DNA of 64,000 nt, taken from the NCBI GenBank assembly GCA_002689995.1, contig NZIV01000063.1, positions 164,833 to 228,832 on the forward strand, given 5' to 3'. A program made the position numbers and the translations under genes. Origin of the DNA: Fidelibacterota bacterium (GTDB lineage Bacteria; Fidelibacterota; Marinisomatia; SCGC-AAA003-L08; GCA-2689995). Positions within the stretch are counted from its first letter, which is position 1. The number at the start of each line of letters is the position of its first letter. Below, in pieces: positions 1-64,000 of this stretch. The notes beneath the pieces are model-generated. The model was not told the DNA's origin. It saw nothing but the letters and a program-made list of their open reading frames with translations, and ran no database searches.

Positions 1-114
1 GTTAAAACTATATTTTTCGCTAAATTTTGTTTATTTTTTAACATAAATGTAATAAATACTTTCTTAAAATTAAATTTAATTTTTGAATTAGAGATAACAA
101 TTATTTATAAAAAA

Positions 115-810
115 TTATTCGTCTTTTATACCCATAAATTGAAGTAAAAAGATAAATAAATTAATAAAATCCAAATATAATGTTAATGCACCAAATACAG
201 CTTTTTTCTGCCCAGATTCAGAATATGCATCTCCTCCTTGATACAGTTGTAATATTTTTTGTGTATCGTATGCTGTTAAACCTGTAAAAATTAAAACCCC
301 AATTGCAGAAATTGCTAGTTGAAAAATACTACTTCCTATAAAAATATTAATTATTGAAGAAATTATAATACCAAATAACCCCATAATTAAAAATCGTCCC
401 ATTGAGTTAAGATTAGTTTTTGTAGTCATCCCATAAAATGCCATTAAACCAAAAATTATAGATGTACTTAAAAATGTAGAGGTAAGTGAGGCCGATGTAT
501 ACACAAATGCAATACCTGAGATTGAAACTCCAGTTAATGCAGAATAAAGTATAAATAATCCCGTTGCAGTATTAATAGACATGGACATTATATTTCTGGA
601 TAATTTATAGACTAAAAATAATTGACCAAAAAATAATAAAAAATACCATGAGCCTGGAATTGTTCCAATATTGTTAACAGTCCAATTTGCAGTAAGTGCT
701 GTAACAAGAAGTCCTGCAGACATCCAGCCAAATACTTTATTCATAAATATACTTGCTTCTGTTCTACTTGGAATTGTTTGGTTTTTAAAAATATTTTGTT
801 GATTAAACAT
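115..810 (-). CDS. Bax inhibitor-1 / YccA family membrane protein
   Basis: Multi-TM protein; N-term 'SRTEASIFMNKVFGWMSAGLLVTALTA' and C-term 'GALTLYLDFINLFIFLLQFMG' typical of the BI-1/YccA family. Confidence 0.9.
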   Translation of the reverse strand: MFNQQNIFKNQTIPSRTEASIFMNKVFGWMSAGLLVTALTANWTVNNIGTIPGSWYFLLFFGQLFLVYKLSRNIMSMSINTATGLFILYSALTGVSISGIAFVYTSASLTSTFLSTSIIFGLMAFYGMTTKTNLNSMGRFLIMGLFGIIISSIINIFIGSSIFQLAISAIGVLIFTGLTAYDTQKILQLYQGGDAYSESGQKKAVFGALTLYLDFINLFIFLLQFMGIKDE

Positions 811-821
811 TTATTATCCTA

Positions 822-1595
822 TTAAATATTATTTATAATTATTTTAATTAATTTACAAAAGTTTTGGTTTGCATTTTCAGCAGTAGAAACAACTTCTTCA
901 TGAGTTAGTGGTTGCTCTGAGATTCCTGCTGCATAGTTTGTTAAACAAGCTATAGCCATAATATTGAAATTTAATTCTATAGCTTTTTTTATTTCAGGAT
1001 ATGTTGACATCCCAACAACATTGCCCTTAAGATTATTAATTTCGTTAATCTCAGCAGGTGTTTCATAGCTTGGTCCTAAAGTCCAAGTATAACAGCCATC
1101 ATATAAGTGGATATCATCATCATTTAATAAATTTTTGAGTTTATTAAAATTTAATATTGAATTTAACACCGTTTTCACAGGTTTATTTGAATTCCTAAAA
1201 GTAAAGTCTAATAAGGATGAAATATTCATAAAACCACCAATTTTCCAATGTTTTTGTAAACAACCAGATGAATTTGTTATAATTAGGTTTTCGCATCCCA
1301 GGTTTTTAAATAATTGGATTGGAAATGTAACTTCATCTAAACTTAATCCTTCATAAAAATGGAATCTACCTTGTGAGCAAATAATAGAATTACCATTTAA
1401 TTTTCCAATTATGATTTTACCATCATGTCCTTTAATGGTTGGCAGAATATATCCTGGAATTTCTGAAAAATTTAATTCAATTTTTTCATTAATGATATCA
1501 ATAAAATCTCCTAGACCAGAGCCTAAGATAACAGCAACTTTAGGTTTTACAGTTATATATCTCTCAATAAAATTTTGTGCATTTTTTAAATTCAA
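822..1595 (-). CDS. punA: Purine nucleoside phosphorylase
   Basis: 'VILGSGLGDF', 'GHDGKIIIGKLNG', 'GRFHFYEG', 'GPSYETPAEI', 'VVGMSTYPEI' motifs of PNP family 2. Confidence 0.9.
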   Translation of the reverse strand: MNLKNAQNFIERYITVKPKVAVILGSGLGDFIDIINEKIELNFSEIPGYILPTIKGHDGKIIIGKLNGNSIICSQGRFHFYEGLSLDEVTFPIQLFKNLGCENLIITNSSGCLQKHWKIGGFMNISSLLDFTFRNSNKPVKTVLNSILNFNKLKNLLNDDDIHLYDGCYTWTLGPSYETPAEINEINNLKGNVVGMSTYPEIKKAIELNFNIMAIACLTNYAAGISEQPLTHEEVVSTAENANQNFCKLIKIIINNI

Positions 1596-2641
1596 TTTGC
1601 AATTTTTTCTTTATAAACTAATTGTCCACAACCGGCTGCGATATCCTGTCCTTTGCTCCAGCGTACTAAAATTCGATATCCATTTTGTCTCTCATGTAAT
1701 ATTTTTAGAAATCTATTTAAAGATTTTTCATCTGGGCGTTTATAAATTCCAACAGATTCGTTATAAGGAATAATATTTAATTTACAATTTATACCAGATA
1801 AAAGTTCCGCAAGTTCTATTGCATTTTCCGGTGAATCATTAATTTCTTTCATTAATACATATTCAAACATAATGCGTCTTCGGTTAAGTAATGAAAACTG
1901 TTTTACTTCTTTAATAATTTTTTGAATATTCCATTTTTTATTAATTGGCATAATTTTATCTCTTGTAATGTTATTTGATGCATTAAGAGAAATAGCAAGT
2001 TTGAACTTTTGTTCCTCATTGATAAACTGCTTAATTTTTGGTAGTATTCCCGCCGTTGAAATTGTAATACGATGTCGTCCTAAATTAAATCCTAAAGGAT
2101 TATGAAAAATCTCAGCAGATTTTATTACACGTTCATAATTTAAAAATGGCTCTCCCATTCCCATATAAACAATATTTGTAATAGGATTAGCGATATTATT
2201 TCGCACATATATTAATTGATCAACTATTTCACCAACTGACAAATTTCGATTGAATCCCATTTTTCCAGTAGCACAAAAATCACAATCTATACTACATCCT
2301 ATTTGAGAAGAAATACATACTGTATGTCGATTTTCCATAACCATACTGACAGTTTCAATAAATTGGTTGTCTGCCAATTTAAATAAGTATTTAGTTGTTT
2401 GCTCTAATTGAGATTCAGTTTTTAATTCTAATTTTAAAGTAGATAATATGGAGTTTTCTTTTAGGAATCCTCTAAATTTATGACTGATATTTAACATTAA
2501 ATTGGGGTCTGACACACCTTTCTTATACATCCATTCAAAAAGTTGAATTCCTCTAAAAGAAGTTTCTCCTACAGACTTACACCAGCCTTGAAGTTCTTGC
2601 TGCATCATACCTTTGAGTACAATTTTGGATTGTTGTAACAT
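1592..2641 (-). CDS. rlmN: 23S rRNA (adenine2503-C2)-methyltransferase, radical SAM
   Basis: 'CISSQIGCSIDCDFCATGKMGFNRNLS' radical-SAM CxxxCxxC and 'NIVYMGMGEPFLNY'; overlaps the punA start by 4 nt. Confidence 0.95.
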   Translation of the reverse strand: MLQQSKIVLKGMMQQELQGWCKSVGETSFRGIQLFEWMYKKGVSDPNLMLNISHKFRGFLKENSILSTLKLELKTESQLEQTTKYLFKLADNQFIETVSMVMENRHTVCISSQIGCSIDCDFCATGKMGFNRNLSVGEIVDQLIYVRNNIANPITNIVYMGMGEPFLNYERVIKSAEIFHNPLGFNLGRHRITISTAGILPKIKQFINEEQKFKLAISLNASNNITRDKIMPINKKWNIQKIIKEVKQFSLLNRRRIMFEYVLMKEINDSPENAIELAELLSGINCKLNIIPYNESVGIYKRPDEKSLNRFLKILHERQNGYRILVRWSKGQDIAAGCGQLVYKEKIAN

Positions 2642-2769
2642 ACTTAAAATTACTATTTTTTCGGAATATAGAATTTTATTTTTATATTATTTAATTTATT
2701 ACTGAAGCTTCATATATAAAATATTTGATGTTCATTGATTTAAATTAGATTATTATTGTAAGTTTTTTA

Positions 2770-4590
2770 TTGAATTTTTTTAAAAATCAATCGATGAATA
2801 TTAATTTTTATAATAAAATATTTATAATTACATTCTTTGTATATGGGTTCTCACTAACTAATTGTCCAAGTACTACTTCAGAAGACTATGGGGATTGTGA
2901 GATGGCTTTAGGCTGGACTTGGAGTGGAGAAGATTGTATTTTTATTTCAGGATGCAGTTCAGTAACTAATTGGGGAGATGATTACACTGAATATATTTTT
3001 AATAGCTATGAAGAGTGTTTCACTATATGTCAAGTTGAAAATCATTTTGGAGATGTGAATTTTGACGGAAGTTTAAATATTGTTGATATAGTAATAATCA
3101 TAAGTTATATAATAGGTAATAATGAATTAACTTATAATCAAATTTATATCGGAGACTATAATGAAGATGGCTTTTTAAATGTTGTAGATATTGTTTCTTT
3201 AGTAAATATAATCTTAAATGGATTAGATTCAAGAGATACATGGGAAATTATTTCTGAAGATATTATTGAGCCAAATTGTGCGGCTGCATGCCATGAATCT
3301 GGGACATTTTTTGCGGAACAAACTGAATTAATTTTAACTTCTGATGTTGCTTATAATCAATTGATTAATAGAATACCACAAAATGAATCGGCATGGGCTG
3401 ACGGATTAGTTTTATTAAGCTCTGTAGGAGGCCAACCAGCCGAGATTCAGAGTTATCTGTGGGAGAAAATAAACTTACCTAATAGGGATCATTTTTATGA
3501 TGACCACCCACATTACGGTGAAATTATGCCATTAGGAGGACCATATTTAACTAATGGAGAGTTAGCATATATTCAGGAATGGATTCACTCCGGCGCTCCA
3601 GAAACTGGTATTGTCGCAGATGAATCTCTTTTAATTGATGAAACAGTTTGGGAGGCTCCTCCATTTAATCCGTTAGAGTTACCAGAAAATGGAGTTCAAT
3701 TTCATTTAGGTCCATTTGATATTTGGGATGGCTATGAAAGAGAAGTTTTTTCTTATCAACCTATAGGTAATGAAGATTATTTATATATTAATCAGTATGA
3801 AATTTTATTAAGCCCAGGATCACACCATATGATTCTTTATACTTATCCTGAAAATATTACGACAGATGATTTTCCTTCAGAATGTGAATTTCTTGCGGAT
3901 GTATTTCCACCACCAGATTATGAATTAAGGGATTTACATGATGAAAATGGAGTTTATGATATTCAATCAATATGTTATATGGGTTTGCAGACATTTTTTG
4001 CTGGCACGCAATGGCCATATATGAATTATCATTTTCCTCCAGGTGTTGCCTTAAAAGTTCCTCCAAACTTTGGTGTAGATATTAACTCACATTTTTTAAA
4101 TTATTCAGGAAATTCTCCTTCAGGAGAAATTTATGGAAATATTTATTTTGTTAATCCTGAAGAAGTTCAACATGTCGCAGACATTTTTATGCTAAATAAT
4201 AGGGATTTTAATTTACCGGCAAATCAAACAACAACAATTACTAGAAACTTTATGTTTCCAGAACAATTTACTACTGGCTTTCTAGAAAATGGTGGCGTTA
4301 GCAATATTGATGAAATCTATATTTTTCAACTTTTTTCACATGCTCATGAGCGTATGGATAAATTTGATGTTAAATTAATTGGCGGATTAAATGATAATCA
4401 GACTATTTATACTGCTTTAGATTGGGAACATCCACCAATATTAGAGCTCAATCCACCACTAGTATTACAATATGGAATGGGTTTAAAATTAGAAGTAACT
4501 TATACAAATGAAACTAATCATGATATTACATTTGGTCTTTTAGGTGTGAACGAAATGATGATTTTGTTTGGCCATTATTATACTGACTAA
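2770..4590 (+). CDS. Secreted protein: Cys-rich module + dockerin-like repeat pair + copper type II monooxygenase-like C-terminal region (start probably ATG at 2794)
   Basis: Signal peptide after M at 2794; 'GDVNFDGSLNIVDIVIIISYIIG...GDYNEDGFLNVVDIVSLVNIILNG' dockerin-like; 'PGSHHMILY' and 'FSHAHERMDKFDVKLIGG' His motifs resembling the PHM/DBM fold. Confidence 0.7.
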   Translation: MNFFKNQSMNINFYNKIFIITFFVYGFSLTNCPSTTSEDYGDCEMALGWTWSGEDCIFISGCSSVTNWGDDYTEYIFNSYEECFTICQVENHFGDVNFDGSLNIVDIVIIISYIIGNNELTYNQIYIGDYNEDGFLNVVDIVSLVNIILNGLDSRDTWEIISEDIIEPNCAAACHESGTFFAEQTELILTSDVAYNQLINRIPQNESAWADGLVLLSSVGGQPAEIQSYLWEKINLPNRDHFYDDHPHYGEIMPLGGPYLTNGELAYIQEWIHSGAPETGIVADESLLIDETVWEAPPFNPLELPENGVQFHLGPFDIWDGYEREVFSYQPIGNEDYLYINQYEILLSPGSHHMILYTYPENITTDDFPSECEFLADVFPPPDYELRDLHDENGVYDIQSICYMGLQTFFAGTQWPYMNYHFPPGVALKVPPNFGVDINSHFLNYSGNSPSGEIYGNIYFVNPEEVQHVADIFMLNNRDFNLPANQTTTITRNFMFPEQFTTGFLENGGVSNIDEIYIFQLFSHAHERMDKFDVKLIGGLNDNQTIYTALDWEHPPILELNPPLVLQYGMGLKLEVTYTNETNHDITFGLLGVNEMMILFGHYYTD

Positions 4591-4852
4591 ATTGCTCATA
4601 TTATAATATTGAAGAGGAATCAATTTTAATAGGAATGAGTGTAATTTTTCAAATTATTGGAAATTATTAATGACAAGTTAATATCTACAATTATCTTCTA
4701 GTTTTATACTAATAGATATGAGAATGATGGTTAGCTTTCAAATAAAAATATATAATTAAATTGAAAAATAATTATAGTATATCTTTTAGTTTATAAAATT
4801 TACACACTCATAATTTTATAAATTATAGTAATAATAAAAACCTATTTCTTTT

Positions 4853-5608
4853 TCAACTACATATATTTAAAAATTTATTATACAGATTATTATTTTTGAC
4901 TTGACCTTTAATGTTTGAACTTTTTAATGATGAGTTATAAAAATTTAATGAGACTGGATTAAATTGAAGCTCTAATTTGTTTATAATCTTTTTTATTTTA
5001 TTTTCAAATGAATTTTCATCATCAAAGTTTAAAAAATCAATACTTTCATTATTTGAAATTTTTATAATTTTTTTATTATAAGTTTCCCATAGACTTAACC
5101 CTATTTCATTATTCATTCCATCTCTACGTCTTAATGAATTTGCTACAGAATTAGGATTTCTAAAAATTGCTAAAATATAATAATTCCTTAAATATTTTTT
5201 CCATATATCCCAAGTAATAACCATGCGAGGGTCTTTAATTATGAGGTCAGATCTCTTCCAGTTCCTAATATATAGAAATCTTAAAATTTCTATCTTTATA
5301 TAAAAATTTTCTAATAAAGTAGATGGAGGATTATCCCAGCTACCTCCAGATAATTTTAATATACGTTCATTTATTGAATATACAGATAGGTTTTCCCAAT
5401 AACCCTGAGGATTGCCTTTGTCAGGCTTAATAATTTCAGAACCGAGATAGAGACCATTTTGATTCAATATTCGAGTAATACAGGATGTACCACTGCGATG
5501 CATTCCTAAAATAATCAGTGTTTTTGGTTTTAAAATTTTATTTATTAAAATACCAAAGGGTATGAGAGCATAAAAAAATAATTTTTTGATGATGTTTAAT
5601 ATATTCAT
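4853..5608 (-). CDS. Sulfotransferase-like P-loop protein
   Basis: 'LIILGMHRSGTSCITRILNQNGLYLG' PAPS-binding-like loop and 'LIIKDPRMVITWDIWKKYL' / 'AIFRNPNSVANSL'. Confidence 0.75.
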   Translation of the reverse strand: MNILNIIKKLFFYALIPFGILINKILKPKTLIILGMHRSGTSCITRILNQNGLYLGSEIIKPDKGNPQGYWENLSVYSINERILKLSGGSWDNPPSTLLENFYIKIEILRFLYIRNWKRSDLIIKDPRMVITWDIWKKYLRNYYILAIFRNPNSVANSLRRRDGMNNEIGLSLWETYNKKIIKISNNESIDFLNFDDENSFENKIKKIINKLELQFNPVSLNFYNSSLKSSNIKGQVKNNNLYNKFLNICS

Positions 5609-5682
5609 ACAAATTACCGTAATTTTACAAATAAGGTGTTTTTCAAAGATAATTAATTTATATCTAAAATAGGAGTACTTTT

Positions 5683-6210
5683 ATGAAGTCAATTTTATCA
5701 ATACTGATAGCATTTTTATTTATATCATGTAAAAGTGGATTTAAGGCTGGAGAAAAACATGGCAAATGGGAAGAGTATCATCCAAATGGGCAGGTATCTG
5801 CAATAGGAAAATATGATAAAGGTTTAAGGGTTGGTTTTTGGCAAGATTTTTATAACAATGGAGCTATTAAGATGGAAGGTAATTTTATCAGTGGAGAACG
5901 AAATGGAGAGCTAAAAGAATACCACGAAAATGGTCAATTAAAACTAAATGGATTCTATATAAATGGCATGGAAGATGGAACATGGCTTGGATACTATTCA
6001 AATGGTAAAAAAAGTGAAATTAGGGAATATAAGGATGATAAAAAAGTTGGGAAATGGTTTTGGTACCATGAAAATGGGGAGATAAAGAAGAATGGCCAGT
6101 ACGGAGGTAAAAAAAGAATTGGTATATGGGAATATTTTAATTTCGATGGTAAAAAAATAAAAGATGAGTATTATGAAAATGGTGATTTAGTCAAAACTAA
6201 ATTATATTGA
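5683..6210 (+). CDS. Lipoprotein with MORN-like / YwqK-type repeats
   Basis: Lipobox 'LFISCKSG'; repeats 'GKWEEYHPNGQVSAIGKYDKGLRVGFWQDFYNNGAIKMEGNF'. Confidence 0.8.
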   Translation: MKSILSILIAFLFISCKSGFKAGEKHGKWEEYHPNGQVSAIGKYDKGLRVGFWQDFYNNGAIKMEGNFISGERNGELKEYHENGQLKLNGFYINGMEDGTWLGYYSNGKKSEIREYKDDKKVGKWFWYHENGEIKKNGQYGGKKRIGIWEYFNFDGKKIKDEYYENGDLVKTKLY

Positions 6211-6264
6211 CATTTTAAATGAAATTTTTGTAATATATTAGTAGTTATTATTTAAAAAATTAAA

Positions 6265-6430
6265 AGAAAGGAGGTAGTTAATTGATAAGCGACATACGAA
6301 GTCGGGAAGTTACCTCTGGAGGTAATAATTAATCTTTTGAGGCAATTCTCAAAGGACTTCCAGTCAAAAAACTTAGGGTTACTCAAACCTTAACTTTAAA
6401 AAAAAGGACAATTCAAATTGTCCTTTTTTT
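6265..6430 (+). ncRNA. Candidate structured intergenic RNA (unknown class)
   Basis: Several helices seen by eye: GTTAATT 6277-6283 / AATTAAT 6327-6333; CGAC 6290-6293 / GTCG 6301-6304; TTACCT 6310-6315 / AGGTAA 6320-6325; TTTGAG 6336-6341 / CTCAAA 6348-6353; TTAGGGTT 6373-6380 / AACCTTAA 6386-6393; ends at an intrinsic terminator. Confidence 0.5.
6401..6430. terminator. Intrinsic terminator, probably bidirectional
   Basis: aaaaaGGACAATTcaAATTGTCCttttttt; A- and T-runs on both sides. Confidence 0.85.
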
Positions 6431-6453
6431 ATACATTTAATTTTTTATAAGTT

Positions 6454-6627
6454 CTATTTTAAGAGTTTATTTTTTTTTGTATTTTTCTCTTGTAGTTTAT
6501 TTCTATTTTGATGAACTTCTCTTTTATTAGTTTTAAAGTTTGAATTAGGATTATATGGGATAAGTTTTAAACTAAATACAACTAAAATTAAACTTATTAT
6601 TAAAATTATTATAATAGATGTAGTCAA
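6454..6627 (-). CDS. Possible small single-TM basic protein (57 aa, TTG start), not in the supplied ORF track
   Basis: Reverse-strand reading: MTTSIIIILIISLILVVFSLKLIPYNPNSNFKTNKREVHQNRNKLQEKNTKKNKLLK*; starts 5 nt after the stop of the upstream lipoprotein gene, shared terminator about 25 nt downstream. Confidence 0.3.
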   Translation of the reverse strand: MTTSIIIILIISLILVVFSLKLIPYNPNSNFKTNKREVHQNRNKLQEKNTKKNKLLK

Positions 6628-6632
6628 ATGAT

Positions 6633-7910
6633 TTAATTTAATTTAATCTTTAATTCTTTTTTCATTTTATTAGAAATCTTTTTAGACAATTCGCTAATCA
6701 TTGTTCCTTTTGATGGAGCAGTTTCTGCACTTTTTCTTATTAGTTTTTTTACCTTATTGGTTAGTGCTCTTTTATCTCCTGAATATGAAGCCCATTCATA
6801 TTCAAACTTATATTCTTCATTTAACGAATTGCTATATAAAATTTTTGCTGTTTCAATATCAAGTAATGTAACCGAAATAGACATATTTGCTGTGCGTGAA
6901 ATTTTATAAATTTTTGCTTTTGCAGTTACATCACCTTTGATTGCTCTTTTTTTCTCCTTTCCATTTTTATCAGTATAATATTCATAATCAATGATAACTC
7001 GTTTTGTATAATTTTTATTTTCTTTAATTTCATTTACGGGTGATACTTGAACGCGAGATACTTTTCCGGTTATCATTTCTTGTACACCTAAGATTCTACC
7101 TATATCAATATTTTGATTATTTTCAATAATACCAGATTGAGATAATTTCTGTTCATTAATTATTTGATCAATTTGGTCTCTACTAACAATTTCTATAAAT
7201 TCCATAAGATTATTATCTTTTAACATTTTAGAAATTATAGCATCACTTATTTCTTCACCAATAGAGCCAAATTCATTAGTACCTGATTTGTTATTAAATG
7301 ACATTATTGCTATTCGTTTAATAGCTTTTTCTCTGGATAAATTGTACATTTCATCAGAATTTTTATAGTTTGGTACATATATTTGAATTTTTTTAAATGA
7401 TTCAGCGGCTTTTTTAAATGAATCCTGTCTATTTTCTTTCATTAGTTTATTTGCTTTAGAATAGTAAAATTCAGCAGCTTTAAGTTTTATTTCATCAAGT
7501 TCAAACTGATAATCTTTTAAATTGGATGAATTTAGCCAGATTTGTTTTTTATTAGTATTTAAATCTTTAACAATATTTATTAAATAAATAATTTCTTTAT
7601 AGGACTTGATAATACTGTCCCAATTTTTTCTTTCCTTATTCAGAAGTCTATTAATTCTTTGATTATATGAATTGATAGCGTTAGGAAATATATCATTCAT
7701 CAGTAATAGGGGTTTATCAAAATCTGGTTTTGCTTTGATGGATTTGACGCATTCTAAAACAGCTTGATAGTAATCACCTTTTTGGTTTGCATCCTCTGCT
7801 TTTTTAAATGCTCTTCCATGCGCAGTAAATACACTACATCCAGTTAATAAAAGAATTAAAATGATGATAATATAGTTTTTAATCATCCTCAAAATTATTA
7901 TAGTTGGCAT
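6633..7910 (-). CDS. CsgG-like lipoprotein (start probably at 7886)
   Basis: Lipobox 'LLLTGCSVF'; 'KRIAIMSFNNKSGTNEFGSIGEEISDAIISKML...EIVSRDQIDQIINEQKLSQSG' CsgG/curli-assembly-like. Confidence 0.7.
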   Translation of the reverse strand: MPTIIILRMIKNYIIIILILLLTGCSVFTAHGRAFKKAEDANQKGDYYQAVLECVKSIKAKPDFDKPLLLMNDIFPNAINSYNQRINRLLNKERKNWDSIIKSYKEIIYLINIVKDLNTNKKQIWLNSSNLKDYQFELDEIKLKAAEFYYSKANKLMKENRQDSFKKAAESFKKIQIYVPNYKNSDEMYNLSREKAIKRIAIMSFNNKSGTNEFGSIGEEISDAIISKMLKDNNLMEFIEIVSRDQIDQIINEQKLSQSGIIENNQNIDIGRILGVQEMITGKVSRVQVSPVNEIKENKNYTKRVIIDYEYYTDKNGKEKKRAIKGDVTAKAKIYKISRTANMSISVTLLDIETAKILYSNSLNEEYKFEYEWASYSGDKRALTNKVKKLIRKSAETAPSKGTMISELSKKISNKMKKELKIKLN

Positions 7911-8018
7911 TATTTTTCACAGAAGAAAGTAATTTATTAATAAAAATTAAATATCAAAACTCGTGTAGTATAAAATAATTATCCTGTAATTTTTGTACTA
8001 GTATTAACGAGGAAATTA

Positions 8019-8855
8019 ATGAAAATAATTAAATTTTTAATTTTAATTTTAATTTTGAATTGTGGAAAAAATGAAAAGATATATCCTGCTGTAGGTGTAA
8101 TATATGAATTAATAACTGAAAAACGAGAGATGATAGTTCATCATGATGAGATACCGGGATTTATGATGGCAATGACTATGACATTGAAAGTAGATCAATC
8201 TGTAAAGATGGAAAACTGGCAACGAGGTGATAGTATTAGTTTTGATATTGTCATTAATGGAAATAATGGATTTATTCGCTCACTTGATTATAGGGGAAAA
8301 GTAAATATACCAGAATCGATTGATGATTTCTGGAAAGATGAAGATTCTCCAATAAAAGTTGGTGAATTTATTTCTGATGCGACATTTTTAGATTTAGATA
8401 GTAATGAAGTATCACTTTCAAAAAATGATGGGAAATATAGATTTATTTCATTTGTTTTTAGTAGATGTCCAATGCCAAATATGTGTCCAGCTTTAATGAT
8501 GAAATATCGTTATCTAGCGAATGAACTAGAGTCCAATGAGAATTTAGAATTTATTACAATTAGTTTTGATTATATTTATGATAATCCTTCCACCCTGATT
8601 AAGCATTACGGTAGTATTGTTGAACCATTTTCAAATTGGAATGTATGGTCAAGCTTTGGTCATGCATCAGATATGATTACGTTTGGCCATTATAGCCAAT
8701 TCGCTTTTTGGGGTGTAGAAGAAAACAATATTGGACACTCTATGAGATCTTTATTAATTTCACCAGATTTAAAATTAATTCAGGCCTGGGATGGCTTAGA
8801 TTGGAAAGCGGTAAATATTAAGAAGGATATTGAAACTTTTTTACAGTTGATGTAA
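8019..8855 (+). CDS. CusF-like copper-binding domain fused to SCO1/SenC-family domain
   Basis: 'VIYELITEKREMIVHHDEIPGFMMAMTMTLKV' CusF-like; 'FISFVFSRCPMPNMCPALMMKYRYL' SCO/thioredoxin-like metal site. Confidence 0.8.
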   Translation: MKIIKFLILILILNCGKNEKIYPAVGVIYELITEKREMIVHHDEIPGFMMAMTMTLKVDQSVKMENWQRGDSISFDIVINGNNGFIRSLDYRGKVNIPESIDDFWKDEDSPIKVGEFISDATFLDLDSNEVSLSKNDGKYRFISFVFSRCPMPNMCPALMMKYRYLANELESNENLEFITISFDYIYDNPSTLIKHYGSIVEPFSNWNVWSSFGHASDMITFGHYSQFAFWGVEENNIGHSMRSLLISPDLKLIQAWDGLDWKAVNIKKDIETFLQLM

Positions 8856-9046
8856 TTAAAAATAATTCTTCTTAAGGGATTTACTTAATAAGATATATAT
8901 AGCGCATTAGCTTAACAATAAGTTTTAGAATTTAAGATCCAAAATATTTTAGTTATGAAAGCAAATTATAATTTTTCTGATGAAATCACCCCCAAAAAAG
9001 TTAATATACATTTTGATTTTATAGTTTAAGTCTGAAGTTGAAAAAC

Positions 9047-10117
9047 TTATTTGATAATTATGATTTTCTCAGAAAGAGTGATATTAGAATATTTTACTTG
9101 AAAAAAGTATATACCATTAGCAATATTTTGAGGATTAAATTGAAATTGATTTAAACCAATTTGATTAGTTCCAGAAAAAATAGTTTTAACCTTTTTCCCT
9201 TGAATATTCACAATATTAATTTTCATTAAATGTTTTATTTTTGCATTTAATTCTAAAATATAATGATTCTTTTTCATATATGAATTTATTTTAATTGAAC
9301 TTTTTTTTCTAAAATCCTGAATATCTAAGTTGCAATTTGTAGTCCATATACATTCAACCCACGCCGGGATGTCAATAAATGGATTTCGATTTCCTTGAAT
9401 TAAATATATTTCATCGTTTCGTATTATTTCTTTATTACTAACAGGGTCATTTAAATGCCAGTTAATCATTGCGTTTAATGCCCATTCTTTTAATTCCGCA
9501 CCATTAGTCATATCCGTATTGTCCCACGATGAATCTTCATTATAGTAACGAGTAGACATATAAAAATAGGTTCTTGCAAAATCACCTTTGTATTCATCAA
9601 TTGGTTCAAACACTATTCCATTATATCCTAAATTAGACGAAATACCTTTTTTACTTCCATTTGTTGAAATCCATGAAGGCGAGTCAACATCTCCATAAGG
9701 ATAATTCCCTCGATGGCTATTTACGTAACCATCAGTAGGATATAAGTGAAATAAATCAGAATTCATAGGACTTGCATTATTAAACCAACTTTTTGGCCAA
9801 GAATGTTCACGATTATAACAATCACCTTCACCAGAATAATTTCCACATTGATCAGATGATGTAAAATTATATACATACTCTGGCGATTCATCTGGACTAT
9901 CAGAATACATATCCCAAACAGTATTATTAAATTTTCGATCAGTTGTTTCAAAATGATCATGTATTGAGTTATAGCTTTGCACAGTATGATTGTCAATGAT
10001 TTCATGAAGACTAATTTTCAAATTTATACCGGTTAGTCCTTGAGTTGAATCATAATATCCATCAGGTATATCTGCTGTGATGAATGATAGGTAAATGAAT
10101 AGAATTATTTTAGACAT
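9047..10117 (-). CDS. Secreted endonuclease I family nuclease with T9SS-like C-terminal tail
   Basis: 'CYNREHSWPKSWFN...DLFHLYPTDGYVNSHRGNYPYGDV' EndA/endonuclease I motif; C-term 'NIQGKKVKTIFSGTNQIGLNQFQFNPQNIANGIYFFQVKYSNITLSEKIIIIK'. Confidence 0.88.
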   Translation of the reverse strand: MSKIILFIYLSFITADIPDGYYDSTQGLTGINLKISLHEIIDNHTVQSYNSIHDHFETTDRKFNNTVWDMYSDSPDESPEYVYNFTSSDQCGNYSGEGDCYNREHSWPKSWFNNASPMNSDLFHLYPTDGYVNSHRGNYPYGDVDSPSWISTNGSKKGISSNLGYNGIVFEPIDEYKGDFARTYFYMSTRYYNEDSSWDNTDMTNGAELKEWALNAMINWHLNDPVSNKEIIRNDEIYLIQGNRNPFIDIPAWVECIWTTNCNLDIQDFRKKSSIKINSYMKKNHYILELNAKIKHLMKINIVNIQGKKVKTIFSGTNQIGLNQFQFNPQNIANGIYFFQVKYSNITLSEKIIIIK

Positions 10118-10288
10118 AGAATAAATTATAGTTATCTATCTTCAATATTGTATCTAAATTCAGAACGCGATTATTCCTTGGACTATTTTAAGGTCTTTAT
10201 TAAAAATTATTTTGATGTAATTCAAAAATCGATTTAAAATACATAAAAAAAGAAACTATTTAGATATTTTAATTATGTACTATAAACT

Positions 10289-10912
10289 TTAGTTTGTTGT
10301 AAGCTTAAAGTTAATTGGAATAGACATCCAAACACCAACTTTTTTATCTCTTTGTCGAGCAGGTTTCCAGCGTGTGCGTTTAACTGCTTCTAAAGCTGCT
10401 TCATTTAGCCCAGTGTTAGGTATTCCTTTTAAAATCATAGTATCTTCAACAATACCTTTATTATTAATAAAAGCCTGTACAATCACAGTGCCTTCAATAC
10501 CAGCTTCCATAGCAATTTCTGGATACTCTGGTCTTATTGGACTTTTTGGTATTGGAGCTTTATCATATGGTATAAATTTTACTTTTCTACCTTGGTCAGG
10601 AGGCGGAGGTGGAGCATCCCAATCTTCGAGGTCGTCTAAATCGGTTTCTTCAATTGTAATATCATCATCTAAAAATTCATCCTCAGATGCAACTGGGACA
10701 GAAGGTCTCGCAGGAGGTTTTTCAATTTGCATTTGTTCTGTAGGTGGTACAACTATAGATTCAATATCTTGAGGGATAAACTTTTCAATAGTTGTTGTAT
10801 TTTCTTTTAATCTGGGTGAAATATAAAACACGGTTGAAATAAATAAAATTATCCCCATTGAAATAGCTCTAACTCGAACTGGATAATTATATATTAAAGG
10901 ATCAACTCTCAT
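10289..10912 (-). CDS. tonB: TonB family energy transducer
   Basis: Single TM then 'SPIRPEYPEIAMEAGIEGTVIVQAFINNKGIVEDTMILKGIPNTGLNEAALEAVKRTRWKPARQRDKKVGVWMSIPINFKL'. Confidence 0.92.
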   Translation of the reverse strand: MRVDPLIYNYPVRVRAISMGIILFISTVFYISPRLKENTTTIEKFIPQDIESIVVPPTEQMQIEKPPARPSVPVASEDEFLDDDITIEETDLDDLEDWDAPPPPPDQGRKVKFIPYDKAPIPKSPIRPEYPEIAMEAGIEGTVIVQAFINNKGIVEDTMILKGIPNTGLNEAALEAVKRTRWKPARQRDKKVGVWMSIPINFKLTTN

Positions 10913-10915
10913 AAA

Positions 10916-11326
10916 TTAGTCTATCTTTGTTAATGCAGAATAATTTAATTTTAATGCCTGAGCATTTCTCATTTCAGTGTGAATATCTGTTATTACTTTC
11001 ATTTGAGCATCTTCATCAGATTTTAATGAAATAGTTAGTTTTGGATCTGAAGACACTTTTTGATAAATTATATTTCTTAATGCTTGTCCTTGAATAATTC
11101 TATCATCAATATTGACTAAACCATCTTTAGAAGCCCAAATATATGCTGTATGTCTTTTACTTTCAAGTTTTTCAATAGTTTTAGCTGTCGGAAGAATAAC
11201 TTTGAGTCCTTCAAATTCTCTCATGACTGTCGTCACCATGAAGAAAATCAGCAACATAAAAATAATATCGGGCATCGAAGAAGTTGAAATTCCTTTTTTG
11301 GTTGATGTTTTTCGTACAACTTTCAT
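10916..11326 (-). CDS. exbD: ExbD/TolR family biopolymer transporter
   Basis: 'STSSMPDIIFMLLIFFMVTTVM' single TM ExbD motif. Confidence 0.9.
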   Translation of the reverse strand: MKVVRKTSTKKGISTSSMPDIIFMLLIFFMVTTVMREFEGLKVILPTAKTIEKLESKRHTAYIWASKDGLVNIDDRIIQGQALRNIIYQKVSSDPKLTISLKSDEDAQMKVITDIHTEMRNAQALKLNYSALTKID

Positions 11327-11725
11327 TTATTGATCCGGATTTGCTATTGAAATACGAGAAGCTTTGGCAATTTTTAATTGATCTAATACAGATATATAAT
11401 CACTATATTTTGTTCTTGAATGAGTTTGAACAGAAAAAATCATTTTATCATTTTGTCTTAGTTTTTCAGTTACTAATCGAGAAATTTCTCTAGTTTTTGC
11501 GGGTTTTTCATCAAACAATACCTTGCCTGATTCATTAATTAGAATATTTGTAATATTTTTACGATTGACTTCAAGCTCTTCTCCTACCGGTGGTAAAACT
11601 AAACTAAGACCTTTATCCATTGAAATTGTTGTAGTAACCAAGAAAAAAACTAATAAAAGGAATGCTATATCAGCCATCGAGGATGAGTTTATCTCTTCTG
11701 TTTCTGGTCTTGCTTTTTTAATCAT
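11327..11725 (-). CDS. exbD: ExbD/TolR family biopolymer transporter (second paralogue)
   Basis: 'INSSSMADIAFLLLVFFLVTTTI' ExbD motif. Confidence 0.9.
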   Translation of the reverse strand: MIKKARPETEEINSSSMADIAFLLLVFFLVTTTISMDKGLSLVLPPVGEELEVNRKNITNILINESGKVLFDEKPAKTREISRLVTEKLRQNDKMIFSVQTHSRTKYSDYISVLDQLKIAKASRISIANPDQ

Positions 11726-11747
11726 AAAATTTATTTAGTGGCGTTTT

Positions 11748-12371
11748 TTATTTGTTTCGCAACTGACTTTTTATACTATCCATAACAATCACAGAGCTTT
11801 TTTGCATATTAACAATCTGTAAATCAATAATATATAAACATAGATTTTGGAATAATTGCAAAATAACTGCTGCGATTAATCCAAATGCAGTTGTTAAGAG
11901 AGCAACAGAAATACCTCCTGCAACAACTGCCGGAGAAATATCATTTGCCGCTTTAATATCATCGAAAGCTTGAATCATACCTACAACTGTTCCCAGAAAT
12001 CCAATCATAGGTGCAGTTGCGATACATAAAGAAATCCATGTCATATTTTTTTCCATAGCTGCCATTTCAATTGCAGAAGTATTATCCATAGATTTTTCAG
12101 CTTCTTCTACGCCAAATTCAGCCTTTGAAATTGTTTCATGGCAAAGGTTTGAGATTGGACCAACACCTTGGACACTTTTTTCAACGCCTGATTTAATACC
12201 AGATGAATCTACAGTTTCTGCAACTTCTTGTGCAAAACTAAATCCATATCCAAGTCCTTTTAATAAAAAGTAAAGTCTTTCACCAACAAATATTAAACCG
12301 ATTATTAAAATAAATAAAATTGGCACCATAAAACCACCGCCTTGGCTAAAATAATATGTGGCTATTTGCAT
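11748..12371 (-). CDS. exbB: MotA/TolQ/ExbB proton channel family protein
   Basis: 'TAPMIGFLGTVVGMIQAFDDIKAANDISPAVVAGGISVALLTTAFGLIAAV' diagnostic ExbB/TolQ region. Confidence 0.93.
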   Translation of the reverse strand: MQIATYYFSQGGGFMVPILFILIIGLIFVGERLYFLLKGLGYGFSFAQEVAETVDSSGIKSGVEKSVQGVGPISNLCHETISKAEFGVEEAEKSMDNTSAIEMAAMEKNMTWISLCIATAPMIGFLGTVVGMIQAFDDIKAANDISPAVVAGGISVALLTTAFGLIAAVILQLFQNLCLYIIDLQIVNMQKSSVIVMDSIKSQLRNK

Positions 12372-12470
12372 AAATATCCTTTCTTGTTGTAAATACTAAT
12401 GGAAAAATATAGACTATTATTTAACTATAAATTTTAAATAGATTATTGATTACAGACAAAGCATAATTAT

Positions 12471-14030
12471 TTACTGAAGGATTTGTTTAGCCTTTTCGAT
12501 ATTGTCTAAAGCTATTAATACCTGTTTATCTACTTGTAATCGCTTATGATACGCATATTCTTTTCCCCAAATTGATCCCACTAATTCAGCAAGAAGTCTA
12601 TTTTCAATTATATCTATGTCTTTTTCTAAATTTTCAACTTTAAATTTAAACTCTGCCTCCTTCAACCAGTTGAAAAATAATTGACGATCATTTTCTCCAA
12701 AAATGAAGTACCTTTCAAAGTCATCGTAATCTCTATATTTCACTGAGATTTTATCTCTTAATTTTGAAGCATAATTAAATAAATATCTTTCAGTGCTTGT
12801 TAGAAGTTCAATTGTATTTCTGTTATAACTTATAGTATCCTGGATAAAAATATCTGGCGTTATACCACCACCACCGTAAACCTTTCTACCTTTTCGAGTA
12901 AAATAAAGGGGTCTATTAGAAATTGTTGAATCTGTCAGTTCTCTATTTTTATTATGTAAGTCACGATAATAGTCTTCAGTATTTTCATACTCTCTTTGAA
13001 TTAATCTACCAGAAGGTGTGTAATATCGTGCAACTGTAATTCTTGCAGCAGATTGATCTGGCAATTCATACTGTCGTTGAACCAAACCTTTCCCAAAACT
13101 TGTTTCACCAACAATTAGCCCTCTATCAAGATCTTGCAGTGCTCCAGTTACAATTTCACTAGCGCTTGCAGATCCTCTATTTATTAATGCTAAAACAGGG
13201 TATTTTCGATCATCAAATTGTGTTTTAGACATATGTACTTCATTAGAACCAGAAATTCGACCCTGTGTAAACACAATTGTATCTTCTACAGACACAAATA
13301 AATCAATAATTTTTACAGCTTGGCCTAATAATCCGCCACCATTATTTCTAAAGTCGAGTATAATTTGATCCATATCTTGATTTTCAAGTTTAACCATAGC
13401 TTGTTCAACTTCTTGAGCTGTAGTAGATGCAAAACGATTAATTTTTATATAACCTGTAGATTCATCAATCATAAACGAGGCAAGAACACTAACTATTGGA
13501 ATTTTTGCCCTGACTAAGGTTACGTTAATAAGTTCTTTTTGTCCGATTCTACGAATTGTTAAGTCTACGGATGAACCCTTTTTACCTCTTAATTTTTTTA
13601 CTACATCTTTTTGTTCAATTTTATATGCGGATTCACCATTAATATTTACAATTTTATCTCCACTTTGTAATCCAGCCCTATCGCTTGGAGTCCCTGGAAT
13701 TGGTGAAATAATAGTTATATAGCCTTCTAATATATCAAACTCAATTCCAATTCCTTCAAATTCTCCCGCAAATTGCTCTTTAACATCTTCAAATTCTTTT
13801 TTTGGTATGAAGGTTGAGTGCGGATCTAGCTCTTCTAGCATACCAATAATTGCACCATCTAATATTCTATCCATATCTACATCTTCAACATAATTACTGT
13901 AAACTATGTTTACGAGCTTAGCAAGAGTTGATAGTTTAGCAAAACGATCATTTGAAGATCGGAATCCAGAGATTAAAAACATTAATCCTACACAGGTGAT
14001 TAATAATAGTATTATCTTTCGTATAGACAT
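12471..14030 (-). CDS. S41 family C-terminal processing peptidase (PDZ domain)
   Basis: 'GIGIEFDILEGYITIISPIPGTPSDRAGLQSGDKIVNING' PDZ; 'LINRGSASASEIVTGALQDLDRGLIVGETSFGKGLVQ' Ser/Lys catalytic region. Confidence 0.93.
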   Translation of the reverse strand: MSIRKIILLLITCVGLMFLISGFRSSNDRFAKLSTLAKLVNIVYSNYVEDVDMDRILDGAIIGMLEELDPHSTFIPKKEFEDVKEQFAGEFEGIGIEFDILEGYITIISPIPGTPSDRAGLQSGDKIVNINGESAYKIEQKDVVKKLRGKKGSSVDLTIRRIGQKELINVTLVRAKIPIVSVLASFMIDESTGYIKINRFASTTAQEVEQAMVKLENQDMDQIILDFRNNGGGLLGQAVKIIDLFVSVEDTIVFTQGRISGSNEVHMSKTQFDDRKYPVLALINRGSASASEIVTGALQDLDRGLIVGETSFGKGLVQRQYELPDQSAARITVARYYTPSGRLIQREYENTEDYYRDLHNKNRELTDSTISNRPLYFTRKGRKVYGGGGITPDIFIQDTISYNRNTIELLTSTERYLFNYASKLRDKISVKYRDYDDFERYFIFGENDRQLFFNWLKEAEFKFKVENLEKDIDIIENRLLAELVGSIWGKEYAYHKRLQVDKQVLIALDNIEKAKQILQ

Positions 14031-14087
14031 ACCTTAAATTACCGCCTATGATTTACAATTCTCAATGAATAAGATTTAGGTTACAAA

Positions 14088-14678
14088 GTGATAAATAGTA
14101 AAAATGTAATACCAATAGTTGGTATTCATGGATGGAAGGGAAACAGAGAAAGTTTTAGGTTAATTGCTGATTTATTTAAATTAGAAAATGCCGAGTGGAT
14201 AATTCCACAAGCTCCTTATAAGGTGAAAGAAAATCAATATACTTGGGCTAAAGAGATTGAAGAGGGAAGATATGAAGTAAGGGATTCTATTCAATATCTT
14301 AATCATTTCTTTAATGATGAAGTTTTGAAAAAATATGACCCTACCGATGTGCATGTGATAGGTTTTTCTCAAGGTGCTGCGACATGCTATGAATTTGTTT
14401 TAAAAATGCCTTTCCAATTTGCTGGTGTTTATCCAATTGCTGGTTTTTTGAGAGATTTTAAATCAGGAAGACCAATATTACATGAGAAGCAGAGAAAGAC
14501 ACCAATCTTTATTGGCCATGGGATATCAGATGAAATCGTACCAGTTGAGAGTTCAAAAACTATATTTGAAATGTTAAAAAAGGAATCAAAAAAGGTAGAA
14601 ATAATACTTTATAATGGAGGTCATAAAATAAGTATGAGCTATATAAAAACAATAAAAAATTATATTTTAAATACTTGA
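14088..14678 (+). CDS. Alpha/beta hydrolase (phospholipase/carboxylesterase family)
   Basis: 'VIGFSQGAAT' nucleophile elbow, 'PIFIGHGISDEIVP', 'YNGGHKIS'. Confidence 0.85.
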   Translation: MINSKNVIPIVGIHGWKGNRESFRLIADLFKLENAEWIIPQAPYKVKENQYTWAKEIEEGRYEVRDSIQYLNHFFNDEVLKKYDPTDVHVIGFSQGAATCYEFVLKMPFQFAGVYPIAGFLRDFKSGRPILHEKQRKTPIFIGHGISDEIVPVESSKTIFEMLKKESKKVEIILYNGGHKISMSYIKTIKNYILNT

Positions 14679-14784
14679 ATATAATTCAATATGATTCAAT
14701 TATATTTTTAGATTTATCTAATTCAAGTTTATCTAGTGATATTACCGGATAAATGATAAATTTAATTTCTAAAAAAGGAGAAGA

Positions 14785-16263
14785 GTGAGCTGTAATTTAA
14801 CTCATGATAAAATAAAAGTTTATAATCCCGCTACAGGTGGAGCTTTAAGAGATATATTAATAACAAAGGAGAAAGATTTTTTAGATAAAGTAGAATTAGC
14901 AAAGTCAAATAAAGACTATTGGAATTCTACAAAACCAAAATATAGAAAACTTATTCTTCAAAAATTTAGGAAAGCAATTGTAGAAAGACTTGACGATTTT
15001 ATACATACCATATGTAGTGAAACAGGTAAAAAGCCATATGAAGGTATGTTAGAAGTATACACTTCAGTTGAACATATGAAGCATGCAGAGAAACTATTAC
15101 CTATTATATTTCGAAAACATAAAAGAAGAGTAGGCACACTATTAACAAAAAAAGCATGGACAGAATTACAGCCAATGGGAATTGCAGGTATAATTTCTCC
15201 ATGGAATTATCCACTAATATTAACGCTTACTCCAATAGTTGAAGCATTAACTGCGGGTAACATTGTTATTCTAAAACCATCTGAACAAACACCACTTACA
15301 ACTGAATTATTAAAAAATGTTTGGGATGAATCTACTGGTGAAATTAATATCTTTCACACAATTTATGGAGGCAGTGATGTTGGTCAAATGCTTGTAAATT
15401 CACCCGATACAGATATAATTTGTTTTACTGGTAGTACAAAAATTGGAAAAATGATAGCAATAGATTGTGCTAAACACTTAAAGCCTGTAATACTAGAATT
15501 AGGTGGTAAGGATCCAATGATTGTTTGTAGTGATGCAGATATAAATAGAGCTATAAATGCGGCAATATGGGGTGGAATGAGTAATGCTGGTCAAACATGT
15601 ATTTCTGTTGAAAGAATATTTGTCCAGGATAATATAAAAGATTCTTTCGTAGAAAAAATTACAGATAAAATTAAAACAATTTCTGCAGGGAGTAGTGAAG
15701 ATTGTAACTTTGGTTCAATTTCTGTAAAGGCTGGATTAGAAAAGATAAAAAATCAAATAGAAGATGCTAGATTAAATGCTAAAATAATCCAAGGTATTGG
15801 GGAGGATTGTGTAGGATTTATTTATCCTCCTACTATTGTTATCGATCCCCAAGAGGAAAGTAAGTTGATGCGGGAAGAAACATTTGGTCCTGTTGTTTCA
15901 ATTTCAAGTTTTACAAATATAAGTGATGTGATTAAAAAGGCAAACTCTACAGGATATGGACTAAGTGCAAGCGTATTTTCCAAAAATACTAAACAAGCAA
16001 AATTTATTGCCTCAAAAATTCGTGCTGGATCAGTAGCAATAAACGATGTGATGTCACATTATGGAATAGCAGACTTACCATTTGGTGGTGTTGGTTTAAG
16101 TGGAATAGGTCGTGTCCATGGTGAAGAAGGAGTCAAAGCATTTTGTTTGCAAAAGAGTTATATGACAAATAGAATTAATTTAGGAGACGAAATTTGGTGG
16201 TATACCAAATCCAAAAAATACCAAAGACTTATTCGTAAATTTTTAAAATTTTATTTTGGATAA
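14785..16263 (+). CDS. Aldehyde dehydrogenase family protein (GTG start)
   Basis: 'GIISPWNYPLILTLTPIVEALTAGNIVILKPSEQTP', 'FTGSTKIGK', 'VILELGGKDPMIV', 'GGMSNAGQTCIS'. Confidence 0.93.
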   Translation: MSCNLTHDKIKVYNPATGGALRDILITKEKDFLDKVELAKSNKDYWNSTKPKYRKLILQKFRKAIVERLDDFIHTICSETGKKPYEGMLEVYTSVEHMKHAEKLLPIIFRKHKRRVGTLLTKKAWTELQPMGIAGIISPWNYPLILTLTPIVEALTAGNIVILKPSEQTPLTTELLKNVWDESTGEINIFHTIYGGSDVGQMLVNSPDTDIICFTGSTKIGKMIAIDCAKHLKPVILELGGKDPMIVCSDADINRAINAAIWGGMSNAGQTCISVERIFVQDNIKDSFVEKITDKIKTISAGSSEDCNFGSISVKAGLEKIKNQIEDARLNAKIIQGIGEDCVGFIYPPTIVIDPQEESKLMREETFGPVVSISSFTNISDVIKKANSTGYGLSASVFSKNTKQAKFIASKIRAGSVAINDVMSHYGIADLPFGGVGLSGIGRVHGEEGVKAFCLQKSYMTNRINLGDEIWWYTKSKKYQRLIRKFLKFYFG

Positions 16264-16278
16264 TTTTAACAACTTTTT

Positions 16279-18051
16279 ATGCAAAACTCATACCTTACTT
16301 TTAAAGATTTTTTAAAATACACAATCCCTTGGAGAGCAAAAATATCCTGGGCAGCATTTTGCTCTGTGATGAATAAATTATTTGATATAATGCCAGAAAT
16401 TCTGATTGGCTTTGCTGTTGATTTAGTTATAAAGCAACAAGATAGTTTTATAGCTTCATTAGGGTTTAAAAGTCCAGAAAGTCAAGTTGCAATTCTAGCA
16501 ACATTTACATTTTTTATTTGGGTATTTGAATCTTTATTTCAGTATTTATATGCTATTGCGTGGAGAGGTATCGCTCAATCTGTAGAGCATGATATTCGGC
16601 TAGACGCCTATAATCACGTGCAGCATTTAGACTTGGAATGGCATGAAACACAAAGAGTAGGTAATTTAACAGCAATATTAAATGATGATGTTAACCAATT
16701 AGAGAGATTTTTAGATTCGGGAGCAAATGATATTATTCAGATAGCTGTATCTACTATAGCAATTGGTGCAGTTTTCTTTTATATTTCCCCAATTATTGCA
16801 TTAATAAGTACTCTTCCTGTTCCTTTAATTTTAGGAGTTACATTTTATTTTCAGAAAAATTTATCTCCAAAGTATATAGCTGTAAGAGAAGCAGCCGGAA
16901 AAATTAGTTCGACAATTTTTAATAATTTATCAGGAATAATAACAATAAAAAGCTTTACTTCAGAAGGAAGTGAATATTTACGTATTGATGAATTCAGTGA
17001 AAGTTATAGGGAAAAAAATAAAAAAGCGATTTTATTAAGTTCTGCTTTTGTGCCAGTTATACGCGTTGGTGTGCTTTCAGGATTTTTAGCAACTTTAGTT
17101 ATAGGCTCATTTATGACAATGAATAATCAAATAGCTGTAGGCTCTTTTAGTGTTTTAGTATTTTTGACGCAACGATTTTTGTGGCCATTTACAACCTTGG
17201 GTGAGATAGTAGATCAATTTGAAAGATCAATGGCATCGACAGGTAGAATTTTATCTTTATTAAAAATAGATATGTCAGTACAGGAAAATGAAAATCCTAA
17301 AAATATAAATAATAAAAGGTCAGATATTAGTTTCAACAATATTGACTTTGGATATTCTCAAGATAAATTAGTTTTTAATAATTTTTCTTTAAAAATTCCT
17401 TATGGACAAACTGTAGGAATTGTAGGTCAAACTGGTTCTGGTAAAACAACTTTAATAAAACTTTTATTAAGACTTTATGATGTGAAAAAGGGTGATATTT
17501 TTATAGGAGATCAAAAATTAAAAGATATTTCGCTTTCGAGCAATCGTGAAAATATTGGTTTTGTAAATCAAGAAATTCATTTATTTGATGGTAGTATTAA
17601 AGAAAATATTTCATATCCTAATCAACCAAATGATTTGATTAAAATTGAAAAAGCAGCAAAAGTTAGTCAAGCATTTGAGTTTATTTCTCAATTAAAAGAT
17701 GGGTTTGATACTCAGATTGGTGAGAGAGGTCAACGTTTAAGTGTCGGTCAAAAACAACGACTTACAATAGCTAGAGCAATTTATAAGGATCCACCAATAT
17801 TAGTTTTCGATGAAGCAACTTCTTCTGTTGATAATGAAACAGAACAATTAATTCAAAAAGCATTAGAAGAAATTTCAAAAAATAGAACTACAATTATTAT
17901 AGCACATCGACTTTCTACTGTACGAAATGCAAGTCAAATAATTGTTTTAGATAAAGGAAGAATTTCAGAGTCTGGTACGCACAAAGAGCTCTTAAAATTA
18001 GATGGTTTTTATAATCAATTATGGCAAATTCAGACTGGAGAAAAATTTTAA
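16279..18051 (+). CDS. ABC transporter, fused permease/ATP-binding protein
   Basis: Walker A 'GIVGQTGSGKTTLIKLL', signature 'LSVGQKQRLTIARAI', Walker B 'ILVFDEATSSVD'. Confidence 0.93.
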   Translation: MQNSYLTFKDFLKYTIPWRAKISWAAFCSVMNKLFDIMPEILIGFAVDLVIKQQDSFIASLGFKSPESQVAILATFTFFIWVFESLFQYLYAIAWRGIAQSVEHDIRLDAYNHVQHLDLEWHETQRVGNLTAILNDDVNQLERFLDSGANDIIQIAVSTIAIGAVFFYISPIIALISTLPVPLILGVTFYFQKNLSPKYIAVREAAGKISSTIFNNLSGIITIKSFTSEGSEYLRIDEFSESYREKNKKAILLSSAFVPVIRVGVLSGFLATLVIGSFMTMNNQIAVGSFSVLVFLTQRFLWPFTTLGEIVDQFERSMASTGRILSLLKIDMSVQENENPKNINNKRSDISFNNIDFGYSQDKLVFNNFSLKIPYGQTVGIVGQTGSGKTTLIKLLLRLYDVKKGDIFIGDQKLKDISLSSNRENIGFVNQEIHLFDGSIKENISYPNQPNDLIKIEKAAKVSQAFEFISQLKDGFDTQIGERGQRLSVGQKQRLTIARAIYKDPPILVFDEATSSVDNETEQLIQKALEEISKNRTTIIIAHRLSTVRNASQIIVLDKGRISESGTHKELLKLDGFYNQLWQIQTGEKF

Positions 18052-19571
18052 TCATTAAGCAAATTTTAATATTTGTTGGTTCTTTTTTTATTGGTTGTAC
18101 AAATTTATATGATGAAGATCAACTTACATTAGTACTTTTGGGTGATCCTAAAAATTTAGATCCGGCTTATGCAACTGATGTTCGTTCAGGACAATTAATA
18201 ACATTAATGTATGATAATCTTGTTAAATATGGACATGGATTAGAATTAAATCCTGCATTAGCTAAATATTGGTCAATATCTGATGATGGTTTAGAATATA
18301 CATTTCATTTGAGAGATTCGGTAAAGTTTCAATCAGGTCAATTATTTAAAGCCAGTCATATTAAAACAAGTTTTGAAAGAATTTTATGCCCTAAGATTAA
18401 TTCAAGAAGATCATGGCTTTTTAAAAATGTTGTAGGAGCAGAAGATTATAAAATCAATAAGAGTAATCATGTTAAAGGATTTAAAGTTGAAAATGATTCT
18501 ATATTTAAAATTTATCTAAAAAAACCATTTGCGCCCTTTTTAGGATTTTTAGCAATGCCATCCGCCTCTATTGTTTTAGTAGACGGAGAAAAATTAGTAG
18601 GTACTGGGCCTTGGATACAAAAAGAGTGGATTAGAGATGGCCATTTTTTATTTTTAGCAAATAAATTTTATTTTAATGAAAAACCAAAATTAGATAAATT
18701 AAAAATTCGTATTTTACCCGAAGCACTTCCAAGAGTTGCTGAGTTTATCACGGGATATCTAGATATTATTGAAATTCCTAATGCAGAATTTGAATTATGG
18801 CAAAAGGATAAAGATTGGCAGGAAGAAATTCAATTAATTAATCAACTAAATATTTATTATATTGGATTAAATTGTTCTCGCCCTCCATTCAACGATATGA
18901 GAGTCCGACAGGCTATGAATCATGCAATTAATACTCAAAAAATTTTAGATACAATATTTGCTGGTAGAGGTCAAAAAGCAGGAGGACCTATTCCACCATC
19001 ACTACTAGAGAGAAACGAAAACCCACAATTTGAGTATAATTTAGAGCTGGCAAAGCAATTATTATCTGAATCTGGATATGAAGATGGATTTGAGGTTGAA
19101 CTGTGGCAAAGTCAATCTAAAGAACTTTTTCAAATAACAGAAATTATTCAGCATCAATTAAATGAGATTGGAATTACAGTAAGAATTATTCGGAATGATT
19201 GGAATATGTATTCTGATGCAGTAAAAAAAGGAATTCCAGATATGTATTATCGATCATGGTGGGCAGACTATCCAGATGCGGAAAATTTTCTCGCTCCACT
19301 TTTTGAGTCTGAAATTAGTAAAAAAAGATGGACAAGGTATGAAAACTCTGATTTGGATAAAATGATTAGAGAGCTTCAAATTGAAACTAAAAATGAGAAT
19401 CGTATTAAAATTGCAAGGAAAGCAAATGATTTATTAAAAAATGAAGCACCTTGGATATATTTATGGCATATGCAAAGCGCCGTAATTGCTCAGAAAAGAA
19501 TAAAAAATTGGGAGCCTTCTATCATGTTTAATGCAGAAAAATATAATAATGTATCTAAAGGCAATTCTTAA
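18021..19571 (+). CDS. ABC transporter substrate-binding lipoprotein, SBP family 5 (peptide-type)
   Basis: Lipobox 'GSFFIGCTN'; 'LVLLGDPKNLDPAYATDVRSGQLITLMYDNLVKYG', 'MRVRQAMNHAINTQKIL'. Confidence 0.9.
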   Translation: MANSDWRKILIIKQILIFVGSFFIGCTNLYDEDQLTLVLLGDPKNLDPAYATDVRSGQLITLMYDNLVKYGHGLELNPALAKYWSISDDGLEYTFHLRDSVKFQSGQLFKASHIKTSFERILCPKINSRRSWLFKNVVGAEDYKINKSNHVKGFKVENDSIFKIYLKKPFAPFLGFLAMPSASIVLVDGEKLVGTGPWIQKEWIRDGHFLFLANKFYFNEKPKLDKLKIRILPEALPRVAEFITGYLDIIEIPNAEFELWQKDKDWQEEIQLINQLNIYYIGLNCSRPPFNDMRVRQAMNHAINTQKILDTIFAGRGQKAGGPIPPSLLERNENPQFEYNLELAKQLLSESGYEDGFEVELWQSQSKELFQITEIIQHQLNEIGITVRIIRNDWNMYSDAVKKGIPDMYYRSWWADYPDAENFLAPLFESEISKKRWTRYENSDLDKMIRELQIETKNENRIKIARKANDLLKNEAPWIYLWHMQSAVIAQKRIKNWEPSIMFNAEKYNNVSKGNS

Positions 19572-19605
19572 ATTATAGAGCAATAATTAAAATAATATTT
19601 AAAAT

Positions 19606-20487
19606 TTGAAAAATACAATTCATATTTGGCTTTTAGCCTTTAGATTAAAAACTCTACCTGCTGCAATTGCTCCAATAATTATTGGATTATGTTATGCGTA
19701 TCAATCTGGCACATTTAAACCTATTATTGCAACTTTTACATTTATTGCAGCCATATTAATACAAATTGGAGCTAATCTTGCAAATGATGTATTTGATTTT
19801 GAAAAAGGCACCGATACAGAAGAAAGACTTGGTCCAAAGCGTGTAACACAGGCAGGATTATTACATCCTCAGCAAGTAAAAAATGCTATGATAATAATAT
19901 TTTCTTTCGCCCTTTTAATTGGCTATTATTTATCATGGGTTGGTGGCTGGCCTATTGTCCTAATTGGTAGTTTAGCTATTATATCTGGTATAGCCTATAC
20001 TGGAGGACCTTTTCCACTTGGTTATAATGGATTAGGTGATTTATTTGTATTTATATTTTTTGGAATTTTAGCTGTACCAGGGACTTATTATTTACAGGGA
20101 GGGGCTTTTTTTGACTCTATTGCAATTATTCTTGGAGCTACAATGGGATTAATGGCAGACTGTATTTTAATTGTCAATAATATACGAGATGCAGATATTG
20201 ATATAAAGACTGGTAAAAGAACTTTAGCAGTTATTTACGGAAAAACCAATTCTAAAATACAATATTCAATCTTTTCAGTTATTCCTTATTTATTACCATT
20301 TTGGATTTTCAACTATGTTATCCCAAAGCTTGCAATATTCATAGTATTGTTTAGCTTACCGATTTGTATTCATAATATAATGGATATTTGGAAAAAATCT
20401 GGTAAATCTTTGAATTTAGTATTGACAAATACTGCTCGTCTTCAATTTATTTATACCATATTATTAGCAATTGGAATTATAATTTGA
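19606..20487 (+). CDS. menA: 1,4-dihydroxy-2-naphthoate polyprenyltransferase
   Basis: UbiA fold '[31 protein letters not shown]' and '[23 protein letters not shown]'. Confidence 0.9.
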
Positions 20488-21527
20488 TAGTATCTGGAAT
20501 AAAGTTTAGACCATATAGAATTAGATTTAAAAATGTATTTAATACGGCAATAAATAAATATGAATTTCGTGAAGGTATAATTATTGAAATTCAATCTGAT
20601 AATATTTCTGGTTTTGGCGAAACTGCACCATTGCCAAACTTTTCAAATGAAAATTTAACTGATTCTCGTCATTGTTTAGAAGGCTTTCATCTTGCATTAG
20701 AAGGAATAAACGAAGAATTTAGTCTTGAAGATTTACTCCTTTTAGCAAATGCTCAATCATTTAATAATCCATCTGCTTTATATGGTCTTGAAACAGCAAT
20801 TTATGATTTATATTCAAAAAAAAATAAAATTCCTTTTTGGAAAATATTTAGAGAATCTGTTCCTCAACAAGTTTTAGTAAATGGTTTGGAAAATGATATT
20901 GATAAAGATATTAAATTTAATGTTTATAAAATAAAATTGTTAAATACTAATATATTTGATTTAAAAGAAAAAATCAATAAAATACAGGATAAAATAGGAT
21001 TTGATTGTAAAATTAGAATTGATGCAAATGGTAGTTTAAATTTAGTCCGTGCAATTCGTATATGTAAAGAATTAGAAGAATATAATATTGATTATATCGA
21101 ACAGCCCTTACCACCAAAAGAATTAGAGGATATGGCAGAATTACGACTTCATACAGATATACCAATTGCCGTGGATGAGTCTTTAATTAATTTAGAATCT
21201 GCAAAAAAAATTATCGACTATCAATCTGCAGATATTTTCGTTATCAAACCTATGCTGGTAGGTAGTTATGAATCTTGTTTAGAAATAATAAAAATTGGTA
21301 ATGAAAATCAAATTAGTACAGTGATTACCACAACTTTAGGAACAGAAATAGAGCGTCATTCTTGTATTAACTTATCATTTATTGGGAACTTAAAACTACC
21401 ATGTGGACTAGCAACTGCAAACTTATTGGAAAATAATATCATTAAGACTCCAATAACTAAGTCAATAATTTCAAAGCCAATTGAAAGTGGGTTAGGAGTA
21501 GTACCTACTTTAATCCCCTATTTATGA
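20484..21527 (+). CDS. menC: o-succinylbenzoate synthase (enolase superfamily)
   Basis: 'KIRIDANGSLN', 'YIEQPLPPKELEDMAELRLHTDIPIAVDES', between menA and menE-like genes. Confidence 0.88.
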   Translation: MIVSGIKFRPYRIRFKNVFNTAINKYEFREGIIIEIQSDNISGFGETAPLPNFSNENLTDSRHCLEGFHLALEGINEEFSLEDLLLLANAQSFNNPSALYGLETAIYDLYSKKNKIPFWKIFRESVPQQVLVNGLENDIDKDIKFNVYKIKLLNTNIFDLKEKINKIQDKIGFDCKIRIDANGSLNLVRAIRICKELEEYNIDYIEQPLPPKELEDMAELRLHTDIPIAVDESLINLESAKKIIDYQSADIFVIKPMLVGSYESCLEIIKIGNENQISTVITTTLGTEIERHSCINLSFIGNLKLPCGLATANLLENNIIKTPITKSIISKPIESGLGVVPTLIPYL

Positions 21528-22948
21528 TTCAATTTATCACAGAAAACTTAGAAAAAAATCCAAATTTAACATTTGTTGAATTTTCAAATAGAAAATATAG
21601 TTATGAAGAATTTTTTTACCAAGTTATACATTCGGCTAGAATATTAAATAGTTATGAAATTCCACATCGAAATCTAATTGGAATACAAATTGAAAACAAT
21701 CTTGAATTTTTAATTCAATGGTTTGCTTGTAATTTTTTAGGTTTAACTTCTGTTCTTTTAAATCCAAAAGCATATGGTGAGGAACTTCAGAAATATATTG
21801 AATCTGTCCAACTAAAAACACTTATCACAAATCGAAAATCGATCGACCAATTAAGTAATTATAAATTAGATTTGATTTTTATTGAGGATTCTCCTTCAAT
21901 CTCATTATGTGGAAATGAATTAAATAAATTTAATTGGAGTGTTGATGATGTAGTTACAATTATTTTTACGAGTGGAAGCGATGGTATCCCCAAGCCAGTT
22001 GAATTAACAATATCAAATTTTACTTCATCATTTTATAGTTGGAATAGTGAAATTCAATTTGTAAATGATAAGATTATTAATTTTTTACCATTACATCATA
22101 TTTCTGGAATTTCACCAATTTTTCGTGGATTATTAAGTAAAACTCCAATTCATTTAATAAATAAATTTCAAATAAATAAATTTATTAATTATTGCAAAAT
22201 AAATCATCCTACAATTGTAAGTATGGTTCCAACAGTTATTTATAAGTTACTCAAGACGAAAGAAGGTATTGATTGCTTAAATTCTTTTAAAATGATTTTA
22301 GTTGGAGGGGGACCATCATCAAAAAATATTTTAAAAACTTGTTTAAAGCATGATATTAATATTTTTATCACTTACGGTATGACAGAAACTTGCTCAGGTA
22401 TATCTGGTTTTTGGATTAAAAATAATAAAGATAAATTAGATTCTGTAGGAAAACCATTAAAAGATGTAGTGATAACTACCAAATATACATCAGAAGAATT
22501 TTCACAAATTTGTATTAAAGGAAATATGGTTGCAAAAGGTTACTTTAAAAATAATAAATTTAATTATCAATTTAATTCAGATGATTATGGTAAATATGAT
22601 ATAGATGGATTTTTATATTTAAAACCACTTAGAAATGATAAAATTATCAGTGGCGGTGAAAATGTTAATCCAATTGATGTTGAAAATGTTATTTTAGAAA
22701 TATCTGGAATTATTGGTTGTTGTGTGGTTGGTATTGAAGATGAAGTATGGGGAGAAAAAATTATTGCTTTTATTACAAGAAAAAAAAATATCGAGGAATC
22801 TTTAGTTTTGAAACATTGTAAAAAGAGATTATTAGATTTTAAAATTCCAAAAAAAATAATCTTTTGTGTAGATTTACCTCAAAATGAACTTGGGAAAATA
22901 AATAGAAAACTAGCTAAAAAATTAATTATAAATTCCGAACACATCTAA
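21524..22948 (+). CDS. menE: o-succinylbenzoate-CoA ligase-like AMP-binding enzyme
   Basis: 'VVTIIFTSGSDGIPKPVELT', 'ITYGMTETCSG', 'LPQNELGKINRK'; position next to menC. Confidence 0.85.
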   Translation: MIQFITENLEKNPNLTFVEFSNRKYSYEEFFYQVIHSARILNSYEIPHRNLIGIQIENNLEFLIQWFACNFLGLTSVLLNPKAYGEELQKYIESVQLKTLITNRKSIDQLSNYKLDLIFIEDSPSISLCGNELNKFNWSVDDVVTIIFTSGSDGIPKPVELTISNFTSSFYSWNSEIQFVNDKIINFLPLHHISGISPIFRGLLSKTPIHLINKFQINKFINYCKINHPTIVSMVPTVIYKLLKTKEGIDCLNSFKMILVGGGPSSKNILKTCLKHDINIFITYGMTETCSGISGFWIKNNKDKLDSVGKPLKDVVITTKYTSEEFSQICIKGNMVAKGYFKNNKFNYQFNSDDYGKYDIDGFLYLKPLRNDKIISGGENVNPIDVENVILEISGIIGCCVVGIEDEVWGEKIIAFITRKKNIEESLVLKHCKKRLLDFKIPKKIIFCVDLPQNELGKINRKLAKKLIINSEHI

Positions 22949-24029
22949 AGCCATAGTGTTCTCTCAGATATTGTGCAAAAGATGTTGTTTCGCTGATAGT
23001 CGTCTGAGTAAAAGATAGGTTTTGGTAAGATCCACCTTTTAATACATAACCTTCACCAATAATATAATCTGTTGACCATTCCCAAACATTACCAGCCATA
23101 TCATATGCACCAAATGGTGATTTACTATCAAAATTTCCATTCATACCATTAAAATATCCTACTGGAGTTGTTCCTGGCTCCCAGGGATCTTCAGACTCAT
23201 CAAAGTTTGAATGGATTTCATTATTATAATTACCCCAAGGATAAATATATCCTGAAACACCGCGAGCAACTTTCTCCCATTCTGCTACTGAAGGAAGTCT
23301 CATTTTATAATTCTCTGCAAAAGCTTTCGCTCCATACCAAGAGACACCAGTTATTGGATGCTTATTATAAGACGAGTCCATTGCAATGAATTGATTTTCT
23401 TCCATAGTAATTGCGCCTAAGTGATATAAGTTAGAAGAATCACCCCACGCTATAAAATCTCTCATTGTACCATCAACTAATCCTCGAATCTTATTATCAG
23501 AAATCATAATTTCTTCAGATTCAAATGCCTCATTTAAATAAATCAAATATTGCTCTAAAGTGACTGGATACGTCATCATTTGGTAGTCATAAGAAATTTG
23601 AGATTGAACATTATCTGAATCTAAATATACTCCAGAGGGTATATTAATAAAGTCTAATGTGTTATCTACAAAGATTTCAATTTCAGTAGAAAATCCTTCA
23701 TTACCAAATTCATCCTCTCCTACTCCTTGTATAATTATACTTCCTGGTTCATAATTAATAACATCTAGCATAAAGTAAAATATATTTGGGGTAGTAAATT
23801 CAGTAGACATAATATGTTCATTAATGAAACCATTTCCAAATATTCGCAAGTTCATTTTGAATACTTGAGATTTATCACTTACTTCAAATCGAATTTCAAC
23901 AGAGTCAGAGGCAACATATCCAGCCTCAGGATAAATTAATGAGACAAAAGGACCGTCAACGTCTTGGTTGAAACTATCGCCACATCCATAGAAAAATAGA
24001 ATAGAAAAGATTGATAAAAATTTATTCAA
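22926..24029 (-). CDS. SUMF1/formylglycine-generating-enzyme-like lipoprotein
   Basis: 'PITGVSWYGAKAFAENYKMRLPSVAEWEKVARG', 'SPFGAYDMAGNVWEWSTDYI', 'GGSYQN...GFRCVRNL'; lipobox 'LFFYGCGD'. Confidence 0.88.
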   Translation of the reverse strand: MNKFLSIFSILFFYGCGDSFNQDVDGPFVSLIYPEAGYVASDSVEIRFEVSDKSQVFKMNLRIFGNGFINEHIMSTEFTTPNIFYFMLDVINYEPGSIIIQGVGEDEFGNEGFSTEIEIFVDNTLDFINIPSGVYLDSDNVQSQISYDYQMMTYPVTLEQYLIYLNEAFESEEIMISDNKIRGLVDGTMRDFIAWGDSSNLYHLGAITMEENQFIAMDSSYNKHPITGVSWYGAKAFAENYKMRLPSVAEWEKVARGVSGYIYPWGNYNNEIHSNFDESEDPWEPGTTPVGYFNGMNGNFDSKSPFGAYDMAGNVWEWSTDYIIGEGYVLKGGSYQNLSFTQTTISETTSFAQYLREHYGFRCVRNL

Positions 24030-24069
24030 AGTATATAATAATAATTTTTTAAGGTATCAAATTACGGAT

Positions 24070-25374
24070 TTATTTCTTAGGCAAAATACTTTTTTGTATG
24101 TATTTTTCAGTATACTTACGATAAAGCATTTTATGCCTATCAGACATATCTACTCGCTTACCATTTATATAGGCTATTTCTACATTTGAGCGTATATCTA
24201 AAATATCTCCATCTGAAATAAATAATGTAGCTTCTTTTCCGGGTTCTAATGAACCAACTAAGTCTGCAATACCTAAGATTTCTGCGGTTGATAGTGTTAT
24301 TGAACGAATAGCTTCATCAGATAGTAAGCCAAATGAAGCAGCCATAGCAGCATGGTAAGGTAAATTTCTTAAGTGTGGCGTCTGGAAAGAACTAGTGCTA
24401 TTTGAAATACAGAATTTTACTCCTGCTTCAAAAAGAACTTTAGGTGTTTTATAAGGTTGATCATAATCCTCGTATCTGCGCTTGGGGGTTGATAAAACAG
24501 ATTCAAAAATTATAGGGATATCTTTTTCAACTAATAAATCTGTAACTCTCCAAGCATCTTTACCTCCTAAAATAATAATTTCTATATCTTGGTTTTCAGC
24601 CCAATAAATACTTGATTCTATCTCTTTAACAGAGTTTGCTTTAATAATTAATGGAATCTCACCATTTATTACTTTTAATAACGCTTGTAATCGAGGATTT
24701 GATTTAAAATTAAAACTAAATTTATCTAATTTATTATATGCTCGTGCAGAATTAAATATTTTATCAATTTCATTTAAGGCATTTTCACGAGTTTTTTCCT
24801 GCTCTTTGATTGATTTTTTATTCCAATGACTGAAATTTAAATCCATAGATGGCCAATTTAAATTCATTGCAATAGGGTGTTTCAAGGTACAATCTTCCCA
24901 TGTCCAACCATCTAGTAACATCATAGATGATATACCTGGAATTCTTCCTGATTGTGGAATAACATGTGATAATAAAATACCATTACTTCTTGAAACAGGT
25001 ATAAGTTCAGAATCAGGGTGGTAACTAACATTAGCATTTACATTAGGATTAATTGAACCTGTTTCTGCATAATCACGAGTTGCTCTAACTGAATTTATCT
25101 CTTGCAAACCTAACGTAGAACCTGCAGAAATTAATCCAGGGTATATGTGTTTTTCTGAAACATCGATAATTTCTGTATTTGCTGGAATATCAAGTCCATA
25201 TCCGATAGCAATTATTTTACCATTATCAAAAAGTAAATCTGGTCCATAAATAGTTCCATCGCTTATAGTATGAATAATACCATTTCTTAATAATATGGGG
25301 TTAGATTGTGTCGGTCCTGGAATTTGATTAGACGAAAATAAAACTGATATAATTATAGTTAATAACTTTTTCAT
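24070..25374 (-). CDS. Amidohydrolase-family protein (apparently lacking HxH)
   Basis: 'PILLRNGIIHTISDGTIYGPDLLFDNGKIIAIG...KHIYPGLISAGS', 'STAEILGIADLVGSLEPGKEATLFISDGD'. Confidence 0.85.
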   Translation of the reverse strand: MKKLLTIIISVLFSSNQIPGPTQSNPILLRNGIIHTISDGTIYGPDLLFDNGKIIAIGYGLDIPANTEIIDVSEKHIYPGLISAGSTLGLQEINSVRATRDYAETGSINPNVNANVSYHPDSELIPVSRSNGILLSHVIPQSGRIPGISSMMLLDGWTWEDCTLKHPIAMNLNWPSMDLNFSHWNKKSIKEQEKTRENALNEIDKIFNSARAYNKLDKFSFNFKSNPRLQALLKVINGEIPLIIKANSVKEIESSIYWAENQDIEIIILGGKDAWRVTDLLVEKDIPIIFESVLSTPKRRYEDYDQPYKTPKVLFEAGVKFCISNSTSSFQTPHLRNLPYHAAMAASFGLLSDEAIRSITLSTAEILGIADLVGSLEPGKEATLFISDGDILDIRSNVEIAYINGKRVDMSDRHKMLYRKYTEKYIQKSILPKK

Positions 25375-28300
25375 CGTTCAACTCCTTCCATACATCTGTG
25401 ATTATGATGAGGCTGACCAGTATCAGGCTTTAAGTAGTTTTTGGTAGATGAATCTGCATTTTGTAAAATATACTGAATTATTTCATTACGCCATCTTTTA
25501 TCTCGGATTCTTAGTTTTTTATCTTCTTCAATTGAGAAATATTGAATTCCATCAATCCAAGTTTGTTCACATTTTGTCATCGTTGATAATGGATGCCCAG
25601 ACCAAACTACAAAATCAGCTTCTTTTCCTATTTCTAAAGAGCCGACCCATTGATCCACACCAAGTTGGATAGCAGGATTTATAGTAACGAATTTCAGAGC
25701 TTCTTGTTCGGAAACGCCACCATATTTTATTGCTTTTGCAGCCTCTAAATTCATTCTTCTTGCAAGTTCATCAGAGTCCGAATTGAAAGATACATTAACT
25801 CCCACGTTATGCATTAATGCACCATTATAAGGAATAGCATCAATTACTTCATATTTATATGCCCACCAATCACTAAAAGTAGAGGCCCCTGCTCCATGTT
25901 CGACTAATCTATCAGCTACTTTAAATCCTTCTAAAACATGTTGAAAAGTTCCAATAGTAAACCCATAATCCTCAGCAACACGTGTTAACATTAGAATCTC
26001 ATCTTGCCTATACGAATGACAGTGAATTTTTCTATCCCCGATTAAAACTTCTACTAATGCATCTAATTCTAAATCCCTTCTTGGAGGAATTAAATCAATT
26101 TCTATATTATTTTTAACTTTCTGATTGTAATTTTCCCATATTAATCTATATTCCGATGCTCTTTCAAAGGCATCTCTTAAGACTTGCTCAACCCCCATTC
26201 GAGTTTGTGGATATCTTGTTGTGTGATTATCACCCCAATTAGACTGTTTTACATTTTCACCAAGAGCAAATTTAATACCCTCTGGGGCATTCTTATATAA
26301 TAACTTTTCTGGATTTTCACCCCATTTTAATTTAATAACGGCATTTTGACCACCAATCGTATTGGCAGAACCATGTAAAATATTTACCATAGTTAGTCCA
26401 CCAGCAAGTTCTCTATAAATTGCAATATCATCGCTATCTAAGACATCTTTAATTCTTACTTCAGATGTTATAGATTGCGTCCCTTCATTTATTGCAGATG
26501 CTGCTGAATGACTATGGCAGTCTATTAATCCTGGAGTAATATGCTTCCCTCTAGCATTAACAACTACTGCATTTTTTGGCGGAATAATATTTTTATTTAT
26601 ATTGTGAATTAATCCATTTCTAACCAATAAGTCAGTTTCATATAAAATACCTTTATCAGAACTAGTCCATATTGTTGCATTTTTAACAACTACTATTTGA
26701 GGTGTAGAATGTAATTTTTCTAAACCAAAAGCTCCTTCAGGAAAAACTGTAGGAATATCATACTGTTTATTTTTAATAATTTTTTGATGTGTATCATCTT
26801 TACTATTTTTTTTTACTGCTTGCCAAGAAATTGAGTTACCATTTTTGTAGTTAAGAGTACCATTTAATTTATTTTTTAATAAATGACCTACAAATTGCGT
26901 TATACCATTAAATCCAATTGAATCAAGTTTACTTGTAAATGAAATTTGATTTTTTGAAAATTTTAAATTTTCAATTTGTATATCAATTCCATTAATTTTA
27001 AACTTCCCATTATTTTTTGAGATATGTAATTCACCAGAAAATTCTTTATTAAAAAATTCCCAGTCACCTCTGAATAAATCAAAATTATTTTGTTTTAATT
27101 TTTTTTCTTCACCACCAATCCAAACAGCTTCGATTTTAGAGTGTGAATCAAAATAATCTCCATTTGTAATAATTAAATTTGCTATAAATCCTGTTTTAAT
27201 TTGCCCAATTTTATCTTGGAGACCTAATTTTTTAGCTGGAGAAATCGTCAACGCTTTTAGAGCGGATCGTTTTTTAAGCCCGTGCTTTTTTATCATTAAA
27301 ATTAAATTCTTCCTAAAATCAGATTTTTTCTTTAAACCATCCATTGTAAATGCAAAATGGATATTATTATTTGCTAAAATCCCAGGATTTTTAGGTGCCA
27401 TGACCCAATGTTTTAATTTCTCAGTGGAGTAATTTAATGCATCTCTATGGTTTGAAACATTTGGGACTGATTCAAAATTAATAGGTAGTATAAAAAAAGA
27501 ATTTAGTTTTTTAAATTCATTTAATCTTCTATACTCATATCCTTTTGATTTAATCCAAATATTTAAATTGAATTCATTTGAAATATTAAAAGCTCTTAAA
27601 GTTGAAATTTCATCTCCAGTTTTAAATAAAAATGATCCATTTTTATTTAGATGAATTTTTAGTGATTCTAGAGCATTATTTAATTCTACAGGATCATTTT
27701 TTTCAGAAAAATTATTATAAGTTTCAATAGCTCTTTTATACCATAGTGCGTCGTAAAATGTTTGTCTCATTAATGCAATTGATCCTAATAATGAGCCTGG
27801 ATATTGATTAGAATACCAACCGTGAGTTTCAAAAGCCATTACTTGAGTTGGCTTAATATTTAGTATTGTTTGCTTTGAATTTAATAGTTTAACACTTGAA
27901 AGACCTCTAAAAATACCTTCATTTGGTACAATATGTACAGCAGTGATTCCATTTTTATGAAAATTATTTTGATCACTTTTAGTAATATATTTTGAATTAA
28001 TTGTAGAAAAGTCAGGGTGCACTTTGCTATTCCAGTGAGCTATCTGAGATGGATTAGAGTCTGGAGTAGCAACTTCAAACCATGCATCAATAAAGCCGGG
28101 ATAAATAGTTTTACCAGTCATATCAATTTCATATGCATCTAATGGAATATTGATATTAACACCGACGTTTTCAACACGTTCTCCTCTGATTATAATATGA
28201 GCATTTTCAATTAATTTATCAGGATTAATTTGGATTCTTGCATTTTTCAAAGCAAAAACATTTGGCTGACTCTCTTGTAAATTTAATACAGGTTCAATTT

Positions 28301-28382
28301 CTGCAAGTCCTGTATTACTAAAGATAAGTGCAACTAAAATATTACTAATATTTTTTAATATTTTTATCATAGAGTAATTCAT
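25371..28382 (-). CDS. Tandem double-domain amidohydrolase (degenerate N-terminal, HxH-bearing C-terminal domain)
   Basis: N-half 'GKTIYPGFIDAWFEVATPDSN' lacks HxH; C-half 'GKHITPGLIDCHSHSAASAINEG' retains it; 'FVTINPAIQLGVDQWVGSLEIGKEADFVVWSGHPLS'. Confidence 0.88.
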   Translation of the reverse strand: MNYSMIKILKNISNILVALIFSNTGLAEIEPVLNLQESQPNVFALKNARIQINPDKLIENAHIIIRGERVENVGVNINIPLDAYEIDMTGKTIYPGFIDAWFEVATPDSNPSQIAHWNSKVHPDFSTINSKYITKSDQNNFHKNGITAVHIVPNEGIFRGLSSVKLLNSKQTILNIKPTQVMAFETHGWYSNQYPGSLLGSIALMRQTFYDALWYKRAIETYNNFSEKNDPVELNNALESLKIHLNKNGSFLFKTGDEISTLRAFNISNEFNLNIWIKSKGYEYRRLNEFKKLNSFFILPINFESVPNVSNHRDALNYSTEKLKHWVMAPKNPGILANNNIHFAFTMDGLKKKSDFRKNLILMIKKHGLKKRSALKALTISPAKKLGLQDKIGQIKTGFIANLIITNGDYFDSHSKIEAVWIGGEEKKLKQNNFDLFRGDWEFFNKEFSGELHISKNNGKFKINGIDIQIENLKFSKNQISFTSKLDSIGFNGITQFVGHLLKNKLNGTLNYKNGNSISWQAVKKNSKDDTHQKIIKNKQYDIPTVFPEGAFGLEKLHSTPQIVVVKNATIWTSSDKGILYETDLLVRNGLIHNINKNIIPPKNAVVVNARGKHITPGLIDCHSHSAASAINEGTQSITSEVRIKDVLDSDDIAIYRELAGGLTMVNILHGSANTIGGQNAVIKLKWGENPEKLLYKNAPEGIKFALGENVKQSNWGDNHTTRYPQTRMGVEQVLRDAFERASEYRLIWENYNQKVKNNIEIDLIPPRRDLELDALVEVLIGDRKIHCHSYRQDEILMLTRVAEDYGFTIGTFQHVLEGFKVADRLVEHGAGASTFSDWWAYKYEVIDAIPYNGALMHNVGVNVSFNSDSDELARRMNLEAAKAIKYGGVSEQEALKFVTINPAIQLGVDQWVGSLEIGKEADFVVWSGHPLSTMTKCEQTWIDGIQYFSIEEDKKLRIRDKRWRNEIIQYILQNADSSTKNYLKPDTGQPHHNHRCMEGVER

Positions 28383-28557
28383 GTTATTTCAAATTTAGAT
28401 TTAAATGCAGGTATAAATTTATAAATTTCAAAGATGTTGTACAAACAATGTTGAATTTAATATAGTTTTATTAAATTATTTGTATTTTATAAATCTATTT
28501 CTTTTAAAAAAATACTAAAAACCAATAGATTCATACTACTGATATTTAGGATAAAAC

Positions 28558-29535
28558 ATGAATAATATTGAAAAAGTTGAAGAATTATTTTCTATAAAAT
28601 CTCATTTAGAAAATGAAATTGGTAAAGTTATAATTGGTCAAAATAAAATTATTAATCAATTATTTATTGCATTTTTGTGCAGAGGGCATGTTATGTTGGA
28701 AGGTGTCCCCGGTTTGGCTAAAACATTATTAATAAAAACATTATCAGAAGCAATGGATTTAAATTTTAGCAGGATTCAATTTACTCCTGATTTAATGCCT
28801 ACTGATATAACAGGTACTGAAGTCCTTGAAGAAGATACTACAACAGGTAAAAGGGCATTTAAATTTTTTAAAGGTCCTGTATTTGCTAATATTATTCTAG
28901 CGGATGAGATTAATAGAACCCCTCCTAAAACTCAAGCAGCTTTACTTGAAGCTATGCAGGAGAATAGAGTTACAGCAAATGGTAAGACATATACACTTGA
29001 TCAACCCTTTTTTGTGCTGGCTACTCAAAATCCAATAGAACAAGAAGGAACATATCCATTGCCTGAGGCACAATTGGATAGATTTTTATTTAAATTAACA
29101 ATTGAATATCCATCTGCCAATGAAGAAGTTGACATAGTAAAGTCGACTACAGGGATTAATAATGAAAAATTATTGGCGATTATTGGACAGAAACAATTAA
29201 TTCAATTTCAAGAATTAATTCGAAAAATACCTGTTGCTGATAATGTTATTAAATATGCGGTTAATTTTGTTCGTAAAACTAGGACAACAGATGATATTAT
29301 GCCAAAATCTATCCAGAAATTATTAGATTGGGGTGCTGGTCCTAGAGCAAGTGTTGGATTAATTTTGGCTGCAAAAGCAACTGCTGTATTGAACAATAGA
29401 ACTACACCTGATATATCAGACGTTCAGGAAATTATAAAACCTGTACTAAGACATAGAATCATTCCTAATTTTAATGCAGAATCTGAAGGAATAACGAGTG
29501 ATGATATTTTAGATTTAATACTTCAGGATAAATAG
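28558..29535 (+). CDS. MoxR-family AAA ATPase
   Basis: 'HVMLEGVPGLAKTLLIKTLSEAMDLNFSRIQFTPDLMPTDITGTEV', 'ADEINRTPPKTQAALLEAMQE', 'ATQNPIEQEGTYPLPEAQLDRF'. Confidence 0.95.
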   Translation: MNNIEKVEELFSIKSHLENEIGKVIIGQNKIINQLFIAFLCRGHVMLEGVPGLAKTLLIKTLSEAMDLNFSRIQFTPDLMPTDITGTEVLEEDTTTGKRAFKFFKGPVFANIILADEINRTPPKTQAALLEAMQENRVTANGKTYTLDQPFFVLATQNPIEQEGTYPLPEAQLDRFLFKLTIEYPSANEEVDIVKSTTGINNEKLLAIIGQKQLIQFQELIRKIPVADNVIKYAVNFVRKTRTTDDIMPKSIQKLLDWGAGPRASVGLILAAKATAVLNNRTTPDISDVQEIIKPVLRHRIIPNFNAESEGITSDDILDLILQDK

Positions 29536-30423
29536 TTGCAAAGAGATATTTTAACACCTGAGATAATATCTAAAATAGATAATTTACATTTCCGTGCAAG
29601 AAGAGTTGTTGAGGGATTCATCGTAGGGAAACATAAAAGTCCATATCATGGCTTTTCTGCTGAATTTTCAGAGCATAGAGCCTACGGACCTGGTGACGAA
29701 ATTAAGCATATTGATTGGAAATTATTCGGGAAAACAGATCGATATTATGTGAAGCAATTTGAGGAAGAAACAAATTTAAGAGCTAATTTAATTTTAGATC
29801 AAAGTAACTCCATGAGTTATGGATCTGGTCATTTAACTAAGTTAGATTTCGCCCAAACTCTACTTGCATCCATTGCATATTTAATGTTAAAACAGCAAGA
29901 TGCTGTAGGACTTACTGTTTTTGATACTGATATCAAAAAATTTATTCCACCAAGGTCAAAATCTAGTCATTTAAATGTTTTATTGTCTACATTATCTAAT
30001 TTAGACTCAGGAGGTGAAACATCGATTGCACCAATACTTCATAAAATTGCAGAAAAAATTCATAAAAGAGGGCTAATAATTTTAGTTTCAGATTTATTTG
30101 ATAATCCTAAGGAAACTTTTAATGGATTAAAACACTTCAGGCACAAAGGGCACGAGGTTGTAGTCTTTCATATATTAGATAATGAAGAAATAGAATTAAG
30201 CTTTAAAGATAGAGTGCGATTTATCGATAAAGAAACTGGTCAGAAAATTACTACAGATCCATGGCATATCAAGACATCTTATATAAAAGAAATAAAAACC
30301 TTTTGTGATTATTATAAATATAATTGCAGAAAAAATAAAATTGATTATGTTAATATATTTACAAATCAAAGCTTGGATAAAGTTATATCTGATTATTTAA
30401 TAAAAAGAAATTCTCTAAAATAA
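29536..30423 (+). CDS. DUF58 domain protein
   Basis: 'GKHKSPYHGFSAEFSEHRAYGPGDEIKHIDWKLFGKTDRYYVKQFEEETNLRANLILDQSNSM' DUF58 signature, adjacent to MoxR gene. Confidence 0.93.
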   Translation: MQRDILTPEIISKIDNLHFRARRVVEGFIVGKHKSPYHGFSAEFSEHRAYGPGDEIKHIDWKLFGKTDRYYVKQFEEETNLRANLILDQSNSMSYGSGHLTKLDFAQTLLASIAYLMLKQQDAVGLTVFDTDIKKFIPPRSKSSHLNVLLSTLSNLDSGGETSIAPILHKIAEKIHKRGLIILVSDLFDNPKETFNGLKHFRHKGHEVVVFHILDNEEIELSFKDRVRFIDKETGQKITTDPWHIKTSYIKEIKTFCDYYKYNCRKNKIDYVNIFTNQSLDKVISDYLIKRNSLK

Positions 30424-30590
30424 TATTTATTTTCATATTTATTGTGTGATTTAAGATATATGTTTCATAATCAAAAAAGGAAAATATTTTGTCCCCTTTA
30501 AATTTTTAATCTAAGTCACAAATATAAATTTTAAAACTTTCTAATTTTATTTAGGGTTTTAAATCAACTTGTAATTGGACATGATATTAT

Positions 30591-30756
30591 TAACCAACTA
30601 TTTTATTAATAATCTTAGTTGGTTATAGAAGGGTTAATAAATAAAAAAGTAAGTTAATTTTTACAAAATAAATATGTAACATAATCCCTTCTTTTTGTTT
30701 CACTTAGGAGTAAATAGTGGGTTCGCTGAAGGAGCAAGTAAACTTGCTCCTTTTTT
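30591..30756 (+). ncRNA. Candidate structured RNA / long 3'-UTR element ending in an intrinsic terminator
   Basis: TAACCAACTA 30591-30600 / TAGTTGGTTA 30616-30625 (10 bp perfect); AGAAGGG 30627-30633 / CCCTTCT 30686-30692; terminator 30731-30756. Confidence 0.35.
30731..30756 (+). terminator. Intrinsic terminator
   Basis: GGAGCAAGTaaACTTGCTCC followed by TTTTTT. Confidence 0.85.
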
Positions 30757-33700
30757 ATTGCCAAAAACTTTTACCACCGCGAGATTCAAGTTTTATACTT
30801 TCTTTTAAATCTCTATTAATTACGTTTATTCTTAAATAAAATCCTCTGCGGTATCCTGAGGGAGTCCATTCAAATAAAAATTCAAAACAATGTAAATTTC
30901 TTCTAAAAGTAAAATCATGTGTAACTAACTCTAGATTTTCCAAGTCTAATCGAACATTATAATTCATCTTCCATGCTGGTGTTAATTTGATATCAATATT
31001 TGAATTTACCCAAAAATTAATTAATGGTTCTTGTTGAATCCTTGGTGTAAATGAATATCTAAGACTAAATGTTGAATTCCATACATCGCTAGTTGTTTTA
31101 CTCTCAGAATTTTGAATAATTACTTCGGTTGTATCAATATTAGGTGATGTTAATTTAAATTGTTTTCCTGAAAATTTTAATGTTGTGCCACCATTAATAC
31201 TTTTTAATCTTGGAAATTTTCGAAATTTATTAATTCGATGTCCAGATGTATTTATATCATATAAATCATGTGACATTGATAAGCTTAATCTTAATCCATT
31301 TGGTAGTGTGGAAGAAATATTTGAATTTATAGGTGAAAATTTTAAACTATCAGCTTTAAAATTATAATTAGAATTTAAACTCCAAGATAATAGGTCAATT
31401 TTACTATAATTATCTTCCTTATTTATTTTCGCTTGAAAAACGTTTGAAACATTAAATCCAATTGATTTTGTTTCTGATGATGGGGTTGCACCAGCTAAAG
31501 TTCCATAGAAAAAGTCATGTATTAAATTAGTATCAGGAAAAGCTTGAATGTAAGGTGAATTATCCTCAGTAAATTTAGGAGACCAACTAAACGATAATGA
31601 TGGCGTCAAAACATGCCTTAATGCATCTAACTTACCAATTGAAATTGGGAATAGACCATATAGTTTTGTAGTTAATGAAAATGTGGAGTTCCAAGTTAAT
31701 CTTCTTTTAAAATTATTTACATATTCTAGTTGATAGTTTTCGTTTAGTTTTGTGTACTGATTAACCCAATTTTCACGGAAAGAAATTCGAGGTGATAAAG
31801 AAATCCAACCAAAAAATTTATTTGAAGTCGAAAAACTCATATTATGGCGAATACCTGATCTTACATTAGTTGAATCGACCCAATTTGAATCAGCTAATTC
31901 AAATTTCCAGCCTTTACGAATATTATTATTTAAATTTGAGGAATAATCCCAATAAATATCTTCTAAAAAAGGAATTTTATAATTACCAAATTTTAATTTG
32001 CTTTTGCTATGAGAAAAACTCATGTTTGGAAGAGCTTGCATACGTTCTACAAGAAAATGTTTATCTCCATATATATTTTCTTCTTTTTTTATAATTGCTA
32101 GTAAATCATAACTATCAGACAAGTTTATTGTCAGACTATTTTTATAAGTACTCCATCTTTTAGAATAGTTAAAACTAGATTCAATTTTTTGTGTAAGTTG
32201 GTTTTGTTTATCATTCCATTGAGATTGATAGAAGTCAGAATTACTTATGTAATGTCCATTTATAGATAAGTTTTGTGAAGGATCAAATTTTTGGGAATGA
32301 TTCCAAACTAAATTGAATTGTCTAGAATAATTTTTAAATAAATCTAAAATATTTTTTCCGACTAAGGATTGATTCATTCTTGTTGATATTGAACCTGAGT
32401 ACTTATAGCGTTTGATGTAGTTAAATCTACTATTTATAACAAGCCCAAGTTTATCATAAAAGTCAATTAAGGTTTTTAAATCAATAAAATCATTTGGTGC
32501 ATAATAGTAACCTAGTTTTTGAAAAAAAGTACCTGTGCTTGTCCTTGTTCCAAATGCAGGCATAATCCAACCACTATGCCTTCTTCCTCCTTTATTAGGA
32601 AATACTGCAAAAGGTATTCCAATAATAGGAATATCATAAATATGAAGAACTAATGGTTTCGCAATCACTCTATCATTGCCAATTAATTTCATTTTATTAC
32701 TCGCAAAGTAATAATGAGGGTTTTCATGCTCACATGATGTATATTTACTTTCCTTTACATGAAATATGTCTGGTTCATCTCTAAAAATTTTATTACCATG
32801 GTAATACCCATTATTATACTCTGTAATTCCTTTATTAATTTTACCATGTTTTGTAACTAAATCAAATGTCATGTTATTGCCAGTTAGTGGTTCTGCATCA
32901 CCCGAATAAATAGTTGGTAATACATCATTATATTTCATTGCATTTAAAATATTTTCTCGCCAGCTAACTAATATATTTCCAGCATTTAATTTAATATCCT
33001 GATATTCAACAACAGAGTTTTGAATTAGTTCGGTTTGCTCTTTATCAACATAATAATTTAAATAGTTAGCTTTATACGTAATATTTGTATCAATTTTTGT
33101 ATTTTCAAATTCAGGAGAAAATACTCCTTTACCTCCTCCAATTACTTGAATTTGCATTAATTCTGAGTTTTCAAATGATATTATTATGGTATCACCAGAT
33201 GCGTGATTTGTTCCTACTAGTAAAGAGTCTTCCGAGACATGGTAAATGGTTTCAGCCATATTATATAAAGACATTTTTTTAATTTCATTTTTTTCGAAAT
33301 TAACTGAAATAAATTTACTTTTCATTTCATTTCTAAATTGATAATAATTTGAATTTTTATTAGATATTTGTTTGTTTATGTCTTGCCAGGCTTTTGCATT
33401 TGAGCTAATGTCTACTTTTACAAGCAGTGTATCTCTATACTGAATTAAAATTTCATCACCTGAAAGTCCTTTTTCAGCTTCTTTTATAGTTCCACCATTT
33501 TTCAATGACATTATTTCTATATAGTCATTGTAAGTTAAAGTATCTGCTTTAATTAATCGGTTATTCTCAACTATTGATACATTCTGATAGGCTGAAAATG
33601 AAAGCCCTTTTGGTCCATCAGTCTCTTTATAATGTATATAATCTGTGATGATTTCACGTTTTTCTTGATTGAATTTTACGTTTCCAATTGCATATCCAGA

Positions 33701-34078
33701 GTCAATATCAGTCCAGTAATAAAGAGAATCACATTGAATTAATTGATTAGACTTTTTGAAATTAACGTCACCTGTTGCAAGAATAAAATCTAAACTAGCA
33801 CTAAAATAGGTCATATTATTACATTTCACTGTATCAAAATTATCAATCATAGTAACTGGACCAGTTAATTTAAAAATGTTTAAATTTGGGTAGTTTGTAG
33901 CTTTATTAGTATAAAGAGATAAGGTATTTTTTTGAAGAATTACATTACCACTTAATTCAGTTATAGGATTTGAATCTTCTTCAAAGCTTTGCATTATATC
34001 TGCTTGGATAATTTTTAATCGATTATCCGCAGGAAACATGAATGCAAAAAAAATAGATATTTTATATAATAATTTCAT
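30755..34078 (-). CDS. lptD: LPS-assembly protein LptD homologue (OstA-like N-terminal region plus barrel)
   Basis: OstA-like 'ITELSGNVILQKNTLSLYTNKATNYPNLNIFKLTGPVTM'; 'YYFASNKMKLIGNDRVIAKPLVLHIYDIPIIGIPFAVFPNKGGRRHSGWIMPAFG' LptD motif. Confidence 0.88.
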   Translation of the reverse strand: MKLLYKISIFFAFMFPADNRLKIIQADIMQSFEEDSNPITELSGNVILQKNTLSLYTNKATNYPNLNIFKLTGPVTMIDNFDTVKCNNMTYFSASLDFILATGDVNFKKSNQLIQCDSLYYWTDIDSGYAIGNVKFNQEKREIITDYIHYKETDGPKGLSFSAYQNVSIVENNRLIKADTLTYNDYIEIMSLKNGGTIKEAEKGLSGDEILIQYRDTLLVKVDISSNAKAWQDINKQISNKNSNYYQFRNEMKSKFISVNFEKNEIKKMSLYNMAETIYHVSEDSLLVGTNHASGDTIIISFENSELMQIQVIGGGKGVFSPEFENTKIDTNITYKANYLNYYVDKEQTELIQNSVVEYQDIKLNAGNILVSWRENILNAMKYNDVLPTIYSGDAEPLTGNNMTFDLVTKHGKINKGITEYNNGYYHGNKIFRDEPDIFHVKESKYTSCEHENPHYYFASNKMKLIGNDRVIAKPLVLHIYDIPIIGIPFAVFPNKGGRRHSGWIMPAFGTRTSTGTFFQKLGYYYAPNDFIDLKTLIDFYDKLGLVINSRFNYIKRYKYSGSISTRMNQSLVGKNILDLFKNYSRQFNLVWNHSQKFDPSQNLSINGHYISNSDFYQSQWNDKQNQLTQKIESSFNYSKRWSTYKNSLTINLSDSYDLLAIIKKEENIYGDKHFLVERMQALPNMSFSHSKSKLKFGNYKIPFLEDIYWDYSSNLNNNIRKGWKFELADSNWVDSTNVRSGIRHNMSFSTSNKFFGWISLSPRISFRENWVNQYTKLNENYQLEYVNNFKRRLTWNSTFSLTTKLYGLFPISIGKLDALRHVLTPSLSFSWSPKFTEDNSPYIQAFPDTNLIHDFFYGTLAGATPSSETKSIGFNVSNVFQAKINKEDNYSKIDLLSWSLNSNYNFKADSLKFSPINSNISSTLPNGLRLSLSMSHDLYDINTSGHRINKFRKFPRLKSINGGTTLKFSGKQFKLTSPNIDTTEVIIQNSESKTTSDVWNSTFSLRYSFTPRIQQEPLINFWVNSNIDIKLTPAWKMNYNVRLDLENLELVTHDFTFRRNLHCFEFLFEWTPSGYRRGFYLRINVINRDLKESIKLESRGGKSFWQ

Positions 34079-34599
34079 CTAAATGTTTATTTTTAATTTT
34101 TCTATCTAATTTTTTAGGTTACTAAAACTTACGTTTAATTTATATAAGGCATCTGGAAAATAATTATATTTAACATATCTATCAGTAATTATATTTCGTT
34201 TTAATAGTTTTTTTTCGAATTATTTTTGTTTAAGGAGCATTCTTATCCATTTCTAAGAAGAAGTGGCACAAATACAGCGCTATATTCTTTTATTAAATCT
34301 TTATTATCTGAATACATTATTGGTTGTTTGTAAAAGTTATATTTCAAGTTTTTAACAATTAATTTTAAAATTTTAGATTTTTAAACGAAAAAGTTTCCAA
34401 GGTATTATTGAAAATAGACTTTCAGCTTTAATAGTATTATTTAATGAATAACTTCTAGAAATTAATTTATTTTTTGTTTCAAAATGTTTTATTGATTGAA
34501 GTCTATTTATTTCAGCAAGCAGTAGTAAATTTGAATGATAAAGATTCAATGATTTTTATAAAAATTTGTTTAAAATAATAAAATAACAGGAAAAATTCA

Positions 34600-35817
34600 A
34601 TGCTAAAAATTAGGAATTTTTTAGTCATAATCCATTTGTTAATCGTGTTTTCTTTTTCAAATCAAATACCAACGATTTTAGTTTCTTTTGATGGTATGAG
34701 ATATGATTATTTAGAAAAAACATCTACTCCAAATTTTGATACACTAATAAAAAGTGGAGTTAAGGCAGAGTCATTGATACCTATTTTTCCATCATTAACA
34801 TTTCCAAATCATTATACAATTGCTACAGGAACTTATGCTGGGAGACATCATATAACTGGGAATCAATATTTTAGTAAAATTTTTGGTGAACAGTATTCGA
34901 TGTATAATCGTAAAACAGTAGAAGATCCAAAGTTTTATAAAGGTGAGCCTATTTGGGTAACTGCCGAAAAACAAGGTGTAAAAACTGCTAGTTATTTTTG
35001 GGTGGGTTCTGAGGCAGCTATAAATGGTATACATCCTTCAATTTATAAAAAGTATGATGGAAAAGTACCATTTGAAACGAGAGTTGACTCTGTAATTTCA
35101 TGGTTACTACTCCCTAAAGAAATTCGGCCAAAACTGTTAATGTTGTATTTTAGTGAACCAGATAAATCTGGACATATTTATGGTCCTGATTCGAAAGAGG
35201 TTATTAATGCAATAAAGCAATCAGACCTAATGCTGGGTAGGCTTATTACTGGATTAAAAACAAATAAAATTATTGCGAATGTTGTAGTTGTCAGTGATCA
35301 CGGTATGCGTAAAATTAGTAAAGATAGGGTAATTATATTAGATGATTACTTACCTAGTATTTCACAGTTAATAGTTTATGGTGAAGGTCCATTAATGCAA
35401 TTAGACAGCCCCACTATAGACATTTCTAAATATTTGAACAACATACCCAATTTAAGTGTCTATAGAAAGGAAGAAATACCACTAAGATACAATTTTAGTA
35501 ATCAAAATACTGGAGACTATTTAGTAGTAGCAGATCCAGGCTGGCTTTTATTCACAGAAGAATTATTTAATAAAACAACAATGTTAAATATTCATGGCAT
35601 GCATGGATGGGATCCTCTTGATAAGAAAATGCATGGATTTTTTATTGCTAATGGACCATCAATAAAAAAAAACACAACAATTAATTCATTTGAAAATATT
35701 TATATAAATGGTCTCATATCTAAATTGATAGGAATAACCCCTTACTCTAGTGAATTTTATGATGACGGTGCTATAATTAATCCTGAAATTATTAATAGTA
35801 TTTTATTATCAAAATAA
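34600..35817 (+). CDS. Type I phosphodiesterase / nucleotide pyrophosphatase (ENPP-like)
   Basis: 'TILVSFDGMRYDYLEKTSTPNFDTLIKSGVKAESLIPIFPSLTFPNHYTIATGTYAGRHHITGN', 'VVVSDHGM', 'GMHGWDP'. Confidence 0.93.
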   Translation: MLKIRNFLVIIHLLIVFSFSNQIPTILVSFDGMRYDYLEKTSTPNFDTLIKSGVKAESLIPIFPSLTFPNHYTIATGTYAGRHHITGNQYFSKIFGEQYSMYNRKTVEDPKFYKGEPIWVTAEKQGVKTASYFWVGSEAAINGIHPSIYKKYDGKVPFETRVDSVISWLLLPKEIRPKLLMLYFSEPDKSGHIYGPDSKEVINAIKQSDLMLGRLITGLKTNKIIANVVVVSDHGMRKISKDRVIILDDYLPSISQLIVYGEGPLMQLDSPTIDISKYLNNIPNLSVYRKEEIPLRYNFSNQNTGDYLVVADPGWLLFTEELFNKTTMLNIHGMHGWDPLDKKMHGFFIANGPSIKKNTTINSFENIYINGLISKLIGITPYSSEFYDDGAIINPEIINSILLSK

Positions 35818-35897
35818 ATAAAAATAGAAATTTTAATTTAAGTTTTTCTAATTAATTTTGCCTTATCTTTTAATTTTATATAAAATTCATTGTAAAT

Positions 35898-36923
35898 TTG
35901 CGCCCGTTTTTATGGGAACTATTTTCTGATTTCCTCATTTTAGACAACTATAAATTAATTTTTAAGAAAGGAGATAATTTGGTACGCATAGAAAATTTAG
36001 TAAAAAACTATGGTGAAGTAAATGCGGTCCGTTCTATTAATTTCACTGCAAACAAAGGTGAAATATTAGGTTTTCTCGGTGCTAATGGTGCTGGGAAATC
36101 AACAACTTTAAAAATCGTATCTGGATATCTTTCACCAACTTCAGGGAATGTTTATATAGATGATTTAAATATTCTAGATAATTCATTAGAAATAAGGCAG
36201 CAAGTAGGATATCTTCCAGAATTGAATCCTTTATGGGGAGATATGAAAGTTTATGATATACTAAAGTTTACTGGAAGAATTTACGATATAGTTGGTAGAA
36301 AATTTGATCAAGCGTTGGATAGAGTTATTGAACAGTGTGGTTTAAATGGTGTCCTTCATAAGAGAATTTCAGCATGTTCTAAAGGTTATAAGCAGCGTGT
36401 AGGACTAGCAATGGCTATTATACATGATCCTAAAATTTTAATTTTAGATGAGCCTGTTAATGGGTTAGATCCAAATCAGATAATTGAAATTAGAGAGCTA
36501 ATACGAAATTTAGGCCGTGATAAAACAATTATTATATCTAGTCATATCTTACAGGAAATTCAAGCTACAGCAGATAGGATTGTAGTAATAAATGAAGGTC
36601 AAGTTGTAGCAGATGGTACAGGTGAAGAATTAATGGCATCTCTAAAAGGTAATACTTTACTTACATTAGTAGTAAAGAATGCATTGATAGAAACTATTGA
36701 ACTACTTCCTTCAGAAATAGAAGGTCTACAGTTAAAAGATATTACTGAGAATGAAAATTTACACACAATTCAAATTAATTATCCAGCAGATCTAGATCCT
36801 AGAGAAAAAGTTTTTAATTTTGCGATAAAATCAAAGTGGTCAATCTTGGAAATGAGTCCATACAAGAAAAACTTAGAGGATGTATTTAGGTCACTAACTG
36901 GAGCGGAGGTAATTGATGCGTAA
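35898..36923 (+). CDS. ABC transporter ATP-binding protein, GldA-like (start probably TTG at 35979)
   Basis: Walker A 'GFLGANGAGKSTTLKIVSG', Walker B 'ILILDEPVNGLDPNQ'; SD-like AAGGAG just upstream of in-frame TTG at 35979. Confidence 0.9.
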   Translation: MRPFLWELFSDFLILDNYKLIFKKGDNLVRIENLVKNYGEVNAVRSINFTANKGEILGFLGANGAGKSTTLKIVSGYLSPTSGNVYIDDLNILDNSLEIRQQVGYLPELNPLWGDMKVYDILKFTGRIYDIVGRKFDQALDRVIEQCGLNGVLHKRISACSKGYKQRVGLAMAIIHDPKILILDEPVNGLDPNQIIEIRELIRNLGRDKTIIISSHILQEIQATADRIVVINEGQVVADGTGEELMASLKGNTLLTLVVKNALIETIELLPSEIEGLQLKDITENENLHTIQINYPADLDPREKVFNFAIKSKWSILEMSPYKKNLEDVFRSLTGAEVIDA

Positions 36924-37647
36924 TCGAGAATACCATAATATCAAGGCAATTTTTAATAGAGAAATCCTATCTACATTCTCAAGCCCAATGGCAATAATTT
37001 TCTTCTTTGTTTTTGCAGCAACTTGTGGTTATTTCTTTACAAGTCCTTTTTTCTTAGTTGGTCAATCTGAGCTTAGGGGCTTGTTTAGTATAATTCCATT
37101 ACTATATTTAATCTTGATTCCTGCAATAACAATGAATATGGTTTCAAGAGATTGGAATTTAGGTACTATGGAAATTATGACAACCTTGCCTATAACTGAT
37201 TATGAATATATTTTAGGAAAGTTTTCAGCCGCTGTAATTTTAGTAATTACTAGTTTGTTTTTTACTATTGTTCATATAATTACAGTATATAGATTTGGAA
37301 CAGAAATTGATACTGGCGCTATAATATGTGGATATTTTGGATTAATTCTACTTGGTGCTTTTTATTCGTCAATAGGAATATTTGCTAGCAGCATATTTGA
37401 TAACAATGTCCAGGCATTAATGCTAAGCTTTGGAATTATATTAATATTCTTTATGATGGATAAAGTACTTATTTTTGTTCCCTCAGCAACAGTTTCGAGT
37501 ATAATGCAATATATGAGTGTCGATTTCCATTTATCAAATATTTCTCGTGGTGTTATAGATACTCGAAACATAATTTACTTTTTATCAATGACTATGCTCT
37601 TTATCAATTTATCAGTAAGAGCTTTAGAATCAAGACAGTGGAGGTAG
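36913..37647 (+). CDS. ABC transporter permease, GldF-like
   Basis: 'AIFNREILSTFSSPMAIIFFFVFAATCGYFF', 'LGTMEIMTTLPITDYEYILGKF'. Confidence 0.85.
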   Translation: MMRNREYHNIKAIFNREILSTFSSPMAIIFFFVFAATCGYFFTSPFFLVGQSELRGLFSIIPLLYLILIPAITMNMVSRDWNLGTMEIMTTLPITDYEYILGKFSAAVILVITSLFFTIVHIITVYRFGTEIDTGAIICGYFGLILLGAFYSSIGIFASSIFDNNVQALMLSFGIILIFFMMDKVLIFVPSATVSSIMQYMSVDFHLSNISRGVIDTRNIIYFLSMTMLFINLSVRALESRQWR

Positions 37648-37651
37648 ATCA

Positions 37652-39184
37652 ATGAAAATAGATAATAGAAATAGTTTTTTTGCCTATATTGCAATTTTAT
37701 TAGTATCGGTAAGCCTTTTGAATTACATTGCTAGAAACTTTTATGATAGATTTGATTTGACCGATACAAAGATGTACACGATTTCAGGATCAAGTAAATC
37801 TGTATTAGAAGATATTGATGATTTATTAGTAATGAAAGCATATTTTTCTGAGGACTTAGGAAATGAGCTTGGTAATAATAAAAGATATCTTCAAGATTTG
37901 CTGGAAGAGTATAGAGCGGTAAATAATGAGTATATTACATTTGAGTTTTTTAAAACAGATAATGAAGAGGAATTTAAAACTGAGGCTCAAAAATCAGGGA
38001 TTCAGCCTGTTCAATTAAATGTTATTGAAAATGACAAAATGGAGATTAAGCAGGTATACATGGGTATGGTAATAATGTATGGAGATAAGAAAGAAAGCAT
38101 TCCTGTTATACAAACCACTACAGGTTTAGAATATACCATTACATCTGCAATCAAAAAACTGATAAACGTAAATAAAGAGACTATTGGTTTAGCGTCTCTT
38201 GGTGAGCCAGATCAATATAGCCAAACTAATAATCAGAGTATTTCAGAATTATTAAGACAGACTTATGATGTTCGACCTGTTAATTTAGATAATGAGGTGC
38301 CTAATAATATAGCTGTCTTGCTTTTGAGTAATGTATTAGATTCTCTAACTGAAAATCAATACTTAAATTTAGATAACTATTTAGGGAATGGTGGAAATTT
38401 ATTCTTAGCTCAAAATAGAATTAAGACTGAAATTCAGACTCAGACAGCAGAGCCAATTCAATCAAATATTTTCAATTTGCTGCAAAAATACGGCATTAAT
38501 ATTAAAGAAAATTTAGTATTAGATAAAAATTGTGGACAAATAACAATTAGTCAAAATAGGGGTTTTTTTAGAATGAATTCAGCTACTGACTACCCCTTTT
38601 TCCCTAAAATAACTGACTTTTCAGAAGATGAAATTATTGTGAATGGATTAGAAATGCTTCAAGTATTATTTCCAAGTGAGATTGAGCCCTACATAGATAC
38701 TTTGGGTACAAGTATAGGTACATTTACACCTTTATTTATTACTTCGAATCAGTCTACAATTATGGAAGAGTTTTATAATTTATATCCACTTGAAAATCCC
38801 GCATTTAGTAGTCTAAATGAAGGTCCATTTGATGTTGCAGCATTAGGGACACACGAAAGTAATGTAACGGGATTAACAAGTCAAATAGTTTTAGTATCTG
38901 ATTCTAGATTTATAGCTGATGACGGTGGGGGAAGAATGCCTGAAAATCTAACATTCACATTAAATTCAGTTGACTTTTTAACTGGAGACAGTGATTTGAT
39001 TGCATTACGCTCAAGAGAAATTACTACTCGTCCTTTAAACGCAGATGCCCAGGACGAAGATGTTCGCTCCTTTTGGAAAAAGTTAAATTACTTTTTACCA
39101 GCAGTTTTAATACTTATAATGGCATTTATAATTTCTAGAGCAGATAAATCTCGAACAAGAAAATTGGAGTATACATATGAATAA
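37652..39184 (+). CDS. GldG-like ABC-associated auxiliary membrane protein
   Basis: 'RFDLTDTKMYTISGSSKSVLEDIDDLLVMKAYFSEDL' and C-terminal TM anchor; follows ATPase and permease. Confidence 0.87.
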   Translation: MKIDNRNSFFAYIAILLVSVSLLNYIARNFYDRFDLTDTKMYTISGSSKSVLEDIDDLLVMKAYFSEDLGNELGNNKRYLQDLLEEYRAVNNEYITFEFFKTDNEEEFKTEAQKSGIQPVQLNVIENDKMEIKQVYMGMVIMYGDKKESIPVIQTTTGLEYTITSAIKKLINVNKETIGLASLGEPDQYSQTNNQSISELLRQTYDVRPVNLDNEVPNNIAVLLLSNVLDSLTENQYLNLDNYLGNGGNLFLAQNRIKTEIQTQTAEPIQSNIFNLLQKYGINIKENLVLDKNCGQITISQNRGFFRMNSATDYPFFPKITDFSEDEIIVNGLEMLQVLFPSEIEPYIDTLGTSIGTFTPLFITSNQSTIMEEFYNLYPLENPAFSSLNEGPFDVAALGTHESNVTGLTSQIVLVSDSRFIADDGGGRMPENLTFTLNSVDFLTGDSDLIALRSREITTRPLNADAQDEDVRSFWKKLNYFLPAVLILIMAFIISRADKSRTRKLEYTYE

Positions 39185-39773
39185 TCCATTAAGAAATATT
39201 TTAATAGCTGCATTTATCTTATTAGCACTATTTATAATTACATCAAAAAAAGAGAATGCAACGTTCACAAAAAGTAATTCTATTTTTAGTAGTAATAAAA
39301 CTGATATTTCTAAAATAATGATTCAACAAGGTCAAAATTCGATACAGATTAATAAGATTGACACAACATGGCACATTGCTGGTAATGATACCTTGGTAAT
39401 TCGTCAAAATCGAATCGAAGATTTATTTGGTAAAGTATTAGATGTTAAAAGAACAACAATTCGTTCAAAAAAAGAATCTAATTGGATTAATTATTCTGTA
39501 GATGATTCTACAGGTACACATTTAGCATTAATTAATACCGAAGATAAAACAATTGGATATTATATATTTGGTCGATCAAAAACAGATTGGGCACATAATT
39601 TTGTTCGTATAAGAATAGGTGAAAATTTATCAGAAGATGTATTGAAAAATGTATATGAAACTAGTGAAAGTGTGATTCATCATTTAAATACATCTACAAC
39701 ATATTGGGGTGAAAAAAATCCTGTAATTGAATTAGAGTCTATAAAATCTGATTCATTAGGCGTAGGCGCTTAA
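39177..39773 (+). CDS. DUF4340-like protein of the ABC module
   Basis: Single N-term TM, 'IQINKIDTTWHIAGNDTLVIRQNRIEDLFGKVLDVKR'; position after the gldG-like gene. Confidence 0.65.
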   Translation: MNNPLRNILIAAFILLALFIITSKKENATFTKSNSIFSSNKTDISKIMIQQGQNSIQINKIDTTWHIAGNDTLVIRQNRIEDLFGKVLDVKRTTIRSKKESNWINYSVDDSTGTHLALINTEDKTIGYYIFGRSKTDWAHNFVRIRIGENLSEDVLKNVYETSESVIHHLNTSTTYWGEKNPVIELESIKSDSLGVGA

Positions 39774-39796
39774 ATAAAAAGTAATTTGGAGTAAAT

Positions 39797-40507
39797 TTGA
39801 AAATTTTAATTCCGCCAAGTGAGGGCAAAGCAAATATAAAAAAACCAATGGATACAAAGTTTGGTAATACAGACTTTAAGTATATGGATGAAGTAAAAAA
39901 AGTTATTCGTTTATTGAGCTTAATTAGAAATACGGAAATTCGATCCATTTATGGGACATCACAAGAAAAAGCAGAACTATTTCATCGTCAAAATCAAGAT
40001 GCAATGAATAGTAGAGTATGTCATGCAATTGATAGGTATACTGGCGTTGTATATGACCATATTGATTGGCAAACATTATCTGAAGATGCTCAAGATTATA
40101 TGGATAAGTATGTTGGTATTTTTTCTGGCTTATTTGGTCTTGTAACACCTCGTACGTTAATTCCAAATTATAAGCTGAAGATGAATGTACAAGCCCTTCA
40201 ATATTTTTGGAGACCAATTTTAACAAATATACTCAAAGAAGAAGAGTTAGTTATAGACTTACTTCCACAGGTTCATAGAAAATCATATGATAAAAAAGAA
40301 GTAAATGTTATTGAAGTTGAGTTTTTAATTTTCAATACAAATACAGAAAAAACAAGCACAGCAGGGCATTATGGTAAAGCAGTCAAAGGCGAATTTATTC
40401 GCTTTATGGCTCTAAATAATGTTAAATCAATAGATGATTTTAAAGGTTTTGCTTATGAAGGCTTTAAATGGAATGGAAAATCTTTCATTAAAGAAGTAAA
40501 TGAGTAA
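39797..40507 (+). CDS. yaaA: YaaA / DUF328 peroxide-stress family protein
   Basis: 'KILIPPSEGKA', 'RYTGVVYDHIDW', 'IFSGLFGLVTPRTLIPNYKLKM'. Confidence 0.88.
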   Translation: MKILIPPSEGKANIKKPMDTKFGNTDFKYMDEVKKVIRLLSLIRNTEIRSIYGTSQEKAELFHRQNQDAMNSRVCHAIDRYTGVVYDHIDWQTLSEDAQDYMDKYVGIFSGLFGLVTPRTLIPNYKLKMNVQALQYFWRPILTNILKEEELVIDLLPQVHRKSYDKKEVNVIEVEFLIFNTNTEKTSTAGHYGKAVKGEFIRFMALNNVKSIDDFKGFAYEGFKWNGKSFIKEVNE

Positions 40508-40573
40508 ATAATTTTTCCGTTTAAACTAAATATTAATAAGGCTGTAAATTAAAGTTTATGGAAATATCTTTAT

Positions 40574-40648
<75 letters not shown>

Positions 40649-40650
40649 CA

Positions 40651-40677
40651 AAAGCCTCTTTTAATAAGAGGCTTTTT
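40651..40677 (+). terminator. Intrinsic terminator after tRNA-His
   Basis: AAGCCTCTTttaatAAGAGGCTTTTT. Confidence 0.85.
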
Positions 40678-40711
40678 CATATAATTATAAGTTCTTTGAA
40701 ATTAAAAGAAT

Positions 40712-42343
40712 TTATACTTCACCTAATTTTTCTTTGACAATTGCAACGGCTTTTTTAGAGGAAATCCTTTGTTGAACCATAGTATCTCTATCACGTATTG
40801 TTATTGAACCATCTTCTTTAGTTTGTCCATCAATTGTAAGACAGTAAGGTGTTCCAGCTTCATCATGCCTACGATATCGTTTACCAATTGCATGTTGTTC
40901 ATCATATTTTATATTAATTCCTGCCTTAAAAAAATTAGATACTATGTTTCTTGCAATTTCAGGTAATCCTTCTTTTTTTACTAATGGAAGAACTGCTGCT
41001 TTAATTGGAGCTAATTTTGGATGTAGTTTCATTACTTTTCTAGTAGAGTCATTACCCTTTGCATCTTTCACAGTTTCTTCATGGTATGCATCTAATAGAT
41101 AAACTAATAAACCTCTAGTTGCACCTGCAGCGGGTTCAATCACGAATGGTGTGTAACGCCAACCATTTTTACCTGTTATAGGATTTTGTTTATGTGGATC
41201 AAAGTAACTTAGTTTTGCGCCAGAATACTCTGCATGTTTTTTGAGATCATAGTTTGTTCGACTAGCAACTCCTTCGAGCTCATCAAATCCCCATGGATAT
41301 TCGTACTCGATATCATAACATGCATCAGCATAATGTGCTAGCTCTTCCTTTTCATGAGCTCTATAAATAAATTTATTTGGTTCATTAGCAAAAGATTTCC
41401 ACCATTCAAGGCGCTTATCTCTCCAATATTTCAACCAACCTTTTTGTGTTCCAGGTTCAATGAAAAATTCCATTTCCATTTGTTCAAATTCACAAGATCT
41501 AAAGATATAATGTTCAGTAGTAATTTCATTTCTGAAACTTTTTCCCATCTGTGCAATCCCAAATGGTACTTTCATTGACATTGATTGTTGACAGTTTAAA
41601 AACTGAACAAACATTGCTTGCGCTGTTTCTGGCCTAAGGTATACTGCTGAATCTTTTATGACTTTTTCTAAAGCTTTACGTAAATCAGCTCCTTTTAAAT
41701 CCCTATTTTTTTCAATAAAAGAAGCAATATTTCCAATTGAATCAATAGGCCCTAATTGAGATCTAAACATTAAATTAAATTGGCGTTCATCACTTAAAAA
41801 AGGACTTCCAAAAGTTGGACTTACATATCCACGGTAATTAAATTTTTGAGATGCTTGTTCACAATCCTTTTCAAAAAAACCAAAGAAATTTTCATCAATT
41901 ACACGTAATCCTTCCAAAGTTTTTCCATTTCTACGAAGCTGAATACCAAATTGATTTTGAATTATTTCTTGATATTTTTTTGCTTGACCTTTGTCTTCGC
42001 AATTAATAGGTAATTTATCACCCGATGAAGGTGTTGGTGCTTTATCTGCACGAAATCGTTCTTTACTAACTAAACAATCTACTAATGGGTCTGAAAATCC
42101 AGAGAGATGACCAGATGCATGCCATACTTTTGGGTGCATAATAATTGATGCGTCAATTCCAACTATATCTTCTCTTTCATGGACCATAGATTTCCACCAT
42201 TCATTCATTAAGTTACGTTTTAATTCTACGCCAAGCGGGCCATAATCGTATGCACTTTTCAGTCCTCCATAAATTTCACTGCTTTGAAAAATATATCCTC
42301 GCTGTTTCGCTAAAGATATGACTTTGTCCATTTTATTGTTCAT
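40712..42343 (-). CDS. glyS: Glycyl-tRNA synthetase (single-chain alpha2 type)
   Basis: 'GYIFQSSEIYGGLKSAYDYGPLGVELKRNL', 'LRPETAQAMFVQF', 'RSCEFEQMEMEFFI'. Confidence 0.96.
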   Translation of the reverse strand: MNNKMDKVISLAKQRGYIFQSSEIYGGLKSAYDYGPLGVELKRNLMNEWWKSMVHEREDIVGIDASIIMHPKVWHASGHLSGFSDPLVDCLVSKERFRADKAPTPSSGDKLPINCEDKGQAKKYQEIIQNQFGIQLRRNGKTLEGLRVIDENFFGFFEKDCEQASQKFNYRGYVSPTFGSPFLSDERQFNLMFRSQLGPIDSIGNIASFIEKNRDLKGADLRKALEKVIKDSAVYLRPETAQAMFVQFLNCQQSMSMKVPFGIAQMGKSFRNEITTEHYIFRSCEFEQMEMEFFIEPGTQKGWLKYWRDKRLEWWKSFANEPNKFIYRAHEKEELAHYADACYDIEYEYPWGFDELEGVASRTNYDLKKHAEYSGAKLSYFDPHKQNPITGKNGWRYTPFVIEPAAGATRGLLVYLLDAYHEETVKDAKGNDSTRKVMKLHPKLAPIKAAVLPLVKKEGLPEIARNIVSNFFKAGINIKYDEQHAIGKRYRRHDEAGTPYCLTIDGQTKEDGSITIRDRDTMVQQRISSKKAVAIVKEKLGEV

Positions 42344-42390
42344 GAGTTTTCTTTAAATATTTTTTTTGATTTTAGATATGAGAATATATA

Positions 42391-44871
42391 TTATCTCTTC
42401 TTTTTAAACCGCTTTTTAGTTGGACCTTTGGCTGCTTTTTCTTTTATTACTTCAATAGCCTGTTCTAATGATATTATAGTCTTATCAGTTCCTTTTGGTA
42501 TTGTAGCATTTATTTTTCCATTGGTTACATAAGCACCATAACGACCATCTTTAACTTCAATTAAATTTCCATCAGCATCTTTACCTAATTCTTTTAAAAC
42601 TGTGGGGCCAGTTGCCTTTGCTTTTAAAAAACTAACGGCTTGTTCTAAATTTACATCAAGCAAGCTAATATTTGCTGGAATCTTTCCATTTGTCTTGCCT
42701 GATTTAACATAAGGGCCATACCTGCCATTATCCTTTAAAACCGGTTCTCCCGTCTCAGGATGATTCCCTAAACTTGTTGGTAATGAAATAATAGCATGAG
42801 CAATATCTTCAGTTATCTCATCAGTAATCATACCTGGCAATATAGATTTCATTTTTTTACCTGCTTGAATATATGGTCCAAAACGACCGACTTTTAAATA
42901 AACTTTTTCACCGTTATAAACACCCATGGATTCGGGTTCTTTATTTTTTTGCTCTAAAATTTGCTTAATATCATTTAGTTTTAAATCAGCAGGTATAATA
43001 TCATCATGTAATGTGGCACGTTTTTCCCCCTGTTGAATATAAACACCATATCGTCCAACTTTTATTTGCGTTTCAGGTATACCATTCTTTGGAATATTTA
43101 AGATTGTTTTAGAAATATCCTTATCAAACTCCTGTTCTAATAAATTATTTAAACCAGATTGATTACTTTTACCAAAATAAAATTGCTCCAAAAACAAAGA
43201 TGATTCTTTTTCGGCTCGAGATATACTGTCAAGAGTATCTTCTAATCCTGCAGTAAATTGAAGATTAACTAAGTCTGTAAAGTATTTTTCTAAAAATTGT
43301 ACTACTGCGTATGCAATAAATGTTGGGATTAAGGTACCTTTTACTCTACGCACATATCCACGTTGTTGAATTTTATCCATAATTGCGGCATAAGTTGAAG
43401 GCCTACCTATACCGAGATTTTCTAATTCTTTAATTAAAGTTGCTTCAGTAAATCTAGGTGTCGCTTTTGTGAAACTTTGAATAGCATCAAATTCATTAGC
43501 ATTGATACTTTGATTTTCAGACAATTTAGGTAATATTTTTTCTTTATTATCAGCATCATCACCATCAGTACCTTTTACATAAACTTTAAAATATCCTGAA
43601 AATTTTACAACTTGTCCTTTAGCCTCAAAGATAGCATTTCCATTAGAAATTTTTGCAGTTGTTTTTAATAATTCGGCAGATTTCATTTGACTTGCAATTG
43701 TTCGTTTCCAAATCAAATCATATAATTTCCATTCATCAGTATCAATTTTACCTTCAAGTTCCTTAGGATTTTTAAATATTGAGCCTGAAGGGCGAATTGC
43801 TTCGTGAGCTTCTTGAGCATTTTTAACTTTATTTTGAAATTTTCTGGGATTATTAGGTAGATAATTTGCACCATACAAATTATTTATTTCATTCCTAGAT
43901 GCTTCAATTGCTTCTGCAGATAGTGTCGTTGAGTCAGTCCTCATATAGGTTATAAGTCCTGCTTCATATAATTTTTGAGCTACCATCATCACTCTTTTAG
44001 AGCTCATTCTTAATTTTCGCACGCCATCTTGCTGAAGAGTTGAAGTGATAAATGGTGGTAAAGGATTAGATTTTTGTGGTTTTTGTAAAATAGAAATTAC
44101 CTTCCAATTATCTTTTTTAAATTTTTCTATTAAAGACTTCACTATTTCTTCATCTAAAGCTAAAATCAAATTTGATTTTAATTGGCCTGTTTGTTTTTCA
44201 AAATCTTTACCTAAAGCAATTCTTTTCTGTTCTAATTCAATTAAATCTGCTTCAAACTGTGTATTTTCTGCATTAAACTCACCTTTAACTCTCCAAAATT
44301 CTCTAGATTTAAATTTTGCTCTTTCTTTTTCACGGTCAACTACAAGTTTTACTGCTGGACTTTGTACTCGTCCTGCAGAAAGACTTCCTTTTACATTAAG
44401 CCATAATTTTTGAGATACTAAATAACCAAACAATCGATCTAAGATTCTACGTGCTTCCTGAGCATTAACTAAAGATGTATCAACTTCACGAGTATGTTTA
44501 AATGCATTGAAAATGGCTTCTTTTGTAATTTCATGAAAAACCAATCGTTTAACAGGTACTTTAGGATTTAATTCTTCGATAATATGCCAAGAAATAGCTT
44601 CACCTTCTCGATCGGGATCAGTTGCCAGGTAAAGTTCACTAGCGCTTTTTAATTTCGATTTTAAATTATTTACTACCTTTTTTTTATCAGTTGAAACAAC
44701 GTAATTAGCCTTAAATCCATTTTCAATATCTACCCCTAAATCCTTCTTTGCTAAATCACGTATATGTCCTACAGATGCTTCAATCTCATAGCCAGTTTTT
44801 AAAAATTTCTTTAATGTTCTCGCTTTTGAGGGCGACTCTACAATTATTAATTTGTTGTTTTTGTTTGCCAT
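42391..44871 (-). CDS. topA: DNA topoisomerase I with C-terminal CRPT-like repeats
   Basis: 'LIIVESPSKARTLKKFL', 'DPDREGEAISWHI', 'GLITYMRTDSTTLS', 'IGRPSTYAAIMDKIQQRGYV'; four C-terminal 'GRYGPYV/I..G' repeats. Confidence 0.96.
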   Translation of the reverse strand: MANKNNKLIIVESPSKARTLKKFLKTGYEIEASVGHIRDLAKKDLGVDIENGFKANYVVSTDKKKVVNNLKSKLKSASELYLATDPDREGEAISWHIIEELNPKVPVKRLVFHEITKEAIFNAFKHTREVDTSLVNAQEARRILDRLFGYLVSQKLWLNVKGSLSAGRVQSPAVKLVVDREKERAKFKSREFWRVKGEFNAENTQFEADLIELEQKRIALGKDFEKQTGQLKSNLILALDEEIVKSLIEKFKKDNWKVISILQKPQKSNPLPPFITSTLQQDGVRKLRMSSKRVMMVAQKLYEAGLITYMRTDSTTLSAEAIEASRNEINNLYGANYLPNNPRKFQNKVKNAQEAHEAIRPSGSIFKNPKELEGKIDTDEWKLYDLIWKRTIASQMKSAELLKTTAKISNGNAIFEAKGQVVKFSGYFKVYVKGTDGDDADNKEKILPKLSENQSINANEFDAIQSFTKATPRFTEATLIKELENLGIGRPSTYAAIMDKIQQRGYVRRVKGTLIPTFIAYAVVQFLEKYFTDLVNLQFTAGLEDTLDSISRAEKESSLFLEQFYFGKSNQSGLNNLLEQEFDKDISKTILNIPKNGIPETQIKVGRYGVYIQQGEKRATLHDDIIPADLKLNDIKQILEQKNKEPESMGVYNGEKVYLKVGRFGPYIQAGKKMKSILPGMITDEITEDIAHAIISLPTSLGNHPETGEPVLKDNGRYGPYVKSGKTNGKIPANISLLDVNLEQAVSFLKAKATGPTVLKELGKDADGNLIEVKDGRYGAYVTNGKINATIPKGTDKTIISLEQAIEVIKEKAAKGPTKKRFKKKR

Positions 44872-44954
44872 AATTGCTTAAAATTTATGAATGATAGGTG
44901 TAGTAAATCCTAAATGATTTTTAAAATAATATATTAAAATTAATAATTTGAAGC

Positions 44955-45752
44955 ATGATGTACAGTGGACCAATATTAAAACTGAGAACAGAATTAAAAT
45001 CTGTTATAGAATATGAACTTCCAATTGGAGAGGAATTAGTTGGAATGAATAAGTTCATAGGAAAGTATATCCATTTTGAATGGAAAAATGAAATATTATG
45101 CATTTCTTGTGGACGTAAAACAAATAAATCATTTGCTCAAGGTTATTGTTATCCATGTTTTTTGAATAGTCCAGAAACCTCTGAATGTATTTTAAGACCA
45201 GAGCTCTGTGAGGCTCATGAAGGAAAGGCAAGAGATATGAAGTGGGCAAAGAATCATTGTCTTCAACCACATTACGTTTATTTAGCAGTTTCAAGTGGAA
45301 TTAAAGTTGGTATCACCCGATATTCTCAAATTCCAACTCGCTGGATTGATCAAGGAGCAAGTTTTGCTATTAAAATTGCAGAAACGCCAAATAGATTTAT
45401 TTCAGGAATAATCGAAGTTGCTTTAAAAGAATTTGTTTCTGATAGAACAGCATGGCAGAAAATGCTAAAAAATCAAGTTCTTGAAGAGTTTGATCTTATT
45501 GAAAAAAAACATGAATTATTTTCAAAGTTAAATTCAAATTTACAGAAATTTAAAGTCGAAGATGATAAAATAACAGAAATTAATTATCCAGTATTAGAAT
45601 TTCCTAAAAAGGTAAAGAGTATTGGATTTGATAAATTCAATGAAATTGCAGGTAGAATTATGGGAATAAAAGGACAATATCTCATTTTTGATGATAATAC
45701 AGTGCTTAATATTCGCAAGCATAATGGCTACGTTATTGAAATGAAATTATAA
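44955..45752 (+). CDS. DUF2797 family protein
   Basis: 'CISCGRKTNKSFAQGYCYPCF', 'HYVYLAVSSGIKVGITRYSQIPTRWIDQGAS'. Confidence 0.8.
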   Translation: MMYSGPILKLRTELKSVIEYELPIGEELVGMNKFIGKYIHFEWKNEILCISCGRKTNKSFAQGYCYPCFLNSPETSECILRPELCEAHEGKARDMKWAKNHCLQPHYVYLAVSSGIKVGITRYSQIPTRWIDQGASFAIKIAETPNRFISGIIEVALKEFVSDRTAWQKMLKNQVLEEFDLIEKKHELFSKLNSNLQKFKVEDDKITEINYPVLEFPKKVKSIGFDKFNEIAGRIMGIKGQYLIFDDNTVLNIRKHNGYVIEMKL

Positions 45753-48266
45753 TTATAATTGGGAATCTAAGATGGGAATCCTCCGCTTTAAATGATCACA
45801 GTTTTCGATTAATTCTTTTCTGCATAGCTTTGGTAAGTCAGGGTTATTAGATAAAAAATTTTCTGTTTTTTCTAATATAGATTTTGGATTAAAAATACTT
45901 GGGAATAAAATTCCACCATAAGCAGAAGAGTAATGTAAGTCTTTTTGCTTATAAATATCTTTTAAATGCTTAAAATAGTTATCGACATAAGGCATTAATA
46001 AATTTTGTTGATTTGACCATAAAAAGCCAGTCATTCCTGCGCGGATAAAATCAGTAGAATAATTTTCTTTATTTTTTATAAATTTATCCCAGTTTGAAGA
46101 TTTAATATCAACGTCGGGAATTGAAACTGTTGCGCAAAATGCTTTTTTAGTTCCCATACTTCCAGAATCATTAGATTTTTCAGTTTCAATCATTTCTATT
46201 GGATTTGAGAAGTTATAAGCACACAGTTTGTTTATGATTCTCCACCTCTTATCCTGATCAATTATTAGATTTTTAAATATTAATTTACTATCAAGTAATT
46301 CTTTTAATATGTTTAAAGACACATCAGAACTTGCAGAGTACAATAATAAATCAAACCATGTAATTTGATTTTCAACTCTATTACCAACGTTTAAAGTTTG
46401 TAATGATAGTTTGAAGAATTTTTCTTTCCAAACCTTCTTATTTTCCTTGGTTAAAAATATAGACATTGTTGCCATAGCTTTTGCAGATAATTGTCCCTGA
46501 CTTACTGTTATATCCTTTTCTAGGTTTAAGTGCTTTTCAATCATACCTAAATAAATATAAGGAGATAATGCATTATCACGAACCATTTGCCATAAATTTC
46601 CCCATATAATTCTTCGTGTAAACCGGTCTTCAATTGAGCTAACATAGTTTGAAATAAAGTCGATATCTTTTTCTTCGAAAAAGACTTTAACATAATCATG
46701 ATCTTCTGCATTTAGTAAAAGAAAATCACCAGATTTATTAAGTAAAAATTCACAATTTTCACCTTTTATAAATAATTTTCCTTTATCTAGAATTTGAGGT
46801 TTACCATTTTGCAGTGAATAATTTTCATATAAAATAGCATGATCTCTTAATTGGTTATTTACAGCTGACGGAATTTGTTGTATAGTACAATTTAAATTTT
46901 TTAGATTTGTTTTTATTGTATTGACTCCAGTTGTTTCCAGCCATTGTTTACTCCAGGAGTTAATATCTTTACCACTTGCATTTGACATGCATGACAAAAA
47001 ATCTTCTAATACAGTATTTTTTTCATAGAATTTTTTTAAGTATGTTCTAATACCATCTCTAAATTTATCTTCACCAATATAAAGCATCATTTGTTTCAAT
47101 ACTGATGCTCCTTTTGCATAACTAATACCGTCAAAATTAGAGAATGCATCATTAGTATCTTCTGCAGAACCTACTATTGGATGTGTTGTAGATAATTGGT
47201 CTTGCATATATGCCCAATCTTTGCGACTGAAGAAGTGTTCTAGTGAATCTGGATAAAGCTTACCCTTACTCATTGCATAATAAGATAGATAATCTGCAAA
47301 AGATTCATTTAACCAAAGGTCATTCCACCATTTCATAGTTACTAAATTACCAAACCACATGTGAACCATTTCATGAAAAATTGTATTAGCACGGTTTAAG
47401 TAATCTTTATAGAGTTTTCTAGCGCGAAAAATATAGTTTTCAGTAAAAGTAACACAGCCAACATTCTCCATTGCTCCGAAATTAAATTCTGGTACAAAAA
47501 TCTGGTCATATTTACCATAAGGATAAGGAATATCGAAATAGTTTTCTAAAAAATAAAAACTCTCCTTTGTAATTTCAAATAAATTACCGGGATCTAAATG
47601 GTGAGCAAGAGATTTTCTACAATATAATCTAAGAGGAATATTGTTATACTTATCCTCCCACTTTTGGTGTGGTCCAACAACTAGGGCAAAAATATATGTA
47701 GAAAATTTAGCAGTTTCTTTAAATGATAAAGATTTAATATCTTCATTTGTAAATTCTGAAATTGGATCAGAATTATGGATAAATTCCCAATCTTTAGGAC
47801 CAGAAATATCTAATTGATAGGTTGCTTTTAAATCTGGTTGGTCAAAACATGGAAATAAACGATGTGCGTCATAGGGTTCAAAATCGGTGTGGATATAAAT
47901 TTCACCATCTTTAGGATCAATAAATTTATGAAACCCTGAACCTGTATTATCATACTTGTTTGTATAATGTATTTCTAATTGATTTAATCCTGATGTCAAA
48001 CAAGAAGTATTAATAAATAGCCAAAATTCATTTTTTTTATAATTATCTAATTTAATTCCGTTTAAAATAACAGAATCGACAGATTCAGTAATAAAATCTA
48101 CAATTAATATATTCAAATCATTCGGCTTATAATCAAAAAAAATTATTGTACGCCCATTATAGTTGTTAGAAGTTTTATTTAGACTTAGGTTTAATTTATA
48201 CTTTACATTTGAAATATGCTTAGATCTTAGTTCTGCTTGTGTCTTTTTTAAGTCGTTAGAAGCCAT
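45753..48266 (-). CDS. pepN: M1 family aminopeptidase N
   Basis: 'GAMENVGCVTFTE', 'FHEMVHMWFGNLVTMKWWNDLWLNESFADYLSYYAM'. Confidence 0.95.
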   Translation of the reverse strand: MASNDLKKTQAELRSKHISNVKYKLNLSLNKTSNNYNGRTIIFFDYKPNDLNILIVDFITESVDSVILNGIKLDNYKKNEFWLFINTSCLTSGLNQLEIHYTNKYDNTGSGFHKFIDPKDGEIYIHTDFEPYDAHRLFPCFDQPDLKATYQLDISGPKDWEFIHNSDPISEFTNEDIKSLSFKETAKFSTYIFALVVGPHQKWEDKYNNIPLRLYCRKSLAHHLDPGNLFEITKESFYFLENYFDIPYPYGKYDQIFVPEFNFGAMENVGCVTFTENYIFRARKLYKDYLNRANTIFHEMVHMWFGNLVTMKWWNDLWLNESFADYLSYYAMSKGKLYPDSLEHFFSRKDWAYMQDQLSTTHPIVGSAEDTNDAFSNFDGISYAKGASVLKQMMLYIGEDKFRDGIRTYLKKFYEKNTVLEDFLSCMSNASGKDINSWSKQWLETTGVNTIKTNLKNLNCTIQQIPSAVNNQLRDHAILYENYSLQNGKPQILDKGKLFIKGENCEFLLNKSGDFLLLNAEDHDYVKVFFEEKDIDFISNYVSSIEDRFTRRIIWGNLWQMVRDNALSPYIYLGMIEKHLNLEKDITVSQGQLSAKAMATMSIFLTKENKKVWKEKFFKLSLQTLNVGNRVENQITWFDLLLYSASSDVSLNILKELLDSKLIFKNLIIDQDKRWRIINKLCAYNFSNPIEMIETEKSNDSGSMGTKKAFCATVSIPDVDIKSSNWDKFIKNKENYSTDFIRAGMTGFLWSNQQNLLMPYVDNYFKHLKDIYKQKDLHYSSAYGGILFPSIFNPKSILEKTENFLSNNPDLPKLCRKELIENCDHLKRRIPILDSQL

Positions 48267-48712
48267 TCTTACCTTTTTTAAGTAATTTGTAGATAGGAAA
48301 AATTAAGAAATAATGATTTATAGCCAAAAGACCCATTATTTTTTGATTATAAATTTGCTAATTTTATAGAATTATTATATTTCATAGTAGATATTGTGTT
48401 AAATTAAGGAAAATTATTCCTATACACCACAATATATAGTGTTAAAGTGATACTTTAATCAATTTCTTGCTTGAAATAATATAAAAGTCCCAATTTAAGT
48501 TATCTTAAGACAATATGATTAAGATTATTAATTATGAATTTAGATTATTCGAAAAAATATCTGGGAGAAATTCCCAAAGTCTGCTGACCACTATTAAAAG
48601 CATATTTAGATTATTATATATGCTAAATTTCAAAACACATGATAACAAAATTTTATAAAATTTTATCCGTTTTCTTTCAATTAAATAAAAAAACCGTAAG
48701 GAGAAAAACACA

Positions 48713-49666
48713 ATGAAAACAATAAAAAACACAATCGTTTTATTAATGATTGGGGGACTACTATTCTCGAGCACAGAGAGAGTTAATGCATTAGGAGGCA
48801 ATGCTGCTTTCTGGCCAGAGGATGAAGCTAATATATCGGTATTTCCGCAAGCAGTTAATAATTTCAATTTAGCTAATACAGATGGTGAAGATTTTTATGT
48901 TAGCTGGGGTGATGATATGAAGTTTGGATTTAGTGGTGGTACATCCTCTGATTTAGTCAACTTATCTTGGGGCATGAATAATATGGGTCTAAACTTTGGA
49001 TTGAATATGACACCAGAAGTAGAAGCTGTAGAATGTGCAGCTGATGATTCTGACTGTGTTGAGGTTGAAGGTGTAGAAGGTGTTTCTATTATAAATACTC
49101 AGTTTGGAATGACTTTAGATGGTGTTGGTGATGTAGGTGTTCATTTTATGAATAGCACTATGCATGACCATGGTGATCATTTTGATTATGAAGATGGTAT
49201 GACTTTAGGACTTACATTAAGAAGAGCTCAAGAATTATGGGTTTTTTCCCATGCATTAGTGAATTTCAATTATGAAGATCCAACTGATGAAGATGCTGTA
49301 ATGAATTTAGGTGCAGATTTATTTACTCACTTAGATATAGCTGAAAATACAACAGGTCTATTTGCAATGGGTTTTGGATATACAAATGAAGGAGAAGATG
49401 GTGATATACATTTTCCTAAAATGACATTTGCTGTTGAATCTGCATGGACTGACTGGGCAACAGTAAGAGCTGGATTTACAAAGGATTGGAGTCTTACTAA
49501 TACATCAAGTGCTGGTGTCACACCAAACTTTGGTTTAGGTTTCAATTATGGTAGCTTTGTTTTAGATATGAGTGTAGGATCTGATATTTTTACAAATCCT
49601 GTACAAAAAGTTACTGGATTTGATAGTTTAAATGCATCTTCATTTAACCTAACTTACATGTGGTAA
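48713..49666 (+). CDS. Secreted / outer-membrane beta-barrel-like protein of unknown function
   Basis: Signal peptide, alternating aromatic/Gly strands, C-terminal 'ASSFNLTYMW'. Confidence 0.6.
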   Translation: MKTIKNTIVLLMIGGLLFSSTERVNALGGNAAFWPEDEANISVFPQAVNNFNLANTDGEDFYVSWGDDMKFGFSGGTSSDLVNLSWGMNNMGLNFGLNMTPEVEAVECAADDSDCVEVEGVEGVSIINTQFGMTLDGVGDVGVHFMNSTMHDHGDHFDYEDGMTLGLTLRRAQELWVFSHALVNFNYEDPTDEDAVMNLGADLFTHLDIAENTTGLFAMGFGYTNEGEDGDIHFPKMTFAVESAWTDWATVRAGFTKDWSLTNTSSAGVTPNFGLGFNYGSFVLDMSVGSDIFTNPVQKVTGFDSLNASSFNLTYMW

Positions 49667-49684
49667 ATCTATATAAAACTTAAT

Positions 49685-49712
49685 AAAAAAGGGTGCATGT
49701 GCACCCTTTTTT
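49685..49712. terminator. Bidirectional intrinsic terminator between convergent genes
   Basis: aaaaaaGGGTGCAtgTGCACCCtttttt. Confidence 0.88.
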
Positions 49713-50379
49713 ATTTCTCTAAAATTTGAGCTTTCATTTTTACAAGCCCTATTGAAAATTCACAGTAAACTAGTTTATTGTCTTTTATTTTTAAAATTCG
49801 TTTAGCACCTTCTCTAAAAACTGCCCAAGTAAATATATCTGTTTCATCAATTAAGGGTTTATATCCTTCAAGTATATTTAGTTCCAATAAAAGATCATTA
49901 GTATTTTTACTACTATTAAAGATTGCTTCATATCTTCTCCCTTCTCTATCAAGATAAAATACTTTTTCAAGTAATTCTTCTTTTGATAAATAATTAACTA
50001 GTGTTAAAAGTGAAAAGATATTTAAATAATTTGTTGGTATCTCTATAGTAGTATTCTCGTAAAAAATTTTATTGCCAATATTTACAGTTTTTAAGTTATT
50101 TTCTAACCAGGGTTGTGAGGTATTCTTTTCAAAATATAAAATATTCTTTAAATCATGAGATAATATTGTTTGATAATAATTATCTACAGGAAATATACTT
50201 TTTGCTCCTGAAATAGTTTTTGTCTCATAAATTATTGATTTTGCGTTAATTCCATCATAATTTAAGTCTTCAACTTTTATAGAGACTTCAGCAGCATCAA
50301 ATCCTAAAAAAGAAACCATAAATTCTATCGTTTCTGAATAAGAAATTCCAATCAGAAATATTATAATTAATTTTTCCAT
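49711..50379 (-). CDS. DUF3108-like periplasmic protein
   Basis: 'MVSFLGFDAAEVSIKVEDL...GINAKSIIYETKTISGAKSIFPVDNYYQTILS' pattern. Confidence 0.6.
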   Translation of the reverse strand: MEKLIIIFLIGISYSETIEFMVSFLGFDAAEVSIKVEDLNYDGINAKSIIYETKTISGAKSIFPVDNYYQTILSHDLKNILYFEKNTSQPWLENNLKTVNIGNKIFYENTTIEIPTNYLNIFSLLTLVNYLSKEELLEKVFYLDREGRRYEAIFNSSKNTNDLLLELNILEGYKPLIDETDIFTWAVFREGAKRILKIKDNKLVYCEFSIGLVKMKAQILEK

Positions 50380-51485
50380 TTAATCTTATGAAATGGTGCA
50401 ATTGCAGCAAAAATAACTACATAAAATGGATGAATTAAATCTAAAATTAAAAATGCAAGAATTGACCATTTAGCTTTTAATTGATTAAAAAATGTAAGTG
50501 TTAATAGGCTATCTGCAGTTGTTTTAATTAAAAAAGGGACTAACCAAACAAAACTCTGATTAGATAAATAAGTTGTTAATGATATTACAATAAAAATATT
50601 TACAATATATAAAAATGGCAGGATATATCGTATTTCAGTACTTGTATCTAGCTTATAATAGTTAAGTCCTTTAGATGCAAATCTTAGGCGTTGAAATGTA
50701 AAATCCTCAATATTTTTCGGAGCGGGGGAATTAACAACCGCATTTTCGTGACAAACATAATCTATCAGCCATTTTTTTGACGATGCCATTTTCTGCATTA
50801 ATAAGTCATCGTCACCAGAGATTTGATCTTGAATACCATCATATCCTCCAATATCAAAAAAAGCAGATTTCCTAAAAGCAATATTTCTACCAACACAACT
50901 TAATGCAATTCCTTGTTTTAATGTTGATGCTGATATTGCATCGATAGATAAACTATCCATTAAAGCAAATTGGTCGTAAAATTCATTATTAAATCGTGTA
51001 GGTGCTGGACCTGCTATAAACCCTACCGATGGATTAATAAACTGTGATAGCATAGTTTGAACCCAGTCTGGATTAAAAGTACAGTCCGCATCAGTTTGTA
51101 AAATAACTTCATACTTTGATTTTTCAATTGCCTTTTGAAGGGCCCATTTTTTAGGAGCCCATCCCAGGGGGGTTTCTTTAATATCTATTTTAGATAATGA
51201 TTCAAATTCTGTTTCTGCAATTCTAAATAATTTTGCTGTTTTATCTGAGCTTCTATCATTTACAATTATAATTTCTAATTTATTTTCAGGATATGTTAAT
51301 TGAGATAATGAAGTAAGTAAAATTGGTATATTTTTTTCCTCATTTCTCGCAGAGATAATTATAGAAACAGTAGGTAATTCATCTAAATGAGGAATGGTCT
51401 GAAATGAAGATTTTCGTAATCCTTCCGTTAACCAAATAAGAAATATACAATAACATAAAGAAAATATTAATGATAGTATTATCAA
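50367..51485 (-). CDS. Family 2-type glycosyltransferase, membrane-anchored
   Basis: 'TVSIIISARNEEKNIPILLTSLSQLTYPENKLEIIIVNDRSSDKT', 'VILQTDADCTFNPDWV'. Confidence 0.9.
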   Translation of the reverse strand: MIILSLIFSLCYCIFLIWLTEGLRKSSFQTIPHLDELPTVSIIISARNEEKNIPILLTSLSQLTYPENKLEIIIVNDRSSDKTAKLFRIAETEFESLSKIDIKETPLGWAPKKWALQKAIEKSKYEVILQTDADCTFNPDWVQTMLSQFINPSVGFIAGPAPTRFNNEFYDQFALMDSLSIDAISASTLKQGIALSCVGRNIAFRKSAFFDIGGYDGIQDQISGDDDLLMQKMASSKKWLIDYVCHENAVVNSPAPKNIEDFTFQRLRFASKGLNYYKLDTSTEIRYILPFLYIVNIFIVISLTTYLSNQSFVWLVPFLIKTTADSLLTLTFFNQLKAKWSILAFLILDLIHPFYVVIFAAIAPFHKIKWKN

Positions 51486-52597
51486 TTTTTAGATTTATCC
51501 CAGCCAAATAATTGGTGCGACCATAAGCTTATGGTTCCCATTAAAATTATATATGGAATTTGTAATAAACTCCATAAAATAAAATTTTCATAATTATTAT
51601 TTTTTAAAATAGGTGTGCTGGTTAAAGATTGATAAAATTTAGCTTCAAAACCAACTTTAATAATTAGACACATAATAAAAAAATTAATATGTCCAAGAAT
51701 TAGTAAAGTAAAGATTAATAAATTTGTTAGAAAAGTAATTAGTGACATTAAAAAAAAATTAGGACATAATTTTAACATATACTTTGAATCTCCAGCCCAT
51801 CGCATTCGTTGCTTTAAAAAGCTCCACCAACTATTTTCAGTTCGGGCAATCATTACATTCTTAGTTAATGCAATAACAATATTTGCATTATTGTGTCTAC
51901 AAATTTGCATAAAAACTGAATCATCACCTTGTAATAAGTTAGAAATATATTTAAATCCCCCGACTTTATTAAATAAGGATTTTCGGTATGCTTGATTTTG
52001 TCCCGTGCAAGCCCATGGTTTCCTAATATTACATTGTGCAATTGTTGCACCCATTAGCATTTGAAAGTCAACAGATTGAAATAAAGAAACCTTGGTCTCA
52101 GATGGAATAGTAGAAGATAATCCAACAACATAATCAGCATTATTTGTAAAAAATTCTGCCATCTCTTTAACCCAATTTTTATGTGGCCTGCAATCTACAT
52201 CAGTAAATAACAACCATTCATGAGATGCAAATTTGATTCCAGCATCTAAAGCTTTTTTTTTAAATGATAGTATATTATTACCATTAAATGATGAGGTATA
52301 TTTAAAGCGTGAATCTTCATTTTCTATATTTTTAATTATTTTATATGTATCATCATTTGATTCATCGTCAACAATAATAAACTCAAGTACTCCTGAATAA
52401 GTTTGATTCTTTAAACATTTGATTAAACTAAGAAGTGAATTTGCACCATTTTTGACTGCAATAATTACAGAAATTGGTACTGTGTTATTTTCAATAGGTT
52501 TGAAAATTTGAGGTGATGAAATTTTTCTTTTAAACTTATTTATTTTATAACAATATATAATAAAAATAATGCTAGTGAATACAATTAAATAAGTCAT
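51482..52597 (-). CDS. Family 2-type glycosyltransferase, membrane-anchored
   Basis: 'PISVIIAVKNGANSLLSLIKCLKNQTYSGVLEFIIVDDESNDDT', 'WLLFTDVDCRPHKNWV'; ATGA-type overlap with neighbour. Confidence 0.9.
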   Translation of the reverse strand: MTYLIVFTSIIFIIYCYKINKFKRKISSPQIFKPIENNTVPISVIIAVKNGANSLLSLIKCLKNQTYSGVLEFIIVDDESNDDTYKIIKNIENEDSRFKYTSSFNGNNILSFKKKALDAGIKFASHEWLLFTDVDCRPHKNWVKEMAEFFTNNADYVVGLSSTIPSETKVSLFQSVDFQMLMGATIAQCNIRKPWACTGQNQAYRKSLFNKVGGFKYISNLLQGDDSVFMQICRHNNANIVIALTKNVMIARTENSWWSFLKQRMRWAGDSKYMLKLCPNFFLMSLITFLTNLLIFTLLILGHINFFIMCLIIKVGFEAKFYQSLTSTPILKNNNYENFILWSLLQIPYIILMGTISLWSHQLFGWDKSKN

Positions 52598-52641
52598 AGA
52601 ATGATTATTTTTATGATATTTATGTACTTCTAGATCTAATA

Positions 52642-53598
52642 TTAACTTACACTAAATCCCTGCTCATTCATCCATTGATCATTTGGAAATTTTGACAAAT
52701 AATTACGGATTGAATCAGGAAGTATTACCAAGCAATTTTGATTTTTCTTTAATACTTTAGCAGCATTTAATGCACCCCAGGTAGCTGTACCACACGATCC
52801 TCCACATAATAAACCTTCTTCTTTTATTAGTTTTCTAGCTGTACGGAATGAATCTTCATCATTTACTTTAATATAATTATCAACTAAGTTATTATTAAGT
52901 ACATCTGGAAAAAAGTCGTATCCTATTCCTTCAACTTTGTAAGGATGTATTTCTTTACCTCCACCAAGAATTGAACCATATGGATCTACGCCTATAATTT
53001 TAATGTTTGGTATTTCTTCTTTTAATCTTTTTGCTAAACCTGTAATTGTACCACCAGTACCTACACCTGCAACAAGCATATCTAAATCTGTTCCAAAATC
53101 TTCAAGAATTTCTTCTGCCGTATAATGATAGTGTGCATTTGGATTTGCAGAGTTTCCATATTGATCTAAAATATGTGAATTAGGTATTTCTGAATTTAAT
53201 TTTTTAGCAATACTTATATGGCTATCAGGATCATGTGAGGCAGCTTCAGATGGTGTTCTAATTATTTTAGCTCCCAATGCTTCTAAAACGACTTGTTTTT
53301 CTTGACTCATTTTTTCAGGCATAGTTATAATCATTTTATAGCCTTTTACTGCAGCAGTTAATGCTAGTCCTATGCCTGTATTTCCAGATGTAGGTTCAAT
53401 CAAAGTATCTCCTGGTTTTATTCGACCTGCTTTTTCTGCCTCTGTTATCATATTAAAACCAATTCTATCTTTTATTGATCCACCTGCGTTGAAAAATTCA
53501 CACTTTGCATACAGATTACATTTTAAATTTTTTGCGATTTTATTTAATTTAACAACTGGCGTTTTTCCGATTGCTTCTAATATATTTTTTCTAATCAT
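52642..53598 (-). CDS. cysK: Cysteine synthase / PLP-dependent beta-synthase
   Basis: '[12 protein letters not shown]', '[15 protein letters not shown]', '[18 protein letters not shown]', '[10 protein letters not shown]'. Confidence 0.9.
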
Positions 53599-53754
53599 AA
53601 ATTATCCTGTAAAATTAATCACAAAATTTAGAACAAGTTTTACTTTTGTTCCATGTGTCAAATATTTACTTAAATTATAATGTGTTAATTTTTATCTAAT
53701 CATATAAAATCATTTTCCTCATAAAAATCTAATGAAACTATAATATTTTAAATC

Positions 53755-54447
53755 ATGGAAAACAAAAAACATATAGTAATAATAGACGATGAGCAAGATA
53801 TTTTAGAACTTTTACGATATAATTTTGATAAAATTGGATATAGAACAACATGTTTATCTGATGGTGAAAGTGCATTAAAAGAAATTAGGGAATCTCTACC
53901 AGACTTAATACTTTTAGATCTTATGCTTCCAGGAATTGATGGATTAGATGTTTGCAGAATACTAAAAAATAGTGAACAGACATTAAAAATACCTATTATA
54001 ATGATTACTGCAAAAGGAGAAGATCCAGATGTTATCAAAGGATTAGAGATTGGGGCTGATGACTATGTTACAAAACCATTTAGTTTAAAAGTTTTATTTG
54101 CAAGAGTAAATGCGTTATTGAGAAGAAGAGCTGACTCGCTAAATTCTAATAATGAAATACAAATTAAAGAAATCTCCATCCACCCAGGCAAAAGACGAGT
54201 AAAAGTTCGTAATAAGAAAATAGAGCTAACATTTTCTGAATTTCAGATATTATATTTATTAGCAGGGAGACCTAATATAGTTTTCAGTAGGCAGCAAATT
54301 ATTGATGAAATCCATGGAATTAATTATCATGTAACAGATCGTTCTATTGATTTTCAAATAGTTGGTCTTCGTCAAAAATTAGGAAAAGCTAAAAAATATA
54401 TTCAAACAATACGTAGTGTAGGGTATAAATTTAACCCTGAAGAATAA
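53755..54447 (+). CDS. phoB: Response regulator, OmpR/PhoB family
   Basis: Receiver 'IVIIDDEQDILELLRYNF', 'LILLDLMLPGIDGLDVCR', winged helix 'VTDRSIDFQIVGLRQKLGKAKKYIQTIRSVGYKF'. Confidence 0.88.
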   Translation: MENKKHIVIIDDEQDILELLRYNFDKIGYRTTCLSDGESALKEIRESLPDLILLDLMLPGIDGLDVCRILKNSEQTLKIPIIMITAKGEDPDVIKGLEIGADDYVTKPFSLKVLFARVNALLRRRADSLNSNNEIQIKEISIHPGKRRVKVRNKKIELTFSEFQILYLLAGRPNIVFSRQQIIDEIHGINYHVTDRSIDFQIVGLRQKLGKAKKYIQTIRSVGYKFNPEE

Positions 54448-54450
54448 AAT

Positions 54451-56205
54451 TTGAAAAAAAAATCAATCTCAAAAAAATTATTTAAATTTTTTTGCATTAT
54501 ATTAGTTATAACAATCCCTTCTATGGGATTTTTTTATACTTATTATATAAAACAATTCTACTTTTCTGAAAATCTAAAAAACCTTACTTCAAAAGCAAAA
54601 TTACTTGAAAAAGTTATAATTGATAAAAATCTTGATGATATTAAAAATACAGATGAGATTTTTAAACAATTAGGACGAGAAACAAGTACTAGATTTACTT
54701 TGATTGATATAAATGGAAATGTTATTGGAGATTCTCATCAAAGTTCAAGTTTGATGGACAATCATCTAAATAGACCAGAAATAATGATGGCGCTAAAAAA
54801 TGATTTAGGGACGTCAATTCGTTTTAGCTCAACACTTCAAATTGATATGTTATATTTAGCTATTCCTTATTATCACAATAATAATAGATATATTATTCGA
54901 ACATCTATTTCAATTTTAGATCTTCAGGAAAATATTAACAAATTATATTTCAGTTTGATAATTATTGGTGCTCTTGTTTTAATTGTTTCATTAATCCTTT
55001 GCTTTTATTTTGCTCAAAATATTGGAAAAATATTTAACGAAATCGGAAACCACTCAGTAAAAATTTCTGAAGGTAATTTTAATAGCTACCTTCCAGAAAA
55101 TAATATTATTGAATTAGATAATTTGTCAAAATCAATAAATTCGATGGTAAATGGTATTGGTAGTCGAATAAAAACGATATCAAGACAAAAAAATGAATCA
55201 GAAACAATTTTATCAAGTATGTCTGAGGCTGTATTAGCATTGGATTTAAATGGGAAAATATTGATGCTAAATTCTTCTGGGTATAATTTATTTAATCTCA
55301 ATTTAGATAATACGATAGGTAAATCTGTTTATAAACTGATAAGAAATTCTAATATATTGAGTTTTTTTGAGGAAATTATTGAAAAACAAGATTTAATTGA
55401 AAAAGAAATTAAAATGACAAATACTGATAAAGTCTTAATTTCACGAGGAACAATACTTTTAGATGATTTGCGAAAACCAATTGGAGCTGTAATTGTATTT
55501 AATGATATAACTAAAATTCATGTTTTAGAGAATATAAGGAAAGAATTTGTTGCAAATGTGTCACATGAATTAAAAACTCCTGTAACGGCAATTAAAGGTT
55601 TTGTAGAGACTATGATTTCAAGTACGGATAATAAAGAACAAAATAAATTTTTGAAAATAATTGAGAATCATAAAAATCGCCTCAATGATATTATAAATGA
55701 TTTATTATTTTTATCTCGAATTGAAGGTAAAAATGAAAGAAATAAACTAGATATTAAGAAAAGTAACATATTATTGATTTTAGAAGCTTCAAATTTTGAA
55801 TGTCAAAATTTAATAGAAGAGAAAAATATTCCTTTAAAAATTGAATGCAGTGATAAAATAAAAATGAATCTGAATCCAAGATTAATGCAAGTTGCAATAA
55901 CAAATTTACTAATAAATGCAATAAAGTATAGTGATAAAAACTCCAAAATAAGTATAGTTGTAAAAGATCAAAATAAAAACTTATTAATTTCAGTTATTGA
56001 CAGTGGAATCGGAATTGAGGAGAAACACCATGGAAGATTATTTGAAAGATTTTACAGAGTTGATAGTTCGCGAAATAGAGAAGAAGGTGGAAATGGACTT
56101 GGACTTGCAATAGTTAAGCATATTATACAAACGCACAATGGTGAAATTTTAATAAAAAGTGAAGTGTACAAGGGGACTACTTTTACTATTAATCTCCCAA
56201 AATAA
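54451..56205 (+). CDS. phoR: Sensor histidine kinase, PhoR-like (HAMP, PAS, HisKA, HATPase)
   Basis: 'FVANVSHELKTPVTAIKGFVETM', 'DSGIGIEEKHHGRLFERFYRVDSSRNREEGGNGLGLAIVKHI'. Confidence 0.88.
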   Translation: MKKKSISKKLFKFFCIILVITIPSMGFFYTYYIKQFYFSENLKNLTSKAKLLEKVIIDKNLDDIKNTDEIFKQLGRETSTRFTLIDINGNVIGDSHQSSSLMDNHLNRPEIMMALKNDLGTSIRFSSTLQIDMLYLAIPYYHNNNRYIIRTSISILDLQENINKLYFSLIIIGALVLIVSLILCFYFAQNIGKIFNEIGNHSVKISEGNFNSYLPENNIIELDNLSKSINSMVNGIGSRIKTISRQKNESETILSSMSEAVLALDLNGKILMLNSSGYNLFNLNLDNTIGKSVYKLIRNSNILSFFEEIIEKQDLIEKEIKMTNTDKVLISRGTILLDDLRKPIGAVIVFNDITKIHVLENIRKEFVANVSHELKTPVTAIKGFVETMISSTDNKEQNKFLKIIENHKNRLNDIINDLLFLSRIEGKNERNKLDIKKSNILLILEASNFECQNLIEEKNIPLKIECSDKIKMNLNPRLMQVAITNLLINAIKYSDKNSKISIVVKDQNKNLLISVIDSGIGIEEKHHGRLFERFYRVDSSRNREEGGNGLGLAIVKHIIQTHNGEILIKSEVYKGTTFTINLPK

Positions 56206-56344
56206 TCTTTTTCAAGTTAATTCTCTAACTTAATTCTATTTTTCTACAAAACTTCCCCAAATATTCCTTAGGTAAATTACTTATATTGAATTTTGAATTC
56301 AATTAAATAACTAATTAAATAATAATAATAAAACTTAAGGTAAA

Positions 56345-58336
56345 ATGAAGAATATAATACTATTAATACCAATATTAATCAATTTATTGTCCGCAGTAGA
56401 TCATTGCGGAACGTTAACATCAGATGAGACATGGGCTGCATCGGATGAACATTTATTGACGTGTCAAACATTTGTACCAGCAGGAGTAACTTTGACAATC
56501 GAAGCAGGGGCAACGGTTAAGTCATTAGCGGATGATGGTAATGGTTTAGCACCGGCTTTAGTTGTTATGCAGGGTGGAATGCTTATGGCTGAAGGAACAG
56601 CAGGAGCACCAATTACATTTACAGCAGATATGACTGACGCAGAGTTGGCAGCAAACCCAAGAGGAAACTGGGGTGGTGTGATTATCAATGGTTATGCACC
56701 GATTGCAACGACAGGTGGGGTTAACTATGTTGAAGGTTTAGAAGGTGTTCCATATGGAGGAAGTGATCCAGATGATAACTCAGGAGTACTGAGTCATGTT
56801 CGAGTATGGCATGGTGGTCGTTCAATTGGAATGGACAATGAGATTAACGGTATCACATTGGCTGGTGTTGGTCGAGGGACAACAGTAGAATATAGTGAGG
56901 TTGCTTACAATTTAGATGATGGGTTCGAGATGTTTGGTGGTACAGTTGATTTACATCATTGTTCAGTTGTAAACGTTGGAGATGATGCTTTTGATACAGA
57001 TGAAGGTTATCAAGGTAGAGGTCAATTTTTATTTGTTCATAGAGATGCTGAGAGTGATAAAGCACATGAAATGGATAGTAAAACAAACAGTGATTTTGAC
57101 TCACAGCCAAGATCTCATCCAATGTTTTCAAATGTTACAGTTATGGGTGGAGCAGAAGATGCTTTAAGATTAAGAGAAGGTACCGGTGGTGATTTTAGGA
57201 ACTATATTATATATGATGTTGGTGATGATGCAATTAGGAATGATGACAATGGTTCAGAGTTGGTAACACAGGACTTTTCAGCGACAGCAGGATTGTATCC
57301 AGATTATTTATATATATCTTCAAACACATTAATGTGGAATGTTGGTAATCAGCTTTTTAATGATTTTGAAGATACACCATCATTTGCAGGGACAGCAATA
57401 GAAGCTGATCCTGGATTAAGTTCAGCATATATGGTTGTTACGCCAACAGCAGGTGGAGCAGCATATCAAAGTGTTGATGCTGTGGCAGAGGCATGGTTTA
57501 CACAGACAGATTACAAAGGTGCTTTTGGACAAGACAACTGGCTAGAAGGACTTTCTATATTATCTGGAACGTTTGCACAAGAACCTGACTGTGGTAGTGG
57601 AGATGTTAATTTGGATGGTTCAATAAATGTTGCAGATATTGTAATAATGGTTCAATATATTCTTGGTTTAGTTCAGTTTAATGATGCTGATATTTGTACT
57701 GCTGACGTTAATCCTGATGGAGTGATAAATGTTGTTGATATCGTTCAGACTGTACAATTTATATTGGGTCCTTTAGCATTTGAGTTTGAGGCTAGTTATG
57801 TCAATATTATAAAAGGTGTTGAAAGTGTATCATATGATTCTGATGGCTTAGTTGGTGCAGTTCAATTTGAATTAACACATGATGCTGACTTTTCAATAGA
57901 ATTAGCAGAAGATGTTATGATTGCAGATTACATTACAAATGATAATAAAACGCTAATTATTATAGTAAATCCATATTCAAATAAATTATTTGATATAAAA
58001 GGAAATTACAAAATATCTGAAGTTATTTCAGCAAATAGTGAGACCTTGATCCCGACTAATGTTGTTATTCCTGATGATTTTGTATTATCAAATGCGTATC
58101 CAAACCCATTTAATCCAATTACTACATTAAATATACAGCTTTCAAATGAAAGTTTAGTTGTAGCTAAAGTATTTAATGTTAATGGTCAACTAGTAGATAT
58201 AATTCATAATGGTGTAAAAAATGCAGGATCGTATAATTTAACCTGGGATGCAGTTAATTTTTCCTCTGGTATCTATTTTATTGAGACTTCAATTGATTCA
58301 AAAACATTGATTCAAAAAGTTTCTTTGATAAAATAG
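56345..58336 (+). CDS. Secreted right-handed beta-helix-like protein with dockerin-like repeats and T9SS-like C-terminal sorting tail
   Basis: 'CGTLTSDETWAASDEHLLTCQTFVPAGVTLTIEAGATVKS'; 'GDVNLDGSINVADIVIMVQYILG...ADVNPDGVINVVDIVQTVQFILG'; 'LSNAYPNPFNPITTLNIQL...GIYFIETSIDSKTLIQKVSLIK'. Confidence 0.8.
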   Translation: MKNIILLIPILINLLSAVDHCGTLTSDETWAASDEHLLTCQTFVPAGVTLTIEAGATVKSLADDGNGLAPALVVMQGGMLMAEGTAGAPITFTADMTDAELAANPRGNWGGVIINGYAPIATTGGVNYVEGLEGVPYGGSDPDDNSGVLSHVRVWHGGRSIGMDNEINGITLAGVGRGTTVEYSEVAYNLDDGFEMFGGTVDLHHCSVVNVGDDAFDTDEGYQGRGQFLFVHRDAESDKAHEMDSKTNSDFDSQPRSHPMFSNVTVMGGAEDALRLREGTGGDFRNYIIYDVGDDAIRNDDNGSELVTQDFSATAGLYPDYLYISSNTLMWNVGNQLFNDFEDTPSFAGTAIEADPGLSSAYMVVTPTAGGAAYQSVDAVAEAWFTQTDYKGAFGQDNWLEGLSILSGTFAQEPDCGSGDVNLDGSINVADIVIMVQYILGLVQFNDADICTADVNPDGVINVVDIVQTVQFILGPLAFEFEASYVNIIKGVESVSYDSDGLVGAVQFELTHDADFSIELAEDVMIADYITNDNKTLIIIVNPYSNKLFDIKGNYKISEVISANSETLIPTNVVIPDDFVLSNAYPNPFNPITTLNIQLSNESLVVAKVFNVNGQLVDIIHNGVKNAGSYNLTWDAVNFSSGIYFIETSIDSKTLIQKVSLIK

Positions 58337-58354
58337 TTTTATGACTCAAAAAGA

Positions 58355-58388
58355 AAAGCTCTAGGATAACCCTAGGGCTTTTTTTTTC
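58355..58388 (+). terminator. Intrinsic terminator after beta-helix gene
   Basis: AAAGCTCTAGGataacCCTAGGGCTTTTTTTTT. Confidence 0.85.
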
Positions 58389-58501
58389 AAAAATTAACAA
58401 TTACTATTCCTAACTCCCTGCTACTAATAAACTAATTTTAATCTAATATTAAACTATTAATCTTTATTAATTATTTAGTTTAAAAAAGGTGTTTTATAAC
58501 A

Positions 58502-61500
58502 ATGAAAAATTTATTTTTCTTTATAATATTCTTATCTCACTTATTATCTGCAGATTTAATAGGAAATGTTTCTGATAAAAATTCAAAAGAACCGCTAATT
58601 GGAGCTAATGTTTACATAAAAAATACAAATTTTGGCGCTGCAACTGATCTAGATGGGAATTTTATCATTAAAAATATTCCAACAGGAGATTATTTAGTTA
58701 TTGTTTCATTTATTTCATATAAAACCATTGAAAAAAGTATTAACATAATTGAAAAAAATGAAATATTCAATTTTGAATTAGAGATTAATTCTTTACAAAC
58801 AAGCGAGATAAATGTTAGTGGTGTATTAAAAAAAAGCAATGAAATAAAAAAAATATTTGATCAAAAACAGTCAAAAAATATTATTAATACTTTTTCAGAG
58901 AGTGAGCTTAGAAAAAGCGGAGATTCAAATGCTGCTGAAGCATTAAGACGGATAACAGGTGTTACAATAGTTGAAGATAAAAACATTGTAATAAGAGGCT
59001 TGGGCGATAGATATAGTCAAGCTCAAATAAATGGTTTAACAATGCCTAGTACAGATCCCGATAAGAGAAATTTACCATTAAATTTATTTCCATCAAAAAT
59101 CATTGAAAAAATTGAGGTATATAAAAGTTATCATCCTAAACTACCAGGAAACTTTGCAGGTGGCTCCATTAATGTGAAAACAAAATCATATCCAGATAAT
59201 TTCATATTAAAATTCAACATAACAAATTCTAATAATTCAAATCTATCAATTAATAATATTAGATTACCTAATAATGGATATGTAAATGTATATGGTGATT
59301 ATTCAGATTATAAACTTGATTTAAGTAAAAATGAATTTGGTTCAAAATATATATTTGAATACAGACCGGTATATTTCAGACAATATCATGGTACCGATTT
59401 AAGCGAAGAGAGCTATATATTTGAAACATTCCTAAATGATTTAGAATATAGTAACTATGAATTTATTGAAAATAATGATTGGAATATCGATGACCAAATT
59501 TGGGAACAATTTTATTATAATAAATTAGCAGCTAATGTACAAAATTTAAAATCAAGCTATCAAAAAAATCAAATTAATGATGAGAATTTAAAAATTTTCG
59601 GGATACAATTACCAAGGTCTCCTTTTGGTTTTTCATTAATGAATGGTAATAAATATGAAAAGTTAAGTAAAACTGAATTTGGTTACTTTATAAATTTAAA
59701 CTATAAGAATGATTTTGAAACAAATATTGAAAATAATAAAATCCATTCAAAAAGTGGTAATAGTTATAATGTCCAATATGATTTTGATCAAAATCAAAAT
59801 AGTTTTAAGACAAATTTATCTATTCTTGCAACGACAGGCATTAAATATAAGTTTAATAAAAATCATTTTTTTAAAATTGATTATAATTATTTAGATATAA
59901 TTACTTCAAAAAATGAGGCAATGTCAACCTTTAGCGATGAATCATTTTATGAGCTAGATAATGGTGGCTTATCCTTATCCGATAAAATAACTGAAAAATC
60001 AATTAAATCACACCACTATATAATAAATCATAATTTTGTAAATGATAAATTTTCATCAGAATTAAGTTTTTTTTATAATAATAGTAAATCAAACTTAAAT
60101 ATGCCAGATATGAAACAGCAGACCTATCACAAAAATATTTATCAAGGAAATGGAGTTTGGGATGATGATGAAATATTTGTTGATTCAAATTTGAATGGAA
60201 TTTGGGATGAAGGCGATTTATTTACTGATTTAGGAAATGGAATTCGGGATGATGGTGAATCATTCACAGATTTAGGAAATGGAGTTTGGGATCAGCAAAA
60301 TGGTTTTGAAGATTTTAATGATAATGGAATCCCGGCTTTTGGGTGGAGTGGTGAAAATAATGGTATATGGGACTTTGCAGATTCTAATGGTAATGGAATT
60401 TGTGAGGAGATTATAGGCTTGAACCCTTTATTACCTAATGTGTCATATTGGGAATGCGAGACTTGGACTGATATAGGTAATGGAGTTTGGGATGAAAATG
60501 AGGTGTTTTTTGATATAGGTAATGGAGTTTGGGATGAAGGTGAAGAAATTATATATGATTTTAACAATAATGGTTTATATGATACTGCAGAGGAGTATAT
60601 TGATTCAAATGGTGATGGAATTTATAATTATGCAGAATTATTTGAAGACACCAATGGAAATGGAATTTGGGATGAAGGTGAAGAATTAGTAAACGAGAGG
60701 ATTGATTATTTAAATGAAAATTATAGGTATTTATCTCTTATTCAAGGCCAAGGTGAAAATGGAGTTAAGCCAACTAAAAGGACTTGGGTTTATGGAGGAG
60801 AAAAGCAAACATCATTTGGGTTAGATTATAATTTTAATTTTAAAGTTTTAAATGATATTAACATTGATTTTTTGATTGGTATTGAGTCTATAGAAAAGGA
60901 TAGATCATTTAGTAAGAGAGAATTTACAATGGGAACTAATTCTTCTTTCAATATTTTTGATGGCATATTTAATCCCAATATAAATTACCCTGGTGAAATA
61001 TTTGATGATACAGATAATCTATTCTCCTTACAATTAGAGACATTTACTGATAATAATGGTAACGGTTTATGGGATTCTGAGGAATTATTTAATGATTTAA
61101 ATAATAATGGAATTTGGGATGGACCAGAGGTTTTTAATGATTTAAATAATAATGGAATTTGGGATGGACCAGAGGTTTTAGTTACTGATCTTGGCAATGG
61201 AATTTGGGATGAGGGTGAGGTTTTTATAGATGTTAATAATGATGGTCATTATAATCCAAGTGATGAATTTATCGATTTGAATGGCAATGGAATTTGGGAT
61301 GGTGATTACTTTGTTGATATAAATGGCAATGGAGAATATGACGCAGATGATTTTTTAGAATCAGCATCATTTTTAGGTAACTGTGACTATGATGGAGATG
61401 GTTATTTTGATGGACCATGTGATGTCAATGGAGATGGTATCTATAATCTAATGGAAGAACTTATAATTGATTGGGATAATGATGGATATTGGGATAATGC

Positions 61501-63109
61501 AGAATCATTCACAGATTTAGGTAATGGAATTTGGGATGAGGGTGAAGAATTTAATGATATTAATAATAACGGAATCTGGGATGAGGACGGAGAGCCCGTT
61601 GTAGATAGTAATAATAATGGACAATGGGATGATGCAGAGATTTTTGATGACATTAATAATAACGGAATTTGGGACGCTGGTGAAGATTTTATTGATATTC
61701 AAGATCCTGAGTTAGTCAATGGTCTTTATGATGAAGGTGAAAAGTTTACAGATTTAAATAACAACGGTGTCTGGGACCAAGGGGAAGATTTCGATGATGG
61801 TTATAATGGTGTTTATGATAATTTCATTCAACAGGATGGTATTTATATGATGGAAAGTTCAGCGTTAGCATCAAATAATTCTTACAGAGCACAAGAAAAT
61901 TTAATGAGTAGATATTTTTTATTGAATACTACATTTAATGAATTAACTCATATCGATGAAATTAACTTTGGATTAGGTTTTAGATACGAAGATTATAGCC
62001 TTTATATGCAACCATACAATACAGTTACAGGTGAAAATCTTTGGAGGACAATATCAAAGAATAATGTCTGGGACCAGACTGAAATTTTTGAAGATAATAA
62101 CATGAATAATCAATATGATCCAGGTGAAAATTTTCAAGATATAAATGGAGATGGTGCATTTAATTTCGGAGAATCATTTTCAGATTTGAACGATAATGGT
62201 ATTTGGGATGAAGGTGAGCCATTAAACGATAGACATCCAATTTTATTAATTAATGCTAATAAGAAAGAGAAAAAACTATTACCTGTAGTTAACTTTAATC
62301 TATCTCCTAATAAGTTAATGAAGGTTCGTTTATCATATTCAAAAACTATAGCAAGACCAAATTATAGAGAATTAGCTCCAACAAAATATGAGGAGTTTTA
62401 TAGTGATAGAGCTATAGAAGGCAATCCTTATCTAAAGACAACAGATATTACTAACTATGATTTGAGATTTGAATTCTATCCTAGTTTAGCAAGTATGTAT
62501 TCAATAGCTTTTTATAAAAAAACATTTGAAAATCCAATATCATTAGTAATTAGACCAGGATCAAGTCATAATTATATTTCATATTCAAATTCTAAAAATG
62601 CAAGTGTTGAAGGATTTGAAGTTGAATTTATGAATAAATTAAAATTCATTCCAGTAAATTTAGGGAGTTTCAGTTTAGGTTCGAATTTATCATTTATTAA
62701 TAGTGAATCAAAATCTTATGATCAGTTTATTAGTTATATGGGAAATGTACAGTCAGATATTTCAAATAGTAAAGATAGGCCAATGATGGGTCAATCAGAT
62801 TTTATATTTAATGGTAGTTTAGGATGGAGTTGGAAAAATTTTTATGAGCTAAATTTATCATATAATTATTACACTAAGAGATTAATTTATGTTGGTGCTG
62901 GAGAATCACCAGATGAATATGAATATCCGCAGCCAGATCTAAATTTAACTTCAAAAATTAATTTTAAAGATGTTTCAATTTCGTTTAAAGTTAAAAATTT
63001 ATTTGACTCTGAGTATAAATTGGGATCTGAATATAATGATATTACTTATTATACGAAGAAATATAGACCTGGAATAAATTACAGTATTAGTATTGGCTAT
63101 GGTATATAA
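58502..63109 (+). CDS. TonB-dependent receptor (CarboxypepD_reg-like N-domain, plug, barrel) with large EF-hand-like repeat insertions
   Basis: N-term 'LIGNVSDKNSKEPLIGANVYIKNTNFGAATDLDGNFIIKNIPTGDYLVIVSFISY'; plug 'AAEALRRITGVTIVEDKNIVIRGLGDRYSQAQINGLTMPSTDPDKRNLPLNLFPSKIIEKIEVYKSYHPKLPGNFAGGSINVKTK'; C-term 'KVKNLFDSEYKLGSEYNDITYYTKKYRPGINYSISIGYGI'. Confidence 0.9.
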   Translation: MKNLFFFIIFLSHLLSADLIGNVSDKNSKEPLIGANVYIKNTNFGAATDLDGNFIIKNIPTGDYLVIVSFISYKTIEKSINIIEKNEIFNFELEINSLQTSEINVSGVLKKSNEIKKIFDQKQSKNIINTFSESELRKSGDSNAAEALRRITGVTIVEDKNIVIRGLGDRYSQAQINGLTMPSTDPDKRNLPLNLFPSKIIEKIEVYKSYHPKLPGNFAGGSINVKTKSYPDNFILKFNITNSNNSNLSINNIRLPNNGYVNVYGDYSDYKLDLSKNEFGSKYIFEYRPVYFRQYHGTDLSEESYIFETFLNDLEYSNYEFIENNDWNIDDQIWEQFYYNKLAANVQNLKSSYQKNQINDENLKIFGIQLPRSPFGFSLMNGNKYEKLSKTEFGYFINLNYKNDFETNIENNKIHSKSGNSYNVQYDFDQNQNSFKTNLSILATTGIKYKFNKNHFFKIDYNYLDIITSKNEAMSTFSDESFYELDNGGLSLSDKITEKSIKSHHYIINHNFVNDKFSSELSFFYNNSKSNLNMPDMKQQTYHKNIYQGNGVWDDDEIFVDSNLNGIWDEGDLFTDLGNGIRDDGESFTDLGNGVWDQQNGFEDFNDNGIPAFGWSGENNGIWDFADSNGNGICEEIIGLNPLLPNVSYWECETWTDIGNGVWDENEVFFDIGNGVWDEGEEIIYDFNNNGLYDTAEEYIDSNGDGIYNYAELFEDTNGNGIWDEGEELVNERIDYLNENYRYLSLIQGQGENGVKPTKRTWVYGGEKQTSFGLDYNFNFKVLNDINIDFLIGIESIEKDRSFSKREFTMGTNSSFNIFDGIFNPNINYPGEIFDDTDNLFSLQLETFTDNNGNGLWDSEELFNDLNNNGIWDGPEVFNDLNNNGIWDGPEVLVTDLGNGIWDEGEVFIDVNNDGHYNPSDEFIDLNGNGIWDGDYFVDINGNGEYDADDFLESASFLGNCDYDGDGYFDGPCDVNGDGIYNLMEELIIDWDNDGYWDNAESFTDLGNGIWDEGEEFNDINNNGIWDEDGEPVVDSNNNGQWDDAEIFDDINNNGIWDAGEDFIDIQDPELVNGLYDEGEKFTDLNNNGVWDQGEDFDDGYNGVYDNFIQQDGIYMMESSALASNNSYRAQENLMSRYFLLNTTFNELTHIDEINFGLGFRYEDYSLYMQPYNTVTGENLWRTISKNNVWDQTEIFEDNNMNNQYDPGENFQDINGDGAFNFGESFSDLNDNGIWDEGEPLNDRHPILLINANKKEKKLLPVVNFNLSPNKLMKVRLSYSKTIARPNYRELAPTKYEEFYSDRAIEGNPYLKTTDITNYDLRFEFYPSLASMYSIAFYKKTFENPISLVIRPGSSHNYISYSNSKNASVEGFEVEFMNKLKFIPVNLGSFSLGSNLSFINSESKSYDQFISYMGNVQSDISNSKDRPMMGQSDFIFNGSLGWSWKNFYELNLSYNYYTKRLIYVGAGESPDEYEYPQPDLNLTSKINFKDVSISFKVKNLFDSEYKLGSEYNDITYYTKKYRPGINYSISIGYGI
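60151..60693 (+). repeat. EF-hand-like loop repeat block 1 (protein level) in the TonB receptor
   Basis: Units such as DSNLNGIWDEGDLF, DLGNGIRDDGESF, DIGNGVWDEGEEI, DTNGNGIWDEGEEL. Confidence 0.85.
61048..61835 (+). repeat. EF-hand-like loop repeat block 2 (protein level)
   Basis: Units such as DLNNNGIWDGPEVF, DLGNGIWDEGEVF, DINNNGIWDAGEDF, DLNNNGVWDQGEDF. Confidence 0.88.
61088..61177 (+). repeat. Exact 45-bp tandem duplication (2 copies) within block 2
   Basis: tttaatgatttaaataataatggaatttgggatggaccagaggtt (FNDLNNNGIWDGPEV) at 61088-61132 and 61133-61177. Confidence 0.95.
62065..62227 (+). repeat. EF-hand-like loop repeat block 3 (protein level)
   Basis: DNNMNNQYDPGENF, DINGDGAFNFGESF, DLNDNGIWDEGEPL. 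Confidence 0.8.
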
Positions 63110-63750
63110 TGAAATTTTTATTTCTAATTAATATATTATTATTCGCAGGGGAGATTGAATTTTGTAAAATTAAAATCGATAATCATAATTTTCAGATTAG
63201 TAAAAATGAAATAACATATTCCCAATATGTAAAATATTTAAATCAGGCAAGATTTCAAGATTCTTTAACAATTAACGAGAATAAAATTTTTGGTTATTTT
63301 AAAAATAAAGATATAATTAAAAATAATTATGTTCCATATTTTTATAATTTAGATACTTCTTGTACAAAAATTGACGAGCCATCTATTTGTATGAATAATG
63401 GAGAATTTTATTTAAATAATGGTAGATTTAAAAATCATGCTATTAATTTTGTTACATGGTTTGGTGCAAATAAATTTGCAGACTATTATAATTATAATAT
63501 ACCTTTGAAACATGAGTGGGAAGTTGCTGCAAAATTAGATACTCTTTCTTTAGAAAATATGATTGGTGGTGTTTCTGAGTGGGTAACTGATCTATGGGTG
63601 CCAAATTCGCATTATTCCCATAGAATTATAAAAGGTGGAAGTACTAAACAACCTAACAATAAAAAATTTCTTAATGCAGATTCAATTCAAGCAAATTTCC
63701 CTTCACATGCAAGTAAATTTGTTGGATTTAGAGTCATTATCCGATATTAA
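63109..63750 (+). CDS. Short SUMF1/formylglycine-generating-enzyme-like secreted protein
   Basis: 'FQISKNEITYSQYVKYLNQA', 'HAINFVTWFGANKFADYYNYNIPLKHEWEVAAKL', 'GGVSEWVTDLW', 'IIKGGST...FVGFRVII'; start overlaps receptor stop (TAATG). Confidence 0.75.
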   Translation: MKFLFLINILLFAGEIEFCKIKIDNHNFQISKNEITYSQYVKYLNQARFQDSLTINENKIFGYFKNKDIIKNNYVPYFYNLDTSCTKIDEPSICMNNGEFYLNNGRFKNHAINFVTWFGANKFADYYNYNIPLKHEWEVAAKLDTLSLENMIGGVSEWVTDLWVPNSHYSHRIIKGGSTKQPNNKKFLNADSIQANFPSHASKFVGFRVIIRY

Positions 63751-63891
63751 TTTTAATTATAAAATTAATTTAAAACTAACAAATTAATAATAAATATCAA
63801 ACAATTATCTAACACTTTAAGTTTAAAATGTTAGAGGTTTATTAGACTTATATTTGTTTTAATAAATAAATCAACAAAAATTTAACACATA

Positions 63892-64000
63892 CATTTGTAG
63901 GGATAGCAATAGAAGCTGCTCCTGGATTAAGTTCAGCATATATGGTTGTTACGCCAACAGCAGGTGGAGCAGCATATCAAAGTGTTGATGCTGTGGCAGA
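63892..64000 (+). pseudogene. Start-less near-identical fragment of the 56345-58336 beta-helix gene, continues past the window
   Basis: 109 nt aligned by eye to 57381-57489 with 3 mismatches; in-frame stop (TAA 63867-63869) upstream and no start between it and the homology. Confidence 0.7.

Follow-up and report, generated by a model that had tools for sequence, protein, structure and literature searches.

The window analysed here, a 64,000-nucleotide stretch of DNA from a Fidelibacterota bacterium, carries towards its end a single open reading frame with an ATG start that encodes a TonB-dependent receptor of 1535 residues. The receptor and its neighbours are as follows.

53755-54447, + strand: PhoB-like response regulator (best NCBIfam match PhoB, 237 bits against a cut-off of 296)
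54451-56205, + strand: PhoR/PnpS-like sensor histidine kinase (NCBIfam, under the curated cut-offs)
56345-58336, + strand: ElpS/FI-like secreted partner, 663 residues, with a dockerin type I domain and a type IX-style C-terminal sorting domain (Pfam, NCBIfam, locus comparison)
58502-63109, + strand: TonB-dependent receptor with three repeat blocks, assigned to the ElpS-partner (Cc0171) type (ORF, Pfam, NCBIfam, ortholog alignment, gene context)
63109-63750, + strand: FGE-sulfatase-type (formylglycine-enzyme-like) domain protein, directly downstream of the receptor (Pfam)

Pfam scans of the receptor matched CarbopepD_reg_2 (residues 21-105), Plug (residues 121-220, E 2e-12) and the barrel (residues 1039-1500, E 5.8e-11) and found no cohesin domain. 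The Plug domain together with a 22-strand barrel, the strands being counted on the model of the closest ortholog, TMED198, identifies the protein as a TonB-dependent receptor. The TIGR01782 TonB-Xanth-Caul model scored 199 bits (E 1.3e-58) against a curated cut-off of 310 bits, placing the receptor as a relative outside that subfamily. The FGE-sulfatase-type gene overlaps the stop codon of the receptor, and a similar gene adjoins the ortholog in L097.

The receptor contains three blocks of a short tandem repeat:

60137-60706, + strand: repeat block 1, residues 546-735, 12 unit cores, predicted to lie in L4, the extracellular loop that joins strands 7 and 8 (alignment, unit list, model)
61037-61819, + strand: repeat block 2, residues 846-1106, 17 unit cores, predicted to lie in L5, the extracellular loop that joins strands 9 and 10 (alignment, unit list, model)
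62063-62239, + strand: repeat block 3, residues 1188-1246, 4 unit cores, predicted to lie in L6, the extracellular loop that joins strands 11 and 12 (alignment, unit list, model)

An earlier note on this sequence had put the repeat at about 30 units and about 500 of the 1535 residues, and our count of 33 unit cores over about 510 residues agrees with both figures. The unit has the consensus D-x-N-x-N-G-x-W-D-x-G-E, with W or Y at position 8, F or L at position 14 and mostly N at positions 3 and 5, and units are mostly spaced 14-16 residues apart. The strict pattern occurred 17 times in the receptor, compared with a mean of 0.016 and a maximum of 2 in 2000 whole-protein shuffles, and 18 times within the blocks, compared with 0.06 when the residues of the blocks themselves were shuffled; since these counts far exceed both kinds of shuffle, composition alone does not explain the pattern. 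A full ligand set (D1, N/D3, N/D5, G6, D/N9, E/D12) was present in 16 of the 33 units, while six were 11-residue 'DxGNG' loops, one residue short and lacking the position-3 ligand, and 11 were degenerate. All three blocks are strongly acidic, with net charges of -46, -73 and -14 for blocks 1, 2 and 3.

At the DNA level, tandem repeats of 42/45 bp were found at 60194-60292, 61088-61211 and 61522-61699, and the adjacent loops at residues 865 and 880 share 36 identical nucleotides, which suggests a recent duplication. The array is nevertheless not merely a set of fresh copies, because the D1 and G6 codons vary synonymously among the 16 full units (28 and 63 pairs, respectively); as these units were selected for having D1 and G6, the comparison says nothing on selection at those two positions themselves. 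The fresh duplicates and the 11 degenerate units would both be expected if slippage at the 42/45-bp repeats had simply been tolerated in exposed loops, producing acidic linkers that are mostly disordered and serve no selected role. This is the main rival to a calcium-binding role for the blocks, and we regard it as possible but rather unlikely.

Alignment of eight orthologs from the same class as the window genome, over the whole length of the receptor, revealed that the blocks are clean insertions. In the TMED198 ortholog, which is 57% identical to the receptor, blocks 1 and 3 could be matched unit by unit and block 2 was entirely missing; the L097/L115 ortholog had a rudiment only, at the block-1 site, and the remaining six of the eight had no block. 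A scan of named genomes yielded 56 loci related to the receptor, and in a tree of 50 proteins of the family most orthologous receptors were block-free, with units having been gained at least two times independently, in the window and TMED198 receptors and in a separate clade of seven. In this second clade the units lie in the block-3 loop (L6) and at an additional site between strands 5 and 6 (L3). Receptors on three contigs catalogued as Flavobacteriaceae (L131), SAR202 (L137) and Flavobacteriales (L142) fall within the Fidelibacterota clade, and these contigs are likely mis-binned.

The absence of block 2 from TMED198 and of any block from most orthologs is consistent with tolerated repeat growth. 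Arguing against it are the unit-by-unit retention of blocks 1 and 3 in TMED198, the two independent gains within one receptor family, and the better preservation of the ligand columns, which across blocks 1 and 3 of this 57%-identical pair are 67% identical compared with 36% for the other unit columns. From a single sequence pair, this last difference offers modest evidence of constraint.

To place the blocks on the barrel, we used an AlphaFold model of the TMED198 ortholog (residues 111-1286, alignment of 40 sequences), in which the barrel was confidently predicted, with strand pLDDT mostly 80-97, and for which PhuR, FecA and other TonB receptors were the top Foldseek matches. With strands numbered from the periplasmic plug and the side of each loop assigned by barrel parity, block 1, the block-2 site and block 3 map to L4, L5 and L6, three consecutive extracellular loops. 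All of the block sites in both clades are thus predicted to be on the extracellular side, in line with the earlier proposal that the three blocks of the receptor face outward. The closest viral model to the TMED198 barrel was BFVD A0A8D9FQQ5 (E 8e-49, TM 0.79), labelled TonB-dependent receptor SusC and derived from an uncultured marine phage.

Structure prediction, which the earlier note had named as a check on its reading, gave a divided answer, with the barrel folding and the blocks staying unfolded. Block 1 had a pLDDT of 25-40 in the TMED198 model, and a block-2 segment, modelled from a register-shifted input alignment, had a pLDDT of 44, with no helix-loop-helix seen at this low confidence. 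Models that show no array fold are compatible with the disordered linkers of tolerated growth; with regard to a calcium-dependent fold, the unfolded blocks neither favour it nor rule it out.

The repeat is not confined to this receptor. A six-frame search with a 62-residue query from block 2 found units in 17 other proteins of the window genome, including further TonB receptors, giant secreted proteins that have sorting tails, a CHASE2 cyclase and a MalG-like permease. An N-terminal hydrophobic segment was present in 16 of the 17, the one exception being an open frame in which a receptor N-terminal domain is likewise encoded, further upstream. Among sampled Fidelibacterota, 51 of 198 genomes contained the repeat at E 1e-6, and most of these belong to the class of the window genome. 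The block-2 query matched none of 197 Bacteroidota genomes, a phylum for which the search had no positive control, and gave no match in phage records and a few short matches in plasmid records. In other phyla, a few units were found in Azospirillum TadE proteins (such as L189:1183-1743) and in a Candidatus Manganitrophus plasmid protein beside prepilin genes (L190:1-3711).

Several of the hosts show where units can sit. The MalG-like ABC permease (L062:3002-3919, - strand) carries a pair of units in the first of its periplasmic loops, and its neighbours are sugar-metabolism genes and what looks like a MalE-MalF fusion (L062:3923-6112). In the CHASE2 adenylate/guanylate cyclase (L052:5669-8917, + strand), a long array of units separates the first membrane helix from the CHASE2 domain, in the periplasmic part of the protein, and similar proteins are encoded by further genomes of that order (L103, L104, L106, L107). 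A second TonB receptor of the window genome (L051:2826-7985, + strand; 1720 residues) is rich in units and adjoins a secreted dockerin protein. That unrelated hosts carry the units, always in tolerant extracytoplasmic segments, again fits tolerated growth. A more speculative reading, which we advance tentatively, is that a single duplicating calcium module, typical of this phylum, inserts and grows in extracytoplasmic loops of otherwise unrelated envelope proteins, where calcium-loaded rods might serve as a general surface scaffold or shield and so tune the exposed proteome of the lineage.

The gene neighbourhood points to a physiological role for the receptor. A homolog of the 56345-58336 protein is encoded close to the receptor at 46 of the 56 related loci, across Fidelibacterota, Saprospiraceae, Myxococcota, Gammaproteobacteria and Caulobacterales, and many of the related receptors have PhoB-like genes of at least 50% identity in their vicinity. 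In Peiella sedimenti (L163), an ElpS-like gene (8243-9718) is followed by the receptor (9791-12448) and then by GspC, D, E and F, an order known from Caulobacter, where cc0170 (elpS), cc0171 (TonB receptor) and type II secretion genes are arranged in this way (PMC2996285). Through this gene order and the homologs in the Peiella and Brevundimonas loci, we assign the receptor to the known ElpS-partner (Cc0171) type. The earlier note, whose author knew of no named TonB receptor class with this architecture, was half right: the receptor itself is of a known type, and the insert is a repeat found throughout the lineage and not in this receptor alone.

Caulobacter ElpS is produced under phosphate starvation, and cc0171 is reported to be constitutively expressed (PMC2996285). 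The strongest responses to phosphate depletion in Flavobacterium include induction of an ElpS-related exoprotein and of a plug/PF13715 transporter (PMC8115612). Given the ElpS-like partner and the PhoB/PhoR-like neighbour genes, the receptor most likely serves acquisition under phosphate starvation, and a phosphate role for the pair is well supported by gene context.

This context also bears on what the blocks might do. The earlier note had raised docking of the co-encoded secreted protein, which is encoded just upstream and carries a calcium-binding dockerin domain of its own. However, most of the receptors in the 46 loci with a partner homolog are block-free, the partner is up to 65% identical beside receptors with no block or a rudiment only (L115, L116, L119), and the receptor lacks a Pfam-detectable cohesin domain. 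Since the partner is conserved where blocks are absent, we rejected docking as the reason for the blocks and consider docking arms very unlikely. Alternatively, calcium bound to the arms could bridge phosphates and so capture polyanionic phosphorus compounds such as nucleic acids, polyphosphate or phospholipid heads, making the blocks a substrate antenna. The phosphate-starvation-type context of the receptor (PMC2996285, PMC8115612) and the very acidic, outward-facing blocks are in keeping with this idea, but block-free orthologs of the same pair work, and an antenna leaves other hosts unexplained because the MalG-like permease and the CHASE2 cyclase have no phosphate link. We therefore judge an antenna to be improbable.

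As for the units themselves, the earlier comparison with the calcium loop of EF-hands fits in full the 16 units with a complete ligand set, the others being short (six) or degenerate (11). Only about three residues separate one loop from the next, so there is indeed, as had been noted, no room for the flanking helices of an EF-hand, and neither the EF-hand Pfam families nor dockerin PF00404 matched the blocks. No Pfam or NCBIfam family for the repeat emerged when the receptor and the blocks on their own were scanned, and TSP3_bac (PF18884), searched in the window genome, did not match the receptor. On TonB receptors with calcium repeats, the literature that we searched gave nothing relevant. 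The Dx[DN]xDG calcium motif occurs in a wide range of folds, needs no helices and can emerge where a loop has lengthened (PMC3123361), and because the units share this ligand pattern we place the inserts with this known class of calcium loops; judged by sequence, they fit a helix-less EF-hand-type pattern.

When a paired-unit profile built from real sequences was searched against solved structures, the nearest entries were lanthanide tags and EF-hands at non-significant E-values of 0.2-7.5. That engineered lanthanide-binding tags are the closest solved sequence neighbours of the unit raises the prospect that the loops are naturally occurring lanthanide-binding tags, by which a TonB receptor would capture lanthanides or other trivalent metals. 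We think this most improbable, since the similarity is non-significant (E 0.2-2), N at positions 3 and 5 is a calcium-type choice, and the gene context indicates phosphate, not lanthanides.

Taken together, we favour, at about an even chance, a phosphate-starvation receptor pair in which the inserts are accessory, calcium-stabilised arms that extend and shield the receptor and whose units multiplied by tandem duplication. The PhoB/PhoR-like system just upstream probably controls the ElpS-like/receptor pair, and the receptor would import a phosphorus-containing compound. In this lineage a short helix-less EF-hand-type loop, with a period of 14-15 residues, entered three neighbouring extracellular loops and multiplied there by tandem duplication. 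Seawater contains roughly 10 mM Ca2+, far above about 100 µM, and at seawater-like calcium a well-formed loop would hold Ca2+ through D1, N3, N5, the backbone at position 7, D9 and E12. It is near 100 µM that calcium is bound by the helix-less EF-like motifs described from disordered proteins (PMC8391695). With calcium bound, the acidic blocks would form semi-rigid arms above the pore, not floppy polyanions, and these arms may extend the surface of the receptor and protect it from proteases or phages, or act as spacers. Transport and partner binding would stay with the conserved barrel and plug, the blocks being dispensable for both, and any benefit of the blocks may be small because most orthologs have none. 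Several points count against this explanation: the arrays are unfolded in AlphaFold models, half of the units are ligand-incomplete, no significant match to a solved calcium protein was obtained, the PhoB- and PhoR-like proteins score under cut-offs, and cc0171 is reported to be constitutive (PMC2996285).

Whatever their function, these receptors form a graded natural series of 0, 2, about 4, 12 and 17 calcium-loop-like units at defined extracellular loops of one receptor family, and this makes them a tractable case for how surface receptors gain extracellular arms, for whether helix-less EF-type arrays fold on calcium, and for whether arms of this kind give shielding from phages or proteases. 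In addition, a receptor from an uncultured lineage can be assigned to a known phosphate-starvation pair, and an apparently undescribed repeat has come to light among the proteins that a little-studied phylum exports.

Of the known systems, Cc0171/ElpS (Cc0170) of Caulobacter crescentus is similar to the window in encoding a receptor together with an ElpS-like exoprotein (PMC2996285); the window differs in its PhoB/PhoR-like neighbours, in the dockerin domain and type IX-style tail of the partner, and in the three blocks. In the phosphate-depletion-induced PUSIII of Flavobacterium johnsoniae, a plug and PF13715 transporter likewise adjoins an ElpS-related exoprotein (Fjoh_3856 (FI)/Fjoh_3857); the likeness is by description, and the sections of that report used here do not mention repeat blocks (PMC8115612). 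TbpA and other large-loop TonB receptors share the fold of the receptor and its long outward loops. To our knowledge, the loops of TbpA are not tandem calcium-loop arrays. Thrombospondin type 3 and TSP3_bac repeats have in common with our units the tandem, helix-less DxDxDG-type calcium loops, but the unit is distinguished by W/Y at position 8, F/L at position 14, mostly N at positions 3 and 5, and the lack of a TSP3_bac profile match. The engineered double lanthanide-binding tag (PDB 2ojr, 3vdz) consists of two back-to-back helix-less EF-type loops with a period similar to that of the unit, although it is engineered, limited to two loops, and non-significant in its similarity to the unit profile. 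Finally, Dx[DN]xDG and Excalibur-like motifs (PMC3123361, PMC8391695) show the same linear ligands with no obligatory helices, and, unlike in these precedents, a single outer-membrane barrel here bears arrays with as many as 17 units, in loops that lie next to one another.
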